Shown here: positions 1 to 64,000 of the stretch, one piece after another | Layout: each line of letters begins with the position of its first letter | How positions within the stretch are numbered: the first letter of the stretch is position 1 | NCBI RefSeq assembly: GCF_040451425.1 | Contig: NZ_CP144374.1 | Coordinates: forward strand, 62,001 to 126,000 | DNA: 64,000 nucleotides | Direction of reading: 5' to 3' | Source of the DNA: Thermodesulfovibrio sp. 3462-1 | GTDB taxonomy: Bacteria > Nitrospirota > Thermodesulfovibrionia > Thermodesulfovibrionales > Thermodesulfovibrionaceae | Program-made: the position numbers and the translations under genes | The notes under the pieces: generated by a model | What the model saw: only the letters and a program-made list of their open reading frames with translations | Database searches by the model: none | Told to the model about the DNA's origin: nothing

Positions 1-1
1 G

Positions 2-175
2 TTAAAACTTATGCTTTCTATAAAATTATTAGAAGAGGGGTTAGTCTCTCTCGGAAAGGCAGCAGAAATCGCAGGATATTCAGAAAAAGCTTATGTTGAA
101 ATACTATTGCATAGAGGGGTTTCACCAATTAGATATCAGAATTTAAATCTTGAAAAAGAGTTTAATAATGCATGA
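2..175 (+). CDS. UPF0175-family antitoxin, C-terminal part
   Basis: The open frame entering from the left edge gives 57 residues and stops at TGA 173-175. It contains the LLEEGLVSLGKAAEIAGYS stretch, which resembles the helix-turn-helix core of UPF0175 proteins, followed by an acidic tail (NLNLEKEFNNA). UPF0175 proteins are usually about 80-90 residues, so the N-terminus probably lies outside the window. The stop overlaps the start of a PIN/DUF3368 gene by 8 nt, the normal order for this toxin-antitoxin type. I infer that it is the DNA-binding antitoxin that represses its own operon and neutralises the PIN protein. Confidence 0.72.
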   Translation, partial: LKLMLSIKLLEEGLVSLGKAAEIAGYSEKAYVEILLHRGVSPIRYQNLNLEKEFNNA

Positions 176-617
176 TAGAATTATAGCGGACACATCTGTC
201 TTGATTGCCCTTGAGAAGATTAACCTTCTTGACTTATTGTGTAAGATTTATAAGGAAGTTATCATACCAGAGGGGGTGCTAAAGGAATTTGGTAGTATCA
301 ATTTGGGTTGTTTTTCAACTAAAAGTGTTGATAGCAAATTGGTTAACCTTTTTATAAAGGAAATGAATCTTGGTAAGGGAGAAGCAGAGGTAATAGCCTT
401 GTCTTACAATACTGGCATTCCTGTTTTAATTGATGATTTAAGGGCAAGAAAACTGGCTGATGAAATAGGATTAACAGTAAGTGGAACAATAGGAGTATTA
501 ATGAAAGCTCAGAAAATGGGGATTATAGAGAGTGCTTTGGAAAAGGTTTTAGAGCTTAAGAAAATGGGCTTTTATATTTCAGATGAAATAATAAGACACA
601 TTAGCAGATTTTACTGA
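168..617 (+). CDS. PIN-domain (DUF3368) toxin
   Basis: This 149-residue protein opens with IIADTSVLIALEKI, the first acidic motif of a PIN ribonuclease fold, followed by VIIPEGVLKEF. It also has the internal GKGEAEVIAL and VLIDDLRARKLA motifs that supply the remaining metal-binding acids in DUF3368 proteins. The frame extends upstream to a TTG at 150, but ATG 168 is preferred because it overlaps the antitoxin stop (translational coupling). The predicted role is a toxin ribonuclease that cuts RNA when free of the upstream UPF0175 partner. Family assignment is firm; the RNA target is unknown. Confidence 0.8.
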   Translation: MHDRIIADTSVLIALEKINLLDLLCKIYKEVIIPEGVLKEFGSINLGCFSTKSVDSKLVNLFIKEMNLGKGEAEVIALSYNTGIPVLIDDLRARKLADEIGLTVSGTIGVLMKAQKMGIIESALEKVLELKKMGFYISDEIIRHISRFY

Positions 618-726
618 TAATTTTGACAGTGAGGTACCAGCCCTTGCAGAAAAGGTATTCAAGCGAGCCCAGTATCCAACAGCAACCCCAAGCGGACAGG
701 CTTTTCCGATAGGGAAGATACGATAG
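616..726 (+). pseudogene. Possible gene remnant (C-terminal fragment)
   Basis: A short open frame overlaps the PIN gene stop and reads DNFDSEVPALAEKV then FKRAQYPTATPSGQAFPIG before TAG. It has the composition of real protein (balanced charge, Pro/Gly turn motif) but no start codon or ribosome site. It ends exactly where the GTTCAA repeat array begins. It could be the tail of a gene truncated by a rearrangement at this repeat-rich locus. I do not recognise the family, and chance coding potential cannot be excluded. Confidence 0.25.
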
Positions 727-757
727 TTCAAATGTTCAAGCGTTCAAGGGTTCAAAG
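726..757 (+). repeat. GTTCAA repeat array, copy A
   Basis: Four GTTCAA units occur in a row (GTTCAAA, TGTTCAAG, CGTTCAAG, GGTTCAAAGG). The same unit recurs at 1661-1753 and 2243-2360 around the four-helix-bundle gene. This first array sits just upstream of the promoter of the DUF4384 gene. Confidence 0.75.
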
Positions 758-769
758 GTGAAAAATACC

Positions 770-798
770 TTGAAAACTTATTTATAAAAATTTATAAT
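770..798 (+). promoter_or_regulatory. Sigma-70-type promoter of the DUF4384/caspase operon
   Basis: TTGAAA (770-775) and TATAAT (793-798) are separated by exactly 17 nt, a near-consensus housekeeping promoter. It lies 28 nt upstream of the ATG at 827. The -35 box TTGAAA immediately follows the GTTCAA array and resembles its complement (TTGAAC), so the repeat may have contributed it. This is sequence inference only. Confidence 0.6.
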
Positions 799-826
799 TT
801 GAGTAAGCATGGCAGAAGGAGGCTAA

Positions 827-1681
827 ATGAGTAAATTCATTACAGGATTAATACTTTCACTTATTTTTGTCTCGTATCTTTATGGAGCTCAGTCTACGAT
901 TACAGAATCAGAGGGCTATGCCTGCATGGGTGAAGACAGGACAAAAAGGCAGACAGAAGAGACAGCCCTTCAGGATGCAAAGAGAAAGGCAATTGAGCAG
1001 GTGAGCACCTATATCCAATCTGAAACACAGGTAAAGGACTTTGAACTTCAGAAAGACATTGTAAATGCCTATGCCAATGCAAAAGTAAGGGTTATTTCTG
1101 CTCAGGCAAAATGGGATAGTGAGCCACCAAAAGTTGGAGACTGTTACAGAATCAAGATCAAGGCAGAGGTCATCCCGGATGAAGAAGCGATGAAGCGGAT
1201 TTCACAGGCAAAGGAGATTGATGATCCTTTAGCACCCCTGAAAGTCAGACTGTGGACTGAAAAAAAGGAATACAAAGCAGGCGAAAGAATAAAACTCTAT
1301 CTCAAAGGTAACAAGCCCTTTTATGCAAGGGTTCTTTACAGACAGGCAGATGGCACAGTTGTGCAGATACTTCCAAATCCTTATAGAAAAGACAACTACT
1401 TTCAGGGTGGAGTAGTCTATGAGATTCCTTCAGGTCCAGACAGGTTTGAACTTGAGACAACACCTCCCTTTGGTGAGGAAAGCTTTATCGTATATGCAAG
1501 CACAGGAGAGCTCGGAAATATTGAGCTTGAAGAGACTGGCAGTGTCTATAAGGTCCGCACATCCCTTAATGACGCAGGAGATAAAACAAGGGGGATAAAC
1601 ATAGTTGAAAAAGGCAGAGTAAAATCTGCCGAGTTTGTAGAGGAGAAAGTAAATATAAAGGTTCAAGATGGTTCAAGGTAG
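827..1681 (+). CDS. Secreted LPP20/DUF4384-type protein
   Basis: The 284-residue product begins with a Sec signal peptide (LILSLIFVSYLYGAQS). Residues of roughly 25-125 resemble the LPP20/FlgO-like fold (AKRKAIEQVSTYIQSETQVKD). Residues of roughly 140-235 match DUF4384, with a DGTVVQILPNPY core and a PFGEESFIVYAS motif. DUF4384 domains are commonly encoded next to caspase-like or WD40 proteins, as here. AAGGAGG at 816-822 supports the start. The last residues (KVQDGSR) are encoded by the GTTCAA repeat array, so the original C-terminus may have been replaced when the repeats arrived. The biochemical role is unknown; an envelope protein working with the downstream caspase is an inference. Confidence 0.7.
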   Translation: MSKFITGLILSLIFVSYLYGAQSTITESEGYACMGEDRTKRQTEETALQDAKRKAIEQVSTYIQSETQVKDFELQKDIVNAYANAKVRVISAQAKWDSEPPKVGDCYRIKIKAEVIPDEEAMKRISQAKEIDDPLAPLKVRLWTEKKEYKAGERIKLYLKGNKPFYARVLYRQADGTVVQILPNPYRKDNYFQGGVVYEIPSGPDRFELETTPPFGEESFIVYASTGELGNIELEETGSVYKVRTSLNDAGDKTRGINIVEKGRVKSAEFVEEKVNIKVQDGSR

Positions 1682-1753
1682 TTCAAATGTTCAAATTGAA
1701 AAAAATTGAACACTTGAACAATCTTGAACATTTGAACAATGTAATTACGGAGG
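1650..1753 (+). repeat. GTTCAA/TTGAAC array, copy B (left flank of four-helix gene)
   Basis: GTTCAA units run forward (1661-1697), then switch to the inverted TTGAAC orientation (from about 1707), so the array can fold as a hairpin. It ends with GTAATTACGGAGG. Almost the same block, including the leading TAAATATAA and the closing GTAATTACGGAGG, is repeated at 2232-2360. The two copies therefore form direct repeats around the four-helix-bundle gene. Confidence 0.8.
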
Positions 1754-1757
1754 AATG

Positions 1758-2234
1758 ATGGTAAGATATTTTGAAGAGCTTGATATATGGAAAGAGGCGA
1801 GGCTTTTTACAAAAAAGATATATGAAATTACAAAAAATAGCTCATTTTCTAAAGACTATGGACTTGTTGACCAGATAAGAAGGGCATCTGTATCAGTGAT
1901 GTCAAATATTGCAGAAGGCTTTGAAAGAGGTAGTAATCAGGAGTTTCTTCAGTTTCTATATATTGCAAAAGGTTCCTGTGGCGAGGTAAGAACCCAGCTA
2001 TATGTTGCCTTAGACCAGGGTTATATAGATAAAAAGGATTTTGACGAACTACTCAGCTCAGCAAAGAAATTGTCCATAATGATTAGTAATTTAATCAGCC
2101 ATATTAAAGGTAGCAGGTTTAAGGGAGAAAAGTTTAAACCAGTAAAACATAAATCAATGAAAGAAGAGATAGAGGAGATTGCAAAAAATCTTGGAATAGA
2201 TATAGCACGAAAGGCTCAGGATGATTCAAAATAA
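1758..2234 (+). CDS. Four-helix-bundle protein (S23/IVP family)
   Basis: This 158-residue protein shows the family signature: FEELDIWKEARLFTKKIYEI, DQIRRASVSVMSNIAEGFER, EFLQFLYIAKGSCGEVRTQL and a closing LISHI helix. Relatives are encoded inside 23S rRNA intervening sequences, or as free-standing genes, and form pentameric nucleic-acid-binding bundles in the related Avd proteins. The C-terminal tail contains KGSRFKGEKFKP, the peptide obtained by translating GTTCAA-like repeat DNA. ATG 1758 is chosen over 1755 because it leaves a better gap to GGAGG at 1749-1753. There is no reverse transcriptase or rRNA nearby. The function here is unknown. Confidence 0.82.
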   Translation: MVRYFEELDIWKEARLFTKKIYEITKNSSFSKDYGLVDQIRRASVSVMSNIAEGFERGSNQEFLQFLYIAKGSCGEVRTQLYVALDQGYIDKKDFDELLSSAKKLSIMISNLISHIKGSRFKGEKFKPVKHKSMKEEIEEIAKNLGIDIARKAQDDSK

Positions 2235-2360
2235 ATATAATAGTTCAAGATAGTTCAAGGTAGTTCAAATGTTCAAATTTGAACAATCTTGAACATTTAA
2301 ACAATATAAATCTTGAACATTTGAACAATGTTGAACATTTGAACAATGTAATTACGGAGG
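2232..2360 (+). repeat. GTTCAA/TTGAAC array, copy C (right flank of four-helix gene)
   Basis: Forward GTTCAA units (2243-2277) are followed by inverted TTGAAC units (2277-2345). It is a longer version of copy B and ends in the same TTTGAACAATGTAATTACGG context. It provides the ribosome binding site GGAGG (2356-2360) of the caspase gene. The frame of the caspase gene stays open through this array, which would add 29 meaningless residues (repeats of LEHLNN). That extension is rejected as coding sequence. Confidence 0.8.
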
Positions 2361-2365
2361 TTTCC

Positions 2366-5236
2366 ATGAAACGCCTTATATTTTTAATAATCTTCCTTAT
2401 CTTACTCCTTCCCTTGGCTGGCAATACTTCTGAGCCTCCTTCTGAGCCGATATTAAGGATAGAGACAGGCATGCATATAGCTACGATAAAGCGTATTGCC
2501 ATAGATGAAGAGGAACGCTTTCTTGTAACAGGCTCTGATGATAAGACCATCCGTGTATGGGAGCTAAAGACTGGAAGGCTTATTAAGACCATAAGACCAC
2601 CAGTTGGTGATGGAAAAGAGGGGAAAATCTATGCAGTTGCCATCTCACCAGATGGAAAAGAGATTGTAGCAGGTGGTTGGACAGGTTATGAGTGGGATAA
2701 AGAACATTCAATCTACATCTTTGACCGTGAGACAGGAAGGCTCATAAAAAGGATAAAAGGACTTCCTAATGTGACAAATCATCTTACCTATTCAAAGGAT
2801 GGAAGGCTCCTTGTAGCAACACTCTGGGGAAATAATGGCATAAGGGTATATGATACAAAGGGATACATAGAGGTCTTTAAAGATACTGAATATGGAGACA
2901 GTAGCTATGGTGCTGACTTTGATAAATCTGGAAGACTTGTGACAACATCTTTAGATGGCTATATAAGGCTTTATAATAAAGACTTTAAACTCATAAAAAA
3001 GAAAAAGGCACCTGGTGGAAAAACACCTTATCACCTGAGCTTTTCACCAGATGGGACAAAGATAGTAGTCGGATACGCTGATTCACCAAAGGTGGATATC
3101 CTTTCTGGTAAAGACCTCTCCCATCTATACTCGCTTAATACAGAAGGTGTTGAAAATGGGAATTTAGGTTCTGTTACATGGTCAAAGGATGGAAGGTTTG
3201 TCTATGCAGGAGGCCGGTGGCAAAAATTGATTGATAATGAATGGAAAGTTACTATTCGGAGATGGGAGGTAAAAAATGGTTCAAGTTATATAGACATACC
3301 TGTAGCAGATAACACAATTATGCATATCCTTCCTTTAAGTAATGGAGGGGCTGTATTTGGGTCAGGAGGGCCTTCATTTGGCATAATTGACCCAGCAGGA
3401 AGGCTTGCCTTATCTGTAAAAGGAAATATCCCGGATTTAAGGGATATGTATGATAAATTCCTCATCTCCTATGATGGCTCAATCATCCAGTTTGGATATG
3501 AATTTTTAGGCAAATCCCCTGCAGTCTTTGACATAAGAGAAAAGAGCCTTATCTCAGGTGAAAAAATCTCATATCAGAGGCTAAACCCACCAATTACAGA
3601 ATCAAGGATAATAAATGTTACAGAATGGAGGGGATCCTACACACCTAAACTAAATGGAAGACCCATTGAGCTTGAAAAGTATGAACGCTCACGCTCACTT
3701 GCCATATCACCTGATGAAAGGGGCTTTCTGCTTGGAACAGAATGGTCTTTAAGGTATTTTGATAAAGATGGAAGACTATTGTGGAGTGTGCCATCACCTT
3801 CTGCTACATGGGGTGTGAATATATCTGGAGATGGAAAGGTAGGAGTTGCTGCCTATGGAGATGGGACAATAAGGTGGTATAGAATTAGTGATGGAAAGGA
3901 GCTATTAGCATTCTTCCCTCACAAGGATAGAAAGAGATGGGTTTTATGGACACCAAAGGGTTATTATGATGCGAGTGCTGGTGGAGAAGACCTCATTGGC
4001 TGGCATATAAACAATGGAAAGGATAGCTCAGCAGACTTCTTCCCTGCAGGCAGGTTCAGGGAGAGATTTTTCAGACCTGATATTATAGCAAAGGTCCTTG
4101 AGACCCTTGATGAAGAAAAAGCCATTGCCCTTGCCAATGAAGAGGCTGGAAAAAAGACAGTTGAGACAAAGATTAAAGATATCCTGCCTCCTGTTGTGAC
4201 GATATTAAGCCCTCAAGATGGCTCTTCTGTATCAGTGAGGGAGGTAACATTAAGGTTTAGCATCCGCAATCCTTCAGGAGAGCCTGTTACAAACATAAAG
4301 GTCCTCATAGATGGAAGACCTCAGGAGACCCAGAGAGGAATAAAGATTGTTGGAAAAGGTGAGGAAGAAAAAGAGATAAAGATAACCATACCTGAGAGGG
4401 ACACAGAGGTATCAATAATTGCAGAGAACAGGTATTCAGCAAGTGTGCCTGCTACTGTAAGGCTTATATGGAAGGGTAAAAAAGAAGAGTATGTCATAAA
4501 GCCAAAGCTTTACATCCTTGCGATAGGCGTAAGTAAGTATCAAGACAGGGATTTGACTTTACAGTTTGCCTCAAAGGATGCGATGGACTTTGTAGAGGTA
4601 ATGAAGACACAGAAGGGAAAGCTCTATGAGGATGTGATTGTAAAGCTTCTTGCAGATGAAAAAGCAACAAAGGATGAGATACTGGACGGTCTTGAGTGGC
4701 TTCAGAGGCAGGCCACATCAAAGGATGTGGCTATGGTATTCATCGCAGGTCATGGAATAAACGACCCAGCAGGGGTATATTACTTCCTTCCAGCAAATGC
4801 AGACTTAGAAAGATTAAAAAGGACAGGTGTTCCTTTTTCTGACATAAAGAACACTGTATCAGCCCTTCCCGGAAAGGTTGTGATGTTTGTTGATACATGC
4901 CATGCTGGAAATGTCATGGGCGGGAAAAGGGCTATAACTGATATAACAGGTGTGATAAATGAGCTTTCAAGTGCTGAAAATGGCGTTGTAGTATTTGCAT
5001 CATCCACTGGAAGGCAGTATTCCCTTGAAGACCCTTCATGGGGAAATGGTGCATTCACAAAGGCATTGACAGAAGGTCTAAAAGGAAAGGCAGACCTTCT
5101 TGGAAAGGGAAAGATCACGATAAACATGCTTGATGCCTTCATAGCAGAGAGGGTAAAGGAGCTTACAAAAGGCAGGCAGACACCAGTTACAGCCAAACCC
5201 CAGACCGTGCCAGATTTCCCGGTGGCAGTGAAGTAG
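2366..5236 (+). CDS. WD40-repeat caspase family (C14) protein
   Basis: The 956-residue protein has an N-terminal signal anchor (RLIFLIIFLILLLPLAG). It continues with a WD40-type beta-propeller (for example DDKTIRVWELKTGRLI near residue 60 and many SPDGK and SKDGR blades), an Ig-like linker (VTILSPQDGSSVSVRE), and a caspase domain from about residue 713. The catalytic pair is visible as His796 in FIAGHGI and Cys845 in FVDTCHAGN. The start at 2366 follows GGAGG by 5 nt. Bacterial C14/WD40 proteases of this layout are known families, but the substrates are mostly unknown. The neighbouring DUF4384 protein is the likely partner, and the signal sequence places the pair in the envelope. Confidence 0.9.
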   Translation: MKRLIFLIIFLILLLPLAGNTSEPPSEPILRIETGMHIATIKRIAIDEEERFLVTGSDDKTIRVWELKTGRLIKTIRPPVGDGKEGKIYAVAISPDGKEIVAGGWTGYEWDKEHSIYIFDRETGRLIKRIKGLPNVTNHLTYSKDGRLLVATLWGNNGIRVYDTKGYIEVFKDTEYGDSSYGADFDKSGRLVTTSLDGYIRLYNKDFKLIKKKKAPGGKTPYHLSFSPDGTKIVVGYADSPKVDILSGKDLSHLYSLNTEGVENGNLGSVTWSKDGRFVYAGGRWQKLIDNEWKVTIRRWEVKNGSSYIDIPVADNTIMHILPLSNGGAVFGSGGPSFGIIDPAGRLALSVKGNIPDLRDMYDKFLISYDGSIIQFGYEFLGKSPAVFDIREKSLISGEKISYQRLNPPITESRIINVTEWRGSYTPKLNGRPIELEKYERSRSLAISPDERGFLLGTEWSLRYFDKDGRLLWSVPSPSATWGVNISGDGKVGVAAYGDGTIRWYRISDGKELLAFFPHKDRKRWVLWTPKGYYDASAGGEDLIGWHINNGKDSSADFFPAGRFRERFFRPDIIAKVLETLDEEKAIALANEEAGKKTVETKIKDILPPVVTILSPQDGSSVSVREVTLRFSIRNPSGEPVTNIKVLIDGRPQETQRGIKIVGKGEEEKEIKITIPERDTEVSIIAENRYSASVPATVRLIWKGKKEEYVIKPKLYILAIGVSKYQDRDLTLQFASKDAMDFVEVMKTQKGKLYEDVIVKLLADEKATKDEILDGLEWLQRQATSKDVAMVFIAGHGINDPAGVYYFLPANADLERLKRTGVPFSDIKNTVSALPGKVVMFVDTCHAGNVMGGKRAITDITGVINELSSAENGVVVFASSTGRQYSLEDPSWGNGAFTKALTEGLKGKADLLGKGKITINMLDAFIAERVKELTKGRQTPVTAKPQTVPDFPVAVK

Positions 5237-5308
5237 GAGCTTATGTTGGTGAGAGACATCTCTGATAAATCTCACTTCAATAAAAAGCAATGGTCATTCC
5301 AAAGACAT

Positions 5309-5342
5309 TGTAACATTAGTGTAACATAAATTTTTGTATAAT
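5309..5342 (+). promoter_or_regulatory. Pho-box-like direct repeat and -10 box of pstCAB
   Basis: TGTAACA (5309-5315) and TGTAACA (5320-5326) are exact direct repeats separated by four bases. This is the 7-4-7 geometry of a PhoB/PhoP box. A perfect TATAAT lies at 5337-5342, 10 nt after the second half-site, where a PHO box replacing the -35 element should sit. The pst operon follows directly, and a PhoR-PhoB pair is encoded at 24.2-26.1 kb. The half-site differs from the enterobacterial CTGTCAT, so binding is an inference from geometry and context. Confidence 0.6.
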
Positions 5343-5351
5343 ATTTTGATT

Positions 5352-6281
5352 ATGTCCATACAAAAAAGCAAGATTACTGATTTTATTTTTTTAATGATTA
5401 CAGCATTCACAGCCTTCAGTATAATTATAATCACAACTGGCATTTTTTTAGTCCTTTTTAAAGAGTCTCTTCCAGCTATGAATAAATTCGGAGTTGAAGA
5501 ATTTATCTTTTCAACACAATGGGATCCTGTTCAGGAAGTTTTTGGTGCATTGCCTGCATTAACTGGTACTCTAATTACAGCTTGTTTGGCACTCCTGCTT
5601 GCCACTCCAATAGCAATTGGAATAGCAATATTTATTACTGAAATTGCACCTGCATTTTTAAAAAACATTATTGGCACAAGTATAGAACTTTTAGCTGCAA
5701 TTCCAAGTATTATTTACGGAATGTGGGGATTATTCACCCTTGCACCAATAATGAGTCAGAATATTGAACCATTTTTTCAGTCAACAATTGGAAAAGTTCC
5801 TTTAATTGGAAAGCTCTTTGAAGGCACACCTCTTGGTGTTGATCTTTTTACTGCAAGCATTATCCTGAGCATTATGATTATTCCATTTACAGCATCAATT
5901 GCAAGAGACTCCTTCAACCTCACACCAGCGGTGCTTAAAGAATCTGCCTATGCTATGGGGGCTACTAAATGGGAAGTTGTCAAAGATGTTGTAATGCCTT
6001 ATTCGAAGCTGGGAGTTCTTGGAGGCGTTGGACTTTCTCTGGGAAGAGCTCTTGGAGAGACAATGGCAGTTGCCTTTGTTCTTGGCAATTTAAACCAGAT
6101 TCCAAAGTCACTTTTTGAAGCTGCTGCCACTGTTACTGTAAAACTTGCCAATGAATTTACAGAAGCTGATAAGGATATTTATCTAAGCTCGCTTTATTAT
6201 CTTGCTTTCCTTTTATTTATTATGAGTTTTGCAATTCTTGCAATAGCAAAGATTTTTCTTGTAAGAGCTGAAAAAAGATGA
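5352..6281 (+). CDS. pstC: Phosphate ABC transporter permease PstC
   Basis: This 309-residue inner-membrane permease has six predicted transmembrane segments. It carries the MetI-like signature ALGETMAVAFVLGN and the EAA loop around KESAYAMGATKWEVVKDVV, which contacts the PstB ATPase. TTG 5334 lies inside the predicted promoter, so ATG 5352 is preferred. It is then only 9 nt from the -10 box, implying an almost leaderless mRNA. The stop overlaps pstA (ATGA). No pstS or phoU is adjacent, so the binding protein must be encoded elsewhere. Confidence 0.93.
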   Translation: MSIQKSKITDFIFLMITAFTAFSIIIITTGIFLVLFKESLPAMNKFGVEEFIFSTQWDPVQEVFGALPALTGTLITACLALLLATPIAIGIAIFITEIAPAFLKNIIGTSIELLAAIPSIIYGMWGLFTLAPIMSQNIEPFFQSTIGKVPLIGKLFEGTPLGVDLFTASIILSIMIIPFTASIARDSFNLTPAVLKESAYAMGATKWEVVKDVVMPYSKLGVLGGVGLSLGRALGETMAVAFVLGNLNQIPKSLFEAAATVTVKLANEFTEADKDIYLSSLYYLAFLLFIMSFAILAIAKIFLVRAEKR

Positions 6282-7108
6282 GAATGAAAAAAAGAAAAAT
6301 ATTAAGCGGATTGGCTCTCTTTATATGCTTTCTTACTGCTTTATGGGGTATTTTCTGGCTTTTTTTTATAATTATTGATGTTTTAAGGCACGGTATTACT
6401 GCAATAAATCTTGATTTATTTTTAAAGGATCCTGCACCTCCTGGTGAGACTCAAGGAGGTTTAAGAAATGCCTTTGTCGGACATCTTTTGATTACTGTAT
6501 GTGCTACATTAATTGGAGTTCCAGTGGGAGTTCTTGGTGGAACATTTCTTGCTGAGTATGGAAGAAAGTATAAAATATCAAAGGTAATAAGCACCCTTGC
6601 TGACATAATGGTTAGTGTTCCTGCAATAATTGTTGGTGCTTTTGTTTATGCAATTATTGTTAAACCTCTTGGACATTTCAGTGGATGGGCAGGTGCTGTA
6701 TCTCTTGGCATTATTATGATTCCTACAGTTTTAAGAACAACAGAAAACATGCTTTCTCTTATTCCGTGGACACTCAGAGAAGCAGCTTTTGCATTGGGAG
6801 CACCCTATTATAAGGTAATTATTCAAGTTGTTTATCGTGGTGCAGCAACTGGAATTTTAACAGGAATTATTCTTGCAATTGCAAGAGTCACTGGTGAGGC
6901 AGCTCCGCTTCTTTTTACATCCTTCAACAATGCCTTTTTTTCTGTAAACATGAATGAACCAATTGCATCACTTACAATAACAATATTCCAGTATGCTATG
7001 GGACCCTATGAGGAGTGGCATACTCAAGCATGGGGTGCTTCTTTGATGATCACACTCTTTGTTCTTTTTGCAACAATTGCAGGAAGAATTCTTATCAGAA
7101 GGAGGTAA
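6278..7108 (+). CDS. pstA: Phosphate ABC transporter permease PstA
   Basis: The 276-residue protein has six hydrophobic segments and the PstA-type motifs [18 protein letters not shown] (residues about 54-71), GTFLAEYG and the EAA loop [15 protein letters not shown]. Its ATG overlaps the pstC stop, so the two membrane subunits are translationally coupled and should be made in equal amounts. It forms the channel for inorganic phosphate together with PstC. Confidence 0.93.
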
Positions 7109-7112
7109 AAGG

Positions 7113-7871
7113 GTGACCCCTGAAATTGAAGTAAAAAATCTTAATTTTTACTATACTGGAGACATTCACATTCTTAAAAACATTAATATGACAGTTTATA
7201 AAAAAAGTGTTACAGCTTTAATTGGTCCGAGTGGATGTGGAAAAACTACTTTGCTTAGATGTTTTAACAGAATGCATGACCTTTATGCGGGCAATAGATA
7301 TGATGGTGAGATAATTTTCCAGGGCAGAAATATACTTTCAAAAGATACAGACCTGATCGAATTAAGAAGCAAAATCGGAATGGTTTTTCAAAAGCCTACT
7401 CCTTTTCCTATGACAATTTTTGAAAACATTGCCTACGGATTAAAACTCAAAGGGATTAAAAACAAAACAGAATTAAAACATAGAATTGAAAAAGCTTTGA
7501 AAGATGCAGCTTTATGGGATGAAGTGAAAGACAAATTAAATACAAATGCCTTTGGATTAAGTGGAGGACAGCAGCAAAGACTTTGCATTGCAAGAGCATT
7601 GGCAGTGGAGCCTGAAATTATTTTATTCGATGAGCCAACAAGTGCACTTGATCCAATATCTACAGCGAAAATTGAAGAATTAATTGTTTCATTAAAAGAT
7701 AGAGTAACAATTATAATCGTTACTCACAACATGCAACAGGCAGCAAGAATTTCTGACTGGACAGGATTTATGATGCTTGGCGAACTTATTGAGTATGACA
7801 AAACTGACAAAATATTTACCGTTCCATCTAATAAGCTTACAGAAGAATATATAACTGGAAGATTTGGTTAA
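7113..7871 (+). CDS. pstB: Phosphate ABC transporter ATPase PstB
   Basis: This 252-residue ABC ATPase has Walker [11 protein letters not shown]-loop VFQKPTPFP (the PstB-typical version), signature LSGGQQQR, Walker [14 protein letters not shown] and the switch His in VTHNM. GTG 7113 is taken as the start because AGGAGG (7099-7104) precedes it. The longer frame from 7059 runs back into pstA. The stop codon shares bases with the stop of the convergent lipoprotein gene (TTAA at 7868-7871), so the two operons meet with no spacer. Confidence 0.93.
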
Positions 7872-8287
7872 TCAGGATATCTAAAAGGATTACCTCTCAG
7901 GATTTTCTCAACCTGTGGAGGATTTCCCTTTATCAGAAAGATTGCAAGACCTCTTTCTTCTGTTTCTTTTCCCAAGTAACTCCATTTTCCATTCCATGAA
8001 ACATAAAGTCTGAAACCATCTGCAAACATTTCAGCAAATACAGGAGTAAACTCAAGCTCTGCTCTGTCAAAGGGTCTTATTGAAGCTATTATTTCTCTGT
8101 ATGCTGACTCTGAACAGTGTTTTCTTATTCCAGAGTTATCTTTATTTTGATAAGCCTGCCTTATTTCATCAACAATTTTGAATGCTTGAGTTGTATAAGA
8201 ATATTCTTCTGATGGTGGTTTAACCTGTTTTTTACCTCCGCAACCAAAGACAAGTAATATTAAAAGCAAAATTATAACTTTTTTCAT
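7868..8287 (-). CDS. Small lipoprotein of unknown function
   Basis: The 139-residue product has a lipoprotein signal peptide ending in the lipobox LLVFGC. The mature part resembles an NTF2-like/SnoaL-type fold ([23 protein letters not shown] then a beta-rich C-terminus), but this is only a pattern impression. GGAGGT lies 5-10 nt before ATG 8287; the upstream ATG at 8299 overlaps that ribosome site and is rejected. It is the last gene of the yggS-hisS operon. Function unknown. Confidence 0.65.
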
Positions 8288-8308
8288 TTCTACCTCCATT
8301 TTAAATTT

Positions 8309-9256
8309 TTACACTCTGTATTTTACTATCTCTTCTTTAGTAGTTGCATCATAAATTTTTATTTTCTCCTGAGGAAGTTTAATTACAACTTCTTTTCTCT
8401 TTGAATAAAACGCACATATTGAGGCTGCAGTGTCAATGTCTTTTGCTGAATACTGTCCAATTAAAAATACAACAGGACCTTTCATGTCAGAGGGATAGAT
8501 AAATGCTCCCTTACTCAAAAGAATCTTATTTTCTTCTTCATCCCTTCCAACAATTGCCTTGCATTTTTCTGAGATTCTGAAATGTCTTCCTATTTTAAGC
8601 AATTCAACATTTTCCACAGTGAGTTCATCATGTTGCATAAGATCCTTAACTCTTCTACAAAAACTTGGATCAGTAAGCAAACATCCACCTGCTGGTTGAG
8701 GAGGCTTTTCAATTCCAAACTTTTTTGCTAAATCAATCTGAGGTTTTCTTGTTCTTCCATATATATCATATAAAAGCTCCCGATTAACAACTCCTTGTAT
8801 TTCAGGTTTTGTAGGAGGAAGAATTTTTGCAGACAGAGGCCTTAGAATCAAATCTTTCAGTGTTGCTTGTTTTTCAATGAGTTTTAGTATTTCTCTTTTC
8901 TGAGACATTGGTCTTTGAGAAAGAACTTCTCCTGTAATTACAAATGAGGCATTAAACTCTGATAATTTTTCTTTTGCTTCTTTAAGCATTAGAATTTTAC
9001 AGTCAATACATGGATTAAGATTTTTTCCGTATCCATGGGCTGGATTTTTTAAAATTTCAATAAATTTTTCTTTTATATTAATCTCTTTAATTTCAAAGCC
9101 AAATTGCCTGGCATATTCTAAATCAGACTCTTTTAAAGGTGATGTAAAGCCTGTTAAAAATTTTATGGCAATTACCTCAATGCCCTGCTGTATTACAATG
9201 ATAATTGAAAGAAGACTGTCAAGACCACCAGAATAAAGGGCAATAGCTCTATGCAT
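8309..9256 (-). CDS. PP-loop ATPase, tRNA thiouridylase-like
   Basis: The 315-residue protein begins with the adenylation PP-loop YSGGLDSLLS (SGGLDS at residues 9-14). It has a conserved NPCIDCKILML motif typical of tRNA 2-/4-thiouridylase relatives of MnmA and ThiI, and a C-terminal region resembling an NFACT-R-like RNA-binding domain. It should adenylate a base, probably a tRNA uridine, as the first step of thiolation. It lacks the THUMP domain of ThiI. The start overlaps the rfaE1 stop by 8 nt. General activity is well supported; the exact tRNA position is not. Confidence 0.75.
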   Translation of the reverse strand: MHRAIALYSGGLDSLLSIIIVIQQGIEVIAIKFLTGFTSPLKESDLEYARQFGFEIKEINIKEKFIEILKNPAHGYGKNLNPCIDCKILMLKEAKEKLSEFNASFVITGEVLSQRPMSQKREILKLIEKQATLKDLILRPLSAKILPPTKPEIQGVVNRELLYDIYGRTRKPQIDLAKKFGIEKPPQPAGGCLLTDPSFCRRVKDLMQHDELTVENVELLKIGRHFRISEKCKAIVGRDEEENKILLSKGAFIYPSDMKGPVVFLIGQYSAKDIDTAASICAFYSKRKEVVIKLPQEKIKIYDATTKEEIVKYRV

Positions 9257-10244
9257 AAGGATGGGTTTTAAGAATCTCGAGTATTTCCTCTACAGTAGCT
9301 GTAGCAGTTCCAACCTTTCCAACTACAATTCCTGCTGCTACATTAGCTATTTTTGCAGCAGAAACCAGATCTGCACCAGCAACATGAGCAAGTGTTATAG
9401 TAGCAATTACAGTGTCTCCCGCACCTGTCACATCAAATACTTTTTTTGCCACTGTTGGCAGATGAGTAACAACAACTTCAGAGTCCTTTTTTTCAAAAAG
9501 GCTCATTCCTTCCTCTCCTCTTGTTATAAGAACAGAATCGCAGGCAAGCTTTTTTAAAAGATTGAATCCAGCTTTTATAAGAGTTTTTTCATCCTTAATT
9601 TCAATTTCTGCTCCATGAGAAGCCTCAGCAAGATTTGGCGTTATAAGAGATACATGTTTGTAAAATCTGAAATGTCCTATCTTCGGGTCAACAGCAACAA
9701 AATTACCATTTTTCTTCTTATGATTAATAAGAAGCCTGAATAGTTCTTCAAAAACAACACCTTTTTTGTAATCCGATACAATGACAGCATCAAAATCAAT
9801 TAAGGCATTTTTTATCATGGAAAGAAATGTTTCCTTTGCTTTACCCTGCAGTCTTCTTGTATCTTCTATGTCAAATCTTACAATTTGTTGATTTCCTGCA
9901 ATAATTCTTGTTTTAACTGTGGTTTTTCTGGCATCTTCAAAGAGATAATCCACTTCAATACCTTTTTCTTCAAGTAAATCCTTTACAATTTTCCCGGCAA
10001 AACCCTTCCCAATTATTCCTGAAACATAAGCCTTTCCTCCAAGTGCAATGATATTATTTGCTACATTCGCAGCTCCTCCAAGTCTGTAAGACTCCTCTGT
10101 CACTTCAACAACTGGAACAGGTGCTTCTGGAGAAATTCTTGAAACCTTTCCAAAAATGTATCTATCAAGAATAATATCACCAATCACCAAAATCTTTTTA
10201 TCTTTGAATTTCTTTAAAAATTGTTCTGCCTTAGCTCTGGTCAT
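9249..10244 (-). CDS. rfaE1: D-glycero-beta-D-manno-heptose-7-phosphate kinase
   Basis: This 331-residue PfkB-family kinase matches the N-terminal half of HldE: VIGDIILDRYIFGKVSRISP, YRLGGAANVANNIIALGG, and the catalytic FDVTGAGDTVIAT anion-hole motif near the C-terminus. It has no fused adenylyltransferase domain, so it is the stand-alone RfaE1 form that makes heptose-1,7-bisphosphate for LPS core synthesis. This implies a Gram-negative outer membrane with heptose. It overlaps hisS by 14 nt. Confidence 0.9.
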   Translation of the reverse strand: MTRAKAEQFLKKFKDKKILVIGDIILDRYIFGKVSRISPEAPVPVVEVTEESYRLGGAANVANNIIALGGKAYVSGIIGKGFAGKIVKDLLEEKGIEVDYLFEDARKTTVKTRIIAGNQQIVRFDIEDTRRLQGKAKETFLSMIKNALIDFDAVIVSDYKKGVVFEELFRLLINHKKKNGNFVAVDPKIGHFRFYKHVSLITPNLAEASHGAEIEIKDEKTLIKAGFNLLKKLACDSVLITRGEEGMSLFEKKDSEVVVTHLPTVAKKVFDVTGAGDTVIATITLAHVAGADLVSAAKIANVAAGIVVGKVGTATATVEEILEILKTHPYA

Positions 10245-11490
10245 TATGCCTCCTGATCAAATCAATTAATTCCTGAAAAGAGCATTCGCCTTGTAAACCT
10301 GTCTGCATATTTTTCCATTTATAAACTCCTTTTTTTATTTCATCCTCACCAATGATTATAACTATCTTAACGCCAAATTTGTCAGCTTTTCTCATCTGGC
10401 TTTTTAAAGAGGTTTCTTCATAAGAAATTTCTGTAGGTATGTTGTTTTCTCTTAAAAAATTAACAACTTTTTTCGCTTCTGTTCTGAGGTCATTTCCAAG
10501 ATATGCCACATATACAATTGGCCTTTTAGGATTTACTGTCAATGTAGTTGAACAAAGCTCAATTAATCTTTCTATACCAATTGCAAAGCCAATGGCAGGA
10601 GTTGGGGGTCCTCCGAAAGACTCCACAAGATCATCATATCTTCCTCCTGCTGCAACAGCGTTTTGAGCGCCAAGCATGGTGGTTGTCACTTCAAAAACTG
10701 TTCTTGTGTAATAATCCAGTCCGCGAACAATTTTTGGATTTACAGTATAAGATATGCCCATTTCATCGAGCTCTTTTTGTAAACTTAAAAAATGTGCTTT
10801 ACAATCAGAGCATAAAAACTCAAGAATTAAAGGAATGTCTTTTAAAGCTTCTTTACAGGATTCTACCTTGCAATCCAGCACTCTCAAAGGATTCCTCTCA
10901 AATCTTCTTTTGCAGTCATCGCATAATCTGGATACTCTATTTGATAGGAAATTAAAGAGTATTTTTCTGTATTGTGCTCTACATTCTTTGCATCCAAGAG
11001 AATTTATTTCGTAAGCTAAATTTTTTATTTTTAATTTCTCAAGAAATATTTTAAGCATATAAATTAGTTCAGCATCTATAAAGGAAGAGCTTACTCCAAA
11101 ACATTCCACCCCAATCTGATGAAACTGTCTGAGTCTTCCTTTTTGCGGTCTCTCATATCTAAACATGGGACCAATGTAGTAAAACTTCTGTGGAGCTGGA
11201 TTATTGAAAAGTCCGTGTTGAATGTAAGCTCTCACAACAGAAGCAGTTCCTTCAGGCCTTAAAGCAACAGTTCGTCCTTTTTTGTCATTAAAAATATACA
11301 TTTCCTTTTCAACTATATCTGTATTCTCACCAATACTTCTTAAAAAAATTTCAGCCTTCTCTAAAATAGGCGTTCTTATCTCCTGAAAATTATAATTTTC
11401 GAATATTTCTCTAACATTATTCTCAATGTGTTGCCATAGATGGATCTCCTCTATAATATCCTGCATTCCCCTGAGGGAGCTAAATCTCAC
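10231..11490 (-). CDS. hisS: Histidyl-tRNA synthetase
   Basis: This class II synthetase has motif 1 (FQEIRTPILEKAEIF), motif 2 (ALRPEGTASVVRAYI and MFRYERPQKGRLRQFHQIGVE), the histidine-binding LDYYTRTVFEV and the motif 3 GGRYDDLVESFGG / PAIGFAIGIERL. The C-terminal anticodon-binding domain follows. GTG 11490 is taken as the start (419 residues) because AGGGGAAG precedes it and the protein then begins in the usual way, RFSSLRGMQDI. A TTG at 11523 would add 11 residues. It overlaps the DivIVA-like gene by 11 nt. Confidence 0.93.
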   Translation of the reverse strand: MRFSSLRGMQDIIEEIHLWQHIENNVREIFENYNFQEIRTPILEKAEIFLRSIGENTDIVEKEMYIFNDKKGRTVALRPEGTASVVRAYIQHGLFNNPAPQKFYYIGPMFRYERPQKGRLRQFHQIGVECFGVSSSFIDAELIYMLKIFLEKLKIKNLAYEINSLGCKECRAQYRKILFNFLSNRVSRLCDDCKRRFERNPLRVLDCKVESCKEALKDIPLILEFLCSDCKAHFLSLQKELDEMGISYTVNPKIVRGLDYYTRTVFEVTTTMLGAQNAVAAGGRYDDLVESFGGPPTPAIGFAIGIERLIELCSTTLTVNPKRPIVYVAYLGNDLRTEAKKVVNFLRENNIPTEISYEETSLKSQMRKADKFGVKIVIIIGEDEIKKGVYKWKNMQTGLQGECSFQELIDLIRRHNDQS

Positions 11491-11950
11491 TTTCTTCCCC
11501 TTCTCTTTCTTTATCAAATTCAAGCATTCTTAAGTGACTTTCAATAAGCCTTTTTATTTCCTCTTTAAAATGTCTTCTTATGCCTTTTAGATCAACAATA
11601 TCCTCATGAATTTTTACAACTTTTTCCTGTGCTTCTTTGATAATGTTTTCTGCTTTTAATTCAGCCTCCTTAATTATAAGTTCAGCCTCTTTTTTGGCAT
11701 TTGCTTTATAGTCTTCAACAAGTTTTTGTGCTGTCATCAATGTATCTCTAATTGATTGCTCAATTTTTCTGCATTCTTCTAACTGATTCTCAAGAATTAC
11801 TACTTTTTCTTTTAACATAGAGTTTTCTTTTAAGAGTTCTTCCAGCTCTTCCCTTATAAGCTCCAGAAAAGAGTATACTTCATCCATGTCAAAGCCTCTG
11901 AATTTGACCTTGAACTGCTTTTGCTGAATATCAAGGGGTGTAATTCTCAT
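11480..11950 (-). CDS. DivIVA-domain protein
   Basis: The 156-residue protein has the DivIVA N-terminal motif ITPLDIQQKQFKVKFRGFDMDEVYSFLE, followed by a long coiled coil rich in E, K and L (about residues 35-140). DivIVA/GpsB proteins bind curved membrane and place division or cell-wall machinery. In yggS-yggT-divIVA clusters this order is conserved from Gram-positives to Nitrospirota. It overlaps yggT by 4 nt. Confidence 0.88.
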   Translation of the reverse strand: MRITPLDIQQKQFKVKFRGFDMDEVYSFLELIREELEELLKENSMLKEKVVILENQLEECRKIEQSIRDTLMTAQKLVEDYKANAKKEAELIIKEAELKAENIIKEAQEKVVKIHEDIVDLKGIRRHFKEEIKRLIESHLRMLEFDKEREGEESEI

Positions 11951-12255
11951 ATAATTCCTCCTTTAATTCTGTAACCAAGCTCAATAAGGCTTGGAATTAA
12001 AAACCTCTGTAAAAAATATATTATAAGCAAAAGAATTAATGGTGAAATATCAACGGGTAGTCTCAGAGGCAGAAGCCTTCTTATTGGACGAAGGAGAGGT
12101 TCTGTAACAGAGTAGAGAAATCTAACAATTGGATTATAGGGATCTGGATTTACCCAGCTAATTATTGCTGCAATAATTACAATAAATGTATAAATCGTAA
12201 AGACAATATCTAAAATGCTTGCCAGTGCAATTATAAGATTTCCAAGTATAAACAT
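11947..12255 (-). CDS. YggT family membrane protein
   Basis: The 102-residue protein has two hydrophobic segments on either side of the family motif SWVNPDPYNPIVRFLYSVTEPLLRP, with a basic IRRLLP stretch. It is a conserved inner-membrane protein of the division-associated yggS-yggT-divIVA group. Function in other bacteria has been linked to osmotic tolerance and division but is not settled. Confidence 0.88.
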   Translation of the reverse strand: MFILGNLIIALASILDIVFTIYTFIVIIAAIISWVNPDPYNPIVRFLYSVTEPLLRPIRRLLPLRLPVDISPLILLLIIYFLQRFLIPSLIELGYRIKGGII

Positions 12256-12263
12256 TTTTCACC

Positions 12264-13052
12264 TCAGTCTTGCATACTAAGTTCTTGAGCTCTTTTTGTT
12301 GCTTCTTGTAATGTTTTAAAAATTATTTCTCTCAGAGTTCCTTGAGATAAAATCCTGAGACCTGCCTCTGTTGTTCCACCGGGAGATGTTACTTTCTGTC
12401 TGATTTTATCAGGTGGAAGTCCGCTGTCAAGGAGTTTTGCTGTTCCAATAAATGTTTGCACTACAAGTTCCCTTGCTATGTCCTCAGCGAATCCAAGCTC
12501 TGTTGCCACATCTATAAACTGCTCAACTATGTAACATAAAAATCCTGGTCCACTGCCTGACAGAGCAGTGACAAGATTCATGTATTGTTCTGGCAGTGTA
12601 ATTACTTTTCCCACACTCATAAATATTTCTCTTACTGGTGCTATAATCTTCATTTCAAGACACTCGCAAATGGCAAGAACAGTTATTGCCTCTCCTACTG
12701 TAGCTGCAAGATTTGGCATAGCTCTGATTAGCTTGTCTGTTTTAAGATATTTTTGAATAAACCGAAGAGGAATTCCTGCAGCAATTGAAACCACAGTATG
12801 TTTTTCTGAAACAGCATCTTTTATTTCTTCAAGAACCTCTTTCATATTTTGAGGCTTTACTGCTAATACAACAATCTGAGATAAATTAACTACCTCTTTG
12901 TTTGAAGGTGTTGTCCTCACTCCATAACAGTTTTCAAGATATCTTCTTCTTTCTTCAATTGGTTCAGATACAATGATATTTTTTTTCCCTTCTTTAACAA
13001 GCCCTCTTATAAGGGCTTCTGCCATGTTACCTCCGCCAATAAAACCAATCAT
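12264..13052 (-). CDS. proC: Pyrroline-5-carboxylate reductase
   Basis: The 262-residue protein opens with the Rossmann motif IGFIGGGNMAEALIRGL and has VVLAVKPQNM, MPNLAATVGEA and the C-terminal signature VTALSGSGPGFLCYIVEQ / QKVTSPGGTTEAGL. It carries out the last step of proline synthesis using NAD(P)H. It sits between yggS and yggT, the usual neighbourhood in many bacteria. Confidence 0.95.
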   Translation of the reverse strand: MIGFIGGGNMAEALIRGLVKEGKKNIIVSEPIEERRRYLENCYGVRTTPSNKEVVNLSQIVVLAVKPQNMKEVLEEIKDAVSEKHTVVSIAAGIPLRFIQKYLKTDKLIRAMPNLAATVGEAITVLAICECLEMKIIAPVREIFMSVGKVITLPEQYMNLVTALSGSGPGFLCYIVEQFIDVATELGFAEDIARELVVQTFIGTAKLLDSGLPPDKIRQKVTSPGGTTEAGLRILSQGTLREIIFKTLQEATKRAQELSMQD

Positions 13053-13066
13053 TTTATTTTACCCCC

Positions 13067-13765
13067 TCAATTTATTCTTTGCCCGAAAAGGGCTGTGCCA
13101 ATTCTTACCATTGTAGCACCTTCCTCGATTGCTACTTCAAAATCATTTGACATCCCCATTGAAAGCTCAGTAAGGGCATATCCTTTTTGAAATAAACTGT
13201 CTTTTATCTGTCTTAGTTTTCTGAAATAGGGTCTTGCATTCTCCGGATTTTCAAAATAGGGAGGGATTGTCATAAGTCCTTCTACTTTAATATTTGGAAG
13301 TCGAAAACATAGTTCCACTAATTTTTCTGTATTTTCAGGCTCTATCCCAAATTTAGATTCTTCCTCTGAGAGTTTTACCTGAATTAAAACTCTTTGAATT
13401 TTACCGATTTTTTCTGCTTCCTTATTTATCAATACTGCAAGCTTTTCTGAATCAACTGAGTGAATTACTTCAAAGAGCCTTAGAGCATCCTTTACTTTGT
13501 TGCTCTGCAAATGCCCTATCATATGCCACTCAATATTTATCTGCCATTGAGCTATAAAATCTTTTAAAGCCTCTATTTTATTTTTTGCTTCCTGAACTCT
13601 GTTTTCCCCAAAAATTCTTAAGCCAAGTTGGGCTGCCTCTTTTATTTTATCAATGCCCTGAGATTTTGTTACAGCCACAACTTTAATTTCCTCTGGATTT
13701 CTACCTGCTCTCAAAGCAGCGTAGGTTATTTTTTTAAAAACAGATGATATTCTTTCTGAAAGCAT
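13067..13765 (-). CDS. YggS-type PLP homeostasis protein
   Basis: The 232-residue protein has the alanine-racemase-like N-terminal barrel with PLP lysine in VVAVTKSQ, GENRVQEAKNK, WHMIGHLQSNKV and SMGMSNDFEVAIEEGATMVRIGTALFG. YggS/PLPBP proteins buffer pyridoxal phosphate and have no known racemase activity. ATG 13765 is preferred over an upstream TTG. A TATAAT on the minus strand (13777-13782) lies 11 nt before it, so the transcript may lack a leader. Confidence 0.9.
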   Translation of the reverse strand: MLSERISSVFKKITYAALRAGRNPEEIKVVAVTKSQGIDKIKEAAQLGLRIFGENRVQEAKNKIEALKDFIAQWQINIEWHMIGHLQSNKVKDALRLFEVIHSVDSEKLAVLINKEAEKIGKIQRVLIQVKLSEEESKFGIEPENTEKLVELCFRLPNIKVEGLMTIPPYFENPENARPYFRKLRQIKDSLFQKGYALTELSMGMSNDFEVAIEEGATMVRIGTALFGQRIN

Positions 13766-13767
13766 AC

Positions 13768-13782
13768 TATAATACAATTATA
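13768..13782. promoter_or_regulatory. Face-to-face divergent -10 boxes
   Basis: TATAAT on the plus strand (13768-13773) serves the histidine kinase at 13784. TATAAT on the minus strand (13777-13782) serves yggS at 13765. Both perfect boxes fit in an 18-nt gap between the two start codons, so each promoter's upstream half lies in the other gene. Only 10-11 nt separate each box from its ATG. I do not see a convincing -35 for either. Confidence 0.5.
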
Positions 13783-13783
13783 C

Positions 13784-15193
13784 ATGATTATGAAAATCCT
13801 TGATAGACTTTCTTTAAAGTGGAAGTTTATGGTGCTTCTGCTTTTACTTAATTTTACTTTAATGTCCACACTTTATATATTTTATACACAAACTGAAAGA
13901 AGACTGTTAAAGGAAATAGAACGACAGACTGCAGATCTTACAAAGGCTATTCAGATAGGAGTTGAAGAGGTCACCCGTGGTGGCTCAAACAAACTTACAG
14001 AATATCTTAATAAACTCAATACTAAAGGAATAAAAGAAGTCTCCATAATTAGTAATCAGCAAGAGATTATTGCAAGCACTAATCCACAAAACATAGGAAA
14101 GCCAATAACTCACAGGAAGAAAGAATTGATTATCAAAGCAGAACTTGGGGAACCAGTATTTGAAGAAGAAAATATTTATAATGTAATTGTACCAGTAATA
14201 GCAGGTAATGTTCAGTATGGATATATTCATTTGAGAATTAATAAAGATGATTTTTCAAAGATTTTAAAAAACAATGCAGTTAAAAGAATGCTTACAACTT
14301 TGATTATATTTTCCATAGGCATAATTATAACCTACATCATTTCTTTAAGATATACCAAGCCAATTGATAGCTTAACTCAGGCTGCAATAAAGGTTGCTCA
14401 GGGTGATTTTAATTATAGATTAAACATCAACAGAAAAGATGAAATAGGCAAAATAGCAGAAAGTTTTAACTTTATGATTCAGAAGTTGCAGGAAAATCAG
14501 ATGCTTCAGGAAAGACTTAGAGAAGCAGAACATCTTGCAGCAATTGGACAGCTCAGCAGAACAATTGCTCATGAAATAAGAAATCCTCTTAATTTTATAA
14601 ACTTAAGCATTGATCATCTTATAGAAAAACTAAAAAAACAACAAAATGATAATACTTATATAAAACTTCTTGAAAGCATGAAACAAGAAATTTACAGGGT
14701 AAACAATCTAATTACAGAATATCTTGAATATACAAGGCCATTAAAGTTGAATAGAAAATTTGTAAGTGTTATAGAGATAATAGATGAAGTAGTCTCAATT
14801 ATTGAACCAACTGCAGAGCACAGAGGCATTAATATCTATAAAGATTACAAAGTTGATTTTACTGTCAATCTTGATGTAGATTTGATAAAAAGCTGTCTTT
14901 TAAATATTATTAAGAACGCAATAGATGCAATGAAAGACTCTGAAGTTAAAAATCTTTTTATTCAAACAGAGATTATAGAAGACAATCTTTTAATCAAAAT
15001 ATCTGATACAGGCTGTGGAGTACCCGAGGATGTTATTGATAAAATTTTTGAACCTTTATTCTCTACTAAAAAAGAAGGACTTGGGCTCGGGCTTCCTCTG
15101 GCAAAAAAAGTTATAGAAGAGCATGGTGGTAAAATAGAATTTTCAAGTAAAACAGGACAAGGCAGCGAAGTAAAAATTTATCTGCCGGTTTAA
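13784..15193 (+). CDS. Sensor histidine kinase (NtrB/ZraS-like)
   Basis: The 469-residue kinase has two transmembrane segments (about residues 13-30 and 165-185) bracketing a periplasmic sensor. A HAMP domain (PIDSLTQAAIKVAQGDFNYR), HisKA with the phosphorylated His263 in IAHEIRNPLNF, and a HATPase domain with NIIKNAIDAM, DTGCGVPE and GLGLGLPLAKK follow. The HEIRNP type is usual for kinases paired with sigma-54 activators, and one follows after 3 nt. The input signal is unknown. A TATAAT 10 nt before the start suggests a leaderless transcript. Confidence 0.92.
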   Translation: MIMKILDRLSLKWKFMVLLLLLNFTLMSTLYIFYTQTERRLLKEIERQTADLTKAIQIGVEEVTRGGSNKLTEYLNKLNTKGIKEVSIISNQQEIIASTNPQNIGKPITHRKKELIIKAELGEPVFEEENIYNVIVPVIAGNVQYGYIHLRINKDDFSKILKNNAVKRMLTTLIIFSIGIIITYIISLRYTKPIDSLTQAAIKVAQGDFNYRLNINRKDEIGKIAESFNFMIQKLQENQMLQERLREAEHLAAIGQLSRTIAHEIRNPLNFINLSIDHLIEKLKKQQNDNTYIKLLESMKQEIYRVNNLITEYLEYTRPLKLNRKFVSVIEIIDEVVSIIEPTAEHRGINIYKDYKVDFTVNLDVDLIKSCLLNIIKNAIDAMKDSEVKNLFIQTEIIEDNLLIKISDTGCGVPEDVIDKIFEPLFSTKKEGLGLGLPLAKKVIEEHGGKIEFSSKTGQGSEVKIYLPV

Positions 15194-15196
15194 TCA

Positions 15197-16582
15197 ATGA
15201 CAACAATACTGATAATAGATGATGAACAGTTACAAAGAGAAATTCTCCAGACAATTCTCTCAGAAGAAGGTTATAATGTTTACACTGCCTCATGTTTAGA
15301 AGAAGCAAAAGAAATAATTGGCAAAGTCCTTCCAGATATAATTCTTACTGATTTAAAACTGGGAACTCAAAATGGGATTGAAATCCTTAATAGTCTTCCA
15401 GAAGAACCTTTCAAGCCTGCTGTAATTGTCATTACTGCTTTTGGAACAATCTCTTCCGCAGTTGATGCTATAAAAAAAGGAGCCTTTGATTATCTTACAA
15501 AACCCCTTGATAAAGAAGTTCTTTTAGTGACTGTAAAAAAAGCAGAAGAAAGAATGAATCTTATTAAAGAAAATCTGAGGCTAAGAAAGGAGCTTTATGA
15601 GAAATTCAAAATTGAAGGTATAATCGGAAAATCAAAAAAAATGCTTCAAGTGCTGGATATAGTTAAAAAAGTAACTCCAACAAATGCAACAGTGTTAATA
15701 TATGGCGAATCAGGGACAGGTAAGGAACTTATCGCAAAAGCAATTCACTATAATTCACCAAGAAAAGACAGACCCTTCATTGCAATAAATTGTGCAGCAA
15801 TTCCTGAAACATTGATAGAAAGTGAACTTTTTGGTTATGAACCAGGAGCGTTCACAGGTGCAAATACAAGAAAAATAGGACTCATTGAAGCAGCAGATAA
15901 AGGAACACTTTTTCTTGATGAAATTGCTGAACTTCCTTTAGCAACTCAATCTAAACTTCTCAGAGTGCTTCAGGAAAAAGAAGTAAGAAGAATTGGTGGT
16001 AAAGATACAATCAGGGTTGATGTGAGAATAATTGCAGCAACAAACAAAAATCTCTCTACAGAGGTGGAAAAAAATAAATTCAGAGAAGACCTTTATTACA
16101 GATTAAAAGTCATAACAGTGGAAATACCTCCTTTACGGGAGAGAAAAGAGGACATTCCAGAGCTTGTAAACTTTTTCATTGAAAAATACTCAAGAGAATT
16201 TGGAAAAAGAATTAATGGAATTGACAACTCTGCAATGGAGGCTTTATTTAATTATCACTGGCCTGGCAATATAAGACAGTTAGAGACAGTTATTGAAAGA
16301 GCAATAATTATTTGTGAAGGAGAAAAAATCACCCTAAAGGATATTCAGGATGAATTAAAGATTTCCATGCCAAGAAATGTCTTTGAGATAGATATACCTG
16401 ATGAGGGAATAAATTACGAAGAGCTTGAAAAAGAGTTACTAAAAAAAGCTCTGGTTAAATCCAATTATGTTATTGCAAAGGCAGCAAGATTACTTGGAAT
16501 GAGCTACAAAACATTCTGGTACAGACTTGAAAAATTCGGACTTTCTGAAAATTTTCCGAAAAGGGAAAATTTCCTTAAATGA
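15197..16582 (+). CDS. Sigma-54-dependent response regulator (NtrC family)
   Basis: The 461-residue protein has a receiver domain with phospho-acceptor Asp52 (ILTDLKLG), and an AAA+ domain with Walker A GESGTGKE, the sigma-54 contact loop GAFTGA and Walker B LFLDEIAEL. A Fis-type helix-turn-helix lies at the C-terminus (VIAKAARLLGMSYKTFWYRL). It is the cognate regulator of the kinase upstream. A possible sigma-54 promoter 48 nt downstream of its stop suggests that the next gene is one target. Confidence 0.94.
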   Translation: MTTILIIDDEQLQREILQTILSEEGYNVYTASCLEEAKEIIGKVLPDIILTDLKLGTQNGIEILNSLPEEPFKPAVIVITAFGTISSAVDAIKKGAFDYLTKPLDKEVLLVTVKKAEERMNLIKENLRLRKELYEKFKIEGIIGKSKKMLQVLDIVKKVTPTNATVLIYGESGTGKELIAKAIHYNSPRKDRPFIAINCAAIPETLIESELFGYEPGAFTGANTRKIGLIEAADKGTLFLDEIAELPLATQSKLLRVLQEKEVRRIGGKDTIRVDVRIIAATNKNLSTEVEKNKFREDLYYRLKVITVEIPPLRERKEDIPELVNFFIEKYSREFGKRINGIDNSAMEALFNYHWPGNIRQLETVIERAIIICEGEKITLKDIQDELKISMPRNVFEIDIPDEGINYEELEKELLKKALVKSNYVIAKAARLLGMSYKTFWYRLEKFGLSENFPKRENFLK

Positions 16583-16629
16583 GGAAATCTCTATTAACGA
16601 AAAGGTAAGATAGATAACCTTATGTATGC

Positions 16630-16645
16630 TGGCATAAAATTTGTA
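16630..16645 (+). promoter_or_regulatory. Possible sigma-54 (-24/-12) promoter
   Basis: TGGCAT (16630-16635) and TTGTA (16641-16645) fit the TGGCAC-N5-TTGCA consensus. There are exactly 10 nt between the invariant GG and the GT that stands where GC is expected. It lies between the NtrC-type regulator and the secreted protein at 16717, the place where a target promoter of the pair would be expected. The GC-to-GT mismatch at -12 lowers confidence. Confidence 0.45.
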
Positions 16646-16716
16646 TAGTATATTTTAGAGCTAAAGACTGAAATCCCTTTGAAAAAAACAGAAAAGAAAG
16701 GAGGTGACAAAAGAGG

Positions 16717-17124
16717 ATGAAGAAAATTTTAGCAGTAGTAATGGCATTGGTATTTGCTCTTACAGTAACAGCAGCATTTGCTCAGCCTCAGGCAAAACCA
16801 GCAGAGCCTGCAAAGAAAGCAGAGCCTGCAAAACCAGCAGAGCCTGCAAAGAAAGCAGCTAAGGAAAAGGTAAAAAGCATTACTGGTGAGGTTACAGCTG
16901 TTGACACAGTTGGCAAAACCATCACAGTAAAAAGCAAAAAGCAGGAGCTCACAATTGCAGTAACAGATGAGCAGATTAAGGACGTTAAGGCTGGTGATAA
17001 GGTTGTAGTAAAATACACTGAGAAAGATGGCAAGGCTACAGCAAAGAGCGTAAAGAAAGTTGCAGCCAAGGCTGAGAAAAAAGCTAAAGGAAAGAAAGAA
17101 GAAAAACCAGCTGAAAAGAAATAG
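16717..17124 (+). CDS. Small secreted Ala/Lys/Pro-rich protein
   Basis: The 135-residue product has a Sec signal peptide (VVMALVFALTVTAAFAQ). A low-complexity PAEPAKKAEPAKPAEPAKK segment and a small beta-rich domain follow (residues about 52-110: SITGEVTAVDTVGKTITVKS and GDKVVVKYTEKDGKATAKSV), then a Lys-rich tail. The beta part resembles DUF5666/OB-like periplasmic domains. Strong GGAGGTG at 16700-16706 precedes the start. It has no Cys or His, so it is not a ZraP-like metal binder. It may be an envelope-stress effector under the upstream two-component pair. Its own terminator follows at 17141. Confidence 0.7.
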   Translation: MKKILAVVMALVFALTVTAAFAQPQAKPAEPAKKAEPAKPAEPAKKAAKEKVKSITGEVTAVDTVGKTITVKSKKQELTIAVTDEQIKDVKAGDKVVVKYTEKDGKATAKSVKKVAAKAEKKAKGKKEEKPAEKK

Positions 17125-17140
17125 TAAGCTTTCAGTAGAA

Positions 17141-17175
17141 AGGTGGAGGATTAATCCTCCACCTTAATTTTTTTA
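17141..17175 (+). terminator. Rho-independent terminator
   Basis: A perfect 10-bp stem AGGTGGAGGA / TCCTCCACCT with a TTAA loop (17141-17164) is followed by TAATTTTTTTA. It ends the transcript of the secreted protein gene. It is the clearest intrinsic terminator in the window. Confidence 0.9.
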
Positions 17176-17177
17176 TT

Positions 17178-17561
17178 TCATACTTCTATCCCTCTTTTTC
17201 TTAATTCTTCAAGTTTCTTTTCTCTGCATTCTTTGCATCTAAACTCTGGTTCAGGATCATGAAGTCTGTCGTAGTTTTTAGTTTTTACGACCCTGTATCC
17301 CTCACAAATCTTTCCGCAGTCAGCACATACCACATCTTTTCTGATTTCCCATAGAGGATAAAAAGCTGGAATGTTAAAATGGGATTTAAATATTGCCTTA
17401 TCCACAAACCAGAATACATTGGCAAGTAAAAACTGATTGAGTAAAAATGCTGGAATTGTGTGAATTCTCAGGTAATCACTCAAAACAAACTGAAGCAATG
17501 CTCCTGCAATACCTGAAAGTACAATCCAGCGACCAAATACATAAACAAACCATGTCTTCAT
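17178..17561 (-). CDS. Membrane protein with C-terminal zinc ribbon
   Basis: The 127-residue protein has two hydrophobic segments in the first 60 residues (WIVLSGIAGALLQFVL and IPAFLLNQFLLANVFWFV). A cytoplasmic-type tail carries CADCGKICEG and CKECREKKLEEL, four cysteines spaced as a zinc ribbon. ATG 17561 follows GAGGAGG. I do not recognise a named family. The gene runs toward the terminator at 17141 from the other side. Confidence 0.65.
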   Translation of the reverse strand: MKTWFVYVFGRWIVLSGIAGALLQFVLSDYLRIHTIPAFLLNQFLLANVFWFVDKAIFKSHFNIPAFYPLWEIRKDVVCADCGKICEGYRVVKTKNYDRLHDPEPEFRCKECREKKLEELRKRGIEV

Positions 17562-17610
17562 AATAAAACCTCCTCGTAGCAATCAATTTTAAATTATTTT
17601 GACCTAATTT

Positions 17611-18759
17611 TTAGTGTAACATTTTTCTTACTTTGATAAGAAAAGGGATTGAGGTAATCTGAAGAATTACTGAAAAAATAACCAAAATATACACTGAAAA
17701 ATCATATAAAAGCCCCAACACCGTGCTACCTAAAAACCAAAATAAACCGTATCCAGTATTGAATACTCCATATCCAACTCCTCTTTTTTCCTTTGGAACC
17801 AAAACCGCTACAGCTGCCCTCATTACAGACTCCTGTGCCCCCATTCCTATCCCCCACAAAATCATGCCCAACAAAGCAGAATAAAAACCTCCAAGAAAAC
17901 ATAAGGGCGCAAAACCTGATGAAAGAATTACTGAAAAAATAAGAATAGAGAGTCCCTTTTTATCAAAAAAATATCCAAAGATTAAAGCTGCCAGAGCATC
18001 AATACCCATTGCCATAGCATAAAAAACAGGTACCCACTGTTCCGAAACTGTTTCGACTTTTTTAAAATGATAGGCAATCAAAGGAAAATCAGCATATCCT
18101 GCACCATTTAAGGCAACTGCTATGAGATAAACCCAGTAAACTTTGCTAAATCCCTTTGTTTCAATATGAATTTTTGATACTTCCAGCTCTTTCGGTGATG
18201 GATAAAGAAACCTTGCAAAAAATAAAATACCAATAGCAAACAAAGCTGGAACAAGCAGTGCTGCAAAAGCTTCTCTATATCCTCCATGAAAATAAAATAC
18301 TGCTGCCACTGTCAATGGACCAAGCATTGCTCCAATTTGATCCATTGCCTCATGAAGTCCAAAGCCCCATCCCCTACCAATCTCTGCTGTGGCATGACTT
18401 AGCATAGCATCTCTTGCAGGTGTTCTCAATGCTTTGCCAATTCTTTCAGCCATGATCAGCAAAGCTGCCATCTGCCAATGCCCAACCAAAGCTAGTGCTG
18501 GAACACTTAAAAGATTGATTAAATATCCTCCGATTGTGATGCTCCAGTATTTACCAGTCCTGTCAGCAAGCCATCCAGAAAAAAGCCTTAAAGCATATCC
18601 AATAAACTCTCCAAAACCTGCAATAAATCCAACCAAAGTAGCACTGGCACCTAAAAATGCAAGAAATGGACCTGTAATGCTTCTTGCAGCCTCATATGTC
18701 ATGTCAGCAAATAAACTTACAAGCCCAAGTAAAACAATAAATACTGTAGTAGGTTTCAT
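17611..18759 (-). CDS. Major facilitator superfamily transporter
   Basis: The 382-residue protein has about 12 hydrophobic segments. The MFS loop 2-3 motif appears as SGWLADRTGKYWSITIGGY, repeated in the second half as FGYFFDKKGLSILIFSVI. Residues LLIMAERIGKALRTPARDAML are typical of an MFS subgroup with unknown substrate. An efflux role is possible. It is separated from kup by 28 nt. Confidence 0.82.
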   Translation of the reverse strand: MKPTTVFIVLLGLVSLFADMTYEAARSITGPFLAFLGASATLVGFIAGFGEFIGYALRLFSGWLADRTGKYWSITIGGYLINLLSVPALALVGHWQMAALLIMAERIGKALRTPARDAMLSHATAEIGRGWGFGLHEAMDQIGAMLGPLTVAAVFYFHGGYREAFAALLVPALFAIGILFFARFLYPSPKELEVSKIHIETKGFSKVYWVYLIAVALNGAGYADFPLIAYHFKKVETVSEQWVPVFYAMAMGIDALAALIFGYFFDKKGLSILIFSVILSSGFAPLCFLGGFYSALLGMILWGIGMGAQESVMRAAVAVLVPKEKRGVGYGVFNTGYGLFWFLGSTVLGLLYDFSVYILVIFSVILQITSIPFLIKVRKMLH

Positions 18760-18787
18760 TTTTTTCAGTTACAAATATTGAAATTGC

Positions 18788-20575
18788 TCACATCTCAATC
18801 CTTGTTAAAACTCCGTGAAGCTTTCTTGAAGGCAAGCGGAAAAAGCTTATAAATGTGGGAGTTATTTTTTTTATAAAAGCAAATATCCTCCAGTATCCTC
18901 TTGCAACAATGTCTTCAAGACCGTAAAATATAGCCCTTTCTTCAATTCCATTTTCTCTAAGTATTTCTTCAATATTTACAAACTCCATGTAACCCATTTC
19001 AATTTCAAATACTCTTATGCTCTGACAGAGATTTTCTTTAAAATAACCAGTAACTCCAAATGGATCAGGCCTAATGAGTATTGACAGAAATACATTGTCC
19101 TCATAAATTATTCCGTGGTAAAACATTGTTTCTACAATATAAGGAGAGATCTTACTTGTATCCCTGATAAAGAAAATAGCTGTTCCCGGAATTTTTGGAT
19201 TTGTTTTATAGATCCTCTCAAATTTTAAAATAAAATCTTCTTTTTCTATAAACTGCATAATACTGTAAAGTTTTTTCTGTCCATTGGTAAAAACCAGAAT
19301 GGTTAAAAATGGAAACAACGCAAGAATTATTGAGTAATATCCACCCTGAGGAATTTTTTGCAAACATGCACTGACATATACAAAATCAATAGCAGTAGCA
19401 AGTAAAGCAAATATCAATGCAATATAGTTTCTTTTAAGAAAAAATATTGAAATCAATATAATTCCTGTTATGCACATATTTGCTGTTACCGTCAATCCAT
19501 AGGCTCCTGCTAAATTTGAAGAAGTTTTAAACTCTAACATAATGAATAAAACTGCAATCAATAAAAACCAGTTAACAGTTCCAATATATATTTGGGATTT
19601 TAATTCTTTTGAGGTATAATCAATCTTCAACATTGGCATTATTCTTGTTGTAATTGCTTGATAGACAATAGAAAACATTCCACTTATCATTGCCTGCGAA
19701 GCAATAATTGTAGCAGCTATACTTAAAATCAAAAAAGGAACATAAAGAGAGTATGAAAAATTTAAAGATAGTTCAAAAAGAATGTTTTTAACCTCAGGAT
19801 GAGATAGAATAAAAGCACCCTGACCGAAATAATTAATTGAAAGAACAAAAAACAAAATTGTCCATGCCTGCCTTATAGGCTTTGAACCAAGATGTCCCAT
19901 ATCTGCATACATTGCCTCACAACCTGTTACGCAGAGAATGACTTCTCCTAAGATTAAGTAGCCTTTCCACCCATTTTTTAAAACAAAATCTATAGCATAA
20001 TATGGATTTACAGCCTTCAAAACCTCAGGATTTTTTAAAATTCCATAGATACCAAGAATAAGAAGAGAAGAAAACCATATAACCATTACAGGACCAAAAG
20101 CAGAGGCAACCTTTTCAGTTCCCTTTTTTTGGAAAAGAAATAAAAATATAGCAATAACCATGGCTCCTAAAATAATCATCTCTTGCGAAATTGTTATTTC
20201 TGGTATAAAAGCTGAACCCTCGACAGCACTTAAAATACTTATTGATGGAGTTATAACACCATCACCCATAATAAAAGAAGTTCCTATAAAGGATAAAAAT
20301 GTGACAACTCCTTTAGCTTTTTTTGATTTTGAAAGAGATTTAAATATCTCAGCAAGAACAATTGTTCCACCTTCACCCCTTATACTTAGTCTCATTGCAA
20401 GAACATTGTATTGAATCGTAGGAAGTATAACAAGTGTCCAGAAAATAAGAGAGAGAACTCCGAGAACATTTTCATAGGTAGGCTCAAGAATTAAAAATGT
20501 AACAGTTAAAGTATATATTGGGCTTGTTCCAATATCTCCAAAAACAAGGCCCATTGCTTTGATGATTCCAGTCAT
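18788..20575 (-). CDS. kup: KUP-family potassium uptake protein
   Basis: The 595-residue transporter shows KUP motifs GLVFGDIGTSPIYTLT at the N-terminus, IRGEGGTIVLAEIF, MGDGVITPSISILSAVEG, the GCEAMYADMGHLG loop and NYFGQGAF. About 12 transmembrane segments are followed by a short cytoplasmic domain. It imports potassium with protons. Kup-type carriers are c-di-AMP targets in some bacteria, and a cdaA gene is present at 47.4 kb. The minus-strand TATAAT at 20584-20589 is only 8 nt before the ATG. Confidence 0.93.
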   Translation of the reverse strand: MTGIIKAMGLVFGDIGTSPIYTLTVTFLILEPTYENVLGVLSLIFWTLVILPTIQYNVLAMRLSIRGEGGTIVLAEIFKSLSKSKKAKGVVTFLSFIGTSFIMGDGVITPSISILSAVEGSAFIPEITISQEMIILGAMVIAIFLFLFQKKGTEKVASAFGPVMVIWFSSLLILGIYGILKNPEVLKAVNPYYAIDFVLKNGWKGYLILGEVILCVTGCEAMYADMGHLGSKPIRQAWTILFFVLSINYFGQGAFILSHPEVKNILFELSLNFSYSLYVPFLILSIAATIIASQAMISGMFSIVYQAITTRIMPMLKIDYTSKELKSQIYIGTVNWFLLIAVLFIMLEFKTSSNLAGAYGLTVTANMCITGIILISIFFLKRNYIALIFALLATAIDFVYVSACLQKIPQGGYYSIILALFPFLTILVFTNGQKKLYSIMQFIEKEDFILKFERIYKTNPKIPGTAIFFIRDTSKISPYIVETMFYHGIIYEDNVFLSILIRPDPFGVTGYFKENLCQSIRVFEIEMGYMEFVNIEEILRENGIEERAIFYGLEDIVARGYWRIFAFIKKITPTFISFFRLPSRKLHGVLTRIEM

Positions 20576-20583
20576 AGATTTTT

Positions 20584-20589
20584 ATTATA
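20584..20589 (-). promoter_or_regulatory. -10 box of kup
   Basis: The minus strand reads TATAAT, then eight bases, then the kup ATG at 20575. Initiation 6-7 nt downstream of the box would leave a leader of about 1-2 nt. No ribosome binding site is visible. The -35 region is only a T-rich stretch. Confidence 0.45.
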
Positions 20590-20647
20590 CCTGAAATTGA
20601 GAATAGAAAAAATCCCTAAGTTGCCAGCTTTGATTAACTAAAATCTC

Positions 20648-20675
20648 TTGATTTTTTAAGACTGCTTGCTATAAT
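20648..20675 (+). promoter_or_regulatory. Promoter of the mscS-like gene
   Basis: TTGATT (20648-20653) and an extended -10, TGCTATAAT (TATAAT at 20670-20675), are separated by 16 nt. The leader to the ATG at 20758 would be about 75 nt. No known riboswitch fold was recognised in it. Confidence 0.5.
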
Positions 20676-20757
20676 CTATTACCGTGATTTAATGCAGGTT
20701 CTAATGCGTGATATTTCCTTCATATTCAGGAATTGAAGACAATTTAAGGATAATTTT

Positions 20758-21747
20758 ATGAATATTGAAAAAATTGCAGTTTTATCTATAATAGTAGTAG
20801 CTGTAGCAGGAGTTTTACTGTTTGCAAGATTTTTTTTATTCAAAATCCTTCATCACTGGGGTAAAAAGACTAAAACAGGCATAGACAAATTAATAATAAA
20901 TACAATTAAAGTTCCTTCAATTTTCTGGTGCATTGGAATAGCCCTTTATATAGGAATTGAAAGCTCAGAATTTCCTCAAAAATATAATTTATACATAATT
21001 AAAACGATTCATGTATTGATAATTCTATCAATAACTATACCTGTTGCTAATCTCGCTAATAGACTTTTTATGCGGTATGTGGAACGCTCATCAGTTTCTG
21101 TGCAGTCAACAGGTCTTTTAAATATAATAATAAAGAGTGCCGTCTATTTAATTGGTTTTATAATAATACTTAACATTTTTGGAATTTCCATAGCACCTCT
21201 TATAACAGCACTTGGTATAGGTGGATTAGCAGTTGCTCTTGCTCTTAAAGACACTCTTGAAAATCTCTTTGCCGGAATTCATATTATGGCAGAAAAAACA
21301 ATAAGGATTGGTGATTTTATACGACTTGAAAATGGACAGGAAGGATATGTGGAGGATATTTCATGGAGAACTACAAGAATCAGAATGCTTTCAAATAATA
21401 TGTTAATAATACCAAACAGCAAGCTTTCTCAAAGCATTGTGGTTAACTATTTTTTACCTGAAAAAAGAACGACTCTACAGATTCCAGTTAGTGTAAGTTA
21501 TTCATCAGATCTTGAAAGAGTTGAGAAAATATTGCTTGAAGAAACAAAAAAGGCTTCAGTAGAAATTGAAGGACTACTTAGTGAACCCGAGCCAGTAGTA
21601 AGATTTATTCCCGGATTTGGTGAGAACTCTCTTAATTTTACTATTGTTTGTCAAATAAGAGAATTTGTTGATCAGTATAGTGTTCAGCATGAACTAAGAA
21701 AAAGAATATTTAAACGCTTCCAGGAAGAAAGAATTAGCATTAGCTGA
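20758..21747 (+). CDS. Small-conductance mechanosensitive channel (MscS family)
   Basis: The 329-residue protein has four hydrophobic segments, the last being the pore helix (APLITALGIGGLAVALALKDTLENLFAGIHIM, about residues 143-174). The beta domain motif IRIGDFIRLENGQEGYVEDISWRTTRIR and the C-terminal alpha-beta domain follow. It releases solutes under hypo-osmotic stress. It lies divergent from kup, giving an osmotic/ion pair around one intergenic region. Confidence 0.92.
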   Translation: MNIEKIAVLSIIVVAVAGVLLFARFFLFKILHHWGKKTKTGIDKLIINTIKVPSIFWCIGIALYIGIESSEFPQKYNLYIIKTIHVLIILSITIPVANLANRLFMRYVERSSVSVQSTGLLNIIIKSAVYLIGFIIILNIFGISIAPLITALGIGGLAVALALKDTLENLFAGIHIMAEKTIRIGDFIRLENGQEGYVEDISWRTTRIRMLSNNMLIIPNSKLSQSIVVNYFLPEKRTTLQIPVSVSYSSDLERVEKILLEETKKASVEIEGLLSEPEPVVRFIPGFGENSLNFTIVCQIREFVDQYSVQHELRKRIFKRFQEERISIS

Positions 21748-21789
21748 GATTGAATTAGTAATAGAAAAGTTTGAATCTTTCTTATAGCT

Positions 21790-22674
21790 TTACTTAGCTC
21801 TTGGATGATGTTTAAGATACTCTTTACGAAGTCTATCCATTGAAACTTTAGTATAAACTTGAGTTGTAGATATGTCACTATGACCAAGCATTTTCTGTAG
21901 AGACCTTAAATCTGCACCACCTTCAAGCAAATGGGTTGCAAAGCTGTGTCTAATCATATGAGGTGTTACATTTACGCCTGCAATTTTCCCCATTACCTTG
22001 AGATTCTGCCAGAATCTCTGACGGGTCATTGCTTGTCCTCGATTATTAAGAAAAAGATAATCGGAAGCCTTCTTTTTAAGAAGCTTTGGTCTTAGCTCTA
22101 TCAAATACTTTTTAATTTTATCTATTGAACGATAAACTATTGGAACAACTCTTTCTTTATCACCCTTACCTTTAACTCTTATAAATCCTGCTTCAAAGTT
22201 TATATCGCTCAATTTTAGATTAACAAGCTCACTGACCCTTAATCCTGAAGCATACATCAATTCAAGCATGGTAATATCTCTTAAGTAATATTTGCTTTGA
22301 AGCATCACTGAAAGAAGCTTTTTTATCTCATCAATTTCAAGAGCTTTTGGAAGTCTGAGCCATAGTTTTGGTGATTTAAGTCCCTCTGTTGGATCATGAT
22401 TTATTAAATTTTCAAAGATCAAAAACCGAAAAAACTGCTTTAAAGAAGACAGGTTTCTCGCAATGGATGAAGAACTGTAGCCTTTTTCTTTCAAGCCTAA
22501 AAGGTAATTTACAACCAGTTGTTTTTCGCAATTTAAAGGTGAAATTTGCTGTTGCTGAAGATATAAACAAAATCCTTTCAAATCATTTTCATAGGACTTT
22601 ACTGTATTTATAGAAAGGGCTTTTTCAGTAAGACAATAGTTAAGAAACTTTTTGAGAATCTCTTTTTGTTCCAT
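21790..22674 (-). CDS. xerD: Tyrosine recombinase XerD
   Basis: The 294-residue recombinase has a SAM-like N-terminal core-binding domain (LTEKALSINTVKSYENDLKGF). Its catalytic residues are R in ASGLRVSEL, K in GKGDKERVVPI, HxxR in HMIRHSFATHLLEGGADL, H in LGHSDISTTQVYTKV, and Tyr. The terminal HPRAK is typical of XerD. It resolves chromosome dimers at dif. It is unrelated in position to the integrative element at 28.3 kb. It overlaps the upstream nuclease gene by 35 nt. Confidence 0.88.
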   Translation of the reverse strand: MEQKEILKKFLNYCLTEKALSINTVKSYENDLKGFCLYLQQQQISPLNCEKQLVVNYLLGLKEKGYSSSSIARNLSSLKQFFRFLIFENLINHDPTEGLKSPKLWLRLPKALEIDEIKKLLSVMLQSKYYLRDITMLELMYASGLRVSELVNLKLSDINFEAGFIRVKGKGDKERVVPIVYRSIDKIKKYLIELRPKLLKKKASDYLFLNNRGQAMTRQRFWQNLKVMGKIAGVNVTPHMIRHSFATHLLEGGADLRSLQKMLGHSDISTTQVYTKVSMDRLRKEYLKHHPRAK

Positions 22675-23446
22675 TATCTATAAACTCTTCAATGCCTACC
22701 TGTGAGCGCAACATATCATAAAAAATCTTTCCGAGCTGGAATAAATTTTCTGTATCTGCTCTGTTATAAGAAATAAGGCGCTCAAGACTGTCAGTACTTC
22801 CATTTAAATATGCTTTCCAGAGCTTTACAGCATCATATCCGTTAAGCCCTTTGAGCTCTTCCTGTCTTTCAATCAGAAATAATGTTTCAAGCTTTTTAAG
22901 CCCACCATGAATTCCCAATCTTTTTCCTGCAAAAAATAAATCAAAATGAGGCATGTGTTCAATTTTCAAATTAGGAAACTCTTTTTTAAGAAATGGAATA
23001 TCAAAAATGCTTCCATAAAATGTTATCAAATATCTGTATCCATCAAGGGATTGCTGAAGATTGTCTTCTGTGAGATTTTCTCCTTTAACTAAAGCTTGAT
23101 ACCCTTTTGGAGAATAAAGTCCAACCACAGTTACATATCCACCTTTCTCTGGTGTTAGTCCGTTTGTTTCTATATCAAGGCATACTACATCGTTCATCCA
23201 TTCTTCAAAAAGCCTCCAGTGTTCTCTTTTTTTCAAATGTTCAGCAAAAAAACAACAATCCTTGCAAATTAAAGCCTCATAAGCCCAGTGAAGAAACTCA
23301 TCATAGCTTTGTTTTTTTTCATAATCTAAATCAAGAACCTCTTTACAATTGAAAAAATCTTCCCAAGTAAGAACTCCTTGTCTCCATAGCTTTCGTTCTC
23401 TTTTTTCTCCAATTCCATCAAGAAGTATAAAAGTATTTTTAATCAT
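22640..23446 (-). CDS. RNase H-fold exonuclease (YprB-like)
   Basis: The 268-residue protein opens with a helix-hairpin-helix-like segment (FILLDGIGEKRERKLWRQGV). A DEDD-type nuclease domain follows: DIETNGL, FYGSIFDIPFLKKEFP, DLFFAGKR and YNRADTENLFQLG supply the four acids. It resembles YprB/ribonuclease-H-like proteins that act as 3'-5' exonucleases. The substrate is unknown. It is probably co-transcribed with xerD, given the 35-nt overlap. Confidence 0.75.
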   Translation of the reverse strand: MIKNTFILLDGIGEKRERKLWRQGVLTWEDFFNCKEVLDLDYEKKQSYDEFLHWAYEALICKDCCFFAEHLKKREHWRLFEEWMNDVVCLDIETNGLTPEKGGYVTVVGLYSPKGYQALVKGENLTEDNLQQSLDGYRYLITFYGSIFDIPFLKKEFPNLKIEHMPHFDLFFAGKRLGIHGGLKKLETLFLIERQEELKGLNGYDAVKLWKAYLNGSTDSLERLISYNRADTENLFQLGKIFYDMLRSQVGIEEFIDNGTKRDSQKVS

Positions 23447-23531
23447 GTTTTTATTATATTAAGCTTAAGAAAATTTAGACAAGTTTTCAAAGAATAAAAA
23501 TAAGTTGAATCATACTTTTTGAACAAAAAAA

Positions 23532-23963
23532 TTAAATACTATGTATAAGATAAATTATCAAAAAGCCAGCTATTACAAGAATAGCGACTACCAGAAGTAT
23601 ATCAAGTAACAAAGAGGGTTTATAACTGTCCTCATCAATCTGTTTTTCAATCTTTTTATATCGTATAAAAGCAAGAAAACCCATTAATGCTCCAAGAGCG
23701 ACAAGAAATATACCAAAGAATGAAGAATATCCAACATGCGATGGCTGTAATAGTTCTTTCTCCAAAACATGCGATGGCTCTTTCTGATGTAAAGTTGAAG
23801 AAACAAAAAAGGAGATCTGCCTTACAAAAAGTGCAAATTTTTCAACAACAAATCCGAATGCCATTATTCCAATGCTTGTTCTAATCCATGAAAGAAAGGT
23901 TCTTTCATTTGCAAGATGAACTCTTCTGTTCCGAACTTTTGGATGTGTGTTATTTTCTTCCAT
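23532..23963 (-). CDS. DUF202 family membrane protein
   Basis: The 143-residue protein carries the DUF202 signature RVHLANERTFLSWIRTSIGIMAFGFVVEKF and two further hydrophobic segments (SSFFGIFLVALGALMGFLAF and LLLDILLVVAILVIAGFLIIYL). YidH-type proteins are small inner-membrane proteins of unknown function. Upstream on its strand lies the inverted-repeat element at 24057. Confidence 0.85.
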   Translation of the reverse strand: MEENNTHPKVRNRRVHLANERTFLSWIRTSIGIMAFGFVVEKFALFVRQISFFVSSTLHQKEPSHVLEKELLQPSHVGYSSFFGIFLVALGALMGFLAFIRYKKIEKQIDEDSYKPSLLLDILLVVAILVIAGFLIIYLIHSI

Positions 23964-24056
23964 TGTTTTGAAAACTTCTTTTTACATCTCTGACATCATT
24001 TTTAAACATTAATTTTAATTTTAAAACAAACCATCAATTAAAATAAATCTCCCGAA

Positions 24057-24188
24057 TTGCCTCATTTAAAATCTACTTGAAATACCATTCGTTGCAGATT
24101 CCTTTTCGCACCCACAAGGGATGCAAGGACAACACGGTGTCAAGAAAAAGGTAAAAACTCCTTTCGAATAGATTTTTATGTGAGGCAA
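24057..24188. repeat. 132-bp inverted-repeat element (MITE-like or structured RNA)
   Basis: The ends are complementary in two blocks: TTGCCTCA with TGAGGCAA, and AAAATCTA with TAGATTTT, separated by 3 and 4 unpaired bases. Inside, GCACCC and GGGATGC form a second stem around ACAA. No open frame is present. It fills the gap between phoR and the DUF202 gene and starts 12 nt past the phoR stop. It could be a non-autonomous transposon remnant or a folded RNA in the DUF202 leader. I recognise no known RNA family. Confidence 0.5.
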
Positions 24189-24199
24189 TAAGGTAGTTT

Positions 24200-25363
24200 T
24201 CAAAAATTATCATGAATAATAATTTTTACCTCTGTTCCTTTATTCACTTCACTGTCAATTTTGAACTGCCATCCATGAGCTAAAACAAGGTGTTTAACTA
24301 TAGCTAATCCGAGCCCTGTTCCTCCAAGCTGTCTTGAACGGGCTTGATCAACCCTGTAAAATCTCTCTCCAATTCTATAGAGATGCTCCTTTGGAATTCC
24401 TATCCCTGTATCTTCCACTGAAAGAATTCCTTTATCATTTTCCTGGAAAAATCTCACTTTTACTAAGCCTTTTTCAGTAAATTTTATGGCATTGTCTATG
24501 AGATTTATCATTATTTGGGTAAATCTATCTTTATCTGCATAAATAAATGTTTCATAGGGAATTTCTTTTTTTAAAAGAAGCCCTTTTTTTTCTGCCCTGT
24601 CCTTAAAAATCTCAAAAACCGACTCTACCAGACTCTCAAGCAGTATCTTTTCCTTTTCAATTTTTATATCTCCTGATTCAATCCTTGAGAGAGTCAAAAG
24701 GTCTTCTACCAGTGCATTAAGTCTGTCTGCCTGATTTTTTATGATTTCAATAAATTTTTTGGCATTCTCTCTTTCATCAATAGCTCCATCAAGAAGAGCT
24801 TCCGCATAGCCTTTTATGGCAGTAACAGGTGTTTTAAGTTCATGAGAAACATTTGCGACAAAATCTCTTCTTATATTTTCAAGTTGTTTAAGTCTACTTA
24901 TGTCATGAAGAAGAATTATTAGAAAAGAGACACTTCCTGAATCAACCACAGGCATTGCTTTGGCAAGAAGATATATGTCTTTTCCAGCTTTCTTAACTAT
25001 GATTTCTGCTGTCAAATCTTGTTTTTCAACCATTGCTGAGCTTATAAGATTTATTAAATCTATGTTTCTAATAACTTCAATAACCTGTTTTCCTTCTGGA
25101 GGTTCATCTATTCTTAAAATATCTTTAAGACTTTGATTGGCAAGCATTATGTAACCTCTGGGATCAATAATAAGAAGTCCTTCTGTTATTGATTTTAAAA
25201 TTGTTTCAAAGCTTTGAGGTGATTTAATTTGAGTTAATTCATAAACATTTTTTTCAGACTGCAGCTCATGAATTTTTTGAGAAAGTGTTTTTATCCTGCC
25301 TGTCAGTATCAAAATTATAAGAATTAAAAGAAAAATCAGCAATATTAAAAATTCCGCTACCAT
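24200..25363 (-). CDS. phoR: Sensor histidine kinase, PhoR-like
   Basis: The 387-residue kinase has one N-terminal membrane segment (FLILLIFLLILIILIL), a PAS domain (about residues 50-160: SITEGLLIIDPRGYIMLANQS), and HisKA with His174 in ANVSHELKTPVTAIKGYAEALLDG. A HATPase domain with NLIDNAIKFTEKG, DTGIGIPKEH and GGTGLGLAIVKH follows. This layout (membrane anchor, PAS, HELKTP) is that of PhoR. Its start overlaps the phoB stop by 1 nt. The target in this window may be the pst promoter at 5309. Confidence 0.82.
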   Translation of the reverse strand: MVAEFLILLIFLLILIILILTGRIKTLSQKIHELQSEKNVYELTQIKSPQSFETILKSITEGLLIIDPRGYIMLANQSLKDILRIDEPPEGKQVIEVIRNIDLINLISSAMVEKQDLTAEIIVKKAGKDIYLLAKAMPVVDSGSVSFLIILLHDISRLKQLENIRRDFVANVSHELKTPVTAIKGYAEALLDGAIDERENAKKFIEIIKNQADRLNALVEDLLTLSRIESGDIKIEKEKILLESLVESVFEIFKDRAEKKGLLLKKEIPYETFIYADKDRFTQIMINLIDNAIKFTEKGLVKVRFFQENDKGILSVEDTGIGIPKEHLYRIGERFYRVDQARSRQLGGTGLGLAIVKHLVLAHGWQFKIDSEVNKGTEVKIIIHDNF

Positions 25364-26052
25364 TAAGCCTCAATGTAATAGCCAATTCCACGAAGTGTTT
25401 TAATATATTCTGGATTATCAGGATCCTCTTCAATTTTTAAACGAAGTCTTCTTATGTGAACATCCACTGTTCTTGAATCCACATAAATTTCATGCCCCCA
25501 TACAGCATCAAGAAGATGGTCTCTATTAAAAATTTTATTTGGTCTTTCTGCAAGGTATAAAAGAAGTTTAAACTCAGTTGCTGAGAGCCTTTTTGGCTGT
25601 CCTTTTACTGTTACCAGGTATTTTTCCTTATCTATTACCATTTCTTTTATTTTTATAATCTTCTGCTTAGAATGTGCTGGCATTGTTCTTCTTAAAACTG
25701 CTTTTATTCTTGCCAGAAGCTCTTTTGAGCTGAAAGGCTTTGTAATGTAATCGTCTGCTCCAGCTTCCAGTCCTGTGATTTTATCAAACTCTTCACCCTT
25801 TGCAGTTACAATTATTATTCCCGTTTTCTGCATATCTGGATTATTTCTTATAACTTTGCATATCTCAAGTCCCTGAATCTTAGGCAGCATGAGGTCAAGA
25901 ACCACGAGATCAAAGAAATTTTCTCTTAGTTTCTTTAAAGCTGTCTCACCATCAAGAGCTATTGTTACTTCAAAATTTTCCTTTTTAAGTGTATAGGCTA
26001 TTAAATCAGCAATCTCTCTTTCGTCCTCAACAACTAAAATTTTTTCATTCAT
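25363..26052 (-). CDS. phoB: OmpR/PhoB-family response regulator
   Basis: The 229-residue regulator has a receiver with phospho-acceptor Asp53 (LVVLDLMLPKIQG), the switch Thr/Lys pair (VTAKGEEFDK and ITKPFSSKELLAR), and a winged-helix output domain (LSATEFKLLLYLAERPNKIFNR, VDVHIRRLRLKIE). It pairs with PhoR downstream. It overlaps aroB by 8 nt, so the regulatory pair appears co-transcribed with shikimate genes, which is unusual. Confidence 0.85.
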   Translation of the reverse strand: MNEKILVVEDEREIADLIAYTLKKENFEVTIALDGETALKKLRENFFDLVVLDLMLPKIQGLEICKVIRNNPDMQKTGIIIVTAKGEEFDKITGLEAGADDYITKPFSSKELLARIKAVLRRTMPAHSKQKIIKIKEMVIDKEKYLVTVKGQPKRLSATEFKLLLYLAERPNKIFNRDHLLDAVWGHEIYVDSRTVDVHIRRLRLKIEEDPDNPEYIKTLRGIGYYIEA

Positions 26053-27124
26053 TTAAAACCTTTTTTAAATCTTCCTCTGATATTTCAAAGTTTATTTTCA
26101 TCTTACCTATTGCTTCTGGAATGACCATTCTGATTTTTCCTTCAATGTTCTTTTTATCAAGCAAAATGGTTTTTATCATGGCTGATGAATCCATATTAAG
26201 AGGTAGATTTATGGGTAATCCAAAGTTTTTCAAAATATTTTTTATTCTTTCCAGACTTTCTGTTTCAAGAAAACCAAGCATTCTACTGAGCTTTGCCTCA
26301 TAGACCATTCCAATTGATATTGCCTCTCCATGAAGATATCTGCCATAACCTGTCAGAGTTTCAATGGCATGCCCGATTGTATGACCATAATTGAGTATGG
26401 CTCGAAGAGAGCTTTCTCTTTCATCCTTTGAAACAACCTCTGTCTTGATCTCACAGGCTCTTTTTATTATCTGGATCAGTACTTCTTTTTCTTTTCTCAG
26501 AATTTTTTCCCTATTTATCTCAAGAAATTCAAAAAATTCTCTATCCCATATAATTCCATATTTTATAACCTCAGCCAAACCTGAAATAAACTCTCTTTCA
26601 GGTAAAGTATCAAGGGTATCAACATCAATCCATACTAAAGAAGGTTGCCAGAAACTCCCAATCATGTTTTTGCCAAGAGGATGGTTAACAGCAGTTTTTC
26701 CTCCTACTGAACTGTCAACCTGAGCAAGCAAGGTTGTTGGTATCTGAATGTAAGGTATGCCTCTCATATATATGGAAGCAACAAAGCCTGTGAGGTCTCC
26801 TATCACTCCTCCTCCTAAGGCAATAAGTGAGGAGCGTCTGTCAAATCCTGCTTCAAGAAGTTGAGTAAGAATATGGTATGCCCAGAAGTAGTCTTTGTAA
26901 AGCTCTCCATCTGGGACTAAAACTGAATAAGTGTCGAATCCTTCTTTTTTTAATGATGCTATTACTCTTTCGCCATAAAGCTCAAAAATCTTTGGATTGC
27001 TTATGATAGATACTTTCTTTCCTACAGAAAATCTTAGCAGCCTCTCTCCAATGAGGGAAAGATTTCCTCTGTCAATGAGAATTTCATAACTTCGTTCACC
27101 CAATTCAACTCTAAGTTTTTCCAT
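26045..27124 (-). CDS. aroB: 3-dehydroquinate synthase
   Basis: The 359-residue enzyme has the NAD site GGGVIGDLTGFVASIYMRGI, PTTLLAQVDSSVGGKTAVNH, the metal-binding Glu in SGLAEVIKYG and the histidines in NYGHTIGHAIE and YLHGEAISIGM. It cyclises DAHP to 3-dehydroquinate in the shikimate pathway. It overlaps aroK by 14 nt and phoB by 8 nt. Confidence 0.95.
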   Translation of the reverse strand: MEKLRVELGERSYEILIDRGNLSLIGERLLRFSVGKKVSIISNPKIFELYGERVIASLKKEGFDTYSVLVPDGELYKDYFWAYHILTQLLEAGFDRRSSLIALGGGVIGDLTGFVASIYMRGIPYIQIPTTLLAQVDSSVGGKTAVNHPLGKNMIGSFWQPSLVWIDVDTLDTLPEREFISGLAEVIKYGIIWDREFFEFLEINREKILRKEKEVLIQIIKRACEIKTEVVSKDERESSLRAILNYGHTIGHAIETLTGYGRYLHGEAISIGMVYEAKLSRMLGFLETESLERIKNILKNFGLPINLPLNMDSSAMIKTILLDKKNIEGKIRMVIPEAIGKMKINFEISEEDLKKVLNE

Positions 27125-27623
27125 CTATCAACCTCTCAATTATTTTTTCTGTCACCTGCTCAGGAGTTAATCCTTCTGTGTCAATGCAAAAATCTGCTTT
27201 TTCATAAAGATGTTTTCTCTTTTCAAGGAGTTCTTTTATCCTTTTTTCAGGATTTTCCACCTGCAGTAGAGGTCTGTCTTTACAATGCTTCACTCTTTCA
27301 AAAATAACATTTTCTGAAGCTTTAAGGCAAAAAATTACACCATTTTCCTTAAGTTTTTTCATATTTTCTTCTCTTAAAACAACTCCTCCGCCTGTGGCAA
27401 TAACCTGTCTGTTTTTTTGAGTTATGAGATTTATAACTTCTGATTCAATATCTCTGAAACGGGGCTCTCCAAATCTTGAAAAAATCTCAGAAATTTTCAT
27501 GCCTGTTGTTTTTTCAATAACTTTATCAACATCAATGAATTTAAAACCAAGTTTTTTTGATAGAATTTTCCCAACTGAGCTCTTCCCTGTGCCCATGAAT
27601 CCTATGAGAACAATATTTTTCAT
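27111..27623 (-). CDS. aroK: Shikimate kinase
   Basis: The 170-residue P-loop kinase shows Walker A GFMGTGKSSVGK, the shikimate-binding DVDKVIEK, FRDIESEVI, and GGGVVLREEN. It also has the LID segment RVKHCKDRPLL. It phosphorylates shikimate, the step two after AroB. It is the first gene of the aroK-aroB-phoB-phoR run and is divergent from the nuclease gene with a 14-nt gap. Confidence 0.94.
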   Translation of the reverse strand: MKNIVLIGFMGTGKSSVGKILSKKLGFKFIDVDKVIEKTTGMKISEIFSRFGEPRFRDIESEVINLITQKNRQVIATGGGVVLREENMKKLKENGVIFCLKASENVIFERVKHCKDRPLLQVENPEKRIKELLEKRKHLYEKADFCIDTEGLTPEQVTEKIIERLIDGKT

Positions 27624-27637
27624 GTTAAAATTAATTT

Positions 27638-28195
27638 ATGCAATACTATTATACTAAAAATTTCATAGGCTTTGGGATTCTACTGTTTCTTGTATTTTTT
27701 ATTTTCACCAGTGCCTGCGCAAAAAAAGAGGCTGATTATTACAAAGTCACAGAAATCAATGATGGTGATACTGTCAGTATTGTTACGGGCAGTTTTTTTG
27801 GGATTATAGTTAAAACTGAAAGAGTGCGTCTTATTGGAATAGATGCACCAGAGCTTGCCCAGGAACCATGGGGAAGAAGAGCTAAAAATCATCTAAGAAA
27901 ACTCATTAAAGAAAGTGACTGGCTTGTAAAAATTGAACTCGATGTTCAGCACAGAGACAGATATGGAAGAATTCTTGCATATCTGTGGGATAAAAATGGG
28001 AGGATGCTTAACTATATGATGGTAAGAGATGGATATGCTATGGTTTATACAGTGCCGCCAAATGTTAAATATACTGAATGGTTTTTGCAGGCACAAAGAC
28101 TGGCAAGACAGGAAAAAAGAGGAATTTGGGGAAAAGATGGACTCCGTGAGGCGCCATCTCAATGGAGAAAACAGCATCCTCAAAATCATAGATAA
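27638..28195 (+). CDS. Thermonuclease-family (SNc) lipoprotein
   Basis: The 185-residue protein has a lipoprotein-type signal (LLFLVFFIFTSAC) and then a staphylococcal-nuclease domain: KVTEINDGDTVSI, RVRLIGIDAPEL, DVQHRDRYGRILAYLW and VRDGYAMVYTVPPN. The catalytic Arg/Asp/Glu set (R..GIDAPE, D.YGR) is present. It is a predicted membrane-anchored extracytoplasmic nuclease. It ends 101 nt before the left repeat of the integrative element and is taken as host chromosome. Confidence 0.85.
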   Translation: MQYYYTKNFIGFGILLFLVFFIFTSACAKKEADYYKVTEINDGDTVSIVTGSFFGIIVKTERVRLIGIDAPELAQEPWGRRAKNHLRKLIKESDWLVKIELDVQHRDRYGRILAYLWDKNGRMLNYMMVRDGYAMVYTVPPNVKYTEWFLQAQRLARQEKRGIWGKDGLREAPSQWRKQHPQNHR

Positions 28196-28296
28196 GATTT
28201 TAACCGGAAACTGCGAATAGAAGTAGCAAAGATTTACATTGATGCGGTAAAACTCTTGAAAAACTACAGTATGACAATTTTGCGAAGGTCTAAAAA

Positions 28297-28373
28297 GTGA
28301 TTTCTTGTAAACCCTTGATAATTCTTGATGGACGGTAGGGGACTTGAACCCCCGACCTCCAGAGTGCGATTCT
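28297..28373 (+). repeat. attL: 77-bp direct repeat with tRNA-Ala 3' fragment
   Basis: These 77 bases are identical to 35962-36038. The copy contains the 3' part of the tRNA-Ala gene (minus strand, from the anticodon loop to A73) plus 32 bp of downstream flank. After base 28373 the sequence departs from the tRNA, so this is not a functional gene. It marks the left boundary of the integrated element. Confidence 0.92.
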
Positions 28374-28838
28374 TATTCAGGCACTTTCTTATGTTATCCC
28401 ATGTTGTCTTTTCTTAGAAAAATCAAAGAGTTTGCAAAATAGCATTTACCCCTGTTTGCCCTCATTTTTTATTGCTTACTTCACAATTACTTCACATTTT
28501 TTAGTATTACTTCACATTGGTTTTTCCTATAGTAAAGATAGATTTTTTCTATGAAAGGGTATTTTTAGCTTTTGTAATTCTCAAACATTTAACAAAGTTA
28601 ACTTATACAAAAGAATTTATGTAAATAGAAATAGTATTTGTAGAAAGCCCTGTTTTTTTGGGGGTGAAGTAAGGGGGCAGACAGGCAGCTAAACACATCC
28701 AACTGTGTTTTTATGCTTAGACTATGTTTCCTGCAGGAGATACTACAGGACTTCTTGTTGGATACTCTATTAGATAGATAGAGATAGAACTCAGGGCTAA
28801 CTAAGAAAAGGCATAATTATTTTTTTTAAGCTTATTTC
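28374..28838. other. Non-coding left end of the element
   Basis: Apart from three ACTTCACA repeats (28478-28516) and one inverted partial copy (TGAAGTAA near 28675), I see no gene, RNA or terminator in these 465 bases. All frames are short and lack ribosome sites. It lies downstream of the 387-residue minus-strand gene and probably holds the recombination arm sites. Confidence 0.5.
28478..28516 (+). repeat. ACTTCACA array, left end of element
   Basis: Three ACTTCACA copies start at 28478, 28489 and 28509. The first two are 11 bp apart, about one helical turn. Matching pairs lie at 33963 and 35922. They are likely arm-type sites for the integrase or sites for the excisionase. Confidence 0.65.
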
Positions 28839-30002
28839 TTATTGCTGTGTTTTTGTTTTAATAGGAGCAAACACCTGAGGATATTTTTCTCTAATTTCAT
28901 ACACAAGTCTTTCTATGACTTCTATGTTACAAACCTCTTCTTTAAGCAGTTCTCTTATGTTTTGTAATTCTGTTTGTATAGTTTCTCTTTCAGGATGCCT
29001 TTGTATTCTTTTTTGAATTATGCTTCTATACCTGTTTTTGCAAACAGGACAAAATAGGGCAGGACTAAAACAACGAGTGTTAAACCTGCTAAGGCAAAAG
29101 ATGCAGATTGTAGTTTTTTCATAGATTGCTCTCCCTGTAAGTTTTGCAATATCTTGAAGTTCATCACCAATGATTTTTTTCAGCTTACCAATGTTGGTTA
29201 ACTTTCCATCTTTGAGGCAACCTTCATTTAAAAGTCTTTTACGCAACTCGATACATTCATAGGTTAGAATGTCCAATTTGTCTGGCAATTTATCAGGAAG
29301 GGTTAAGAAGAAGTTTTTAAACCACCTTGTCGTATATATAATCATTACATGCTTAATCTCAGACTCTGTAATCTCAGGCTTTATGGTCTCAAGTTCAAAG
29401 AAAGAGACAACTTTTAAAATTTTCTCAAGCTCGTGTTTTTTATAATTACCAAGTGTCTTTCCTAAAAAAGTTTCAGCAAATAAAGGGATGAGGTCCCTTT
29501 CAAAATACTCATCTGGGTTGAAGTATCTCTCAGGGGTTAACTCTTCCTCTTTGAATCTCTTTTTTGAAAAGATTTCAGGAAATAAGGAAGCAAACTTTCT
29601 TCTGGAATGTCTTTCTAATTTTAGTCCTTCTTCATAAAGCTCTTTGACAATCTGTTCGTTTGAGGAAATATTCTCTATCAGGGCTTTCTTAAAGCTCTCT
29701 TTAATTTCAGGAACCTTAAAGAAGACTATCAAGAAAAGAAATACCCACCAAATAGAACTATCCTTTAAATTCCAGGCAAATGCTCCATCCTCAATATATC
29801 CAACTATGCAGTCTTCAGCTTTCCAACCAATCTCTTTATAAACCTCAGACAAAATCTTTAAGCAAACCTGCTTATTTACCTTCTTGGTGTAGCAAACCAA
29901 TAAGTCCTCCCTGTTCCATTCAAGAGATATTAATCTTTTCGGTGTCCACCTCACTTTTTTATGTCCTCCCATCTTCTTTATTGTCTTTCTTAATTTTAAC
30001 AT
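28839..30002 (-). CDS. Unrecognised element protein with cysteine cluster
   Basis: The product of about 387 residues is not a family I recognise. It is Lys/Glu-rich with one strongly hydrophobic stretch (SIWWVFLFLIVFFKVPEI, near residue 90). A C-terminal cysteine cluster (CIFCLSRF ... CFSPALFCPVCKNRY, about residues 310-335) looks like a zinc ribbon, and a helical tail follows. It is the only minus-strand gene of the element and is divergent from the AbrB-like gene with 40 nt between the chosen starts. ATG 30002 is chosen, but ATG 29972 is possible. Position suggests a regulator or stability factor; this is a guess. Confidence 0.55.
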   Translation of the reverse strand: MLKLRKTIKKMGGHKKVRWTPKRLISLEWNREDLLVCYTKKVNKQVCLKILSEVYKEIGWKAEDCIVGYIEDGAFAWNLKDSSIWWVFLFLIVFFKVPEIKESFKKALIENISSNEQIVKELYEEGLKLERHSRRKFASLFPEIFSKKRFKEEELTPERYFNPDEYFERDLIPLFAETFLGKTLGNYKKHELEKILKVVSFFELETIKPEITESEIKHVMIIYTTRWFKNFFLTLPDKLPDKLDILTYECIELRKRLLNEGCLKDGKLTNIGKLKKIIGDELQDIAKLTGRAIYEKTTICIFCLSRFNTRCFSPALFCPVCKNRYRSIIQKRIQRHPERETIQTELQNIRELLKEEVCNIEVIERLVYEIREKYPQVFAPIKTKTQQ

Positions 30003-30042
30003 AAAGACATAGACAAAAAACAAAAAAAAGGAGGTGGGAAAA

Positions 30043-30351
30043 ATGTTTTACAGTTTGCGACAAAGAAAAGATGGCACTTTTGCAGTGAATGTCCCTACAT
30101 GGGTGATAAAGCTGCTAAAGATGCAAATCGGGGATTATGTAGGGCTTGAAGTCAGAAGAGGTGCTATTGTCTTAAATCCAAAACAATACAGTGGCTTTAC
30201 TTACAAACTAAGAAGAAACGGGAGGTATGCAGAGGTGGGAATCCCATCTTGGGTGGTGAAGCAGTTGAGGTTGAAAGCTGGAGATAAAGTAGATTTCTCC
30301 ATACAAGGAGGTAAAGTTCTAATCACGCCAGTAAAGGAGGAGCTATCATGA
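30043..30351 (+). CDS. Tandem AbrB/SpoVT-type DNA-binding protein
   Basis: The 102-residue protein contains two swapped-hairpin units in one chain: VNVPTWVIKLLKMQIGDYVG (residues about 14-33) and VGIPSWVVKQLRLKAGDKVD (about 65-84). Each is followed by a GxIVLxP or GKVLITP strand. AbrB-like domains normally dimerise to bind DNA, so this looks like a covalent dimer. AAGGAGGTG precedes ATG 30043. The stop overlaps the primase start (ATGA), so it is likely the operon's transcriptional or copy-number regulator. Confidence 0.78.
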   Translation: MFYSLRQRKDGTFAVNVPTWVIKLLKMQIGDYVGLEVRRGAIVLNPKQYSGFTYKLRRNGRYAEVGIPSWVVKQLRLKAGDKVDFSIQGGKVLITPVKEELS

Positions 30352-32441
30352 CATTGGAGGAACTTTTGAACAAATTAGAGGGGGTAAAAAAAGTGGGCAA
30401 TAGCTACATGGCCTACTGCCCAGCACACAGTGATAAACATCAGTCATTAAGTGTAAAAGAAACTAATGGTAGAATCTTGCTACATTGCTTTGCAGGTTGC
30501 AGCCTCGAGAGTATTTTGGATGCCTTAGGACTGAAAGTTCAAGACTTATACACAAATCACAAAGAAAAATTTACAGAAGACAAAACAGAGGATAATGAAA
30601 AGAGGATAGTCGCAGTATACGACTATACAAATGAAACGGGGCAGCTGCTCTTTCAGGTTGTAAGATATGAGCCCAAGGACTTTAGGATAAGGCGCTTCGT
30701 GGATGGTAGGTGCGTATACAATTTAGGAGACGTGGAGCCTGTTTTGTACAAACTGCCAGAATTAATCAAATCTCAACAAGTGTTCGTTGCCGAGGGTGAA
30801 AAAGATGCTGACAATCTTGCCAAAATGGGGTTAACAGCGACGACAGCTCCGTTTGGCGCTGGAAAATGGAGAGCAAATTTTAATAAATACTTCATAGATA
30901 AGGACGTTATCATAGTTCCGGATTTTGATGAGGTGGGTATTCAACACTCCTTCAAGATAGAGGAGCAGCTAAAGCCAATAGCTAAGTCCGTAAAAATCTT
31001 GAATCCTGAGTCCTTAAATCTAAAAGAAAAGGGCGACATTTCGGACTGGATTGAAAGCGGAGGAACAAAAGAGCAGCTTCTTGAGATTCTTCAAGAAGAA
31101 AAAAATTTCTTAAGCAAGGAAAAATGGCAAAAGAAAAAAAAAGAAAAAGAAACTTTGAAGCTTCTAAACACAGTAATTGAAGAAATCTACGAGCCAAAAG
31201 CTATCGATTTCCATAATGGAGTTTTAACTTATGGAACTATCTGGAATTCCAAAAAAGTGCTAATCTCAAGCGATTACAAAGTTAAAGAAGTTGAGAACGC
31301 AAACTTTATGTGTTCCAACTTAACACCTGAAATTGCAAAAAGATTTCTTGAAAAGAAAGAAAAAGTAGATGGAGCTGGTCTTGTCCAGGAGCTTGCCAAC
31401 TTTATTGGGAGTCACGTGTTCTTCACGGATGCAAACACTCCAATTTTTCTTGGGATGTGGGTTATTGGAACATACCTTCATCCGCTTTTTATTTACTACG
31501 GGTACCTTTGGATTACCTCACCAATGAAGAGGTGTGGCAAATCCTTGTTATTGGATATTTTGTCCTGTTTATGTTTCAATGCGACTCCACGATTAATAAG
31601 TCCATCAAGTGCCTCATTATTTAGACAGGTTGAGAGTGATTGTAATACTGTAATCCTTGATGAGATGGAGCGAATCAGAACAGATGATGTCGAAACCTAC
31701 CATGATATTATCTCTCTACTTAATGGAGGATTCCAACAAAACTCAGTCATTCCACGAGTCAGTAAAGATAGAAGTCATACAATTCATTACTTCCGAGTCT
31801 ACTCTCCAAAAGTAATTGCAGGGATTAATAAAGTTGCTGACACGATTGAAGATAGGGCGTTCAAAATCATCATGTCAAGGAAAAAAAAGAACGAAAGTGT
31901 TTGCAGATTTAACATCGTAAAAGAGAAAAAAAGAATTGATGAATTAAAGGCGAGGCTTTATTTGTTTTCCCTTAATTTTGCTGAGGAGATTTCTGACGTA
32001 TACCACTCCGCTACAGGTGAATGGAAAGATATCTTTTCCCTTGATGACAGACTTCAAGATATCTCAGAACCAATTTTGTCCATTGCGTCAGTCATCGATG
32101 AAGCTTTTAAAAGCAATTTCTACGACAAAACCGTGGAGTTCATCCTCAAGAAAGGGAGGAAAAGAAGAGACGTTGAAGGAGAAAATTCAGTTAAAGCTTT
32201 CCTGGAGATATTGTCCTCGAAACTCACAGCAGGAGAAAACGAAATCTTTGTTCCCACTTCTGAGCTCTTAAGAGACGTTCAAAACGATGAAAATTTGAAA
32301 TTTATTACGAGCGGCAAAAGACTGTCCCAGTTTATCTCAAATCTTAGCGAGGATGCTCCAACACCAATCCTAAAGCGTGGATTTGGAAGAGGATACCACG
32401 TAAAAAAAGAGTGGCTCGATGAGATGATGGAGAGATATTAA
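30348..32441 (+). CDS. Primase-helicase (CHC2-type zinc finger, TOPRIM, AAA ATPase)
   Basis: The 697-residue protein starts with a primase zinc finger (C24, H27, C47, C51 in MAYCPAHSDK and HCFAGCSLES). A TOPRIM-like domain follows (VFVAEGEKDADNLAKMG, VIIVPDFDEVG). Then comes a DUF3631-like helicase ATPase with Walker A SPMKRCGKS near residue 390 and Walker B VILDEME near 435. A C-terminal winged-helix-like part closes the protein. This is the replication initiator/primase of phage satellites and small integrative plasmids. A repeat-rich region that may be its origin follows directly. It should let the excised element replicate by itself. Confidence 0.85.
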   Translation: MTLEELLNKLEGVKKVGNSYMAYCPAHSDKHQSLSVKETNGRILLHCFAGCSLESILDALGLKVQDLYTNHKEKFTEDKTEDNEKRIVAVYDYTNETGQLLFQVVRYEPKDFRIRRFVDGRCVYNLGDVEPVLYKLPELIKSQQVFVAEGEKDADNLAKMGLTATTAPFGAGKWRANFNKYFIDKDVIIVPDFDEVGIQHSFKIEEQLKPIAKSVKILNPESLNLKEKGDISDWIESGGTKEQLLEILQEEKNFLSKEKWQKKKKEKETLKLLNTVIEEIYEPKAIDFHNGVLTYGTIWNSKKVLISSDYKVKEVENANFMCSNLTPEIAKRFLEKKEKVDGAGLVQELANFIGSHVFFTDANTPIFLGMWVIGTYLHPLFIYYGYLWITSPMKRCGKSLLLDILSCLCFNATPRLISPSSASLFRQVESDCNTVILDEMERIRTDDVETYHDIISLLNGGFQQNSVIPRVSKDRSHTIHYFRVYSPKVIAGINKVADTIEDRAFKIIMSRKKKNESVCRFNIVKEKKRIDELKARLYLFSLNFAEEISDVYHSATGEWKDIFSLDDRLQDISEPILSIASVIDEAFKSNFYDKTVEFILKKGRKRRDVEGENSVKAFLEILSSKLTAGENEIFVPTSELLRDVQNDENLKFITSGKRLSQFISNLSEDAPTPILKRGFGRGYHVKKEWLDEMMERY

Positions 32442-32476
32442 TGAAAATTTTTGTTTTTAATGTATATTTCCGAAAA

Positions 32477-32620
32477 CAAAGTGTTACATATGTTACATTT
32501 GGCATAAAATCAAGGGTTTGCGAGGATTTTTCAAAGTGTTACAGATACCCTTTTGTAACACTTCAAAAAAAGCCCGTAAACCTGCATAAAATCAACATTT
32601 GTAACATATGTAACACTTTG
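32477..32620. repeat. Candidate replication origin: iteron-like TGTTACA inverted repeats
   Basis: Two 25-bp inverted repeats (32477-32501 and 32596-32620, two mismatches) each hold GTGTTACATATGTTACA or its complement. Between them, AAGTGTTACA (32534-32543) and TGTAACACTT (32554-32563) form a perfect 10-bp dyad. GCATAAAATCAA is directly repeated at 32502 and 32584. A TATATATATAAA run follows at 32630-32640. The layout, directly behind a primase-helicase, fits a replication origin. An operator for the downstream genes is the alternative. Confidence 0.6.
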
Positions 32621-32675
32621 ATTTGGGGTATATATATAAAAAGAAAAATTTTCACAAAAAGGAGGGTGTCTAAGG

Positions 32676-33380
32676 ATGGGAGAGATAGCAAAAAGGGTAG
32701 TTGAAAAATTAGGGTTAAGTTATGATAAGAGGCTTGTTAGAGAAGAGACCGTTAAAGAAGAGATAGACTCTGCTGTCCTAAGAGAACAAGTTGACAAACT
32801 AATAGAAGAAACTCTTGAGAGGATAAACAAAAAATATACTCCAGGGCTTATTGAGTGGGCTAAGAAAAATGAACCTGACATTTGGAAAAAGATTTTAGAG
32901 ATTGAAGAAAGGATAAACTTCTTCTTTAAGCCTAACGTCTCTTTTACGCAGAAAAGCTTTAAAGAGCTAAAGGACATATTAGGAGAGTATGAAAGCCTCT
33001 ACCTTCTTCTTTGTGGTTATAGAGAGCAGGCAGAGCAAACTGTAACCTCAACTAATGATAAACTTGATGAAGATATTTATCTATGGGAGGCAAACAACAA
33101 ACTCAAACCTAAAGAACCAAAAACTTTAAAACACTCTTTAGAAGTGTTTAATGAAGTTGTAAATGCAGAAACTAAACAGGAAGATAAACAAAAGACTCGT
33201 ATACCTCAACCAACCGCTCAACATAAAGAAGGCATCAATCTCAACAGACCTTGTGTTATATGTGGAAGTGACAGTTGGATAATTCTTAAGCCTAATCAAA
33301 GACACTCAGCCATAGAATGTTTAAATTGTGGGCATATTGAGCTCCATATCTTTAACAAGGGTGGCCAATATGATTTGTAA
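32676..33380 (+). CDS. Unrecognised element protein with C-terminal zinc ribbon
   Basis: The 234-residue product is mostly helical and charged (KLIEETLERINKKY, FKELKDILGEYESLYLLLCGY). A disordered linker follows (residues about 145-190) and then a zinc ribbon CVICGSDSW ... CLNCGHIELH. A good ribosome site (AAGGAGGG) precedes it. It is the first gene after the candidate origin and overlaps the next gene by 11 nt. Zinc-ribbon tails like this often bind DNA or RNA. No function can be assigned. Confidence 0.6.
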   Translation: MGEIAKRVVEKLGLSYDKRLVREETVKEEIDSAVLREQVDKLIEETLERINKKYTPGLIEWAKKNEPDIWKKILEIEERINFFFKPNVSFTQKSFKELKDILGEYESLYLLLCGYREQAEQTVTSTNDKLDEDIYLWEANNKLKPKEPKTLKHSLEVFNEVVNAETKQEDKQKTRIPQPTAQHKEGINLNRPCVICGSDSWIILKPNQRHSAIECLNCGHIELHIFNKGGQYDL

Positions 33381-33735
33381 GAACTGCAATAAAGAATTTA
33401 CTCCTACAAGACAGAACAGAAGCTTTTGCTCTTATTCTTGTAGGACAGAGTATAGAGATAGATACCTGAAAGCTTATGCTAAGCAATACAGAGCTAAAAA
33501 TAGACTTCAGAACTCATTTAAATGCCTTTCTAAGCCTGTAAACAGTATAGGCAAGGAATTTATCTTTGATGACTGCTGTAATGCAGAGATGAAAAAGAAA
33601 ACAGGCTACTGTATTACTCTTTATGAACCATACTTCCTTTTTAAAGGCAATTGCTCTCAATGCAGGATTTATCAAGCTTTCAAAATAAAGGGGAGTATTA
33701 ATGGAAATAAAGCTTACAGAAGAAGAACTCAATAA
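33370..33735 (+). CDS. Small zinc-finger protein
   Basis: The 121-residue product begins MICKNCNKEFTPTRQNRSFC and continues SYSCRTEYRDRY, a CxxC...CxxxC zinc knuckle of the kind found in phage and plasmid accessory proteins. A second cysteine group (DDCCNAEM, GYCITLY, NCSQCRIY) lies in the C-terminal half. ATG 33370 overlaps the upstream stop. The 3' end overlaps the HTH gene by 35 nt, so the three genes form a coupled set. Confidence 0.6.
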   Translation: MICKNCNKEFTPTRQNRSFCSYSCRTEYRDRYLKAYAKQYRAKNRLQNSFKCLSKPVNSIGKEFIFDDCCNAEMKKKTGYCITLYEPYFLFKGNCSQCRIYQAFKIKGSINGNKAYRRRTQ

Positions 33736-33961
33736 GCTTGCTGAGTTAGTTGCAGATAAACTTAAGGATAAAATAGCTGAGTTAATTAATAAGCAAGATG
33801 AGGTCTTAAGCTTTACTGAGGCTTGCTCTTATCTTAAGTGTCCTTCTTCCTGGCTATACAAGGCAGTCTCTCAAGGCAAGGTTCCTCATATAAAAGCTGG
33901 AAAATACTTGAAGTTTAGAAAGTCTGAGCTTGACAGTTGGTTAAAAAGAAGGTCAAAGTAA
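33701..33961 (+). CDS. Excisionase-like helix-turn-helix protein
   Basis: The 86-residue protein has a MerR-type/HTH_17 domain: LSFTEACSYLKCPSSWLYKA, VSQGKVPHIKAGKYLKFRKS, ELDSWLKRR. This is the usual form of Xis proteins and plasmid/phage regulators. It lies upstream of the integrase operon and its stop is 1 nt before two ACTTCACA repeats. The inferred role is a recombination directionality factor that binds these repeats. Confidence 0.75.
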   Translation: MEIKLTEEELNKLAELVADKLKDKIAELINKQDEVLSFTEACSYLKCPSSWLYKAVSQGKVPHIKAGKYLKFRKSELDSWLKRRSK

Positions 33962-33962
33962 T

Positions 33963-33982
33963 ACTTCACAATTTACTTCACA
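33963..33982 (+). repeat. ACTTCACA pair behind the excisionase gene
   Basis: Two ACTTCACA copies (33963-33970 and 33975-33982) are 12 bp apart and lie directly after the HTH gene stop. They match the arrays at both ends of the element. The site may let the HTH protein or integrase control the downstream promoter at 34027. Confidence 0.6.
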
Positions 33983-34026
33983 GTCTTTGTAAGTGATTGA
34001 TTTATAAAGACAAAACAGTAGGGCTC

Positions 34027-34055
34027 TTGATTAGTCATCTGAGGATTTATATAAT
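34027..34055 (+). promoter_or_regulatory. Promoter of the cargo-integrase operon
   Basis: TTGATT (34027-34032) and TATAAT (34050-34055) are separated by 17 nt. This is a near-consensus promoter 85 nt upstream of the lipoprotein gene. It would drive the lipoprotein, the repeat protein and the integrase. The ACTTCACA pair ends 44 nt upstream. Confidence 0.6.
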
Positions 34056-34139
34056 AAAAAAACAGATAAAAAAATAGAGATAAAAAGAAAAGCTTTTTGG
34101 TTATATTGCTTTAGCAAAAATAAAAATGGAGGTTTTAAA

Positions 34140-34559
34140 ATGCGAGAACTAAAAACCATTTCACCAAAACCAATTGTATTATGTAGTGCCTTGATTTTTT
34201 TATTAGCAGGTTGCACTCAATATGTGTGGAAAGCCCCGCCAGGAAAGGGCTATTTTGAAGCAACACTTGATTATCAAGAATGTCAAAACTATGCTAATAC
34301 CCTTTATCCCCAAAAGCCTTTACCAGAGCCCGAAATAAGTGGATATAACTGCTCCGGGAGCAGTCATGGTAGCACTTATTATTATAGCTTTGGAAGCTCA
34401 AGCTCTTACTCAAACTATAATCTCCAATGTAAGCCAGTATATGACTACACTAAAAGAAATTGGGCACAAATAGGCGAAAATATAAAAGCGATTGCAAGAG
34501 ATAAGGCATTTAGAGAATGTATGGAAGGAAAAGGATATAGGTATGAACCAAAAGAATAA
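34140..34559 (+). CDS. Element-encoded lipoprotein
   Basis: The 139-residue protein has a lipobox (LIFLLAGC, Cys near residue 25). The mature part contains YQECQNYANTLYP, a Ser/Tyr/Gly-rich middle (YYYSFGSSSSYSNY) and RECMEGKGYRYEPKE at the end. The paired cysteine motifs (QECQ and RECMEGKGY) are common in small bacterial outer-membrane lipoproteins of unknown function. It is likely cargo acting in the host envelope, for example a surface modifier. GGAGG precedes the start. Confidence 0.68.
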   Translation: MRELKTISPKPIVLCSALIFLLAGCTQYVWKAPPGKGYFEATLDYQECQNYANTLYPQKPLPEPEISGYNCSGSSHGSTYYYSFGSSSSYSNYNLQCKPVYDYTKRNWAQIGENIKAIARDKAFRECMEGKGYRYEPKE

Positions 34560-34602
34560 TACAAAGAGCCGTTCAATATTAAAGGAGAGGAGGTAAGTAC
34601 AA

Positions 34603-34884
34603 ATGAGAAAAATAAGTAGTATAGCCTGCGTTGTTTTTGTATTCTTAGCTTTTTTCCTATCAAGGTCAGCCTTCTGTTTTGACAGTAGTTTTAGTGATTT
34701 CGGTGACTACGGAACAACAAAAGAAGATAGACTAAGATACAACCCTTTTGAAAACGAATGGAGTTATGAACCTGAAGATGCTCGCTTGAAGTACAACCCT
34801 TTTGAAAACGAATGGAGTTATGAACCTGAAGATGCTCGCTTGAAGTACAACCCTTTTGAAAACCGTTGGGAGTGGGCGCATTAA
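34603..34884 (+). CDS. Secreted YNPFENEW-repeat protein
   Basis: The 93-residue product has a Sec signal peptide (FVFLAFFLSRSAFCF). Three copies of an 18-residue unit with core YNPFENEWSYEPEDA follow (the third ends YNPFENRWEWAH). The stop overlaps the integrase ATG (TAATG at 34882-34886), so integrase translation is coupled to this gene. The core reads like the short aromatic repeats found in small envelope proteins of other bacteria. I know no function. Confidence 0.62.
   Translation: MRKISSIACVVFVFLAFFLSRSAFCFDSSFSDFGDYGTTKEDRLRYNPFENEWSYEPEDARLKYNPFENEWSYEPEDARLKYNPFENRWEWAH
34729..34878 (+). repeat. 54-bp tandem repeat in the secreted protein gene
   Basis: The period is exactly 54 bp: the shared start AACCCTTTTGAAAAC occurs at 34741, 34795 and 34849. 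The first two units match almost base for base, and differences concentrate at the outer edges. Such DNA-level identity indicates recent duplication, with copy number likely to vary. Confidence 0.85.
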
Positions 34885-35948
34885 TGAAACACAGAGGCAT
34901 TTATAAGCGTGGTAGAATTTATTGGATTTGTTATGTAGATGCAGTAGGCAAGCTAAGAAGAGAAAGCACAAAGTCAACCAACGTTCACACTGCTATCAGT
35001 CTTCTTGCTAAGAGAAGGGCTGAGGTAATGGAAGGCAAGCTTCCAGTTACAACCATTAAGAAGTATACATTCCAGGAACTTGCAGAAAGGTATACAGAGT
35101 ATGTCTCTATTCAGAGAAGCTATAGGAAATTTAAAAGCTATATCATTCAGAGGCTAAAAGAAAGATTTGCTGATATGCCACTTAAAGCATTTAACACACA
35201 GATTGTTGAACAACTGCAAGTTGACCTTATAAAAGAAGGTAGGAAACCAGCAACAATTAACAGAACAATAGCTGTTCTTAAACATATGCTGAGAAAGGCT
35301 CAAGAATGGGACATGATAGAAGAGGAAATCTTAAAGAGAGTCAGAAAAGTTGGCACTCTAAAAGAAAACAACCAAAGGTTAAGATACCTTACAGAGGAAG
35401 AAATACAGAAACTGCTTTCATGTTGCGATAAGCATCTTTATCCGATTGTATTAACTGCACTGTCAACAGGTATGAGAAAAGAAGAAATCCTGAGCTTAAA
35501 ATGGGATAACATAGACTTAAAGAATGGCTACATCCATGTAGAAAAGACAAAAAATGGTGAAAGAAGAGATATTCCAATTAATGCAACTCTCTTTAAAACC
35601 CTGAGAGAACTTTACATTAACAGAAGGATTGATACTCAGTATGTCTTTGTAAACCCTGAAACAGGCACAAGATACTATGACATCAAAAGAGCCTTTAGAA
35701 CAGCACTAAAGAAAGCTAAGATTGAGGATTTCCGCTTTCATGACCTAAGACACACATTTGCAAGCCACCTTGTAATGAAAGGAGTTGACCTAACAACAGT
35801 CAAAGAACTCTTAGGACATAAAGAACTAAGAATGACCTTAAGATACTCTCACTTAGCACCTGAACATAAAAACAGAGCAATAGCTTGTCTTGATGGTTTG
35901 TTTTCAACAACTGTGAATTCTACTTCACAATTACTTCACAATTTTTAA
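34884..35948 (+). CDS. int: Tyrosine integrase of the element
   Basis: The 354-residue recombinase has an N-terminal arm-binding segment (RGIYKRGRIYWICYVDAVGK), a SAM-like core-binding domain (FQELAERYTEYVSIQ) and the catalytic domain. The catalytic residues are R198 (STGMRKEEI), K223 (KTKNGE), H286 and R289 (FHDLRHTFASH), H312 (LLGHKEL) and Tyr321. ATG 34884 is used; a TTG 18 nt upstream lies in the preceding gene. The 3' end carries ACTTCACA repeats and reaches to within 14 nt of the right repeat. It integrates the element into tRNA-Ala. Confidence 0.9.
   Translation: MKHRGIYKRGRIYWICYVDAVGKLRRESTKSTNVHTAISLLAKRRAEVMEGKLPVTTIKKYTFQELAERYTEYVSIQRSYRKFKSYIIQRLKERFADMPLKAFNTQIVEQLQVDLIKEGRKPATINRTIAVLKHMLRKAQEWDMIEEEILKRVRKVGTLKENNQRLRYLTEEEIQKLLSCCDKHLYPIVLTALSTGMRKEEILSLKWDNIDLKNGYIHVEKTKNGERRDIPINATLFKTLRELYINRRIDTQYVFVNPETGTRYYDIKRAFRTALKKAKIEDFRFHDLRHTFASHLVMKGVDLTTVKELLGHKELRMTLRYSHLAPEHKNRAIACLDGLFSTTVNSTSQLLHNF
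35922..35940 (+). repeat. ACTTCACA pair at the right end
   Basis: Two copies (35922-35929 and 35933-35940) are 11 bp apart and lie inside the last codons of the integrase gene. They mirror the left-end array. They sit 22 bp from the right repeat, where arm-type sites of a tyrosine integrase are expected. Confidence 0.65.
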
Positions 35949-35961
35949 TTTTTAAGGAAGT

Positions 35962-36038
35962 GTGATTTCTTGTAAACCCTTGATAATTCTTGATGGACGG
36001 TAGGGGACTTGAACCCCCGACCTCCAGAGTGCGATTCT
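35962..36038 (+). repeat. attR: 77-bp direct repeat within the tRNA-Ala gene
   Basis: The block is identical to 28297-28373. It spans the 3' flank and 3' part of tRNA-Ala and ends inside the anticodon stem, so the crossover is expected at or near the anticodon loop. The tRNA is restored because the element carries its own copy of the 3' part. Confidence 0.92.
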
Positions 36039-36066
36039 GGCGCTCTCCCAACTGAGCTAACCGCCC
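35994..36066 (-). tRNA. tRNA-Ala (CGC)
   Basis: On the minus strand the gene folds as a full cloverleaf of 73 nt. The acceptor GGGCGGU pairs with ACCGUCC and contains the G3-U70 pair that identifies alanine tRNAs. The D-arm is GCTC/GAGC. The anticodon stem CCAGA/UCUGG has loop AUCGCAC (anticodon CGC, reading GCG). The T-arm is GGGGG-TTCAAGT-CCCCT. CCA is not encoded. It is the target of the integrative element on its 3' side. Confidence 0.95.
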
Positions 36067-36112
36067 GCTTTGTTTTATAATATTTTATCAAAAAATTTCT
36101 AAGGAGGAACAG

Positions 36113-37129
36113 ATGAACTGGCAGGATGTGAAAAAAAATGCAAAAGAAAAGTTAAAACCTTACTGCCGTGTATGTCCTATTTGCAATGGCATTGCCTGTG
36201 CAGGAGAAGTCCCGGGTATGGGTGGCGTTGGAACAGGCTCTTCTTTCAAAGCCAATATTGAAGCTTTACACAAGATCAAACTCAATCTTTCCACTATCCA
36301 TAATGTAAGAGAACCTGATACAGCTATTGAAATTTTTGGTCAAAGTCTTTCCCTTCCTGTAATGGCTGCACCAATCACAGGAACAACATACAACATGGGA
36401 GGTGCAATTACAGAAGAGGTTTATTGTGAAGAGGTAATTGCAGGCTCTATTATGGCAGGAACAATTGGCTGGACAGGTGATGGAGCAGATCCATTAATGT
36501 ATGGAAGTGGAATTAATGCAATTAAGAAAAATAATGGTAAAGGAATTCCTATAATTAAGCCAAGAGCACAGGATGAGATAATCAAAAGAATAAAGCAGGC
36601 TGAAGATGCGGGAGCAAGAGCAGTGGGAGTTGATATTGACGGAGCAGGACTTATTACAATGGCACTGAAGGGACAGCCTGTCAGTCCAAAATCTCCAAAG
36701 GAGATTGAAGAACTCGTTAAGGCAACCTCTCTTCCATTTATTCTCAAAGGAATAATGACTTTGAGAGAAGCTGAAATTGCTTACAACGTGGGTGCTTCAG
36801 CAATTGTTGTATCAAATCATGGTGGAAGAATTCTTGACCACACTCCAGGTGTTGCAGAGGTTCTGCCAGAAATTGCTGAAAAATTTAAAGGTAAAATTAA
36901 AATTATTGCAGATGGAGGAGTTCGTTCAGGAGTTGATGTGCTTAAGCTTCTTGCTCTTGGAGCAGATGCTGTGCTTATTGGAAGACCAGTTGTTGTAGCG
37001 GTTTTTGGTGGTGGAAGAGAAGCTCTTAAGCTTTATTTTGACAATATAAAGAATGAGCTTAAACAGGCAATGCTTCTTACAGGTGTTGCCTCAGTAAAGG
37101 ATGTTCCAAGAGCTATTTTAAGGTTCTAA
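36113..37129 (+). CDS. FMN-dependent alpha-hydroxy-acid dehydrogenase family protein
   Basis: The 338-residue TIM-barrel protein has LPVMAAPITGTTYNM, FILKGIMTLREAEIA and the flavin/substrate motif VVSNHGGRILDHTPG, with IIADGGVRSGVDVLKLLALGADAVLIGRP near the end. These are the features of the lactate oxidase/glycolate oxidase family. An unusual N-terminal CRVCPICNG motif might bind metal or a cofactor. AAGGAGGA lies 6 nt before the ATG. The substrate is not determined. The end overlaps the convergent ispDF gene by 12 nt. Confidence 0.85.
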   Translation: MNWQDVKKNAKEKLKPYCRVCPICNGIACAGEVPGMGGVGTGSSFKANIEALHKIKLNLSTIHNVREPDTAIEIFGQSLSLPVMAAPITGTTYNMGGAITEEVYCEEVIAGSIMAGTIGWTGDGADPLMYGSGINAIKKNNGKGIPIIKPRAQDEIIKRIKQAEDAGARAVGVDIDGAGLITMALKGQPVSPKSPKEIEELVKATSLPFILKGIMTLREAEIAYNVGASAIVVSNHGGRILDHTPGVAEVLPEIAEKFKGKIKIIADGGVRSGVDVLKLLALGADAVLIGRPVVVAVFGGGREALKLYFDNIKNELKQAMLLTGVASVKDVPRAILRF

Positions 37130-38290
37130 TTTTATGCTGCTCAGGCATATTGCCTGGGCGGCTATTCCTTCACCTCTTCCAATAAATCCCATGCCTTCAG
37201 CTGTTTTTGCTTTGATGTTTACTTTTAATCCAAGTTTTTGAAAGTTTTGTACCATTCTCGGTATATAAGGGCTGAGTTTTGGTTTTTCAGCAAATATTAT
37301 GCAGTCAATCCATAATGGTTCAATTTTTTGCTCATGCACAAGTTTTAAAGTTTTCTCAAGTAAAACAAAGCTTGAAATATCCCTATATTGAGGATCTGTA
37401 TCAGGAAAATGTGTTCCTATGTCACCTGCTCCTGCTGAGCCAAGTATTGCATCAATTATTGCATGAACTAAAACATCGGCATCTGAATGCCCTTCAAGTC
37501 CTTTTTCATAAGGTATTTCAATTCCTCCGATAATAAGTTTTCTTCCTGAGACAAGCCTGTGACTGTCATGTCCTATACCAACTCTTATATTTAAGATTGA
37601 AGACTGAAGATTGTTTAAATAAAGTGATTTCATTTTTTCCAGGTCCTGCCTTGTTGTTATTTTAATGTTTTTTTCATCACCTTCTACAGTATAAATTGTG
37701 CCACCATATCTTTCTATTAAAAAGGCATCATCCGTTCCATAAACTCCTTCTCTGTAAGCTTTTTCGTAAACCTTAAGAATCTTTTTAAACCAAAATGCCT
37801 GAGGCGTTTGCACTGTTCTTAGAATTTCTCTATTAAGCGTTCCGCCAACAATGTTTTTACTTTTAATCCATTTAACTGTATCGGTTATTCTTGTTACCGG
37901 GATTACACCGTCAATCTGTGGACTCATGGCATAAAACACCCTTTCTACCAATTCTTTACTGACCAATGGACGGACTGCATCATGAATTAAAACAACTTCT
38001 GTATCCTCTGGCATTACTTTCAAGGCATTGTAAACAGAGTCCTGTCTTTCCTTTCCACCTTCAACAATTTCTTTAACTTTTTTAATGTTAAAAATTTTTA
38101 GATAAGAGCGTACTTTTTGGACTGCATCTTTTCTTGTTACGATCCATATATCATTGATAAACTCAAGATTGTCAAAAGCTTGAACAGCCCATATAAAAAT
38201 TGGTTTGTCATTTACTTCAAAAAATACTTTATCTGGCGAGCCAAATCTTTTCCCTAAGCCAGCTGAAACAATTATAGCGCTACACTTCAT
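37118..38290 (-). CDS. ispDF: Bifunctional IspD/IspF enzyme
   Basis: Residues about 1-225 form IspD (IIVSAGLGKRFGSPDK, HDAVRPLVSKELV, LNREILRTVQTPQAF, TDDAFLIERYGG). Residues about 232-390 form IspF (VGIGHDSHRLVSG, LEGHSDADVLVHAI, DIGTHFPDTDPQYRD, TAEGMGFIGRGEGIA). The fusion carries out two non-consecutive steps of the MEP isoprenoid pathway. ATG 38290 is used, overlapping the upstream stop; an N-terminal extension to 38326 is not conserved in type. Confidence 0.93.
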   Translation of the reverse strand: MKCSAIIVSAGLGKRFGSPDKVFFEVNDKPIFIWAVQAFDNLEFINDIWIVTRKDAVQKVRSYLKIFNIKKVKEIVEGGKERQDSVYNALKVMPEDTEVVLIHDAVRPLVSKELVERVFYAMSPQIDGVIPVTRITDTVKWIKSKNIVGGTLNREILRTVQTPQAFWFKKILKVYEKAYREGVYGTDDAFLIERYGGTIYTVEGDEKNIKITTRQDLEKMKSLYLNNLQSSILNIRVGIGHDSHRLVSGRKLIIGGIEIPYEKGLEGHSDADVLVHAIIDAILGSAGAGDIGTHFPDTDPQYRDISSFVLLEKTLKLVHEQKIEPLWIDCIIFAEKPKLSPYIPRMVQNFQKLGLKVNIKAKTAEGMGFIGRGEGIAAQAICLSSIKLEP

Positions 38291-39278
38291 GATGCGGTTC
38301 AGATGCCTCAGCCTTTGGTTTGCCAAATATCATTCTTCCAGTTCCTGTTTGTAAAACACTGTGAATTACCACATCAATAGTCTTACCAATATATTGTTTC
38401 CCTTCCTCAACAACCACCATTGTTCCGTCATCAAGATAAGCAACTCCCTGCTCAGGCTCTTTACCTTCTTTAACTATAAAGAGTTTTAGAACCTCACCTG
38501 GAAGCACAGGAGGTCTCATTGCCTGAGCAAGTTCATTCATATTCAGTACAGGCACTCCTCTTAATTGAGCAATTTTTATGAGATTTAAATCATTTGTAAT
38601 CAGTGTGCCTTTAAGAATTCTTGTAATTTCAACGAGTTTTATATCAACTTCCTTTATTTCAGGAATGTCTTTTTCCACAATCTCAAATCTTATTTTTTCA
38701 GCACTCTTAATTTTCTGAAGCACATCAAGTGCTCTTCTGCCTTTTGCTCTTCTCAGAGGATCTGGGGAGTCTGCAATATACTGGATTTCTTTTAAAACAA
38801 ATCTTGGAATCAATAATGTGCCTTTTATGAAACCTAACTCTACAAGATCTGCAATTCTGCCATCTATGAGAACATTAGTATCAAGGATTTTAGGCTCTTG
38901 CCAGATAGCTTCTTTTTTAATTATCCATAGAATATCTGCAATTTTTATTGTCTGAGCTTTTTTTAAACCAAAAATTGCACCAGCATATCCAAAACCTGTA
39001 ATAATGCTGAAAACAATAAATTTCAGATCATAGAAAATTAACAGAGGAATGCTTAAAAGAAGTCCTGTTAAAATTCCGAAAAAAAGCCCTAAAAATCCAA
39101 ACAGTATTTGCGAACTATTCATTTTTTTGAAATTTGAGTATATGAAAAGCAGTAAAAAAATGCTTCCTGATAAGACAATCAGGCTTTTTATAATGGGATT
39201 GATGAAAAATGACTCACTTAAGGTGAAAAAACTAACAATACCAATAGTTATCACAAAAAGAAGAACTAACAGGCTCAT
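38280..39278 (-). CDS. PIN-TRAM membrane protein (YacL-like)
   Basis: The 332-residue protein has four hydrophobic segments (residues about 1-110). A PIN domain follows (ILDTNVLIDGRIADLVELGF, IPRFVLKEIQYIADS, GRRALDVLQ, LITNDLNLIKIA), then a TRAM-like RNA-binding end (QGVAYLDDGTMVVVEEGKQYIG). This family is the usual neighbour of ispD/ispF in many bacteria. It is likely a membrane-bound ribonuclease; the substrate is unknown. It overlaps the protease gene by 4 nt. Confidence 0.85.
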   Translation of the reverse strand: MSLLVLLFVITIGIVSFFTLSESFFINPIIKSLIVLSGSIFLLLFIYSNFKKMNSSQILFGFLGLFFGILTGLLLSIPLLIFYDLKFIVFSIITGFGYAGAIFGLKKAQTIKIADILWIIKKEAIWQEPKILDTNVLIDGRIADLVELGFIKGTLLIPRFVLKEIQYIADSPDPLRRAKGRRALDVLQKIKSAEKIRFEIVEKDIPEIKEVDIKLVEITRILKGTLITNDLNLIKIAQLRGVPVLNMNELAQAMRPPVLPGEVLKLFIVKEGKEPEQGVAYLDDGTMVVVEEGKQYIGKTIDVVIHSVLQTGTGRMIFGKPKAEASEPHHEV

Positions 39279-40705
39279 GATCCCAGAATCATATAAAATT
39301 TTTTACCGCCTCTGTTTATCAGCACAAGAACATCAGGTCTTGAGATTCTCCGTATTGCCTTTTGAAAATCAGATGCAGAAACTATTCTTTGTCTTTCAAT
39401 CTCCATTATTAAGTCTCCCTTTCTAAGTCCTGTGGTTTCAGCTGGTGAGCCAGGTTCAATTTTATAAACAACAACTCCTCGGTCTTCTAAATCTACTCCA
39501 ATCTGTTTCGCCATTGATGGGTCAAGGTCAATTACTGATAGTCCTTTAAAGGGATTTTCAGGCTTTCCTGTTGATTTTTTTAAAATTTTTGTATCCTGAA
39601 TCTGTTCTGAAGGAATTTGAGCAATTGTAACTGGTAGTGTATAAATCTGACTATCTCTGAAAATTTTTAGATTCACAATTGAGCCAATTTTACTTTGAGC
39701 TACAAGATTTCTAAGTATAGCACTTTCTGTTATTTGTTTGCCATCATATTCCAGAATTATGTCACCTCTGCGGAGTCCTGCTTTGTAAGCAGGTGAATTT
39801 TTTGTTACATCTGTAATGATAACTCCATATGCTTCTTTTAAATTAAATCTCTCAGCAAGCTCAGCTGTTAAGTCCTGAACCATTATTCCTATCCAGCCTC
39901 TTATTACCCTGCCTTCCTTTATTAAACTGTCTTTTATTATACGAGCCATATTACTTGGAACAGCAAATCCTATTCCCTGATATCCTCCAGTTTTTGAAAA
40001 TATTGCTGTATTTATCCCTATAATTTCTCCTTTTATGTTTACAAGTGGGCCTCCTGAATTGCCTGGATTAATTGCTGCGTCTGTTTGGATAAAGTCTTCA
40101 TAGTCTGCTATTCCCACATCTGCTCTTCCTGTAGCGCTTATTATTCCCATTGTAACAGTGTGAGTTAATCCATAGGGATTGCCAATGGCAAGGACAAAAT
40201 CTCCTACCTGAAGTTTGTCACTATCTCCCCATGGAGCAACTGGTAAATCCTTTGCATTTATTTTAATTACTGCAAGATCGGTTTTAGGATCAGCACCAAC
40301 TAAAGTGGCTTTAAATGTTCTTCTATCATAGAGAGTTACTTTTATGTCTTCTGCCTGTTCAATAACATGATAATTTGTAAGGATGTATCCATCAGTTGAA
40401 ACAACTACTCCTGAGCCCATGCTCATTTCTTTCCATTTTTTACCTTGAGAATTTCCAAAAGGTGGTAAGAATTCAAAAAGATCTTCAAGTGTTGGCGGAT
40501 TCTGGACAGTCCTTGTTGTAGAGATGTTTACAACTGAAGGAGAAACTGCTTTTACTATCTCAGCAAAGCTTTTAACAGGCTCAGCAATATCTCTATAAAT
40601 AGGGATAGACTGTCTTGTTGTGGTTATGAGATAAAATAATGTTATCCCACTTAAACATCCAATGATGAAAGTTAAAATGATTAAAGCAAGTTTTTTTCTT
40701 GTCAT
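39275..40705 (-). CDS. Periplasmic serine protease HtrA/DegP
   Basis: The 476-residue protein has one N-terminal membrane segment (LALIILTFIIGCLSGITLF) and a trypsin-like domain with H113 (NYHVIEQ), D143 (KTDLAVIKI) and S217 (NPGNSGGPL). Two PDZ domains follow (GVIITDVTKNSPAYKAGLRR and RGVVVYKIEPGSPAETTGLRK). It degrades or refolds damaged envelope proteins. AGAGGA precedes ATG 40705, two bases past the selB stop codon start. Confidence 0.92.
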   Translation of the reverse strand: MTRKKLALIILTFIIGCLSGITLFYLITTTRQSIPIYRDIAEPVKSFAEIVKAVSPSVVNISTTRTVQNPPTLEDLFEFLPPFGNSQGKKWKEMSMGSGVVVSTDGYILTNYHVIEQAEDIKVTLYDRRTFKATLVGADPKTDLAVIKINAKDLPVAPWGDSDKLQVGDFVLAIGNPYGLTHTVTMGIISATGRADVGIADYEDFIQTDAAINPGNSGGPLVNIKGEIIGINTAIFSKTGGYQGIGFAVPSNMARIIKDSLIKEGRVIRGWIGIMVQDLTAELAERFNLKEAYGVIITDVTKNSPAYKAGLRRGDIILEYDGKQITESAILRNLVAQSKIGSIVNLKIFRDSQIYTLPVTIAQIPSEQIQDTKILKKSTGKPENPFKGLSVIDLDPSMAKQIGVDLEDRGVVVYKIEPGSPAETTGLRKGDLIMEIERQRIVSASDFQKAIRRISRPDVLVLINRGGKKFYMILGS

Positions 40706-40706
40706 T

Positions 40707-42572
40707 TTATCCTCTTTTAACCATTTTCCTGATCTCTCCAATCCTTAGAGTTATTTTATGGGAATCAAGATGCTCAAGATATGCTATAGCATATCTTCTT
40801 GTTGTATTAAGAAGATTTCTGAATTCAGAAACTGTCATCTCATTCTTTTTTGAAAAGAAATCTTTAAGCAGTTCAAGCATTTTGTTATAACTTTCCACTG
40901 GAAGATACAAAGAGTCATTTATTCGAACTATCTTTCCTTTCTTAACAATTATTTTCAATATGTCTGATAACTTTGATTCAGAGATTGAGAGTTTTTGAGC
41001 AATCTCTTCTTTAAGTGGAGGTTGAAATTCTCTTTGAAGTTCTCTTATTATTCTTTCCTCAAGCACGGGATCAATCTCTTCCCTCTGGGCTGACTTAAGC
41101 TTTACTGTGTTGCCTTCCACTGAAATTTCTTCAATATAGGGCAAAAGCATTAAAAGCTCAGAATCAACAGAGAGTTTTGTTTTCAGCTCTTCCTTGGGTA
41201 AACCTTCCTTAAATGGATTGGTTTGATGGAATTCTTTAAGTAAATTTAATAGAGATGATTTGAAATTATTGAAAACATCTATATGGAAAAGCTGATTTTC
41301 CGCCTTTATAATCTTTCGTTTTTCAAGAAGTTCATCTATGGCTTTTTTAATCTCTTTTAAATCTGCATTTATCCAGCCTTCAAGCTCAGATATTGAGACC
41401 CCCTTAAATGCCTTCCTTTTAATCTTGATTTCTATCTTTTGTGAAAGACTGCCACTGGAAAGCAATTCAAGATGCTCAGATTGTATTTCTCTCTTTTTTC
41501 TTGGTGGATCAGGATCAAGAACAATTCCTCCACCAAGAGTTTCAAGTGGAGAAAATCTTCGAAAAATAAATTTATCCTGAGCCATTGCCACTATGGGTTC
41601 CTGCAACTTCACATAAGCAAAGCTTTCTTCTTCAGGTAAAATTTCAGCTTTGTTGAAAAGCTTTATCCTGCCTACAGTTTCAGATGTAGTAAGATAAAAA
41701 TGAATGGGGGCTCCGTTTTTGAGGGGACTTACATCTTTTAAAAGCTTTATCTTTACTTCCAGAAATGTAGTTAGTTTAAGTTTTTGAGGAATACTGACAA
41801 CATCTCCTCTTTTAAGGTCTTCTTTTGATACTCCCTGAAGATTTATTCCAACTCTTTGTCCGGCATACGCTTCATCAAGTTTTTCTCCATGACTCTGAAG
41901 TCCTCTTATCCTTGAACTAATTCTTGCTGGAAGAATTTCTACAGGGGAGTCAACAGAGATTTTTCCTGAAAGAACTGTTCCTGTAACAACAGTTCCAAAA
42001 CCCTTTAATGTGAAAACCCTGTCAATGGGCATTCTGAATATTCCACCAGTTGATTTTTCTTCAACTGATAAAGCGAGTTGTCTGATTTTTTCCTTTAAAA
42101 GCTCAATATTGTATCCAGTTTTAGCTGAAACTGGTATTATTTGAGCATTTTCAAGAAATGTTCCTTTAACAGCTTCCTTTACATCTTCTTTTGCAAGTTC
42201 TATTGTTTCTTCATCAACAAGATCTACTTTATTCAGAGCAATCAATCCTGATTTTATTTTTAACAAATCGCATATTGCCAGGTGTTCTTTTGTCTGAGGC
42301 ATAACTCCTTCATCTGCAGCAACTACCAGCATTACTATATCAATTCCACCAACTCCTGCAAGCATGTTTTTGATGAGTCTTTCATGTCCTGGTACATCAA
42401 CTATGCCAACAATCAGGTCTGGATATCTTATGTTTGCAAAACCAAGATCAATTGTTATACCTCTTTCTTTTTCCTCTTTTAGTCTGTCAGGATCAATTCC
42501 AGTTAATGCTTTTACTATAGCACTTTTACCGTGATCAATATGTCCTGCTGTGCCAAGAATTACTTTTTTCAT
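40707..42572 (-). CDS. selB: Selenocysteine-specific elongation factor SelB
   Basis: The 621-residue GTPase has G1 [21 protein letters not shown]3 DVPGHERL and G4 NKVDL. EF-Tu-like domains 2-3 ([17 protein letters not shown]) and C-terminal winged helices that bind the SECIS hairpin follow. It delivers Sec-tRNA to in-frame UGA codons. No selA, selD, tRNA-Sec or obvious selenoprotein gene is in this window, so the rest of the system is elsewhere. Confidence 0.93.
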
Positions 42573-43180
42573 CTGCTGAACTGAACGAAGTTTTTAAGAA
42601 GTGTAAGTCCTGTTTTCTGTGATTTTTCAGGATGAAACTGGGTGGCAAAAATATTCTCATAAATTATCATTGATGTAAAATCTGTGCCATAATCTGTAAC
42701 TCCAGCAATAATCCTTTCGTCTTCTGGGACAACATAGTAAGAGTGAACAAAATAAAAATAGGAATTATCAGGAATGCCTTCCAGTATTTTGTTTTTTCTT
42801 TTGAATTTAACTACATTCCATCCCATATGAGGGATTTTGTATTGTCTTGGAAGATTGAATCTTACAACCCTTCCTTTAAATATATCAAGCCCTTTGCAAA
42901 ATCCGAACTCTTCAGATTCACTAAAAAGTATCTGCATTCCCAGACATATTCCAAGATAAGGTTTACCATTAACAATTTCTTCTTTTATTGTTTGTAATAG
43001 TCCCAATTCTGAAAGGTTTTCCATGCAGTCACGGAAAGCTCCAACTCCGGGAAGCACAATAGCTCGGGCATTTTTAATATCCTCTGCATTCTGAGTTATT
43101 TTTACCTGAGCTTCCACTGCCTCTAATGCCCTTGAAACGCTTCTTATATTTCCCATTCCATAGTCAACAACTGCTATCAT
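42569..43180 (-). CDS. hisH: Imidazole glycerol phosphate synthase, glutaminase subunit
   Basis: The 203-residue class I glutamine amidotransferase begins VVDYGMGNIRSVSRALE. It has VLPGVGAFRDCM, the nucleophile Cys in GICLGMQILFSESEE and the His-Glu pair in ATQFHPEKSQKTGL. It supplies ammonia to HisF in histidine synthesis. No other his pathway gene is adjacent, so it has been separated from its usual operon. Confidence 0.93.
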   Translation of the reverse strand: MIAVVDYGMGNIRSVSRALEAVEAQVKITQNAEDIKNARAIVLPGVGAFRDCMENLSELGLLQTIKEEIVNGKPYLGICLGMQILFSESEEFGFCKGLDIFKGRVVRFNLPRQYKIPHMGWNVVKFKRKNKILEGIPDNSYFYFVHSYYVVPEDERIIAGVTDYGTDFTSMIIYENIFATQFHPEKSQKTGLTLLKNFVQFSR

Positions 43181-43189
43181 TTTTAAAGT

Positions 43190-45445
43190 TTACCATAAAA
43201 TAAAAAGTTTTTTTAAATTTTCCCAGTCTTCATATGGTTTAAACACGGCATTTTTAAAGGTTTGCACTCTGAGGCTTCCATCTGGTAATTCTTTAATCTG
43301 AATTGCTCCATCTTCATCAGTTCTATAAATCTTGCATATTTTATTTATATTTTCAACAACTTCTTTATGAGGATGTCCATAAGGATTTTGTTTTCCTGCA
43401 CTTATTATGCAAATTTCAGGCTCTGTTACTTTATAAAATTCTGGATAAAAAGAGCGTTTACTTCCATGATGGGGAATTTTTACTACCTCTGATTTTAAGT
43501 AATTCACAGGAATTGTCTGTAAAGCATCAATCCCAGCATCTGATGTGAAAAGAAAAGTTTTTTTAAAACATTGAAATTTAAATATCAGGCTTACTTCATT
43601 GCTATCCCTTGATAAAGAGGGGCTCCAGAATCCCTTATAGGGATGAAGTACTGTAAAAGAGCAACTGCCTACTTTTAAAACATCGCCTCTTTCAAGATGT
43701 CTGATTAAAATATCATTGGCAGGCTCTTTGCTGTAATTAATATATCCTGTGTCCCATATTTCTTTTATCTGGAAGTTTTCTAAAATTCTTTCAAATCCTC
43801 CTGCATGATCCTTTTGTTCATGAGTAATAATCAATATCAGCTCTTTAACGTCATAGGCTTTAAGAAACTGTGTTGCCTCCCATCCTGTTTTCCCTGTGTC
43901 TATAAGAAAGAATCCAGATGGAGTTTTTAAAACCACTGATTCTGCCTGACCAACATCAAGAAATGTAATTTTTAAGCTTTCTTTGTCTTTAATATGCATA
44001 AAAAACGGGATTAAAATAGACGTTAAAACCAAAATCATAGAGAAACCAAGAATTAGTGTTTTCTTTTTCTTTAAACAATAAAAGCCGAATAGAGTAATAA
44101 AAACTGCCATATAGAAGATAGCCAGTGCCATAGGAGGAATTAGAGGAATCCATATAGATGAATATTTAAAAGAGGCAAGAGTATGCATTATTTTAAAAGA
44201 GAACTTTCCAATGAAATCAATTACTTCAGGCAAAGGATAATATCCTGTAATCAAAAAGACTACCACAAAAAATAAATGTAAAGGGAAAAGAACCATTCCA
44301 ATTAAAACTCCTACTGTAAGGTTTGCCAAAGGAGATATCAGGGATAAATAGTGAAATCTGTAAACTATTAAGGGTGCTGTGATAACTGTTGCTGAAATGC
44401 TGATAAAAAGACTTAAAAGAAGATAAGAGATTTTTTTTGGAATTTTGTCTTTGAACTTTTTATAAATATCTGATGCAAAACCAATTCCTGCAGTGGCAAG
44501 AAAGCTAAGTTGAAAGGAAATATCTTTTATTGCTTGAGGTTGAAAAATTAAAATTATAAGGCATGCAAAGCTTACAGTAAAAATCCATAGGGATTTCCTC
44601 TCTGATAAGGCTCCTATCATGAAAAGTGTTGCCATAATAAAAGAGCGACTGGTTGGATAATTTGGTTCAACAATAAGAAAGTAGCATAAAATAACAGGGA
44701 ATGTAAAAAAAGTGGCTAATTGGGAGGGTTTCCAGTAAAGGGTAATTTTTAACAGAACAGTGTATGGAAGCCTTTTAATGAGAAATTTAAATATCAAAAA
44801 ACAGACTGTAAATAAAAGACTGAAATGGGCTCCTGATATACTTAGCAAATGAATAAGTCCTGTTTTTCTGAAGTCTTCTTGAATCTCTATTGGAATTGAA
44901 GTTCTTTCACCTGTTGTCATTGCAATGAGTGTTCCAGAAAGTTCTTTATTAATGGTTTCTGCAATTTTTTTGTTTATTTTTTCTCTTATTTTGTCAACTG
45001 CTGTCTTTTGAAAGTTTTCTTCCAGTTGTGCTGTTTTTAAAAAACAAAGGGGCTCTCCGTATTGGTAGGGATTTAAATGTTTTTTACCAATGATGCATTG
45101 GATTTTATAGGTTTGCCCTTCCTGAAGAGGCTCATTAGAGTAAAGTTTCAGTATTGTTTTTTTAGTATCAGAACTACAGCTAACTTTAAACTCATAGATA
45201 TTGCCGCTTTTATTTTTTAAATAGCCTGTGAAGCTTATATTTTCTGGTTCTACAGTATCTTTACAATAAGTAATACTTATGTACAAAATTCCAAAAAGCA
45301 TTGATATGAAAAGGAGTATCGCTATGAGCTTGTTATTTTTAAAGGCAAAAATTAAGAGAATTGAAAAAATTATTGTTATTACAGGGAAATAAGTAAAGAA
45401 ATATCCCAGAAGAATTCCTGATACTAAACATGGAACAACGGGCAT
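43190..45445 (-). CDS. comEC: ComEC/Rec2 DNA-internalisation protein
   Basis: The 751-residue protein has an N-terminal OB-like region (residues about 60-130) and the Competence membrane domain with HLLSISGAHFSLL, TSRSFIMATLFMIG and AIKDISFQLSFLATAGIG. A C-terminal metallo-beta-lactamase-like domain follows (DVGQAESVVLKTPSGFFLIDTG, ITHEQKDHAGGF, KIPHHGSKRSFYPEF). It moves single-stranded DNA across the inner membrane, which suggests natural competence. It abuts glmM with a 1-nt overlap. Confidence 0.9.
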   Translation of the reverse strand: MPVVPCLVSGILLGYFFTYFPVITIIFSILLIFAFKNNKLIAILLFISMLFGILYISITYCKDTVEPENISFTGYLKNKSGNIYEFKVSCSSDTKKTILKLYSNEPLQEGQTYKIQCIIGKKHLNPYQYGEPLCFLKTAQLEENFQKTAVDKIREKINKKIAETINKELSGTLIAMTTGERTSIPIEIQEDFRKTGLIHLLSISGAHFSLLFTVCFLIFKFLIKRLPYTVLLKITLYWKPSQLATFFTFPVILCYFLIVEPNYPTSRSFIMATLFMIGALSERKSLWIFTVSFACLIILIFQPQAIKDISFQLSFLATAGIGFASDIYKKFKDKIPKKISYLLLSLFISISATVITAPLIVYRFHYLSLISPLANLTVGVLIGMVLFPLHLFFVVVFLITGYYPLPEVIDFIGKFSFKIMHTLASFKYSSIWIPLIPPMALAIFYMAVFITLFGFYCLKKKKTLILGFSMILVLTSILIPFFMHIKDKESLKITFLDVGQAESVVLKTPSGFFLIDTGKTGWEATQFLKAYDVKELILIITHEQKDHAGGFERILENFQIKEIWDTGYINYSKEPANDILIRHLERGDVLKVGSCSFTVLHPYKGFWSPSLSRDSNEVSLIFKFQCFKKTFLFTSDAGIDALQTIPVNYLKSEVVKIPHHGSKRSFYPEFYKVTEPEICIISAGKQNPYGHPHKEVVENINKICKIYRTDEDGAIQIKELPDGSLRVQTFKNAVFKPYEDWENLKKLFILW

Positions 45446-46800
45446 TAGTAGAGTTTTTGTTTTACTAACTCTTCCAGTTCCTCTAAAATCTTATTGGCCC
45501 TTCCTGGATCTTCTTCTTCCACCATAATTCTTATTTTTGGTTCTGTTCCTGATGGTCTTATAAGTATTCTTCCTTTTATTTCCTGTTGAAGCTTTGAGAT
45601 TTTGAAATTTAAATCTTCAAGTTTTTTTATAGCCTCCTTTTTTGAAATTCTCTCAGGAATTCTAATGTTCTTTAAAAGTTGTGGATACCTTGATATTTCC
45701 TTTGTTAATTCACTGAGAAATTTACCATTTTTCATCATAATATAAGCCACCTGAACCGCTGTTATTGCTCCATCTCCTGTGCATGAATAATCAAGACATA
45801 CGATGTGTCCTGACTGTTCTCCACCGAGATTATATCCACCTTTAAGCATTTCTTCCACAACATATCTGTCACCTACCTGTGTTCTTATAAGTTTTATTCC
45901 CTGTGTTTTTAGATAGTTTTCAACTCCGCTGTTTGTCATTACTGTTGCAACAACAGTGTTTTTCTTAAGCTTTTTTTGCTTTTTTAACTCTGTTGCCCAT
46001 ATACTGAGAATAATATCTCCATCAATAATGTTTCCCTTTTCATCAATAAGAATTGTTCTGTCTGCATCTCCATCATGAGCAATTCCAAGATTTGCCTGAG
46101 TTTCTATGACTTTTTTTATTAATTCCTGAGGATACAATGCTCCGCATTCTCTGTTTATATTCAGTCCATCAGGTTTATCATTGATTGTTATCACTTCTGC
46201 TCCAAGTTCACGGAAAAGTGTTGGAGTGATCTTGTAGGCAGCTCCATTGGCAGGATCAATTACTACTTTAAGTCCTTCAAAGGTAAAATTTTTTGGTAGA
46301 GTTGATTTAACAAACTCTATGTATCTTCCTACTGCATCTTCAATTCTAAAAGCTTTTCCAAGAGCCTTTGCTTGAGGCCTGCTTTGAGGAAAATCAGGTT
46401 CATTTAAAAATTTTTCAATAGTGTTCTCAATATCCTCAGACACCTTAAAGCCATCATTTGAAAATATCTTTATTCCATTATCAGGAAATGGATTGTGAGA
46501 GGCTGAAATTACCATGCCAGCATCTTGACGCATGCTTTTTACAAGGAAAGCAATCGCTGGAGTGGGAATTGGCCCAACAAGATAAACATCTCCTCCCATT
46601 GAAGTTATTCCTGCTGTTAAAGCTGATTCAATCATATAGCCTGAGATTCTTGTGTCCTTTCCAATAAGGATTTTTGGTTTATGAGAAATCCTTTGTTTTA
46701 AAATAAAACATAGAGACATCCCTACTTTCATGCATAATTCAGGTATCATTGGATACTGATTTATTGTTCCTCTAATTCCATCTGTGCCAAAAAGTTTCAT
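45445..46800 (-). CDS. glmM: Phosphoglucosamine mutase
   Basis: The 451-residue mutase has FGTDGIRGTINQYP, the phosphoserine loop ISASHNPFPDNGIKIF, the metal-binding GIAHDGDADRTILID and the substrate loops LGGEQSGHIV and RPSGTEPKIRI. It converts glucosamine-6-phosphate to glucosamine-1-phosphate for cell-wall precursors. The cdaA-cdaR-glmM order is the conserved c-di-AMP cluster of many bacteria. Confidence 0.95.
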   Translation of the reverse strand: MKLFGTDGIRGTINQYPMIPELCMKVGMSLCFILKQRISHKPKILIGKDTRISGYMIESALTAGITSMGGDVYLVGPIPTPAIAFLVKSMRQDAGMVISASHNPFPDNGIKIFSNDGFKVSEDIENTIEKFLNEPDFPQSRPQAKALGKAFRIEDAVGRYIEFVKSTLPKNFTFEGLKVVIDPANGAAYKITPTLFRELGAEVITINDKPDGLNINRECGALYPQELIKKVIETQANLGIAHDGDADRTILIDEKGNIIDGDIILSIWATELKKQKKLKKNTVVATVMTNSGVENYLKTQGIKLIRTQVGDRYVVEEMLKGGYNLGGEQSGHIVCLDYSCTGDGAITAVQVAYIMMKNGKFLSELTKEISRYPQLLKNIRIPERISKKEAIKKLEDLNFKISKLQQEIKGRILIRPSGTEPKIRIMVEEEDPGRANKILEELEELVKQKLY

Positions 46801-47453
46801 CTCTTCCTCCCCAATTTGACATTTATATAAACTGTATCCTGGTCTGTTCTGAAGATTTTTCCTTCGGGATCTATTTTTGCCTGAATTTTCAGGTCTTCAG
46901 CGATACCTTCTATGTCCACTGGCTCAGTTTTAATTGAATGGATTTTGCTAAGTTCTTTTTTTGCTCCTTCTATTTTTATCGTAGAAGGCTCAGCAGTTAC
47001 TGATACAACAGTAAATTCTTTTGCTGGATTCCCTGTTAGAACCACTCTTACAGGAACTGTTTTCTGCGATTTTTCATCCATATATATTTTTACCTGTGAA
47101 GGCTCAATCTTCAGAATTTCAACTCCTCTTGGCAGTTTTACTGAAGACTTTGTTATAGGGATTGAATTTTCACCGAGTTTAACATTGGTGAGATCAATTA
47201 CTACTCTGATATTATTTTGCGTTAATTCTCGTAGAATTCTTTCTCTCGTAGAGATTGTTATTGTTACCTTTTTTACATTCTGTTTTAAAATCTCCATTTG
47301 TGATGGAGTATTTTTAAACTCAATAGGTACTTCAATAGATGTCTCTGTTTGCCCTCTAAATGTGACGAAAAACCATAGAAATATTGCTAAAGCAATAGAT
47401 ATTAGTTTAAATGTAAGATTTTCCGCTAAAAGTTTTTTTAAAATTCTGCCCAT
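46797..47453 (-). CDS. cdaR: CdaR/YbbR-domain regulator of CdaA
   Basis: The 218-residue protein has an N-terminal membrane anchor (LISIALAIFLWFFVTF) and two YbbR repeats (EVPIEFKNTPSQMEI and PVRVVLTGNPAKEFTVVSVTAEPSTIKIEG). CdaR binds and regulates the diadenylate cyclase on the outer face of the membrane. It overlaps cdaA by 16 nt and glmM by 4 nt. Confidence 0.88.
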   Translation of the reverse strand: MGRILKKLLAENLTFKLISIALAIFLWFFVTFRGQTETSIEVPIEFKNTPSQMEILKQNVKKVTITISTRERILRELTQNNIRVVIDLTNVKLGENSIPITKSSVKLPRGVEILKIEPSQVKIYMDEKSQKTVPVRVVLTGNPAKEFTVVSVTAEPSTIKIEGAKKELSKIHSIKTEPVDIEGIAEDLKIQAKIDPEGKIFRTDQDTVYINVKLGRKR

Positions 47454-48217
47454 TTTCTCTCTCTTTCTGTTGTAAATAGATTTGTTAATTTCTCTCTCAG
47501 AGTTTCCATATCAAGGTTGCTAAAAAGCTCTCCGTTTACTGCTAAAGAGATGGCTCCTGTTTCCTCTGAAACTATAACAGCAACAGCATCTGTTTCTTCT
47601 GTAATACCAAGAGCAGCTCTATGTCTCGTCCCATATGTTTTCTTTAAGTCTGCTCCGAGCTTTATGGGAAGAAAACATCCAGCAGCTACTATTCTGTTCT
47701 TTTTTATGATTACAGCACCATCATGAATGGGGCTTGTAGGATGAAATATACTCATTAAAAGTTCTTTTGTAACTCTTGCTTCAAGAGGAACACCTATCTC
47801 AACATACTCATTGAGACTCACATTTCTTTCAAAAACAATTAAGGCACCTATTTTTTTATTAGCAAGCCCCTGAGATGCCTTAACTATTTCTTCAATTGTT
47901 TTCATTTCTTCTGCAGAACTAAATCTGTGCAGTAGTGGAGTCTCTCCCATCTGAGCGAGAGCTTTTCTTATTTCTGGCTGAAAGAGAATTATCAAAATTA
48001 TCACTATCTGAGTCCAGAAACTCTGGATAAGCCAGTCAAGAGTATACAGTTCAAAAAATCTTGAAATTAAAGAAATCGCAAGAAGAACCCCAATTCCAAT
48101 GAGCATTCTTGCAGCACGAGTTCCTTTAACGAGAATAAATATCTTGTAAATTATAAAAGAAACAATGGCTATATCAATTAAATCCTGCCATCTTAATTGT
48201 TCAAAAAACTTTTCCAT
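47438..48217 (-). CDS. cdaA: Diadenylate cyclase CdaA
   Basis: The 259-residue protein has three N-terminal membrane helices. A DAC domain with DGA (SPIHDGAVIIKKNRI) and RHR (GTRHRAALGITEETDAVAVIVSEETG) active-site motifs follows. It makes c-di-AMP from two ATP. With a Kup potassium importer and an MscS channel in the same window, a c-di-AMP-controlled osmotic circuit is plausible. There is no sequence evidence for the binding itself. Confidence 0.93.
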   Translation of the reverse strand: MEKFFEQLRWQDLIDIAIVSFIIYKIFILVKGTRAARMLIGIGVLLAISLISRFFELYTLDWLIQSFWTQIVIILIILFQPEIRKALAQMGETPLLHRFSSAEEMKTIEEIVKASQGLANKKIGALIVFERNVSLNEYVEIGVPLEARVTKELLMSIFHPTSPIHDGAVIIKKNRIVAAGCFLPIKLGADLKKTYGTRHRAALGITEETDAVAVIVSEETGAISLAVNGELFSNLDMETLREKLTNLFTTERERKWAEF

Positions 48218-48222
48218 ATTTT

Positions 48223-48813
48223 TCAGGATAAAGCATCTTTATTAATTTTAATTGAAATATTTGCTTTCACCGCTTTTAAAAATGATTTAAAAAAAGTTTC
48301 ATCAGATATATCAGCTTGATCCTTTGCTAACATAATAATTTGGAAAGTCTTCCCAATAGTGATTTGCCTTTGCAAAGAGGATTCATACTGCTGAGGAGTA
48401 ATTCTGTTAAGTCTTAAAATTTGAAAATATATGTCTTTCTGGAAAATTCCATTTCGTTGAAATCTCGGATCATTAATAATTGCATCCTGAATTTCTCTTT
48501 CTGTTGCCTCTATCCCATATTTTTTTGCTAAATAAAGTAGCAGTTCTTCGTTAATTAAATCTTCAAGAACTTTCTCTTTCAAGTTCTGTTCCATTTCTGC
48601 GGCTTTGTCTTTAAATATTTCTCTGTAAAGTCTTCTTGTTGCTTCATATTCTCGCCAGAATCTTTCTGCTGTAATTTTCTGTCCTGCCACCTCTGCTACT
48701 ACAGCAGAGTGCTGTTTATCAACACTTCCCACACCCCAGAATACAAAGGTAATAATTACAAGAAAAAACAGAAAATAGAAATATTTTGCATTTTTTCTGA
48801 GAGTTTTTATCAC
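48223..48813 (-). CDS. SurA N-terminal-domain protein (short)
   Basis: The 196-residue protein has an N-terminal membrane anchor (YFYFLFFLVIITFVFWGVG) and the SurA/PpiD chaperone core (VVAEVAGQKITAERFWREYEAT, LEDLINEELLLYLAKKYGIEATEREIQDAI). It ends before any rotamase domain, so it lacks the PPIase part of the usual 300-600-residue relatives. It is likely a periplasmic chaperone anchored in the membrane. GGAGG precedes GTG 48813. It begins the minus-strand run. Confidence 0.8.
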   Translation of the reverse strand: MIKTLRKNAKYFYFLFFLVIITFVFWGVGSVDKQHSAVVAEVAGQKITAERFWREYEATRRLYREIFKDKAAEMEQNLKEKVLEDLINEELLLYLAKKYGIEATEREIQDAIINDPRFQRNGIFQKDIYFQILRLNRITPQQYESSLQRQITIGKTFQIIMLAKDQADISDETFFKSFLKAVKANISIKINKDALS

Positions 48814-48881
48814 AGTGAACCTCCTTGAATAAATTAACTCTTTTACTTTAAAAGAATTTTTTAACATAAGGCAAGCTATGA

Positions 48882-48887
48882 TATAAT
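48882..48887 (+). promoter_or_regulatory. -10 box upstream of the fmdB-gyrA run
   Basis: TATAAT lies 36 nt upstream of the ATG at 48924, with a ribosome site (GAGGTGG) between them. The -35 region is only TTTTAA at the 17-nt spacing. It lies between the surA-like gene (minus) and the FmdB-type gene (plus). Confidence 0.4.
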
Positions 48888-48923
48888 AAAAAAGCTCAAA
48901 TCAAAATTTTATGAGGTGGATTG

Positions 48924-49124
48924 ATGCCTATTTATGAGTATGAATGTAAAAAATGCGGAGAGGTTTTTGAATTACTTGTTTTTGGAAATAAAACTGTTTC
49001 ATGCCCAAAATGTGGATCAGAGCAATTGATTAAGAAGTTTTCTCCTTTTGCCATGAAAGGAGTACAAAAAGGAAATTCCAAATGTTCTTCCTGCGGAGCC
49101 TCTTCGTGCAGTTCCTGTAAATAA
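48924..49124 (+). CDS. FmdB-type zinc ribbon protein
   Basis: The 66-residue protein begins PIYEYECKKCGEVFELLV, followed by CPKCGSEQLIKKFSPFAM. This is the CxxC...CxxC ribbon of the FmdB/putative regulatory protein family. A second cysteine-rich tail (CSSCGASSCSSC) follows. The ATG is chosen over the TTG immediately before it. Relatives are small regulatory proteins of unknown target. Confidence 0.82.
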   Translation: MPIYEYECKKCGEVFELLVFGNKTVSCPKCGSEQLIKKFSPFAMKGVQKGNSKCSSCGASSCSSCK

Positions 49125-49172
49125 TTTATCAGTCTTTATTCATATATCAGAAGATTACAAAAAGGAGCAAGT

Positions 49173-51647
49173 ATGCCAAATGTTTTAAAAGTTAATATTG
49201 AAGATGAAATGAAAACAAGCTACCTTGATTACGCCATGAGCGTAATTATTGGTAGAGCCTTACCTGATGTGAGAGACGGGCTTAAACCTGTGCAGCGTAG
49301 AATTCTTTATGCCATGTTTAGAGAAGGGCTTCTTGCCGGAAAAAAGTATTCAAAGTGTGCTGGTGTTGTTGGCGAGGTTTTAAAAAAATATCACCCCCAT
49401 GGAGATCAGGCTGTTTATGATGCTTTAGTCAGGCTTGCACAGGACTTTAACATGCGGTATCCTTTAATTGATGGGCAGGGTAATTTTGGTTCTATTGATG
49501 GAGACCCTCCAGCAGCATATCGTTATACAGAAGCAAGACTTACAAAGATAGCTGAAGAACTTCTCCAGGACATTGATAAGGAAACAGTTCCATTTATTCC
49601 AAATTTTGATGCAACCACTGAAGAACCTCTTGTTCTTCCTGCCCGTATTCCAAATCTTCTTATAAACGGCTCTTCAGGAATAGCAGTAGGAATGGCAACA
49701 AATATACCACCTCATAATCTCAATGAGATTATAGATGCATTGATCAAACTTCTTGAGAATCCTCAGATTTCATTAGAAGAACTCATGAATTTTGTAAAAG
49801 GTCCTGATTTCCCAACAGGTGGAATAATTTACGGAGTAGAAGGAATTAGAGACCTTTATTTAACAGGCAGAGGACTTATTAAAATAAGGGCAAAGGTTAA
49901 AATTGAAAGGGAAACAAAAAGTAAAAAACTTAAGGAAACCTCCATTTTTGAACCAGAAGGCAAAGCAGTTAAAGAAAGAATTGTAATAACAGAGATTCCT
50001 TATCAGGTAAACAAAGCGAAGCTTATTGAAAAGATTGCAGAACTTGTAAGAGAAAAAAAGATTGAAGGTATAACTGAAATAAGAGATGAGTCAAACAGGG
50101 AAGGTATAAGAGTTGTTCTTGAGCTCAAAAAAGGTGAAATGCCCGAGATAATTTTAAATAATCTTTACAAACATACCCAGATGGAGACCACCTTTGGTGC
50201 CATAATGCTTGCTATTGTTGATGGACAACCAAGAATTTTAAATCTTAAAGAATCTTTATGGGAATTTCTTAAGCACAGAAAAGATGTTGTTCTTAAAAGA
50301 ACAGCCTTTGATTTAAAGAAAGCAGAACACCAAGCTCATATTTTACTTGGATTAAAAATTGCTGTTGAAAATCTTGATGAAGTCATTTCCATTATAAGAA
50401 AATCACAAAATCCAGAAGAAGCTAAAATTCGTCTTATGAGCAGATTTCCTTTAACAGATACTCAGGCACAGGCAATACTTGATATGAGGCTGCAGAGACT
50501 TACAGGACTTGAAAGAGAAAAAATAATTCAGGACTATGAGGCAGTGCTGAAAGAAATTGAACGCCTCAAAGCAATACTTGAAAATGATACTCTTGTAAGA
50601 GAAATTATTAGGGATGAACTTATTGAAATCAAACAAAAATATGGTGATGACAGAAGAACCCAGATAGTAGCTGAAACAAAGCAAATAAATGTGGAAGATC
50701 TCATTGCGCAGGAAGATATGGTAATCACACTTACTCATCTTGGCTATATTAAAAGAACATCTCTTTCTGATTATCGCAGTCAGAAAAGAGGCGGTAAAGG
50801 ACTTACTCCCATGGAAACAGTGTCAGATGACTATCTCAATGATGTGCTGGTTGGTTCAACCCATGATCATATTCTATTTTTCAGTAATTTTGGCAGAGTC
50901 TACTGTCTTAAAGTCTATCAAATTCCAGAGACAGGAAGACTTTCTCGCGGAAAAGCAATTATCAATCTATTACCATTGAGTGAAGGAGAAAAAATTACCA
51001 CTGCTCTGATATGCAAAGACCTTGAACAGGGTTTCCTTGCGATGTTTACAAAAAAGGGATTTGTTAAGAAAACATCTCTTGAAGAATTTAAAAACATACG
51101 CAGTAGAGGTGTTATTGCAATAGACCTTGAAGAGGCAGATGAATTAATTTCAGTGGTAAAGACAGATGGGCAGAATCATCTAATAATTGCGACCAAAAAA
51201 GGGATGTCAATAAGATTTGATGAAAAAGATGTAAGACCAACTGGAAGAATAGCACGAGGTGTAATTGGAATAAGATTCTCAGAGCAGGGCGATGAAGTGG
51301 TATCTGCAGATGTGGTATCTGAAGGCTCTTATGTTCTTACGATTACAGAAAAAGGAATTGGCAAGAAAACACCAATTGAAGAATACAGGCTTCAGCACAG
51401 AGGAGGCTCAGGAGTAAAAAATATCAAGCTTTCACCAAAAACTGGAGATGTTGTTTCTTCTTTACAAGTAAAAGATTCTGATGAAATTATTATATGTAGC
51501 AGTAGCAAAATAATCAGACTTAAAGTTTCTCAGATTACAACACAGGGAAGAGCTACAACAGGTGTTAGATTGATAGACCTTTCTCAAGATGACAGGGTAG
51601 TAAGTGTTGGCAGAATTTTAGAAGGAGAAGAAAATGTCAATCTATAA
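49173..51647 (+). CDS. gyrA: DNA gyrase subunit A
   Basis: The 824-residue protein has [19 protein letters not shown], the active-site Tyr in [37 protein letters not shown], and a C-terminal beta-pinwheel. The GyrA box appears as QKRGGKG, which separates gyrase from topoisomerase IV. AAAGGAGC precedes the ATG. gyrB is not adjacent. The end overlaps the next gene by 14 nt. Confidence 0.95.
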
Positions 51648-54330
51648 TCTTGAATATTTTTTTAATCCGAAAAGAATTGCAGTAATTGGAGCTAATGACA
51701 GACTTGGAAGTATTGGCTACACAGTTTTTAGAAACCTTATTGGTGAGGGATACAGAGGGATTGTTTATCCTGTAAATTCACAGACAGATTCTGTTCAAGG
51801 AGTTGAAGCATACAAGAGCCTGAGTGACATTTCAAAGGAAATTGACCTTGTTGTTCTGGCAGAAGAATGTGGCACAGGCATTCTGAATGTTCTTGAAGAG
51901 TGCGGGCAAAAAGGAGTTAAAGGAGTTATCTTGCTTTGTCCTGATTTTAGAACAAAGATCAAAGAAGCAATGCATCTTGAGGAAAAGATAGAGGAAATTC
52001 ACAGAAAATATGGTTTCAGACTTCTAGGTCCAAATACTCTTGGTTTTATCAGACCAGGGATAAATTTAAATGTGAGCCTCTTCAGAAGAAGACTTAATAA
52101 GGGCAATATTGCATTGATAGCACAGAGTGCAACCCTTTCAGTTGCCCTTTTAGATAGAGCTGCTGATAAAAATATTGGTTTCAGTTATTTTGTCTCTCTC
52201 GGTTCTGACATAGACATAGACTTTGCTGATCTTATAGATTTTTTCGGTGTTGACCCCTCTACAAGAGCAATTGTCATATATATGCAGTCCATTAAAAATG
52301 GAAGGAAGTTTATGACTTCTGCTAGATCTTTTGCTTTTTCAAAGCCTATAGTTATAGTAAAATCAGGAAAATTTGTTGAATCACTTGAAGTTGCACTCAC
52401 TCACTCAGGACTTCTTGCAGGTGAAGACAAAGTTTATGATGCTGCTTTTAAAAGAGCTGGCGCTGTAAGGGTTGATGAAACACTTGACATGTTTTATATT
52501 ACAGAGACTCTTTCAAAGCAACGGAGGCCAAGAGGCAACAGACTTGCAATAATTACAAATGCTGGTGCTCCAGCTGTTAGTGCTGTTGACAGCCTTTTAA
52601 GGCTTGGAGGCCAACTTGCTGAGTTTTCAGAACAGACAATAAAAGAACTTGAAGGCAATGTATCTACTCGTTTTATTAGAAATCCTTTAGACTTAGTTTC
52701 AGATGCAACACCTGACCACTATGAAAAGGCTTTGAGAATAGTAATAAAAGATAAAAATGTAGATGCAGTATTAGTAATGCTGACTCCATCCCTGGGAACA
52801 GAGCCTGTTGAAACAGCTCAGAGAGTTATAAAAATAGTAAAAGAGAATCCATACAAACCTGTGCTTACCAACTGGATGGGTGCAGCACTGGTTAATGAAG
52901 CAAGGGAATTGCTTAATGCACATGGGATTCCTACTTTTGTAACTCCTGAGCAAGCAGTAAGAACATTTATGTACATGTATCGTTATGATTTTAACCTGAA
53001 GCTGCTTCTTGAGACTCCTCAGACAATTCTTAAAGATATTAAATTTGATACTGAAAAAGCAGACAGCGTAATAGAAAAGGCAATTTCAGAAGGAAGGTCT
53101 ATCCCCACATTCTTTGAAGCCTCAGAAATTCTTTCTGCTTACGGAATTCCTGTAATTTTAACAAAGAGAGCTAATACCTTAGAAGAACTGAAAAAGGCAA
53201 TAACTGAAATAGGATATCCAATTGTTTTAAAAATAGATACACCTAAGATAATTCACAAATTCAAAAAAGGTGGAGTAATTCTTGATATAAGAGACGAATT
53301 AGAAGCTACTGAAGGATTTAAATGGCTTAAAAATTTGGCTACAGAGCATGGAGACCCTGATGCTTCTGTTATTGTTCAACCAATGGTCATAACATATGGA
53401 TACGAAATTGCTCTCGGAGCCAAAAAGGATCCAACCTTTGGCTCAGTAATTTTATTTGGTACAGGAGGCAATCTTCTTGAAGCACTTGAAGATTACTCAA
53501 TAGGTCTTCCCCCTCTTAACCAGACTCTTGCAAAGAGATTGATGGAAGAGACAAAAATTTATCTTTACCTTAAAAAATACTTCTATTATGAAGATATTTT
53601 ACGCAGGCTTGAAGAGACTGTGGTAAAATTTTCTTATCTTATATCAGACTTCCCCCAGATAAAGGAATTTGACATTAATCCCATATTTATCACTGATTCA
53701 GATATATTTGCCCTTGACTGTAGCATAATTCTTGATAAAACAGCACCAAAGAAAAAGGCAGTGATTAAGGGAGAGTTTTGCCCGCCCCACCTGAGTATAT
53801 GTCCGTACCCAGTGCATCTTTATAAAGAAGTGGAATTGAAGGATGGAACAAAGGCAATTGTTAGGCCCATTAAGGCTGAAGATGAATCTCTTATTGCAGC
53901 TTTGCTTGGAAGGTGTTCAGAAAGAACAATAAGTTTAAGATTTTTCCAGAGAGCAATTGATTTGAGACATGAAAATTTGGTTAGATTCTGTCATGTTGAC
54001 TATGATAGAGAACTTGCCTTTGTGTGCGTTATTAAGGATGGTGAGGAGGAAAAGATTGTAGCAGATGTGAGGCTTTCAAAGGATCCTGATGGCACAGATG
54101 CTGAAATGGCGATACTGGTTGAAGATGCATGGCAGGGCAAAGGAGTTGGAAAAGCACTTTGCAGTTATGCTATTGAGGTTGCGAGGGATTTAGGCGTAAA
54201 AAGAATCTGGATGGATATTTTAAAAATAAATACTTATATGCTCGGACTTTCAGATAGATTAGGCTTTAAAAAACATCATGTTGAAGAAGACAGTGTTAAA
54301 GTAGTTTTAAATCTTGATACAGTTTCATGA
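51634..54330 (+). CDS. ADP-forming acyl-CoA synthetase/GNAT acetyltransferase fusion
   Basis: The 898-residue protein starts with a CoA-binding Rossmann domain ([20 protein letters not shown]) and a succinyl-CoA-synthetase-like domain. An ATP-grasp half follows (residues about 480-710: [60 protein letters not shown]), then a C-terminal GNAT (residues about 730-890: [31 protein letters not shown]). His is kept in the [10 protein letters not shown] loop, which in ADP-forming synthetases carries the phospho-His. Pat-type protein acetyltransferases share this layout. Whether it makes acetate/ATP or acetylates proteins is open. Confidence 0.85.
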
Positions 54331-55679
54331 ATGAGAGAATTCTTATAGTAGATGCAGATGGCAGTTTACGGGAGAGCTTAAGCAATTATCTTAGAAAACA
54401 TAAATTTACTGTGGATACTGCAGCAACTTTTCAGGAAGCAATAGATGCTTATGCATCCTATATTCATGATTTTGTAATTGTTGAAATAGAACTTCCTGAT
54501 GGAGATGGTTTAGAATTTGTAAGTAAGATTAAATCTTTAAATCCTTTAGTAAAAACTATTGTTACTACATCCTATCCATCAGTAAACTCTGCTCTTAAAG
54601 CATTGAAACTCAAAGTTGATGATTATCTTGTAAAACCATTTGTTTATGATGAGGTGCTGAAATCTTGTAAGGAAATAACAAGAAAACCTGATTTAAAGGA
54701 AATTGAAAAAACTCCTTCAACATCTGAGGAAGAATTTTTTTCAATAATCGGTGAATCAGTGGAAATTAAACTTTTGCTTGAAAAAATTAAAAAAATAGCA
54801 AATACTCCAACCAATGTTTTACTCCTTGGAGAGACAGGTACAGGAAAAGAGCTTTTTGCGAGAGTAATTCATGAAGCAAGTTACAGAAAGAAAAAAACCT
54901 TTGTAGCAATTAATTGTGCCAGTCTGCCTGAGAATCTTCTTGAAAGTGAACTATTTGGTTTTGTAAAAGGAGCATTCACTGGCGCTACCTTTGATAAAAA
55001 AGGACTTCTTGAAATAGCAGACGGAGGTACAGTGTTTCTTGATGAAATTGGCGATATGCCACTGGGGCTACAGGCAAAACTTTTGAGAGTGATTGAAGAC
55101 AAGGAAATTCGCCCACTTGGCAGTGTTACAACTAAAAAGGTTGATATTAGATTTATTTCAGCTACAAATAAAGACCTTTTAGAAGAGGTAAGGGAAGGTA
55201 AATTTAGAGAAGACCTTTTTTTTAGGCTGAATGTGATAACACTTCATATTCCTCCTCTCAGAGAAAGAGGGAAAGATATAGAAATTCTTGCATATCATTT
55301 TATGAGAAAATTTGCCATAAAGATGGAAAAAGATATTAGAAAAATTGATCCACAGACAATCCAGCTTCTGCTTAAATATCCCTGGCCTGGAAACATAAGA
55401 GAGCTTCAAAATGTAATAGAGCAGGCAGTAGTATTTGCTGACTCAGATACAATAAAGCCAGAGCATCTTCCAGAGCATGTAAGACACATGAAAGTCACTT
55501 CAGAAACGAAAAAGGATATTCCTCTTATTTCAATTGAAGAATTTACAAAGGAATTTATTTTGAAATATCAGTCAATCTACACTGAGCAGGAGCTTGCAGA
55601 TATGCTTGGAATAACAAGAAAGGCTTTATGGGAAAAAAGAAAAAAATTGGGACTTCCAAGACCATCAGACAAGACATGA
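54327..55679 (+). CDS. Sigma-54 activator with non-canonical receiver
   Basis: The 450-residue protein has a receiver-like N-terminus, an AAA+ domain with GETGTGKE, GAFTGA and VFLDEIGDM, and a Fis-type HTH (TEQELADMLGITRKALWEKR). The phospho-acceptor position is Glu53 (VIVEIELPDGDG) instead of Asp, and the first acidic pair is DAD. Glu at this site can mimic phosphorylation, so the protein may be always active or use another signal. No kinase gene is adjacent. Its ATG overlaps the synthetase stop (ATGA). Confidence 0.88.
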   Translation: MNERILIVDADGSLRESLSNYLRKHKFTVDTAATFQEAIDAYASYIHDFVIVEIELPDGDGLEFVSKIKSLNPLVKTIVTTSYPSVNSALKALKLKVDDYLVKPFVYDEVLKSCKEITRKPDLKEIEKTPSTSEEEFFSIIGESVEIKLLLEKIKKIANTPTNVLLLGETGTGKELFARVIHEASYRKKKTFVAINCASLPENLLESELFGFVKGAFTGATFDKKGLLEIADGGTVFLDEIGDMPLGLQAKLLRVIEDKEIRPLGSVTTKKVDIRFISATNKDLLEEVREGKFREDLFFRLNVITLHIPPLRERGKDIEILAYHFMRKFAIKMEKDIRKIDPQTIQLLLKYPWPGNIRELQNVIEQAVVFADSDTIKPEHLPEHVRHMKVTSETKKDIPLISIEEFTKEFILKYQSIYTEQELADMLGITRKALWEKRKKLGLPRPSDKT

Positions 55680-55736
55680 AGTTTAAGCGAACACTGGTAA
55701 TTTTAAGAATTTTGATTGTAAAATATTTTTCAAATT

Positions 55737-57575
55737 ATGGAAGAGTTAACTCAATTTCTAAAAAATACTTATCCTTTTAATAAACTTCCTGAAGAAGAAA
55801 TAAAAAACCTATCTCAATTTTTACTGAAAAAGGAGTATAAAAAAGGAGATGTAATCTTTAAAGAAGGCAATAAACCGCTTGAGTGGCTATACATAGTTAT
55901 TACAGGAGAAGTTTTTCTTGAAAAGGACAATCAATTGGTTTATCATTTAAAAGAAGGAGACATTTTTGGCTATGTTTCTTTGCTGAGCGAACTTCCTCCT
56001 GCTACTACAGCAAGAGTTGTAGAGGACAGCACTGCTTTATTAGAGTTGCCAAAAAAGATTTTTCTTGAGCTTTTGTCAAAATATAATGAATTTGCGAGAT
56101 TTTTTACAAAGGAGCTTGCCAAAAGAGTTCACAAAGTTCCTCAAACAAAAACCTCATTTCAAATGGAAAGACTTATTAATGTAAGAGTTAAAGATATAAA
56201 ATTAAAAGAACCTTTGATTGTTGATTCAGAAACAATCCTTCAAGAAGCAATAAAATTAATGATAGAGAAAGATTCAACTTTCTGCCTTGTTAAGGTGGAC
56301 AGCGAAGCTGGTATTATTACAGAAAGGGACATAATCAAAAAAGTTATTGCAAAAGACTTAAATCCACAACAGATTAAGGTAAAGGACATTGCAACATTTC
56401 CAGTAATAGAGATGTCTTCATCAGAGCCTCTTTTTAATGCTCTTCTTACAATGGCAAAGTATGGTATAAGAAAGCTTGTAATAAAAGATGGAGATTTTAT
56501 TACTGGAGTGCTTGATGACAGAACAGTTATATCCCATGAAAGTAAAAACATAATTTTTCTAATAAAAGAGATTGATAAAGCAAAATCAGCAGAAGAACTT
56601 GCTTATCTATATTCTATTGCACAGGACAGCATTGTTGAAGGAGTTTTAACTGGAATGGATCCTGAGTATATTGGCAAGTATATTGCAGAGTTAAATGATC
56701 ACTTTATGAAAAGAGTTTCACAACTAACAGAAAACTTAGTAGGAGCACCGCCTTGTTCATACACCATTATGGTAATAGGTTCAGAAGGAAGAAGAGAGCA
56801 AAGTCTTAAAACTGACCAGGACAATGCTCTTATTTATGAAGATTGTGGGAAGGAATATTTTGAAAAATTCTCTCAAGTTTATATTGATCTGCTTCTTAAA
56901 ATAGGCTTTCCTCCTTGTCCTGGAAATGTTATGATCAGTAATCCTTATTGGAGAAAGACAAAACAAGACTGGTTTAAAGAGATAAATCGATGGATTGAAA
57001 ATCCAAAACCAGAGAATGTTTTAAATATCAGTATATTTTTTGATTTCAGAAATGTGGCAGGCTCTGAAGCCCTTGTGAATGAATTGAGAGATTATGTAAA
57101 AAAGAAAGTAAAAACAAGTAAAACTTTTCTTCCTTTTCTCGCCTCTGAAGCAGTAAAGTTTAAGCCACCTCTAAGTTTTTTTAAAACTTTCATAGTTGAA
57201 AAATCAGGTGAACACAAAGGGAAATTCGATATAAAAAAGTATGGGATTTTTCCAGTTGTTCAGGGCGTAAGAGTTTTAACCCTTGATAATGAAATAACTA
57301 AAACGAATACTTTTGAAAGAATAAGAGAATTAAAAAGTAAAGGAATATTTACAGAAGAATTTGCACGGGATCTGGAAGAATCCTATAGATTTTTAATGAA
57401 TTTAAGATTAAGGTCACAGGCTATACAGATAAAGGAAGGCAAAATTCCTGATAACTACATTGACCCTCATATTCTTTCTAAAAATGAAAAGGGAATTTTA
57501 AAAGACTCTTTCAAAAAGATTGAAGAATTTCAAAGACTTCTTTTTAATAAATACAATTTAAGATATTTTTCATAG
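55737..57575 (+). CDS. cNMP-binding, CBS and DUF294 nucleotidyltransferase protein
   Basis: The 612-residue protein has a cyclic-nucleotide-binding domain (residues about 14-120: YKKGDVIFKEGNKPLEWLYI, GDIFGYVSLLSELPPATTA) and two CBS repeats (about 155-270). A DUF294 nucleotidyltransferase follows, with MVIGSEGRREQSLKTDQDNA. The C-terminal DUF294 helical domain ends the protein. Relatives resemble GlnD and modify unknown targets in response to nucleotides. In other genomes such proteins lie near acetate-uptake or acetyl-CoA genes; here an acyl-CoA synthetase is two genes away. Confidence 0.88.
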   Translation: MEELTQFLKNTYPFNKLPEEEIKNLSQFLLKKEYKKGDVIFKEGNKPLEWLYIVITGEVFLEKDNQLVYHLKEGDIFGYVSLLSELPPATTARVVEDSTALLELPKKIFLELLSKYNEFARFFTKELAKRVHKVPQTKTSFQMERLINVRVKDIKLKEPLIVDSETILQEAIKLMIEKDSTFCLVKVDSEAGIITERDIIKKVIAKDLNPQQIKVKDIATFPVIEMSSSEPLFNALLTMAKYGIRKLVIKDGDFITGVLDDRTVISHESKNIIFLIKEIDKAKSAEELAYLYSIAQDSIVEGVLTGMDPEYIGKYIAELNDHFMKRVSQLTENLVGAPPCSYTIMVIGSEGRREQSLKTDQDNALIYEDCGKEYFEKFSQVYIDLLLKIGFPPCPGNVMISNPYWRKTKQDWFKEINRWIENPKPENVLNISIFFDFRNVAGSEALVNELRDYVKKKVKTSKTFLPFLASEAVKFKPPLSFFKTFIVEKSGEHKGKFDIKKYGIFPVVQGVRVLTLDNEITKTNTFERIRELKSKGIFTEEFARDLEESYRFLMNLRLRSQAIQIKEGKIPDNYIDPHILSKNEKGILKDSFKKIEEFQRLLFNKYNLRYFS

Positions 57576-57645
57576 TTGGAAAATGCGTCAGCAGCTTTTA
57601 ATGCCAAGATTTGACTAAATTACTTGAAATATATTAGAAAAAACT

Positions 57646-58584
57646 ATGATGAAGCGTTATTATTCCTTTGGTGAGTATCTTAAAGAAATATTTGGGAAAA
57701 AAGTCTACAAAGTAAATGTAGATGCTGGATTTACGTGCCCAAACAGGGACGGAACTCTGGGATACGGTGGATGCATTTATTGCAATAATGCCTCTTTTAG
57801 ACCTCCAAGCTGCACTCCAGAACTTTCTTTAACTCAACAGATTTCAAAAGGAATAGAGCATATAAAAAGAAAATACAAGGCTCAAGCTTTTCTTGTTTAT
57901 TTTCAGCCATATACAAACACCTATGCACCAATTGAAAAACTTGAGATACTTTATAAAGAGGCTCTTTCTTTTCCAGAGGTTGTAGGACTTGCCATTGGAA
58001 CAAGGCCTGATTGTGTTGATGAGGAAAAACTTGAACTCCTCAGAGAGCTTTCAAAAACTCATTTGATAATTGTTGAGTATGGATTGCAGTCAATTTATGA
58101 TAAATCTCTAAAATTTATTCATAGAGGCCATGACTATGCAACATTTCTTAAAGCAGTGTATGATACACATGAAAAAGGAGTTCTTGTTGGAGCTCATATA
58201 ATTGTGGGTCTTCCAACTGAAACTTATGAAGAGTCTCTCTCTATGGCAGATGAGATAAACTGTCATCCAATAAAGTTTCTCAAAATTCATCAGCTTCAGG
58301 TGGTAAAAAACACTGTTCTTGCCCGTATTTATGAGAAACATCCTTTCAAAGTTTTTGAATATGAAGAGTATCTTCAGTTTGTCGTTGATTTTCTCGAAAG
58401 ACTTAGCCCGGATATTGTAATTCAAAGACTTTTTGCTACATCTCCTGATGAAATTTTAATTGCACCAAGATGGAATCGCACAAAGCAGCAGATTTTAAAT
58501 GACATAGAAAGAAAGCTTGAGGAAAGAAATGCTCGCCAAGGTTCAAAGTGCTCATCTATTAGGAATAGAGCCTTATGCTGTTGA
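57646..58584 (+). CDS. Radical SAM protein (TIGR01212 type)
   Basis: The 312-residue protein has [20 protein letters not shown] followed by [11 protein letters not shown]. Its three cluster cysteines have the long first spacing (Cx12CxxC) typical of the YhcC/TIGR01212 subfamily. [20 protein letters not shown] and [17 protein letters not shown] follow. The reaction is unknown. Its end overlaps the ComM-like gene by 56 nt. Confidence 0.87.
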
Positions 58585-60055
58585 TGTAGAAGTTGATATA
58601 GCTCAGAGAGGACTGCCTCATTTTAACATTGTAGGACTTCCTGATACAGCAGTCAAAGAATCCCGTGACAGAATAAAAGCTGCTTTTAAAAATACAGGAT
58701 TCCCTTTTCCTATAAAACAGATTACTGTTAATCTTGCACCAGCAGACCTGAGAAAAGAAGGCTCTTCATTTGACCTTCCTATAGCCATAGGAATCTTAGC
58801 TGCAGAAGGGCATATTCCAAAGGAGTCGCTCAGAGATTTTTTGATTGTTGGAGAGTTATCCCTTGAAGGTAAGGTAAGAGCTATAAAAGGAGCTTTATGT
58901 ATTGTATCAAAATTAAAGGACGGAGAAGTTAAAAAAATAATAATTCCCAGGAGTAATGCTTCCGAGGCAGGAGTTGTTAAAGATGTAGATGCATATCCAG
59001 TGGAAACTCTTCAAGAGGCAGTGGATTTTTTAAAAGGTGAAAAATTCATTAAACCCTTTAAAACAGAAATTAATTTTTATGATGATGTCAATTATTATGA
59101 AGATCTTTCAGATGTGAAAGGTCAGTTTCAGGCAAAAAGAGTCCTTGAGATTGCAGCTGCAGGCGGGCATAATATTTTATTTATTGGTCCACCTGGAAGC
59201 GGCAAAAGCATGTTGGCAAGAAGGCTACCAGGAATAATGCCACCTATGACAGTTGAAGAAGCCATTGAGACAACAAAGATACACTCTGTAGCAGGGCTTC
59301 TTCCAGATAATGCTGGATTAATTTTAAAGCGTCCTTTTAGGTCTCCCCATCATTCATCAAGCGATATTGCATTAATTGGTGGTGGACAGATTCCAAAACC
59401 TGGAGAAGTATCCCTTGCTCATAATGGCGTGCTTTTTCTTGATGAGCTTCCAGAGTTTAAAAGAAATGTCTTAGAAGTTTTAAGACAGCCCCTTGAAGAT
59501 GGCTTTGTAACTGTTGCCCGCAGCTATGCCACTGTGCAGTTTCCTTCAAGATTTTTATTAGTGGCAGCAATGAACCCCTGCCCATGCGGACATTACGGCG
59601 ATAGTGTTAAACCATGCAGTTGTACTCCTCAAATGATAATTCGTTATCGTTCAAAAGTTTCAGGTCCTCTTGTTGATAGAATTGATATGCACATTGAAGT
59701 TCCCAGAGTAAACTATCAGGAGCTGAAAAATGATACCCCATCAGAAAGTTCAAGCAGTGTGCGTGAAAGAGTAATAAGAGCAAGACAAATTCAATTAAAA
59801 AGATTTAAAAATGAAGGAATATACTGTAATGCCCACATGAAAACAAAACATTTGAGAAAATTTTGCATGATTAATGAAGACTGCCACAGTCTGCTACAGT
59901 CTGCAATGGAAAAATTAGGATTGAGCGCAAGAGCTCATTCAAAGATAATTAAAGTTGCAAGAACAATAGCTGATCTTGAAGGCTCTGAAAACATTAAATC
60001 TCAACATGTAGCAGAGGCAATTCAATATCGCAGCCTTGAAAGGTTAAGTTTTTAA
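58529..60055 (+). CDS. comM: YifB/ComM Mg-chelatase-like AAA ATPase
   Basis: The 508-residue protein has an N-terminal Lon-like domain ([37 protein letters not shown]). An AAA+ domain with [30 protein letters not shown] and the C-terminal [20 protein letters not shown] follows. ComM is the branch-migration helicase of natural transformation. With comEC in the window, it supports competence. ATG 58529 follows GAGGAAAG. The stop overlaps the next gene start. Confidence 0.9.
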
Positions 60056-60627
60056 TGTTTAAACTTCTTTTGAAACAGGGCGGTTTTTCTGCTGCAATTG
60101 TTGCAATCACAGGAGCATTAGCTCCTATGATTGTTGGATTTGTTATATCTTACTACATTTTTAATTTCCCATTGATGAGCTCTCTTTTTATTGGAGGAAC
60201 TCTCACTGCTACGCTTCTAATACTTTATATTGGAACATTCTTTCTCTTTGCACCGATAATAGGCAAAATTTTTGCCTATTTAATAAGCTTTATTACAAAA
60301 AAGCTCAATACCCTTGATTTTGTTCCTCCTGTGATTATTGCTATAATTCTTGTCTTTGCTCTTGCTGCAGCTTTTCAGACAGACAGAGAGATTATCCATA
60401 AAATTGAAGAATCGCTTAATCCTCTTATATGGATATTTACTCCCATATTTTTTGTTTATGTGGGATTGCAGATTAATTTGAGAGCAATTGATTTTGCCTC
60501 ACTACATCTCTGGGCTTTAAGTGCTGTCCTTTTAGTAGTTGCTATCGCAACCAAGTTATTAGCTGGTTTATCTGTGAAAGGGACTAAAAAAGAAAAAAAC
60601 GGAGAACTTCAATGGACAGAAATGTAA
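60055..60627 (+). pseudogene. Internally deleted CPA2-type cation/proton antiporter remnant
   Basis: The 190-residue frame resembles a Na+/H+ antiporter. It starts at the third or fourth helix (GGFSAAIVAITGALAPMIVGFVISYY), and LFIGGTLTAT is followed directly by another part of the protein. The stretch with the conserved paired aspartates and the TSIGIT motif is missing. The end is also short (PLIWIFTPIFFVYVGLQINL, ATKLLAGL, then a new Lys-rich tail). Full-length relatives have about 380-420 residues. The frame is open and overlaps glgB by 16 nt, so it is still translated in the operon, but ion exchange is unlikely. Confidence 0.65.
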
Positions 60628-62516
60628 GTCTTTTTAGTGATTTTGATATTTATCTTTTTAAAGAAGGAAATCATTTCAATGCTTATGAAAAGCTTGGTTC
60701 TCATATTATTGAAGTTGATGGGCAGAAAGGAACATATTTTGCTGTGTGGGCTCCAAATGCTGAAAAAGTTTATGTTATAGGAGATTTTAACGGATGGTCT
60801 CTAAATCATCCTCTTGCTCCACGTTGGGATAGCTCTGGTATATGGGAGGCTTTTATTCCTGGCGTTGATAAAGGAACAAAGTATAAATACTATATAATTT
60901 CCAAATATGGTTACCATCTTCAAAAAGGAGATCCTTACAGCTTCTTCTGGGAAACACCTCCAGCTACTGCATCAATAGTCTGGGATTTAGAGTATAAATG
61001 GGCTGATGATGAATGGATGAAAAATAGAGCTAAATACAATAGCCTTAGCTCGCCAATATCAATTTATGAAGTTCATCTTGGCTCATGGAGAAGAGTTCCT
61101 CAGGAAGGAAATAGATTTCTTACATACAGGGAACTTGCCGAATGGTTACCAAAGTATGTAAAAGATATGGGATTTACACATGTTGAAATTTTACCTGTTA
61201 TGGAGCATCCTTTTTATGGTTCCTGGGGATATCAAACAATTGGATATTTTGCACCTACAAGCAGATATGGAACTCCGCAGGATTTTATGTATCTTATTGA
61301 TAGCCTTCATCAGCATGGGATAGGTGTAATTCTTGACTGGGTTCCGTCTCATTTTCCTCAGGATGGTCATGGACTCAGCTTTTTTGACGGAACTTATCTT
61401 TATGAACATCAGGATCCAAAAAAAGGATATCATCCTCATTGGCACAGCTACATTTTTAATCATGGAAGAAATGAAGTTAGAAACTTTCTTATAAGTTCTG
61501 CCATTTTCTGGCTTGAAAAATATCATGTTGATGGATTAAGAGTTGATGCAGTGGCTTCAATGCTTTATCTTGATTATGGAAGGGCTCCAGGAGAATGGAT
61601 TCCAAACAAATATGGAGGCAAAGAAAACTTAGAGGCAATAGAATTCATAAGAAGATGTAATGAAACAGTCTATGAAAAATATCCTGATACTCAGACAATT
61701 GCTGAAGAATCTACTGCCTGGCCACTTGTGACCCGCCCCACCTATCTTGGAGGACTTGGCTTTGGTATGAAGTGGAATATGGGATGGATGCATGACACAC
61801 TGAGTTATTTTTCAAAAGACCCAGTTTACAGAAAATATCATCACAATAACCTTGCTTTCAGCATCTGGTATGCTTTTTCTGAAAACTTTGTTTTGCCTCT
61901 TTCTCACGATGAAGTTGTTTATGGTAAAGGCTCTCTTTTAAATAAAATGCCTGGAGACAACTGGCAAAAATTCGCTAATCTGAGACTTCTTTTTGGATAC
62001 ATGTATGCCCATCCAGGTAAAAAACTTATTTTTATGGGAGGAGAGTTTGCCCAATGCAATGAGTGGTATCATGAAGAAAGCTTACATTGGCATCTTCTTG
62101 AATATCCTCAGCATCAAGGAATTCAAAGATTGGTAAAGGATTTAAACAATCTTTATAAAAATGAACCAGCCCTTCATGAGCTTGACTTTGATCCATCAGG
62201 TTTTGAATGGATTGATTTTACTGATGCAGAGCAAAGTATAATAAGTTTTCTAAGGAAAGGAAGGGACCCAAAACAACTAATCTGTGTAGTATGCAATTTT
62301 ACGCCAGTTCCGAGATTTAATTACAGAATAGGAGTTCCTTTTAGGGGTTACTGGAAGGAGGTTTTAAATACTGATTCAGAGCTTTATGGAGGAAGCAATT
62401 GTGGCAACATGGGAGGATTGATGACTGAAAACCTCTCTATACATGGAAGACCTTACTCTTTAAATTTAACTTTACCTCCTTTAGGAGTTTTATTTTTAAA
62501 ATGGCAAGATGAATAA
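60612..62516 (+). CDS. glgB: 1,4-alpha-glucan branching enzyme
   Basis: The 634-residue GH13 enzyme has an N-terminal CBM48 ([20 protein letters not shown]) and the catalytic barrel with [11 protein letters not shown] and [10 protein letters not shown]. The nucleophile is in [20 protein letters not shown], the general acid Glu in [10 protein letters not shown], and the third Asp in [13 protein letters not shown]. It adds alpha-1,6 branches to glycogen. No glgA, glgC or glgP gene is in view. Confidence 0.94.
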
Positions 62517-64000
62517 AATTGTTTTTAAAGTTCTTTTTGCAATAATTTTATTTATATCCATGTTCAGACTTGGTTCTGTAACACTTTTTGATGTTGATGA
62601 AGCAGTGTTTGCTCAGGCAACAAAAGAAATGCTTCAGAGCGGAAACTGGATAACTCCTAAATACAATGGTGAACCAAGATATGACAAACCAATTCTTTTT
62701 TACTGGTTGATGGCTTTTTCTTATAACATATTCGGAATTAATGAATTTGCTGCAAGATTTCCTTCAGCTTTATCTGGATTTACTTTGTGTATTGTTCTTT
62801 ATTTTTTCTTAAGTATATTGAAAGATGACAAACAGGCTTTTTATGCTCTTGTGTCTTTTGCTTTTTCTCTTTATTACTTTGTTTACACTCATGCAGCAGT
62901 GACAGATATGGTTTTAACTTTGTTTATCAGTCTGACTCTTATGTGTTTTTATCTCTCTGTTCACAGGAATAAAAATTTTATTTACGGATTTTATATTTTT
63001 TCTGCCCTTGCTTTTCTTACAAAAGGATTAATTGGCATAGTTTTTCCCCTCGGTATCGCTTCAGTTTATTTATGCATTAAAAAGAGCTTTAAAGGATTAA
63101 AGGAGCTTTACAACTTTCGTGCGATTTTGCTTTTTCTTTTAATATCAATGCCGTGGTACGTTGCTCAAATCCTGATAAATGGTAAAGAATTTATTGAGCA
63201 ATTTTTTATAAAGCATCATTTTATGCGGTACACTGGAGTTATATCCGGACATAGAGGCCCGATTTATTATTTTGTACCTGTTTTAATAATCGGAATGTTT
63301 CCCTGGATTTCTTTTGTTATAAAGGCTTTTAAAAATTTAAAAAAAGACAGTCTTGTGCAGTTTTCTTTAGTTTGGTCAGGTTTTATCTTTTTATTTTTTT
63401 CCTTTTCAACAACAAAACTTCCAAATTATATTTTGCCTGCTGTTCCTGCTTTCTCAATATTAATTTCCTGTGGTATGATTGAGATTGATAAAAATTTTTC
63501 AAAAATCTCTTATATTTTTTGTGTAATTTTTTCAATTTTAATTGCTGTTTTGTTAGTCGTAGCAAAAACAAAGGTGATGAACATTTTGCCTTATTTTAAT
63601 ATGAGCTGGTTTACTATACTGATATTGATAATGAGCTTATTTACCATAATAAGCATCTATGCATTATTAACAAGGAAAAAAGTATTTATGTTATTCGCAG
63701 GCTTGAGTTTCAGTTTAATTTTAGCTACTTCAATAAAAGTTTTGCCTGCCATAAATGAATATATGCAGGGAACGCTTTATAAATATAGTATTTATGCTAA
63801 ACAGATTCTACAGAAAAATGATATTTTAATTACATACAAAATAAACAAGCCAAGTATTTCTTTTTATTCAGACAGAAAAATACTGAAGATTGACTCTGAA
63901 AAAGAACTGATTGAAAAAATTAAAGACACTTTACAGCAAAAACTAAGAATAGTTGTAATATCTCAAGTTAAAGATGTAGAATTTTTAAAAAGCACTGGAT
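62509..64000 (+). CDS. ArnT/PMT-type glycosyltransferase, incomplete at the right edge
   Basis: The frame stays open from ATG 62509 to the end of the window (497 residues seen). It begins with a membrane helix, then [20 protein letters not shown] and [19 protein letters not shown]. These are the DE and YDKP motifs of the PMT/ArnT family of lipid-linked sugar transferases. About ten hydrophobic segments follow, including [13 protein letters not shown] and [16 protein letters not shown]. It probably transfers a sugar to lipid A or another lipid or glycan. It overlaps glgB by 8 nt. Confidence 0.85.

What the first reader, a model, noticed from the sequence alone, without database searches (positions are those of the whole stretch)
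1650..2360. Four-helix-bundle gene bracketed by GTTCAA/TTGAAC hairpin arrays inside the caspase operon
Near-identical direct repeats (1650-1753 and 2232-2360) surround the gene and duplicate the ribosome-site block GTAATTACGGAGG. Repeat DNA forms the end of the upstream protein (KVQDGSR), and similar peptide (GSRFKGEKFK) ends the four-helix protein. This looks like a gene mobilised by, or spreading with, the repeats. From memory, such tails recur in this family, but I know of no described mechanism.
Basis: partly seen in the sequence, partly recalled or inferred. Interest (0 to 1): 0.7.

Follow-up and report, generated by a model that had tools for sequence, protein, structure and literature searches.

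The report
S23 gene unit with repeat arms
A small bacterial gene of unknown function, long known only as a stowaway inside ribosomal RNA genes, also travels between ordinary genes as a roughly 450-base unit bounded by matching short-repeat arms, which gives an old family of unexplained bacterial repeats a candidate driver.

Summary
An intact S23/IVP (PF05635) gene at 1755-2234 lies between two near-identical GTTCAA/TTGAAC hairpin blocks (1646-1753, 2228-2360), each ending in GTAATTACGGAGG. It is one case of a general anatomy. In 59 independent S23 loci, 50 have matching inverted arms of 6-11 bp tandem repeats, against 16 of 195 control genes. The repeat unit differs between loci but matches within a locus. 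Arms travel with the gene: S23 copies at unrelated sites share arm sequence only when the proteins are closely related. Nostoc plasmids give base-level filled and empty sites, and one 420-bp unit recurs in four contexts with homology ending at its arms. Arm-only derivatives exist. S23 is under purifying selection. The anatomy matches the 23S rRNA intervening sequence, but the unit sits between protein genes. How it moves is unknown. The window's genome has no detectable reverse transcriptase or Y1 transposase, and arm mismatches show no RNA-pairing bias. I infer a DNA-level, S23-assisted process (low confidence). In this genome GTTCAA arrays also occur at about 14 sites without S23.

The parts
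1646..1753 (.). Left hairpin block: GTTCAA x4 then TTGAAC x4 (8-10 bp units), ending in GTAATTACGGAGG
   Evidence: folds at z -7.6
1741..1753 (+). GTAATTACGGAGG, probable ribosome-binding block of the S23 gene
   Evidence: Direct reading; exact copy at 2348-2360
1755..2234 (+). S23 / 23S rRNA-intervening-sequence protein (PF05635), 159 aa, intact; only S23 gene in the genome
   Evidence: PF05635 E 9e-41; one match in G000; fold Z 19.7 to 2gsc, 14.6 to DGR Avd 8ub7
2228..2360 (.). Right hairpin block: GTTCAA x4 then TTGAAC x6, ending in GTAATTACGGAGG
   Evidence: folds at z -5.7
2348..2360 (+). Second copy of GTAATTACGGAGG, now the ribosome-binding block of the caspase gene
   Evidence: Direct reading
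827..1681 (+). Upstream neighbour, DUF4384 protein; its last codons (KVQDGSR) and stop are array DNA
   Evidence: orthologs in the genus read (L024, L026) end without array
2366..5236 (+). Downstream neighbour, WD40-repeat plus caspase (Peptidase_C14) protein
726..755 (+). Solo GTTCAA x4 array with no S23 gene

Best explanation
The S23 gene and its repeat blocks form one compact mobile unit. S23 is its only gene, and the inverted arrays of short tandem repeats are its ends. Units of this kind insert between protein genes, usually in the junction between one coding sequence and the next. The repeat unit drifts over time, but both ends of a unit stay matched. Units can lose S23 and remain as arm-only hairpins. 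The plan is that of the 23S rRNA intervening sequence (IVS), placed outside rRNA. Shown: the unit, its boundaries, co-inheritance of arms with S23, purifying selection on S23, and arm-only derivatives. Inferred: that S23, a four-helix bundle whose solved relatives are pentameric rings (Xanthomonas S23) or the Avd ring of DGR ribonucleoproteins, binds the folded arms and promotes copying or insertion at DNA level with host replication or repair. I put this last step at about 0.3. In the window both ends are complete hairpins, and the right one now supplies the caspase gene's ribosome site.
For: Inverted arms: 58 of 70 S23 loci (50 of 59 after removing loci with homologous flanks) reach the 95% null level; controls 16 of 195 genes; Fisher p about 1e-29. 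12 of 14 plasmid S23 genes, mostly cyanobacterial, likewise. Boundaries: one 420-bp unit is present in pNsp_a and absent (3-nt spacer) in four Nostoc plasmids (pNsp_b, pNsp_c, p057_H, pC052_B); the same unit in Aulosira, Trichormus and Scytonema is homologous only over query 290-710, which is the unit. A second unit sits at a junction that is TAA followed directly by ATG in two relatives. L148/L153/L174 and L019/L171 also lose homology just outside their arms. Co-inheritance: arm similarity rises from background (8-9) to 21.6 when S23 identity is 70% or more at unrelated sites. Selection: codon-position differences 266:148:613. Arm-only forms: L197, L198, L093. S23 and GTTCAA arrays co-occur: 32 of 36 array genomes have S23 against 155 of 259, p 3e-4, stratified 0.004.
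Against: No movement has been observed. At the window itself the nearest S23-free relative is too diverged for a base-level empty site. In G000 about 14 array sites lack S23 and most run in one orientation only. Four of 36 array genomes lack S23. Target-site duplications are not clear; TTCTA flanks one unit but may belong to the unit's own end. S23 has no recognised catalytic domain.
Confidence: 0.78

Rival explanations
1. Target preference: the gene lands in pre-existing short-tandem-repeat hairpins, as IVSs land in rRNA hairpin loops, and the arrays are not part of the unit.
For: Repeat arrays and arm-only hairpins exist without S23. IVSs replace hairpin tetraloops (PMC4990558).
Against: Empty sites in Nostoc plasmids have no array, only 0-3 nt between genes. 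Arms resemble those of related S23 copies at unrelated sites.
Confidence: 0.12
2. Retroelement: the transcript is copied by a reverse transcriptase in trans, with S23 acting like the DGR accessory protein Avd.
For: S23 is the Avd fold family (Z 14.6 to 8ub7). Distant S23 members L021 and L022 sit between VR and TR copies, as in DGRs.
Against: No RVT_1 match in complete genome G000; 34 of 59 S23-rich genomes lack RVT_1; S23 and RVT_1 not associated, p 0.24. Arm mismatches show no G-U bias, 96 against 104.
Confidence: 0.1
3. RAYT/REPIN-like: a Y1 transposase in trans moves arm hairpins and S23 is cargo.
For: Arm-only hairpins resemble REPINs (PMC3116915). PF01797 occurs in 210 of 295 genomes.
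Against: G000 has no PF01797 match. Arms have no common sequence; REPs do.
Confidence: 0.08
4. Homologous recombination between dispersed arrays spreads S23 and other cargo; the arms are regulatory or hairpin elements selected at S23 genes.
For: The window blocks are direct repeats. A toxin-antitoxin module at 1-617 is likewise bounded by direct repeats that contain a GTTCAA array.
Against: Array-free empty sites; precise unit boundaries in several contexts.
Confidence: 0.15

Closest known systems
23S rRNA intervening sequence (IVS) with S23p ORF (Coxiella, Leptospira)
   Same: S23 family protein, terminal inverted repeats (28 bp in Coxiella), 428-444 nt (PMC4990558); window-type units are about 420-505 nt with arms of median 35 nt
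   Different: Lies between protein genes, not in an rRNA helix; arms are short tandem repeats; RNase III excision not tested
Short tandemly repeated repetitive (STRR) sequences and heptamer repeats of cyanobacteria and Beggiatoaceae
   Same: Intergenic arrays of units of about 7 bp. MacGregor reports that no transfer mechanism is evident for TAACTGA repeats (PMC4679880). Arms in cyanobacterial plasmids are of this type
   Different: That report names no linked gene; here a gene sits between inverted arrays
REPIN/RAYT system
   Same: Gene flanked by inverted repeats, plus dispersed gene-less hairpins
   Different: No Y1 transposase in G000; arms have no shared core sequence; protein is unrelated to RAYTs
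Avd of diversity-generating retroelements
   Same: Same fold and Pfam family
   Different: No reverse transcriptase in the window's genome; no TR/VR at the window

Membership tests
S23 / 23S_rRNA_IVP protein family (PF05635) | Match over curated cut-off and four-helix-bundle fold | tested here: met
   138.8 bits against 33.8; 2gsc Z 19.7, 1.1 A over 114 residues
IVS in rRNA | S23 ORF inside a 0.4-0.5 kb unit with terminal inverted repeats | tested here: met
IVS in rRNA | Located inside a 16S or 23S rRNA gene | tested here: not met
   Lies between DUF4384 and caspase genes; the Rfam gathering scan finds only one tRNA in the window
IVS in rRNA | Excised from the transcript by RNase III | not testable with these tools
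   Hairpins are predicted; arm mismatches show no RNA-strand bias
REPIN/RAYT | Y1 (RAYT) transposase in the genome | tested here: not met
   No PF01797 match in G000
Diversity-generating retroelement | Reverse transcriptase with TR and VR | tested here: not met
   No PF00078 match in G000
STRR-type repeats | Intergenic tandem arrays of short units (about 6-10 bp) | tested here: met
   8-10 bp GTTCAA units at about 16 sites, mostly at gene ends

The most novel reading that the evidence does not exclude
S23 proteins drive a new class of bacterial mobile element: no recognised transposase or reverse transcriptase, ends defined by matched tandem-repeat arms rather than by a fixed sequence, and gene-less derivatives that would account for many of the unexplained short tandem repeat arrays in bacteria, cyanobacterial STRRs included. 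The rRNA IVSs would be the members that landed in rRNA.
Probability: 0.35. Interest if true: 0.92.

Novelty: new variant of a known kind. Interest (0 to 1): 0.77.

Why it matters
The function of S23p, found inside rRNA IVSs, is still recorded as unknown (PMC4990558), and the origin of bacterial short tandem repeat arrays is open (PMC4679880). Finding S23 as the only gene of a precise unit bounded by such arrays ties the two problems together and makes both testable in culturable Nostoc plasmids. It also reinterprets many 'four helix bundle protein' annotations between operon genes as mobile units.

Tried and rejected
1) GTTCAA-specific association with S23: in most array-bearing genomes the arrays are not next to S23 (listed positions), so the claim was widened to unit-specific arms. 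2) Reverse transcriptase in trans: not supported. 3) Y1/RAYT in trans: absent from G000. 4) RNA-level selection on arm pairing: G-U type 96 against A-C type 104 mismatches, p 0.62. 5) Duplicate S23 copies in G029 (L156, L157) as transposition evidence: homology runs beyond the arms into flanking DNA beside what look like CRISPR arrays, so not used. 6) Base-level empty site at the window: G012 is too diverged. 7) genome-contig scan gave only four relatives because of the peptides chosen. 9) No S23 match in phage records. 10) Literature searches found no description of S23 units with repeat arms outside rRNA; most subscription journals are not held.

Full report
OBSERVATION. Block 1646-1753 holds four GTTCAA and then four TTGAAC; block 2228-2360 holds four and then six; both end in GTAATTACGGAGG. 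Tandem GTTCAA pairs in the window number 16 against 0.2 expected. Both blocks fold into strong hairpins, z -7.6 and -5.7. Between them is an intact S23 gene (PF05635, E 9e-41), flanked by a DUF4384 gene and a WD40-caspase gene. The DUF4384 protein ends in array DNA (KVQDGSR). The GSRFKGEKFK peptide is at residues 119-128 of the S23 protein, followed by 31 more residues. It is conserved as protein in relatives L130 and L131 and in more distant S23 loci, in most of them with codons unlike the array, so in the window it is not a piece of array.

GENOME AND GENUS. The genome (1.82 Mb, one contig) has one S23 gene but GTTCAA arrays at about 16 sites. About 14 of these have no S23 and lie mostly at gene ends. 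Of 15 relatives in the genus, those without S23 have array counts at the level of the reversed-pattern control, except G008 (66% complete); G011 has a 9-bp array directly upstream of its S23 gene. G012 has DUF4384 (decayed) followed by the caspase gene with neither S23 nor arrays. In G008 the caspase ortholog carries a clean 20-residue in-frame insertion made of GTTCAA array that is absent from two orthologs, so arrays can appear without S23.

PHYLUM. In 295 genomes S23 occurs in 187 and triple GTTCAA arrays in 36. 32 of the 36 have S23, against 155 of 259 others (odds ratio 5.4, p 3e-4; permutation within kinship strata p 0.004). The association is real but incomplete, and listed array positions are mostly not adjacent to S23.

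THE GENERAL ANATOMY. The nearest named relatives showed the pattern. L130 and L131 have GTTCAA arrays on both sides; L132 and L133 have other short repeats in inverted orientation. I aligned 200 nt upstream of each S23 domain with the reverse complement of 200 nt downstream. Of 70 loci, 58 reached the 95% level of a permuted-locus null and 45 the 99% level; 195 other genes in the fetched loci gave 16 and 5; reverse-only and complement-only controls gave 9 and 12 at 95%. After merging loci with homologous flanks, 50 of 59 remained (Fisher p 1.6e-29), and 55 of 59 pass a per-locus dinucleotide shuffle at 0.05. Arms are tandem repeats of 6-11 bp whose unit varies by locus (GGCACAGA, CAGACNA, GAGTGGC, GTGTCAGTG, CAGCTGTCAG, GGCAATAG and others). 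Median arm length is 35 nt, and the upstream arm is purine-rich in 59 of 71. A blind pattern search for GTCAGTG pairs returned inverted hits at G213:C31 4517 and 4925, which flank the S23 gene at 4587-4904.

UNIT BOUNDARIES. Plasmid S23 genes, mostly cyanobacterial, have such arms in 12 of 14 cases. Nostoc plasmids carry a conserved gene1-gene2-gene3 block. In pNsp_a a 420-nt unit lies between gene1 and gene2; in pNsp_b, pNsp_c, p057_H and pC052_B that junction is 3 nt long. In pNsp_c a different unit (505 nt, GGGAAAAG arms) lies between gene2 and gene3; in pC052_B and N6 that junction is TAA followed at once by ATG. The pNsp_a unit also occurs in Aulosira, Trichormus and Scytonema at other sites, at 78-81% identity, and homology covers query 290-710 only, which is the unit. 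Two independent definitions of the ends therefore agree. A third site (TraM|hyp) is filled in pC052_D and pNe_5 and empty in p057_A; in pNsp_c it holds arms without S23. A fourth (nrdB|nrdA) is filled in N. edaphicum and empty in Calothrix NIES-4105. Among Nitrospirota, L148/L153/L174 and L019/L171 share S23 plus arms at unrelated sites and nothing beyond. At one histidine kinase / response regulator junction, G213 and G245 hold different S23 units, while G223 holds an arm-only hairpin of the same unit as the S23 next to it; in G223 this repeat occurs only within that 1 kb.

ARMS TRAVEL WITH S23. For 2402 pairs at unrelated sites, arm similarity is at background (8-9) below 50% S23 identity, 15.5 at 60-70% and 21.6 above 70% (reversed control 10.7 and 12.1). 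S23 copies differ at codon positions 266:148:613, so the protein is translated and constrained, and Q40, S47, N51, E54 and E77 are invariant in 67 sequences.

MECHANISM. Three trans-acting or RNA-level ideas were tested. Reverse transcriptase: none detected in G000, 34 of 59 S23-rich genomes lack RVT_1, no association. Y1/RAYT transposase: none in G000. Pairing maintained as RNA: mismatches that would be G-U are no commoner than those that would be A-C (96 against 104). What remains is DNA-level matching of the arms, with S23 as the only constrained product of the unit. The model fold matches Xanthomonas S23 (Z 19.7) and the Avd ring of DGR ribonucleoproteins (Z 14.6). I infer that S23 binds the folded arms and assists copying or insertion by host replication or repair; this step is not shown.

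COMPARISON. The Coxiella IVS is 428-444 nt, has a 28-bp terminal inverted repeat and holds S23p in its loop. The present unit has the same plan but is not in rRNA, so it works like an IVS and is not filed as one. Short tandem repeats in cyanobacteria and Beggiatoaceae are known without a linked gene. REPIN/RAYT is an analogy only. No paper found in the held library describes S23 units with repeat arms outside rRNA.

Noticed in passing
window 1-760: A small toxin-antitoxin-like module (PIN-domain gene ending at 617) is followed at about 625-758 by a near copy of the 3' end of the upstream WD40-caspase gene plus a GTTCAA array (G000 61729-61862), so the module is bounded by direct repeats.
   Followed up: partly
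L072 2396-2446 (G008:C13): Caspase ortholog with a clean 20-residue in-frame insertion made of GTTCAA array, absent from two orthologs.
   Followed up: yes
L021, L022 (G014:C10, G003:C19): Distant S23 members lie between long direct repeats that differ mainly at A positions, as in diversity-generating retroelements; PF00078 matches lie about 0.5 kb downstream in both.
   Followed up: partly
L156, L157 (G029): Two 95% identical S23 pseudogene copies sit beside what look like CRISPR arrays; homology extends beyond the arms.
   Followed up: partly
L177, L187: Different S23 units with different arms lie between cas6 and cas4 of type I-D CRISPR loci on Pseudanabaena and Anabaena plasmids.
   Followed up: no
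L197, L198: S23-less inverted short-repeat elements (260 and 340 nt) at the TraM|hyp junction of Nostoc plasmids.
   Followed up: partly
G225: 27 GTCAGTG tandem matches in one genome that also has seven S23 matches.
   Followed up: no

Follow-up and report, generated by a model that had tools for sequence, protein, structure and literature searches.

A 64,000-nucleotide stretch of the Thermodesulfovibrio sp. 3462-1 genome (the window) carries, in a tRNA-Ala(CGC) gene, a real integrative element that is compact, equipped for replication and furnished with exported cargo. With 7.67 kb, it appears able to excise and to copy itself but seems to depend on help for its spread, and it represents a single branch of a widespread group of compact satellite-type islands. 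The integrative and replicative part of this reading is very likely, and the reading as a whole, that of a compact integrative, replicating island of satellite type, is probable; that a phage-satellite vehicle serves for its spread is a tentative proposal.

The element lies between direct repeats of 77 bp (Table 1) that are identical and offset by 7665 bp, in agreement with the original prediction of identical 77-bp repeats around 7.6 kb in tRNA-Ala, and the tRNA itself could be located. The right-hand copy comprises the 3' 45 nt of tRNA-Ala(CGC) and 32 nt beyond; integration therefore restores the tRNA, which stays whole. A check for an empty site in relatives had been set beforehand, and such a site exists in G002, of the same genus, where tRNA-Ala(CGC) is unoccupied and the flanks of the element are contiguous through one att copy. 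The left-flank gene at this empty site is the SNase gene, and the right-flank gene is presumably FMN-dehydrogenase-like.

Table 1. Features of the element and its integration site (positions in the window).
Feature	Position	Strand	Basis
attL, 77-bp repeat, distal copy	28297..28373	.	identical to 35962-36038; single copy in G002 empty site
Arm-type repeat cluster 1 (putative), left end, TTACTTCACA x3	28476..28516	+	
Gene A, function unassigned, up to 394 aa, C-terminal CxxC...CxxC motif	28839..30023	-	
Gene B, tandem AbrB/MazE-type DNA-binding protein	30043..30351	+	PF04014 E 1.1e-8, two stretches
Gene C, primase-helicase	30348..32441	+	CHC2 zinc finger, Toprim-like, DUF3631-like ATPase
Imperfect palindrome, 213 bp, six TGTTACA iterons, candidate origin	32442..32654	.	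fold, self-match, motif count
Gene D, 234 aa, helical, C-terminal zinc ribbon	32676..33380	+	
Gene E, small zinc-finger protein	33370..33735	+	
Gene F, excisionase-like HTH_17 protein (xis)	33701..33961	+	PF12728 E 7.6e-12, TIGR01764 E 4e-11
Arm-type repeat cluster 2 (putative, x2), directly after xis, upstream of G-H-int operon	33961..33982	+	
Gene G, predicted exported lipoprotein, cargo	34140..34559	+	lipobox LLAGC read from sequence
Gene H, predicted exported repeat protein (54-bp units), cargo	34603..34884	+	
Integrase (int), tyrosine recombinase	34884..35948	+	PF00589 E 7e-40
Arm-type repeat cluster 3 (putative, x2), right end, inside int 3' end	35920..35940	+	
attR, 77-bp repeat, tRNA-proximal copy	35962..36038	.	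repeat comparison
tRNA-Ala (CGC), integration target, intact	35994..36066	-	

Gene A is divergent from genes B, C, D, E and F, which are followed on the same strand by G, H and the integrase gene. Because B and C overlap by ATGA, D and E and likewise E and F overlap, and the stop of H overlaps the start of int, two operons are likely, one running from B to F and the other comprising G, H and int. The anticipated integrase, excisionase-like gene and primase-helicase were all recovered by family matches (PF00589, PF12728, and CHC2 at E 9.5e-6 together with a PHROG primase at E 5.6e-34), as was the tandem AbrB regulator, a double MazE/AbrB protein with an alternative GTG start at 30034. The integrase has the R, HxxR, H and Y motifs, and the DUF3631-like ATPase of gene C carries Walker A and B, the Pfam match to DUF3631 being weak. 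Gene A, whose start is uncertain (30023, 30002 or 29972), is a candidate regulator or initiator; among the 296 Nitrospirota genomes searched, no homologue occurs in the 294 other than the host and G001. Gene D matched no family in Pfam, PHROG or NCBIfam, and the predicted models of A and D (pLDDT 47 and 55) were too poor for a fold search. Homologues of gene E (36-41% identity) are found in the tRNA-Ala(GGC) elements of G005, G011 and G015. Two exported cargo proteins can still be predicted from the lipobox of G and the signal-peptide-like start of H, both read from sequence; G has no homologue in the other 295 Nitrospirota genomes, and the homologues of H are restricted to one other genus.

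Searches with Pfam, PHROG and NCBIfam matched no capsid, terminase, relaxase, coupling or transfer/secretion family in the element, as had been claimed for capsid, terminase, relaxase and transfer genes, and no phage structural or lytic gene either. The lack of structural genes rules out a prophage, and that of relaxase and secretion genes an ICE. Defence cargo was also rejected, PADLOC having given merely weak matches to the primase and HTH domains, as were CRISPR spacer matches, those inspected (28-43 bp) falling in A-rich low-complexity stretches. A scan for sigma-70 promoters and terminators returned sites not above chance.

A sister element of 9.6 kb is present in G001 (L043:6191-15838), bounded by 44-bp repeats at L043:6191 and 15795. 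It encodes, in order, a homologue of A (30% identical, at the corresponding place), a short protein in the AbrB position, a Prim-Pol/CHC2 protein of 824 aa, a 147-aa protein and xis, followed by exported proteins (Adhesin_E, BamE-like), an HTH protein and the integrase. The two elements thus share the order A, AbrB-position gene, primase, xis, exported cargo and int, the use of a tRNA-Ala gene and arm-type repeats in three places, and their xis and integrase proteins are 54% and 66% identical, respectively. They differ in that the G001 element is larger, has a Prim-Pol replication protein, sits in tRNA-Ala(GGC) and carries Adhesin_E, BamE-like and phrog_3135 cargo. The last of these, a lipoprotein, matches a phage family (phrog_3135, 7.5e-10), and in L154, from a deltaproteobacterium, homologues of two G001 cargo proteins are flanked by a terminase large subunit (1.6e-105) on one side and a related integrase on the other. 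It is only by analogy, through G001, that the G and H cargo may be likened to phage-type lipoproteins.

Short repeats occur near both ends of the element and directly after xis. The TTACTTCACA-type repeats are all on the same strand with a spacing of 11-20 bp, and ACTTCACA is found seven times in the element, against a shuffle mean of 0.37 and a maximum of 3. A different repeat, TGACACAG, is present at the corresponding three places of L043, and another, CGTTAGAA, has the same three-place layout in L072; in L039, TATCACA repeats mark the two ends and the middle copy, which is weaker, falls within xis, while in L071 repeats are seen at both ends. The sequence of the repeat co-varies with the element while its place is constant, which fits integrase arm sites, and by position and statistics the three clusters look like such sites. 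As the middle cluster precedes the G-H-int operon, the integrase may regulate its own expression, a form of control known in outline for other integrases, to which PMC2951348 offers a lead.

The original prediction also included a candidate origin, and this is now delimited as the 213-bp palindrome with six TGTTACA copies directly 3' of the primase-helicase gene, beginning at the base after its stop codon. As DNA, it folds at -53 kcal/mol, compared with -19.9 +/- 3.2 for shuffled sequences (z -10.4), none of which was as stable, and it matches itself with an E of 1e-31. The six TGTTACA iterons fall within 134 bp, where about seven would be expected per 64 kb; they form inverted sets that together make one palindrome, and with 28% GC, as against 36% for the element, this is its most AT-rich part. 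An element in the same tRNA of G004, whose primase is a different one, has a 214-bp palindrome (L039:12211-12424, E 1e-21) at the primase 3' end, and the palindromes of both elements are each the strongest in their own locus. Significant palindromes at the primase 3' end were found in 5 of 24 primase loci (0.9 expected), so the feature is not universal, 19 loci having no significant one; in L043, the strongest fold is at the primase 3' end but failed the strict palindrome test. A multicopy MITE was rejected as an identity for the palindrome, of which no further copy was detected in the host or in 15 congeners. From its position and these statistics, we infer that the palindrome serves as the replication origin.

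This organization is not confined to one genome. Primase matches were obtained in 54 of 296 Nitrospirota genomes, and the primase-xis-integrase-tRNA order recurs in the loci examined. Seven relatives of 6-11 kb, each flanked by direct repeats (27-71 bp), occupy tRNA genes for Lys, Met, Ser, Arg, Pro, Leu and Val. Terminase small subunits of phrog_83 are encoded in L070 and L081 (1e-9 and 2e-7), and L073 has two terminase small subunits (3e-24) and a head maturation protease (5e-48). The claim that the element stands apart from described kinds was not supported, given this recurring order and these relatives with packaging genes. The integrase family occurs in several phyla, for the most part next to other genes, and is by itself not diagnostic of the kind of element. 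In IMG/VR, no relative of the primase or of gene A was found, and no relatives of gene D, gene G or the G001 lipoprotein were found in viral contigs.

Together, these data allow a life cycle to be proposed. In the integrated state, the divergent genes A and B, the latter AbrB-like, would repress the B-C-D-E-xis operon; upon induction, primase-helicase and Xis would be produced together, and Int and Xis, acting on core sites within the 77-bp repeat as well as on the arm-type repeats at the ends, would excise a 7.67-kb circle on which the primase-helicase could start replication at the palindromic iteron array that directly follows its gene. Through the middle arm-type cluster, the integrase probably damps its own operon together with the cargo. 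Spread would require a helper, for which a phage that packages the circle in its capsids is the most likely candidate. This preference for a phage, and with it the satellite reading, rests on the terminase small subunits of architectural relatives; those members of the class that have phage-packaging genes probably hitch-hike in phage particles. Small exported prophage lipoproteins often block superinfection, and by analogy the exported cargo would most likely change the envelope, perhaps so as to keep other phages out.

The nature of the vehicle is where other explanations have to be weighed. In the element, neither a terminase nor any other gene for packaging or capsid interference was found. 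No prophage was detected in the host, nor was there a convincing match to a terminase large subunit or a portal; among 16 congeners, a clear TerL is present only in G003, with a broken one in G014, and neither the host nor any congener has a PF04860 portal or a GpA-type TerL. Strong TrwB-type coupling proteins are present in 7 of the 16 congeners, while phage markers are rare among them, and the coupling-protein islands of G015 and G004 also use integrases of this element's family. The host itself has, in tRNA-Arg(CCT), a 15.2-kb island (G000:C1 about 1055948-1071137) bounded by 44-bp repeats and encoding a TrwC relaxase (8e-53), a TrwB coupling protein (1.5e-104), xis and an integrase; this island lies outside what the original prediction could see. 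The element could thus excise, replicate and then conjugate through an oriT mimic using the relaxase and coupling protein of this resident island. The element, however, has no relaxase, and its similarity to the island is limited to the integrase gene (65.7% over 99 bp, E 4e-6), with nothing else better than E 0.02, so that no oriT mimic is seen. In addition, VirB4 is above the cut-off in no congener (matches near 1e-29 in G002 and G014 are below it, and the host match is weak), leaving the TrwC/TrwB island without a visible secretion channel. On this evidence, we regard mobilization of this type as unlikely.

It is rather unlikely, too, that the element is a small integrative plasmid which excises, replicates and passes by natural transformation or vesicles with no dedicated helper. 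A self-contained replication and integration module lacking packaging and transfer genes would suit such a plasmid, and relatives of the primase-helicase occur on small plasmids typed as non-mobilizable, such as the 14.9-kb pSR14 of Salinibacter ruber, yet pSR14 has a terminase-family gene downstream of the primase, which points back to phage packaging. Decay, on the other hand, is common at this tRNA site, as integrase remnants are found there in G001, G007, G009 and G014, and gene H has recent 54-bp tandem units; both would suit an immobile remnant, stranded or in decay, of what was once a larger phage or conjugative element. But all genes of the element are open with their start/stop overlaps kept, the att copies are identical, the catalytic integrase motifs are intact and the iteron and arm repeats are preserved, which makes a remnant quite improbable.

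The satellite reading also places the element beside known systems, and its kind is known in outline; what is new in detail is the branch, the host phylum, the form of the origin and the arm layout. The satellites known so far stem from a small number of well-studied hosts, and here the same economy is met in a deep-branching phylum with many uncultured members, in a bounded case with an empty site, a sister element, a candidate origin and candidate att arms. This raises a testable question, whether an island that has genes for nothing but replication and integration can spread, and whether its helpers are phages or conjugative elements. A bolder proposition, unlikely as it stands, is that the element represents a distinct Nitrospirota satellite lineage without packaging genes, marked by a primase-adjacent palindromic origin and a three-site integrase-binding layout, in which envelope cargo would belong to an integrase-autoregulated operon and superinfection exclusion would be set by the integration state.

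P4-type satellites, about 11 kb long, are similar to the element in using a tRNA site and in having a primase-helicase and a Vis-like regulator; they carry psu, delta and sid-like capsid-control genes, whereas the element has none by Pfam or PHROGs. Unlike cfPICI, it has no capsid or packaging genes of its own that could be found, and unlike ICEs and IMEs, no relaxase, coupling protein or secretion genes. The original prediction knew of no described family with this gene set, but the layout overlaps PICI and PICMI in origin position, HTH excisionase and primase, and the int-overlapping gene. With Gram-negative PICI, the element shares an integrase, a small HTH excisionase/regulator, a fused primase-replication protein, an origin with iterons directly at the 3' end of the replication gene, accessory cargo and the lack of structural genes (PMC6092414). 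The PICI origin has two iteron sets and AT-rich DNA (PMC6092414), and the candidate origin agrees with it in place, iterons and base composition, its iteron sets being inverted and forming one palindrome. PICI are about 12-15 kb long, more than the 7.67 kb of the element, and their att site is never occupied by prophages; other elements or integrase remnants, none of them recognised as a prophage, are present at the att site of this element in five congeners. Unlike in PICI, int points to the tRNA and lies at the opposite end to the regulators, terS is lacking, and no interference genes were recognised; integrase and primase-helicase are present, and A or B is a candidate for the PICI master regulator. 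PICMI, the minimalist islands of Vibrionaceae, resemble the element in their tiny gene set, a PF00589 integrase, an HTH_17-type AlpA (PF12728), a primase, a gene overlapping int and the absence of capsid-remodelling genes (PMC10803314). Their AlpA (PF05930/PF12728) and integrase families are those matched here at 7.6e-12 (PF12728) and 7e-40, but their primase is of the DUF3987 and DUF5906 type, compared with CHC2/Toprim and a DUF3631-like ATPase in the element (CHC2 and a weak DUF3631 only by Pfam), and their target is fis in Vibrionaceae rather than tRNA-Ala in a different phylum. Tycheposons, cargo elements of 4-200 kb that have been reported from aquatic bacteria, are, as far as that description goes, similar in their tRNA border, tyrosine recombinase and cargo (PMC10872708).

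The tRNA-Ala(CGC) site that holds the main element has undergone repeated rounds of use followed by vacating. Integrase remnants adjoin the same tRNA gene at L037, L038, L045, and L050 in four congeners (G001, G014, G007, and G009). Cargo is also common to different phyla, with the lipoproteins of the G001 element, the sister island in tRNA-Ala(GGC), having homologs (3e-40) on a deltaproteobacterial contig that also carries a terminase large subunit and a related integrase. Within gene H, the exported repeat protein of the main element, tandem 54-bp units of 100% identity, each corresponding to 18 amino acids that include YNPFENEW, represent a recent expansion, and one further genus of the Nitrospirota has a comparable motif, as does a plasmid from Thermus.

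The host genome harbors a second integrated island, in tRNA-Arg(CCT) (L267, L268), where a relaxase and a coupling protein were found but no VirB4. Similar coupling proteins were found in 7 of the 16 congeners, genomes without a recognised secretion ATPase. In another Nitrospirota genome, an 8.2-kb island in tRNA-Ser carries a pair of terminase small subunit genes together with one for a head protease, with no capsid noticed; this candidate satellite merits separate study. At a further locus, L082, a 106-bp inverted repeat (E 6e-16) lies upstream, not downstream, of a primase gene. Near the window start, near-identical TTGAAC/GTTCAA-rich repeats with the common end AATGTAATTACGGAGG lie on both sides of an ORF, and the whole looks like a small inserted cassette.

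Coordinates of the features discussed
Feature	Position	Content
tRNA-Arg(CCT) island	G000:C1 about 1055948-1071137	44-bp repeats, integrase, xis, DnaB/RepA-like ATPase, TrwC relaxase, TrwB coupling protein
Deltaproteobacterial cargo region	L154:1357-5062	
tRNA-Ser island	L073:5755-13957	
Inverted repeat	L082:7689-7794	
Gene H tandem units	window 34738-34863	
Possible cassette, repeat-flanked	window 1696-2350	
ORF between the repeats	window 1755-2234	four-helix bundle, S23-like by eye
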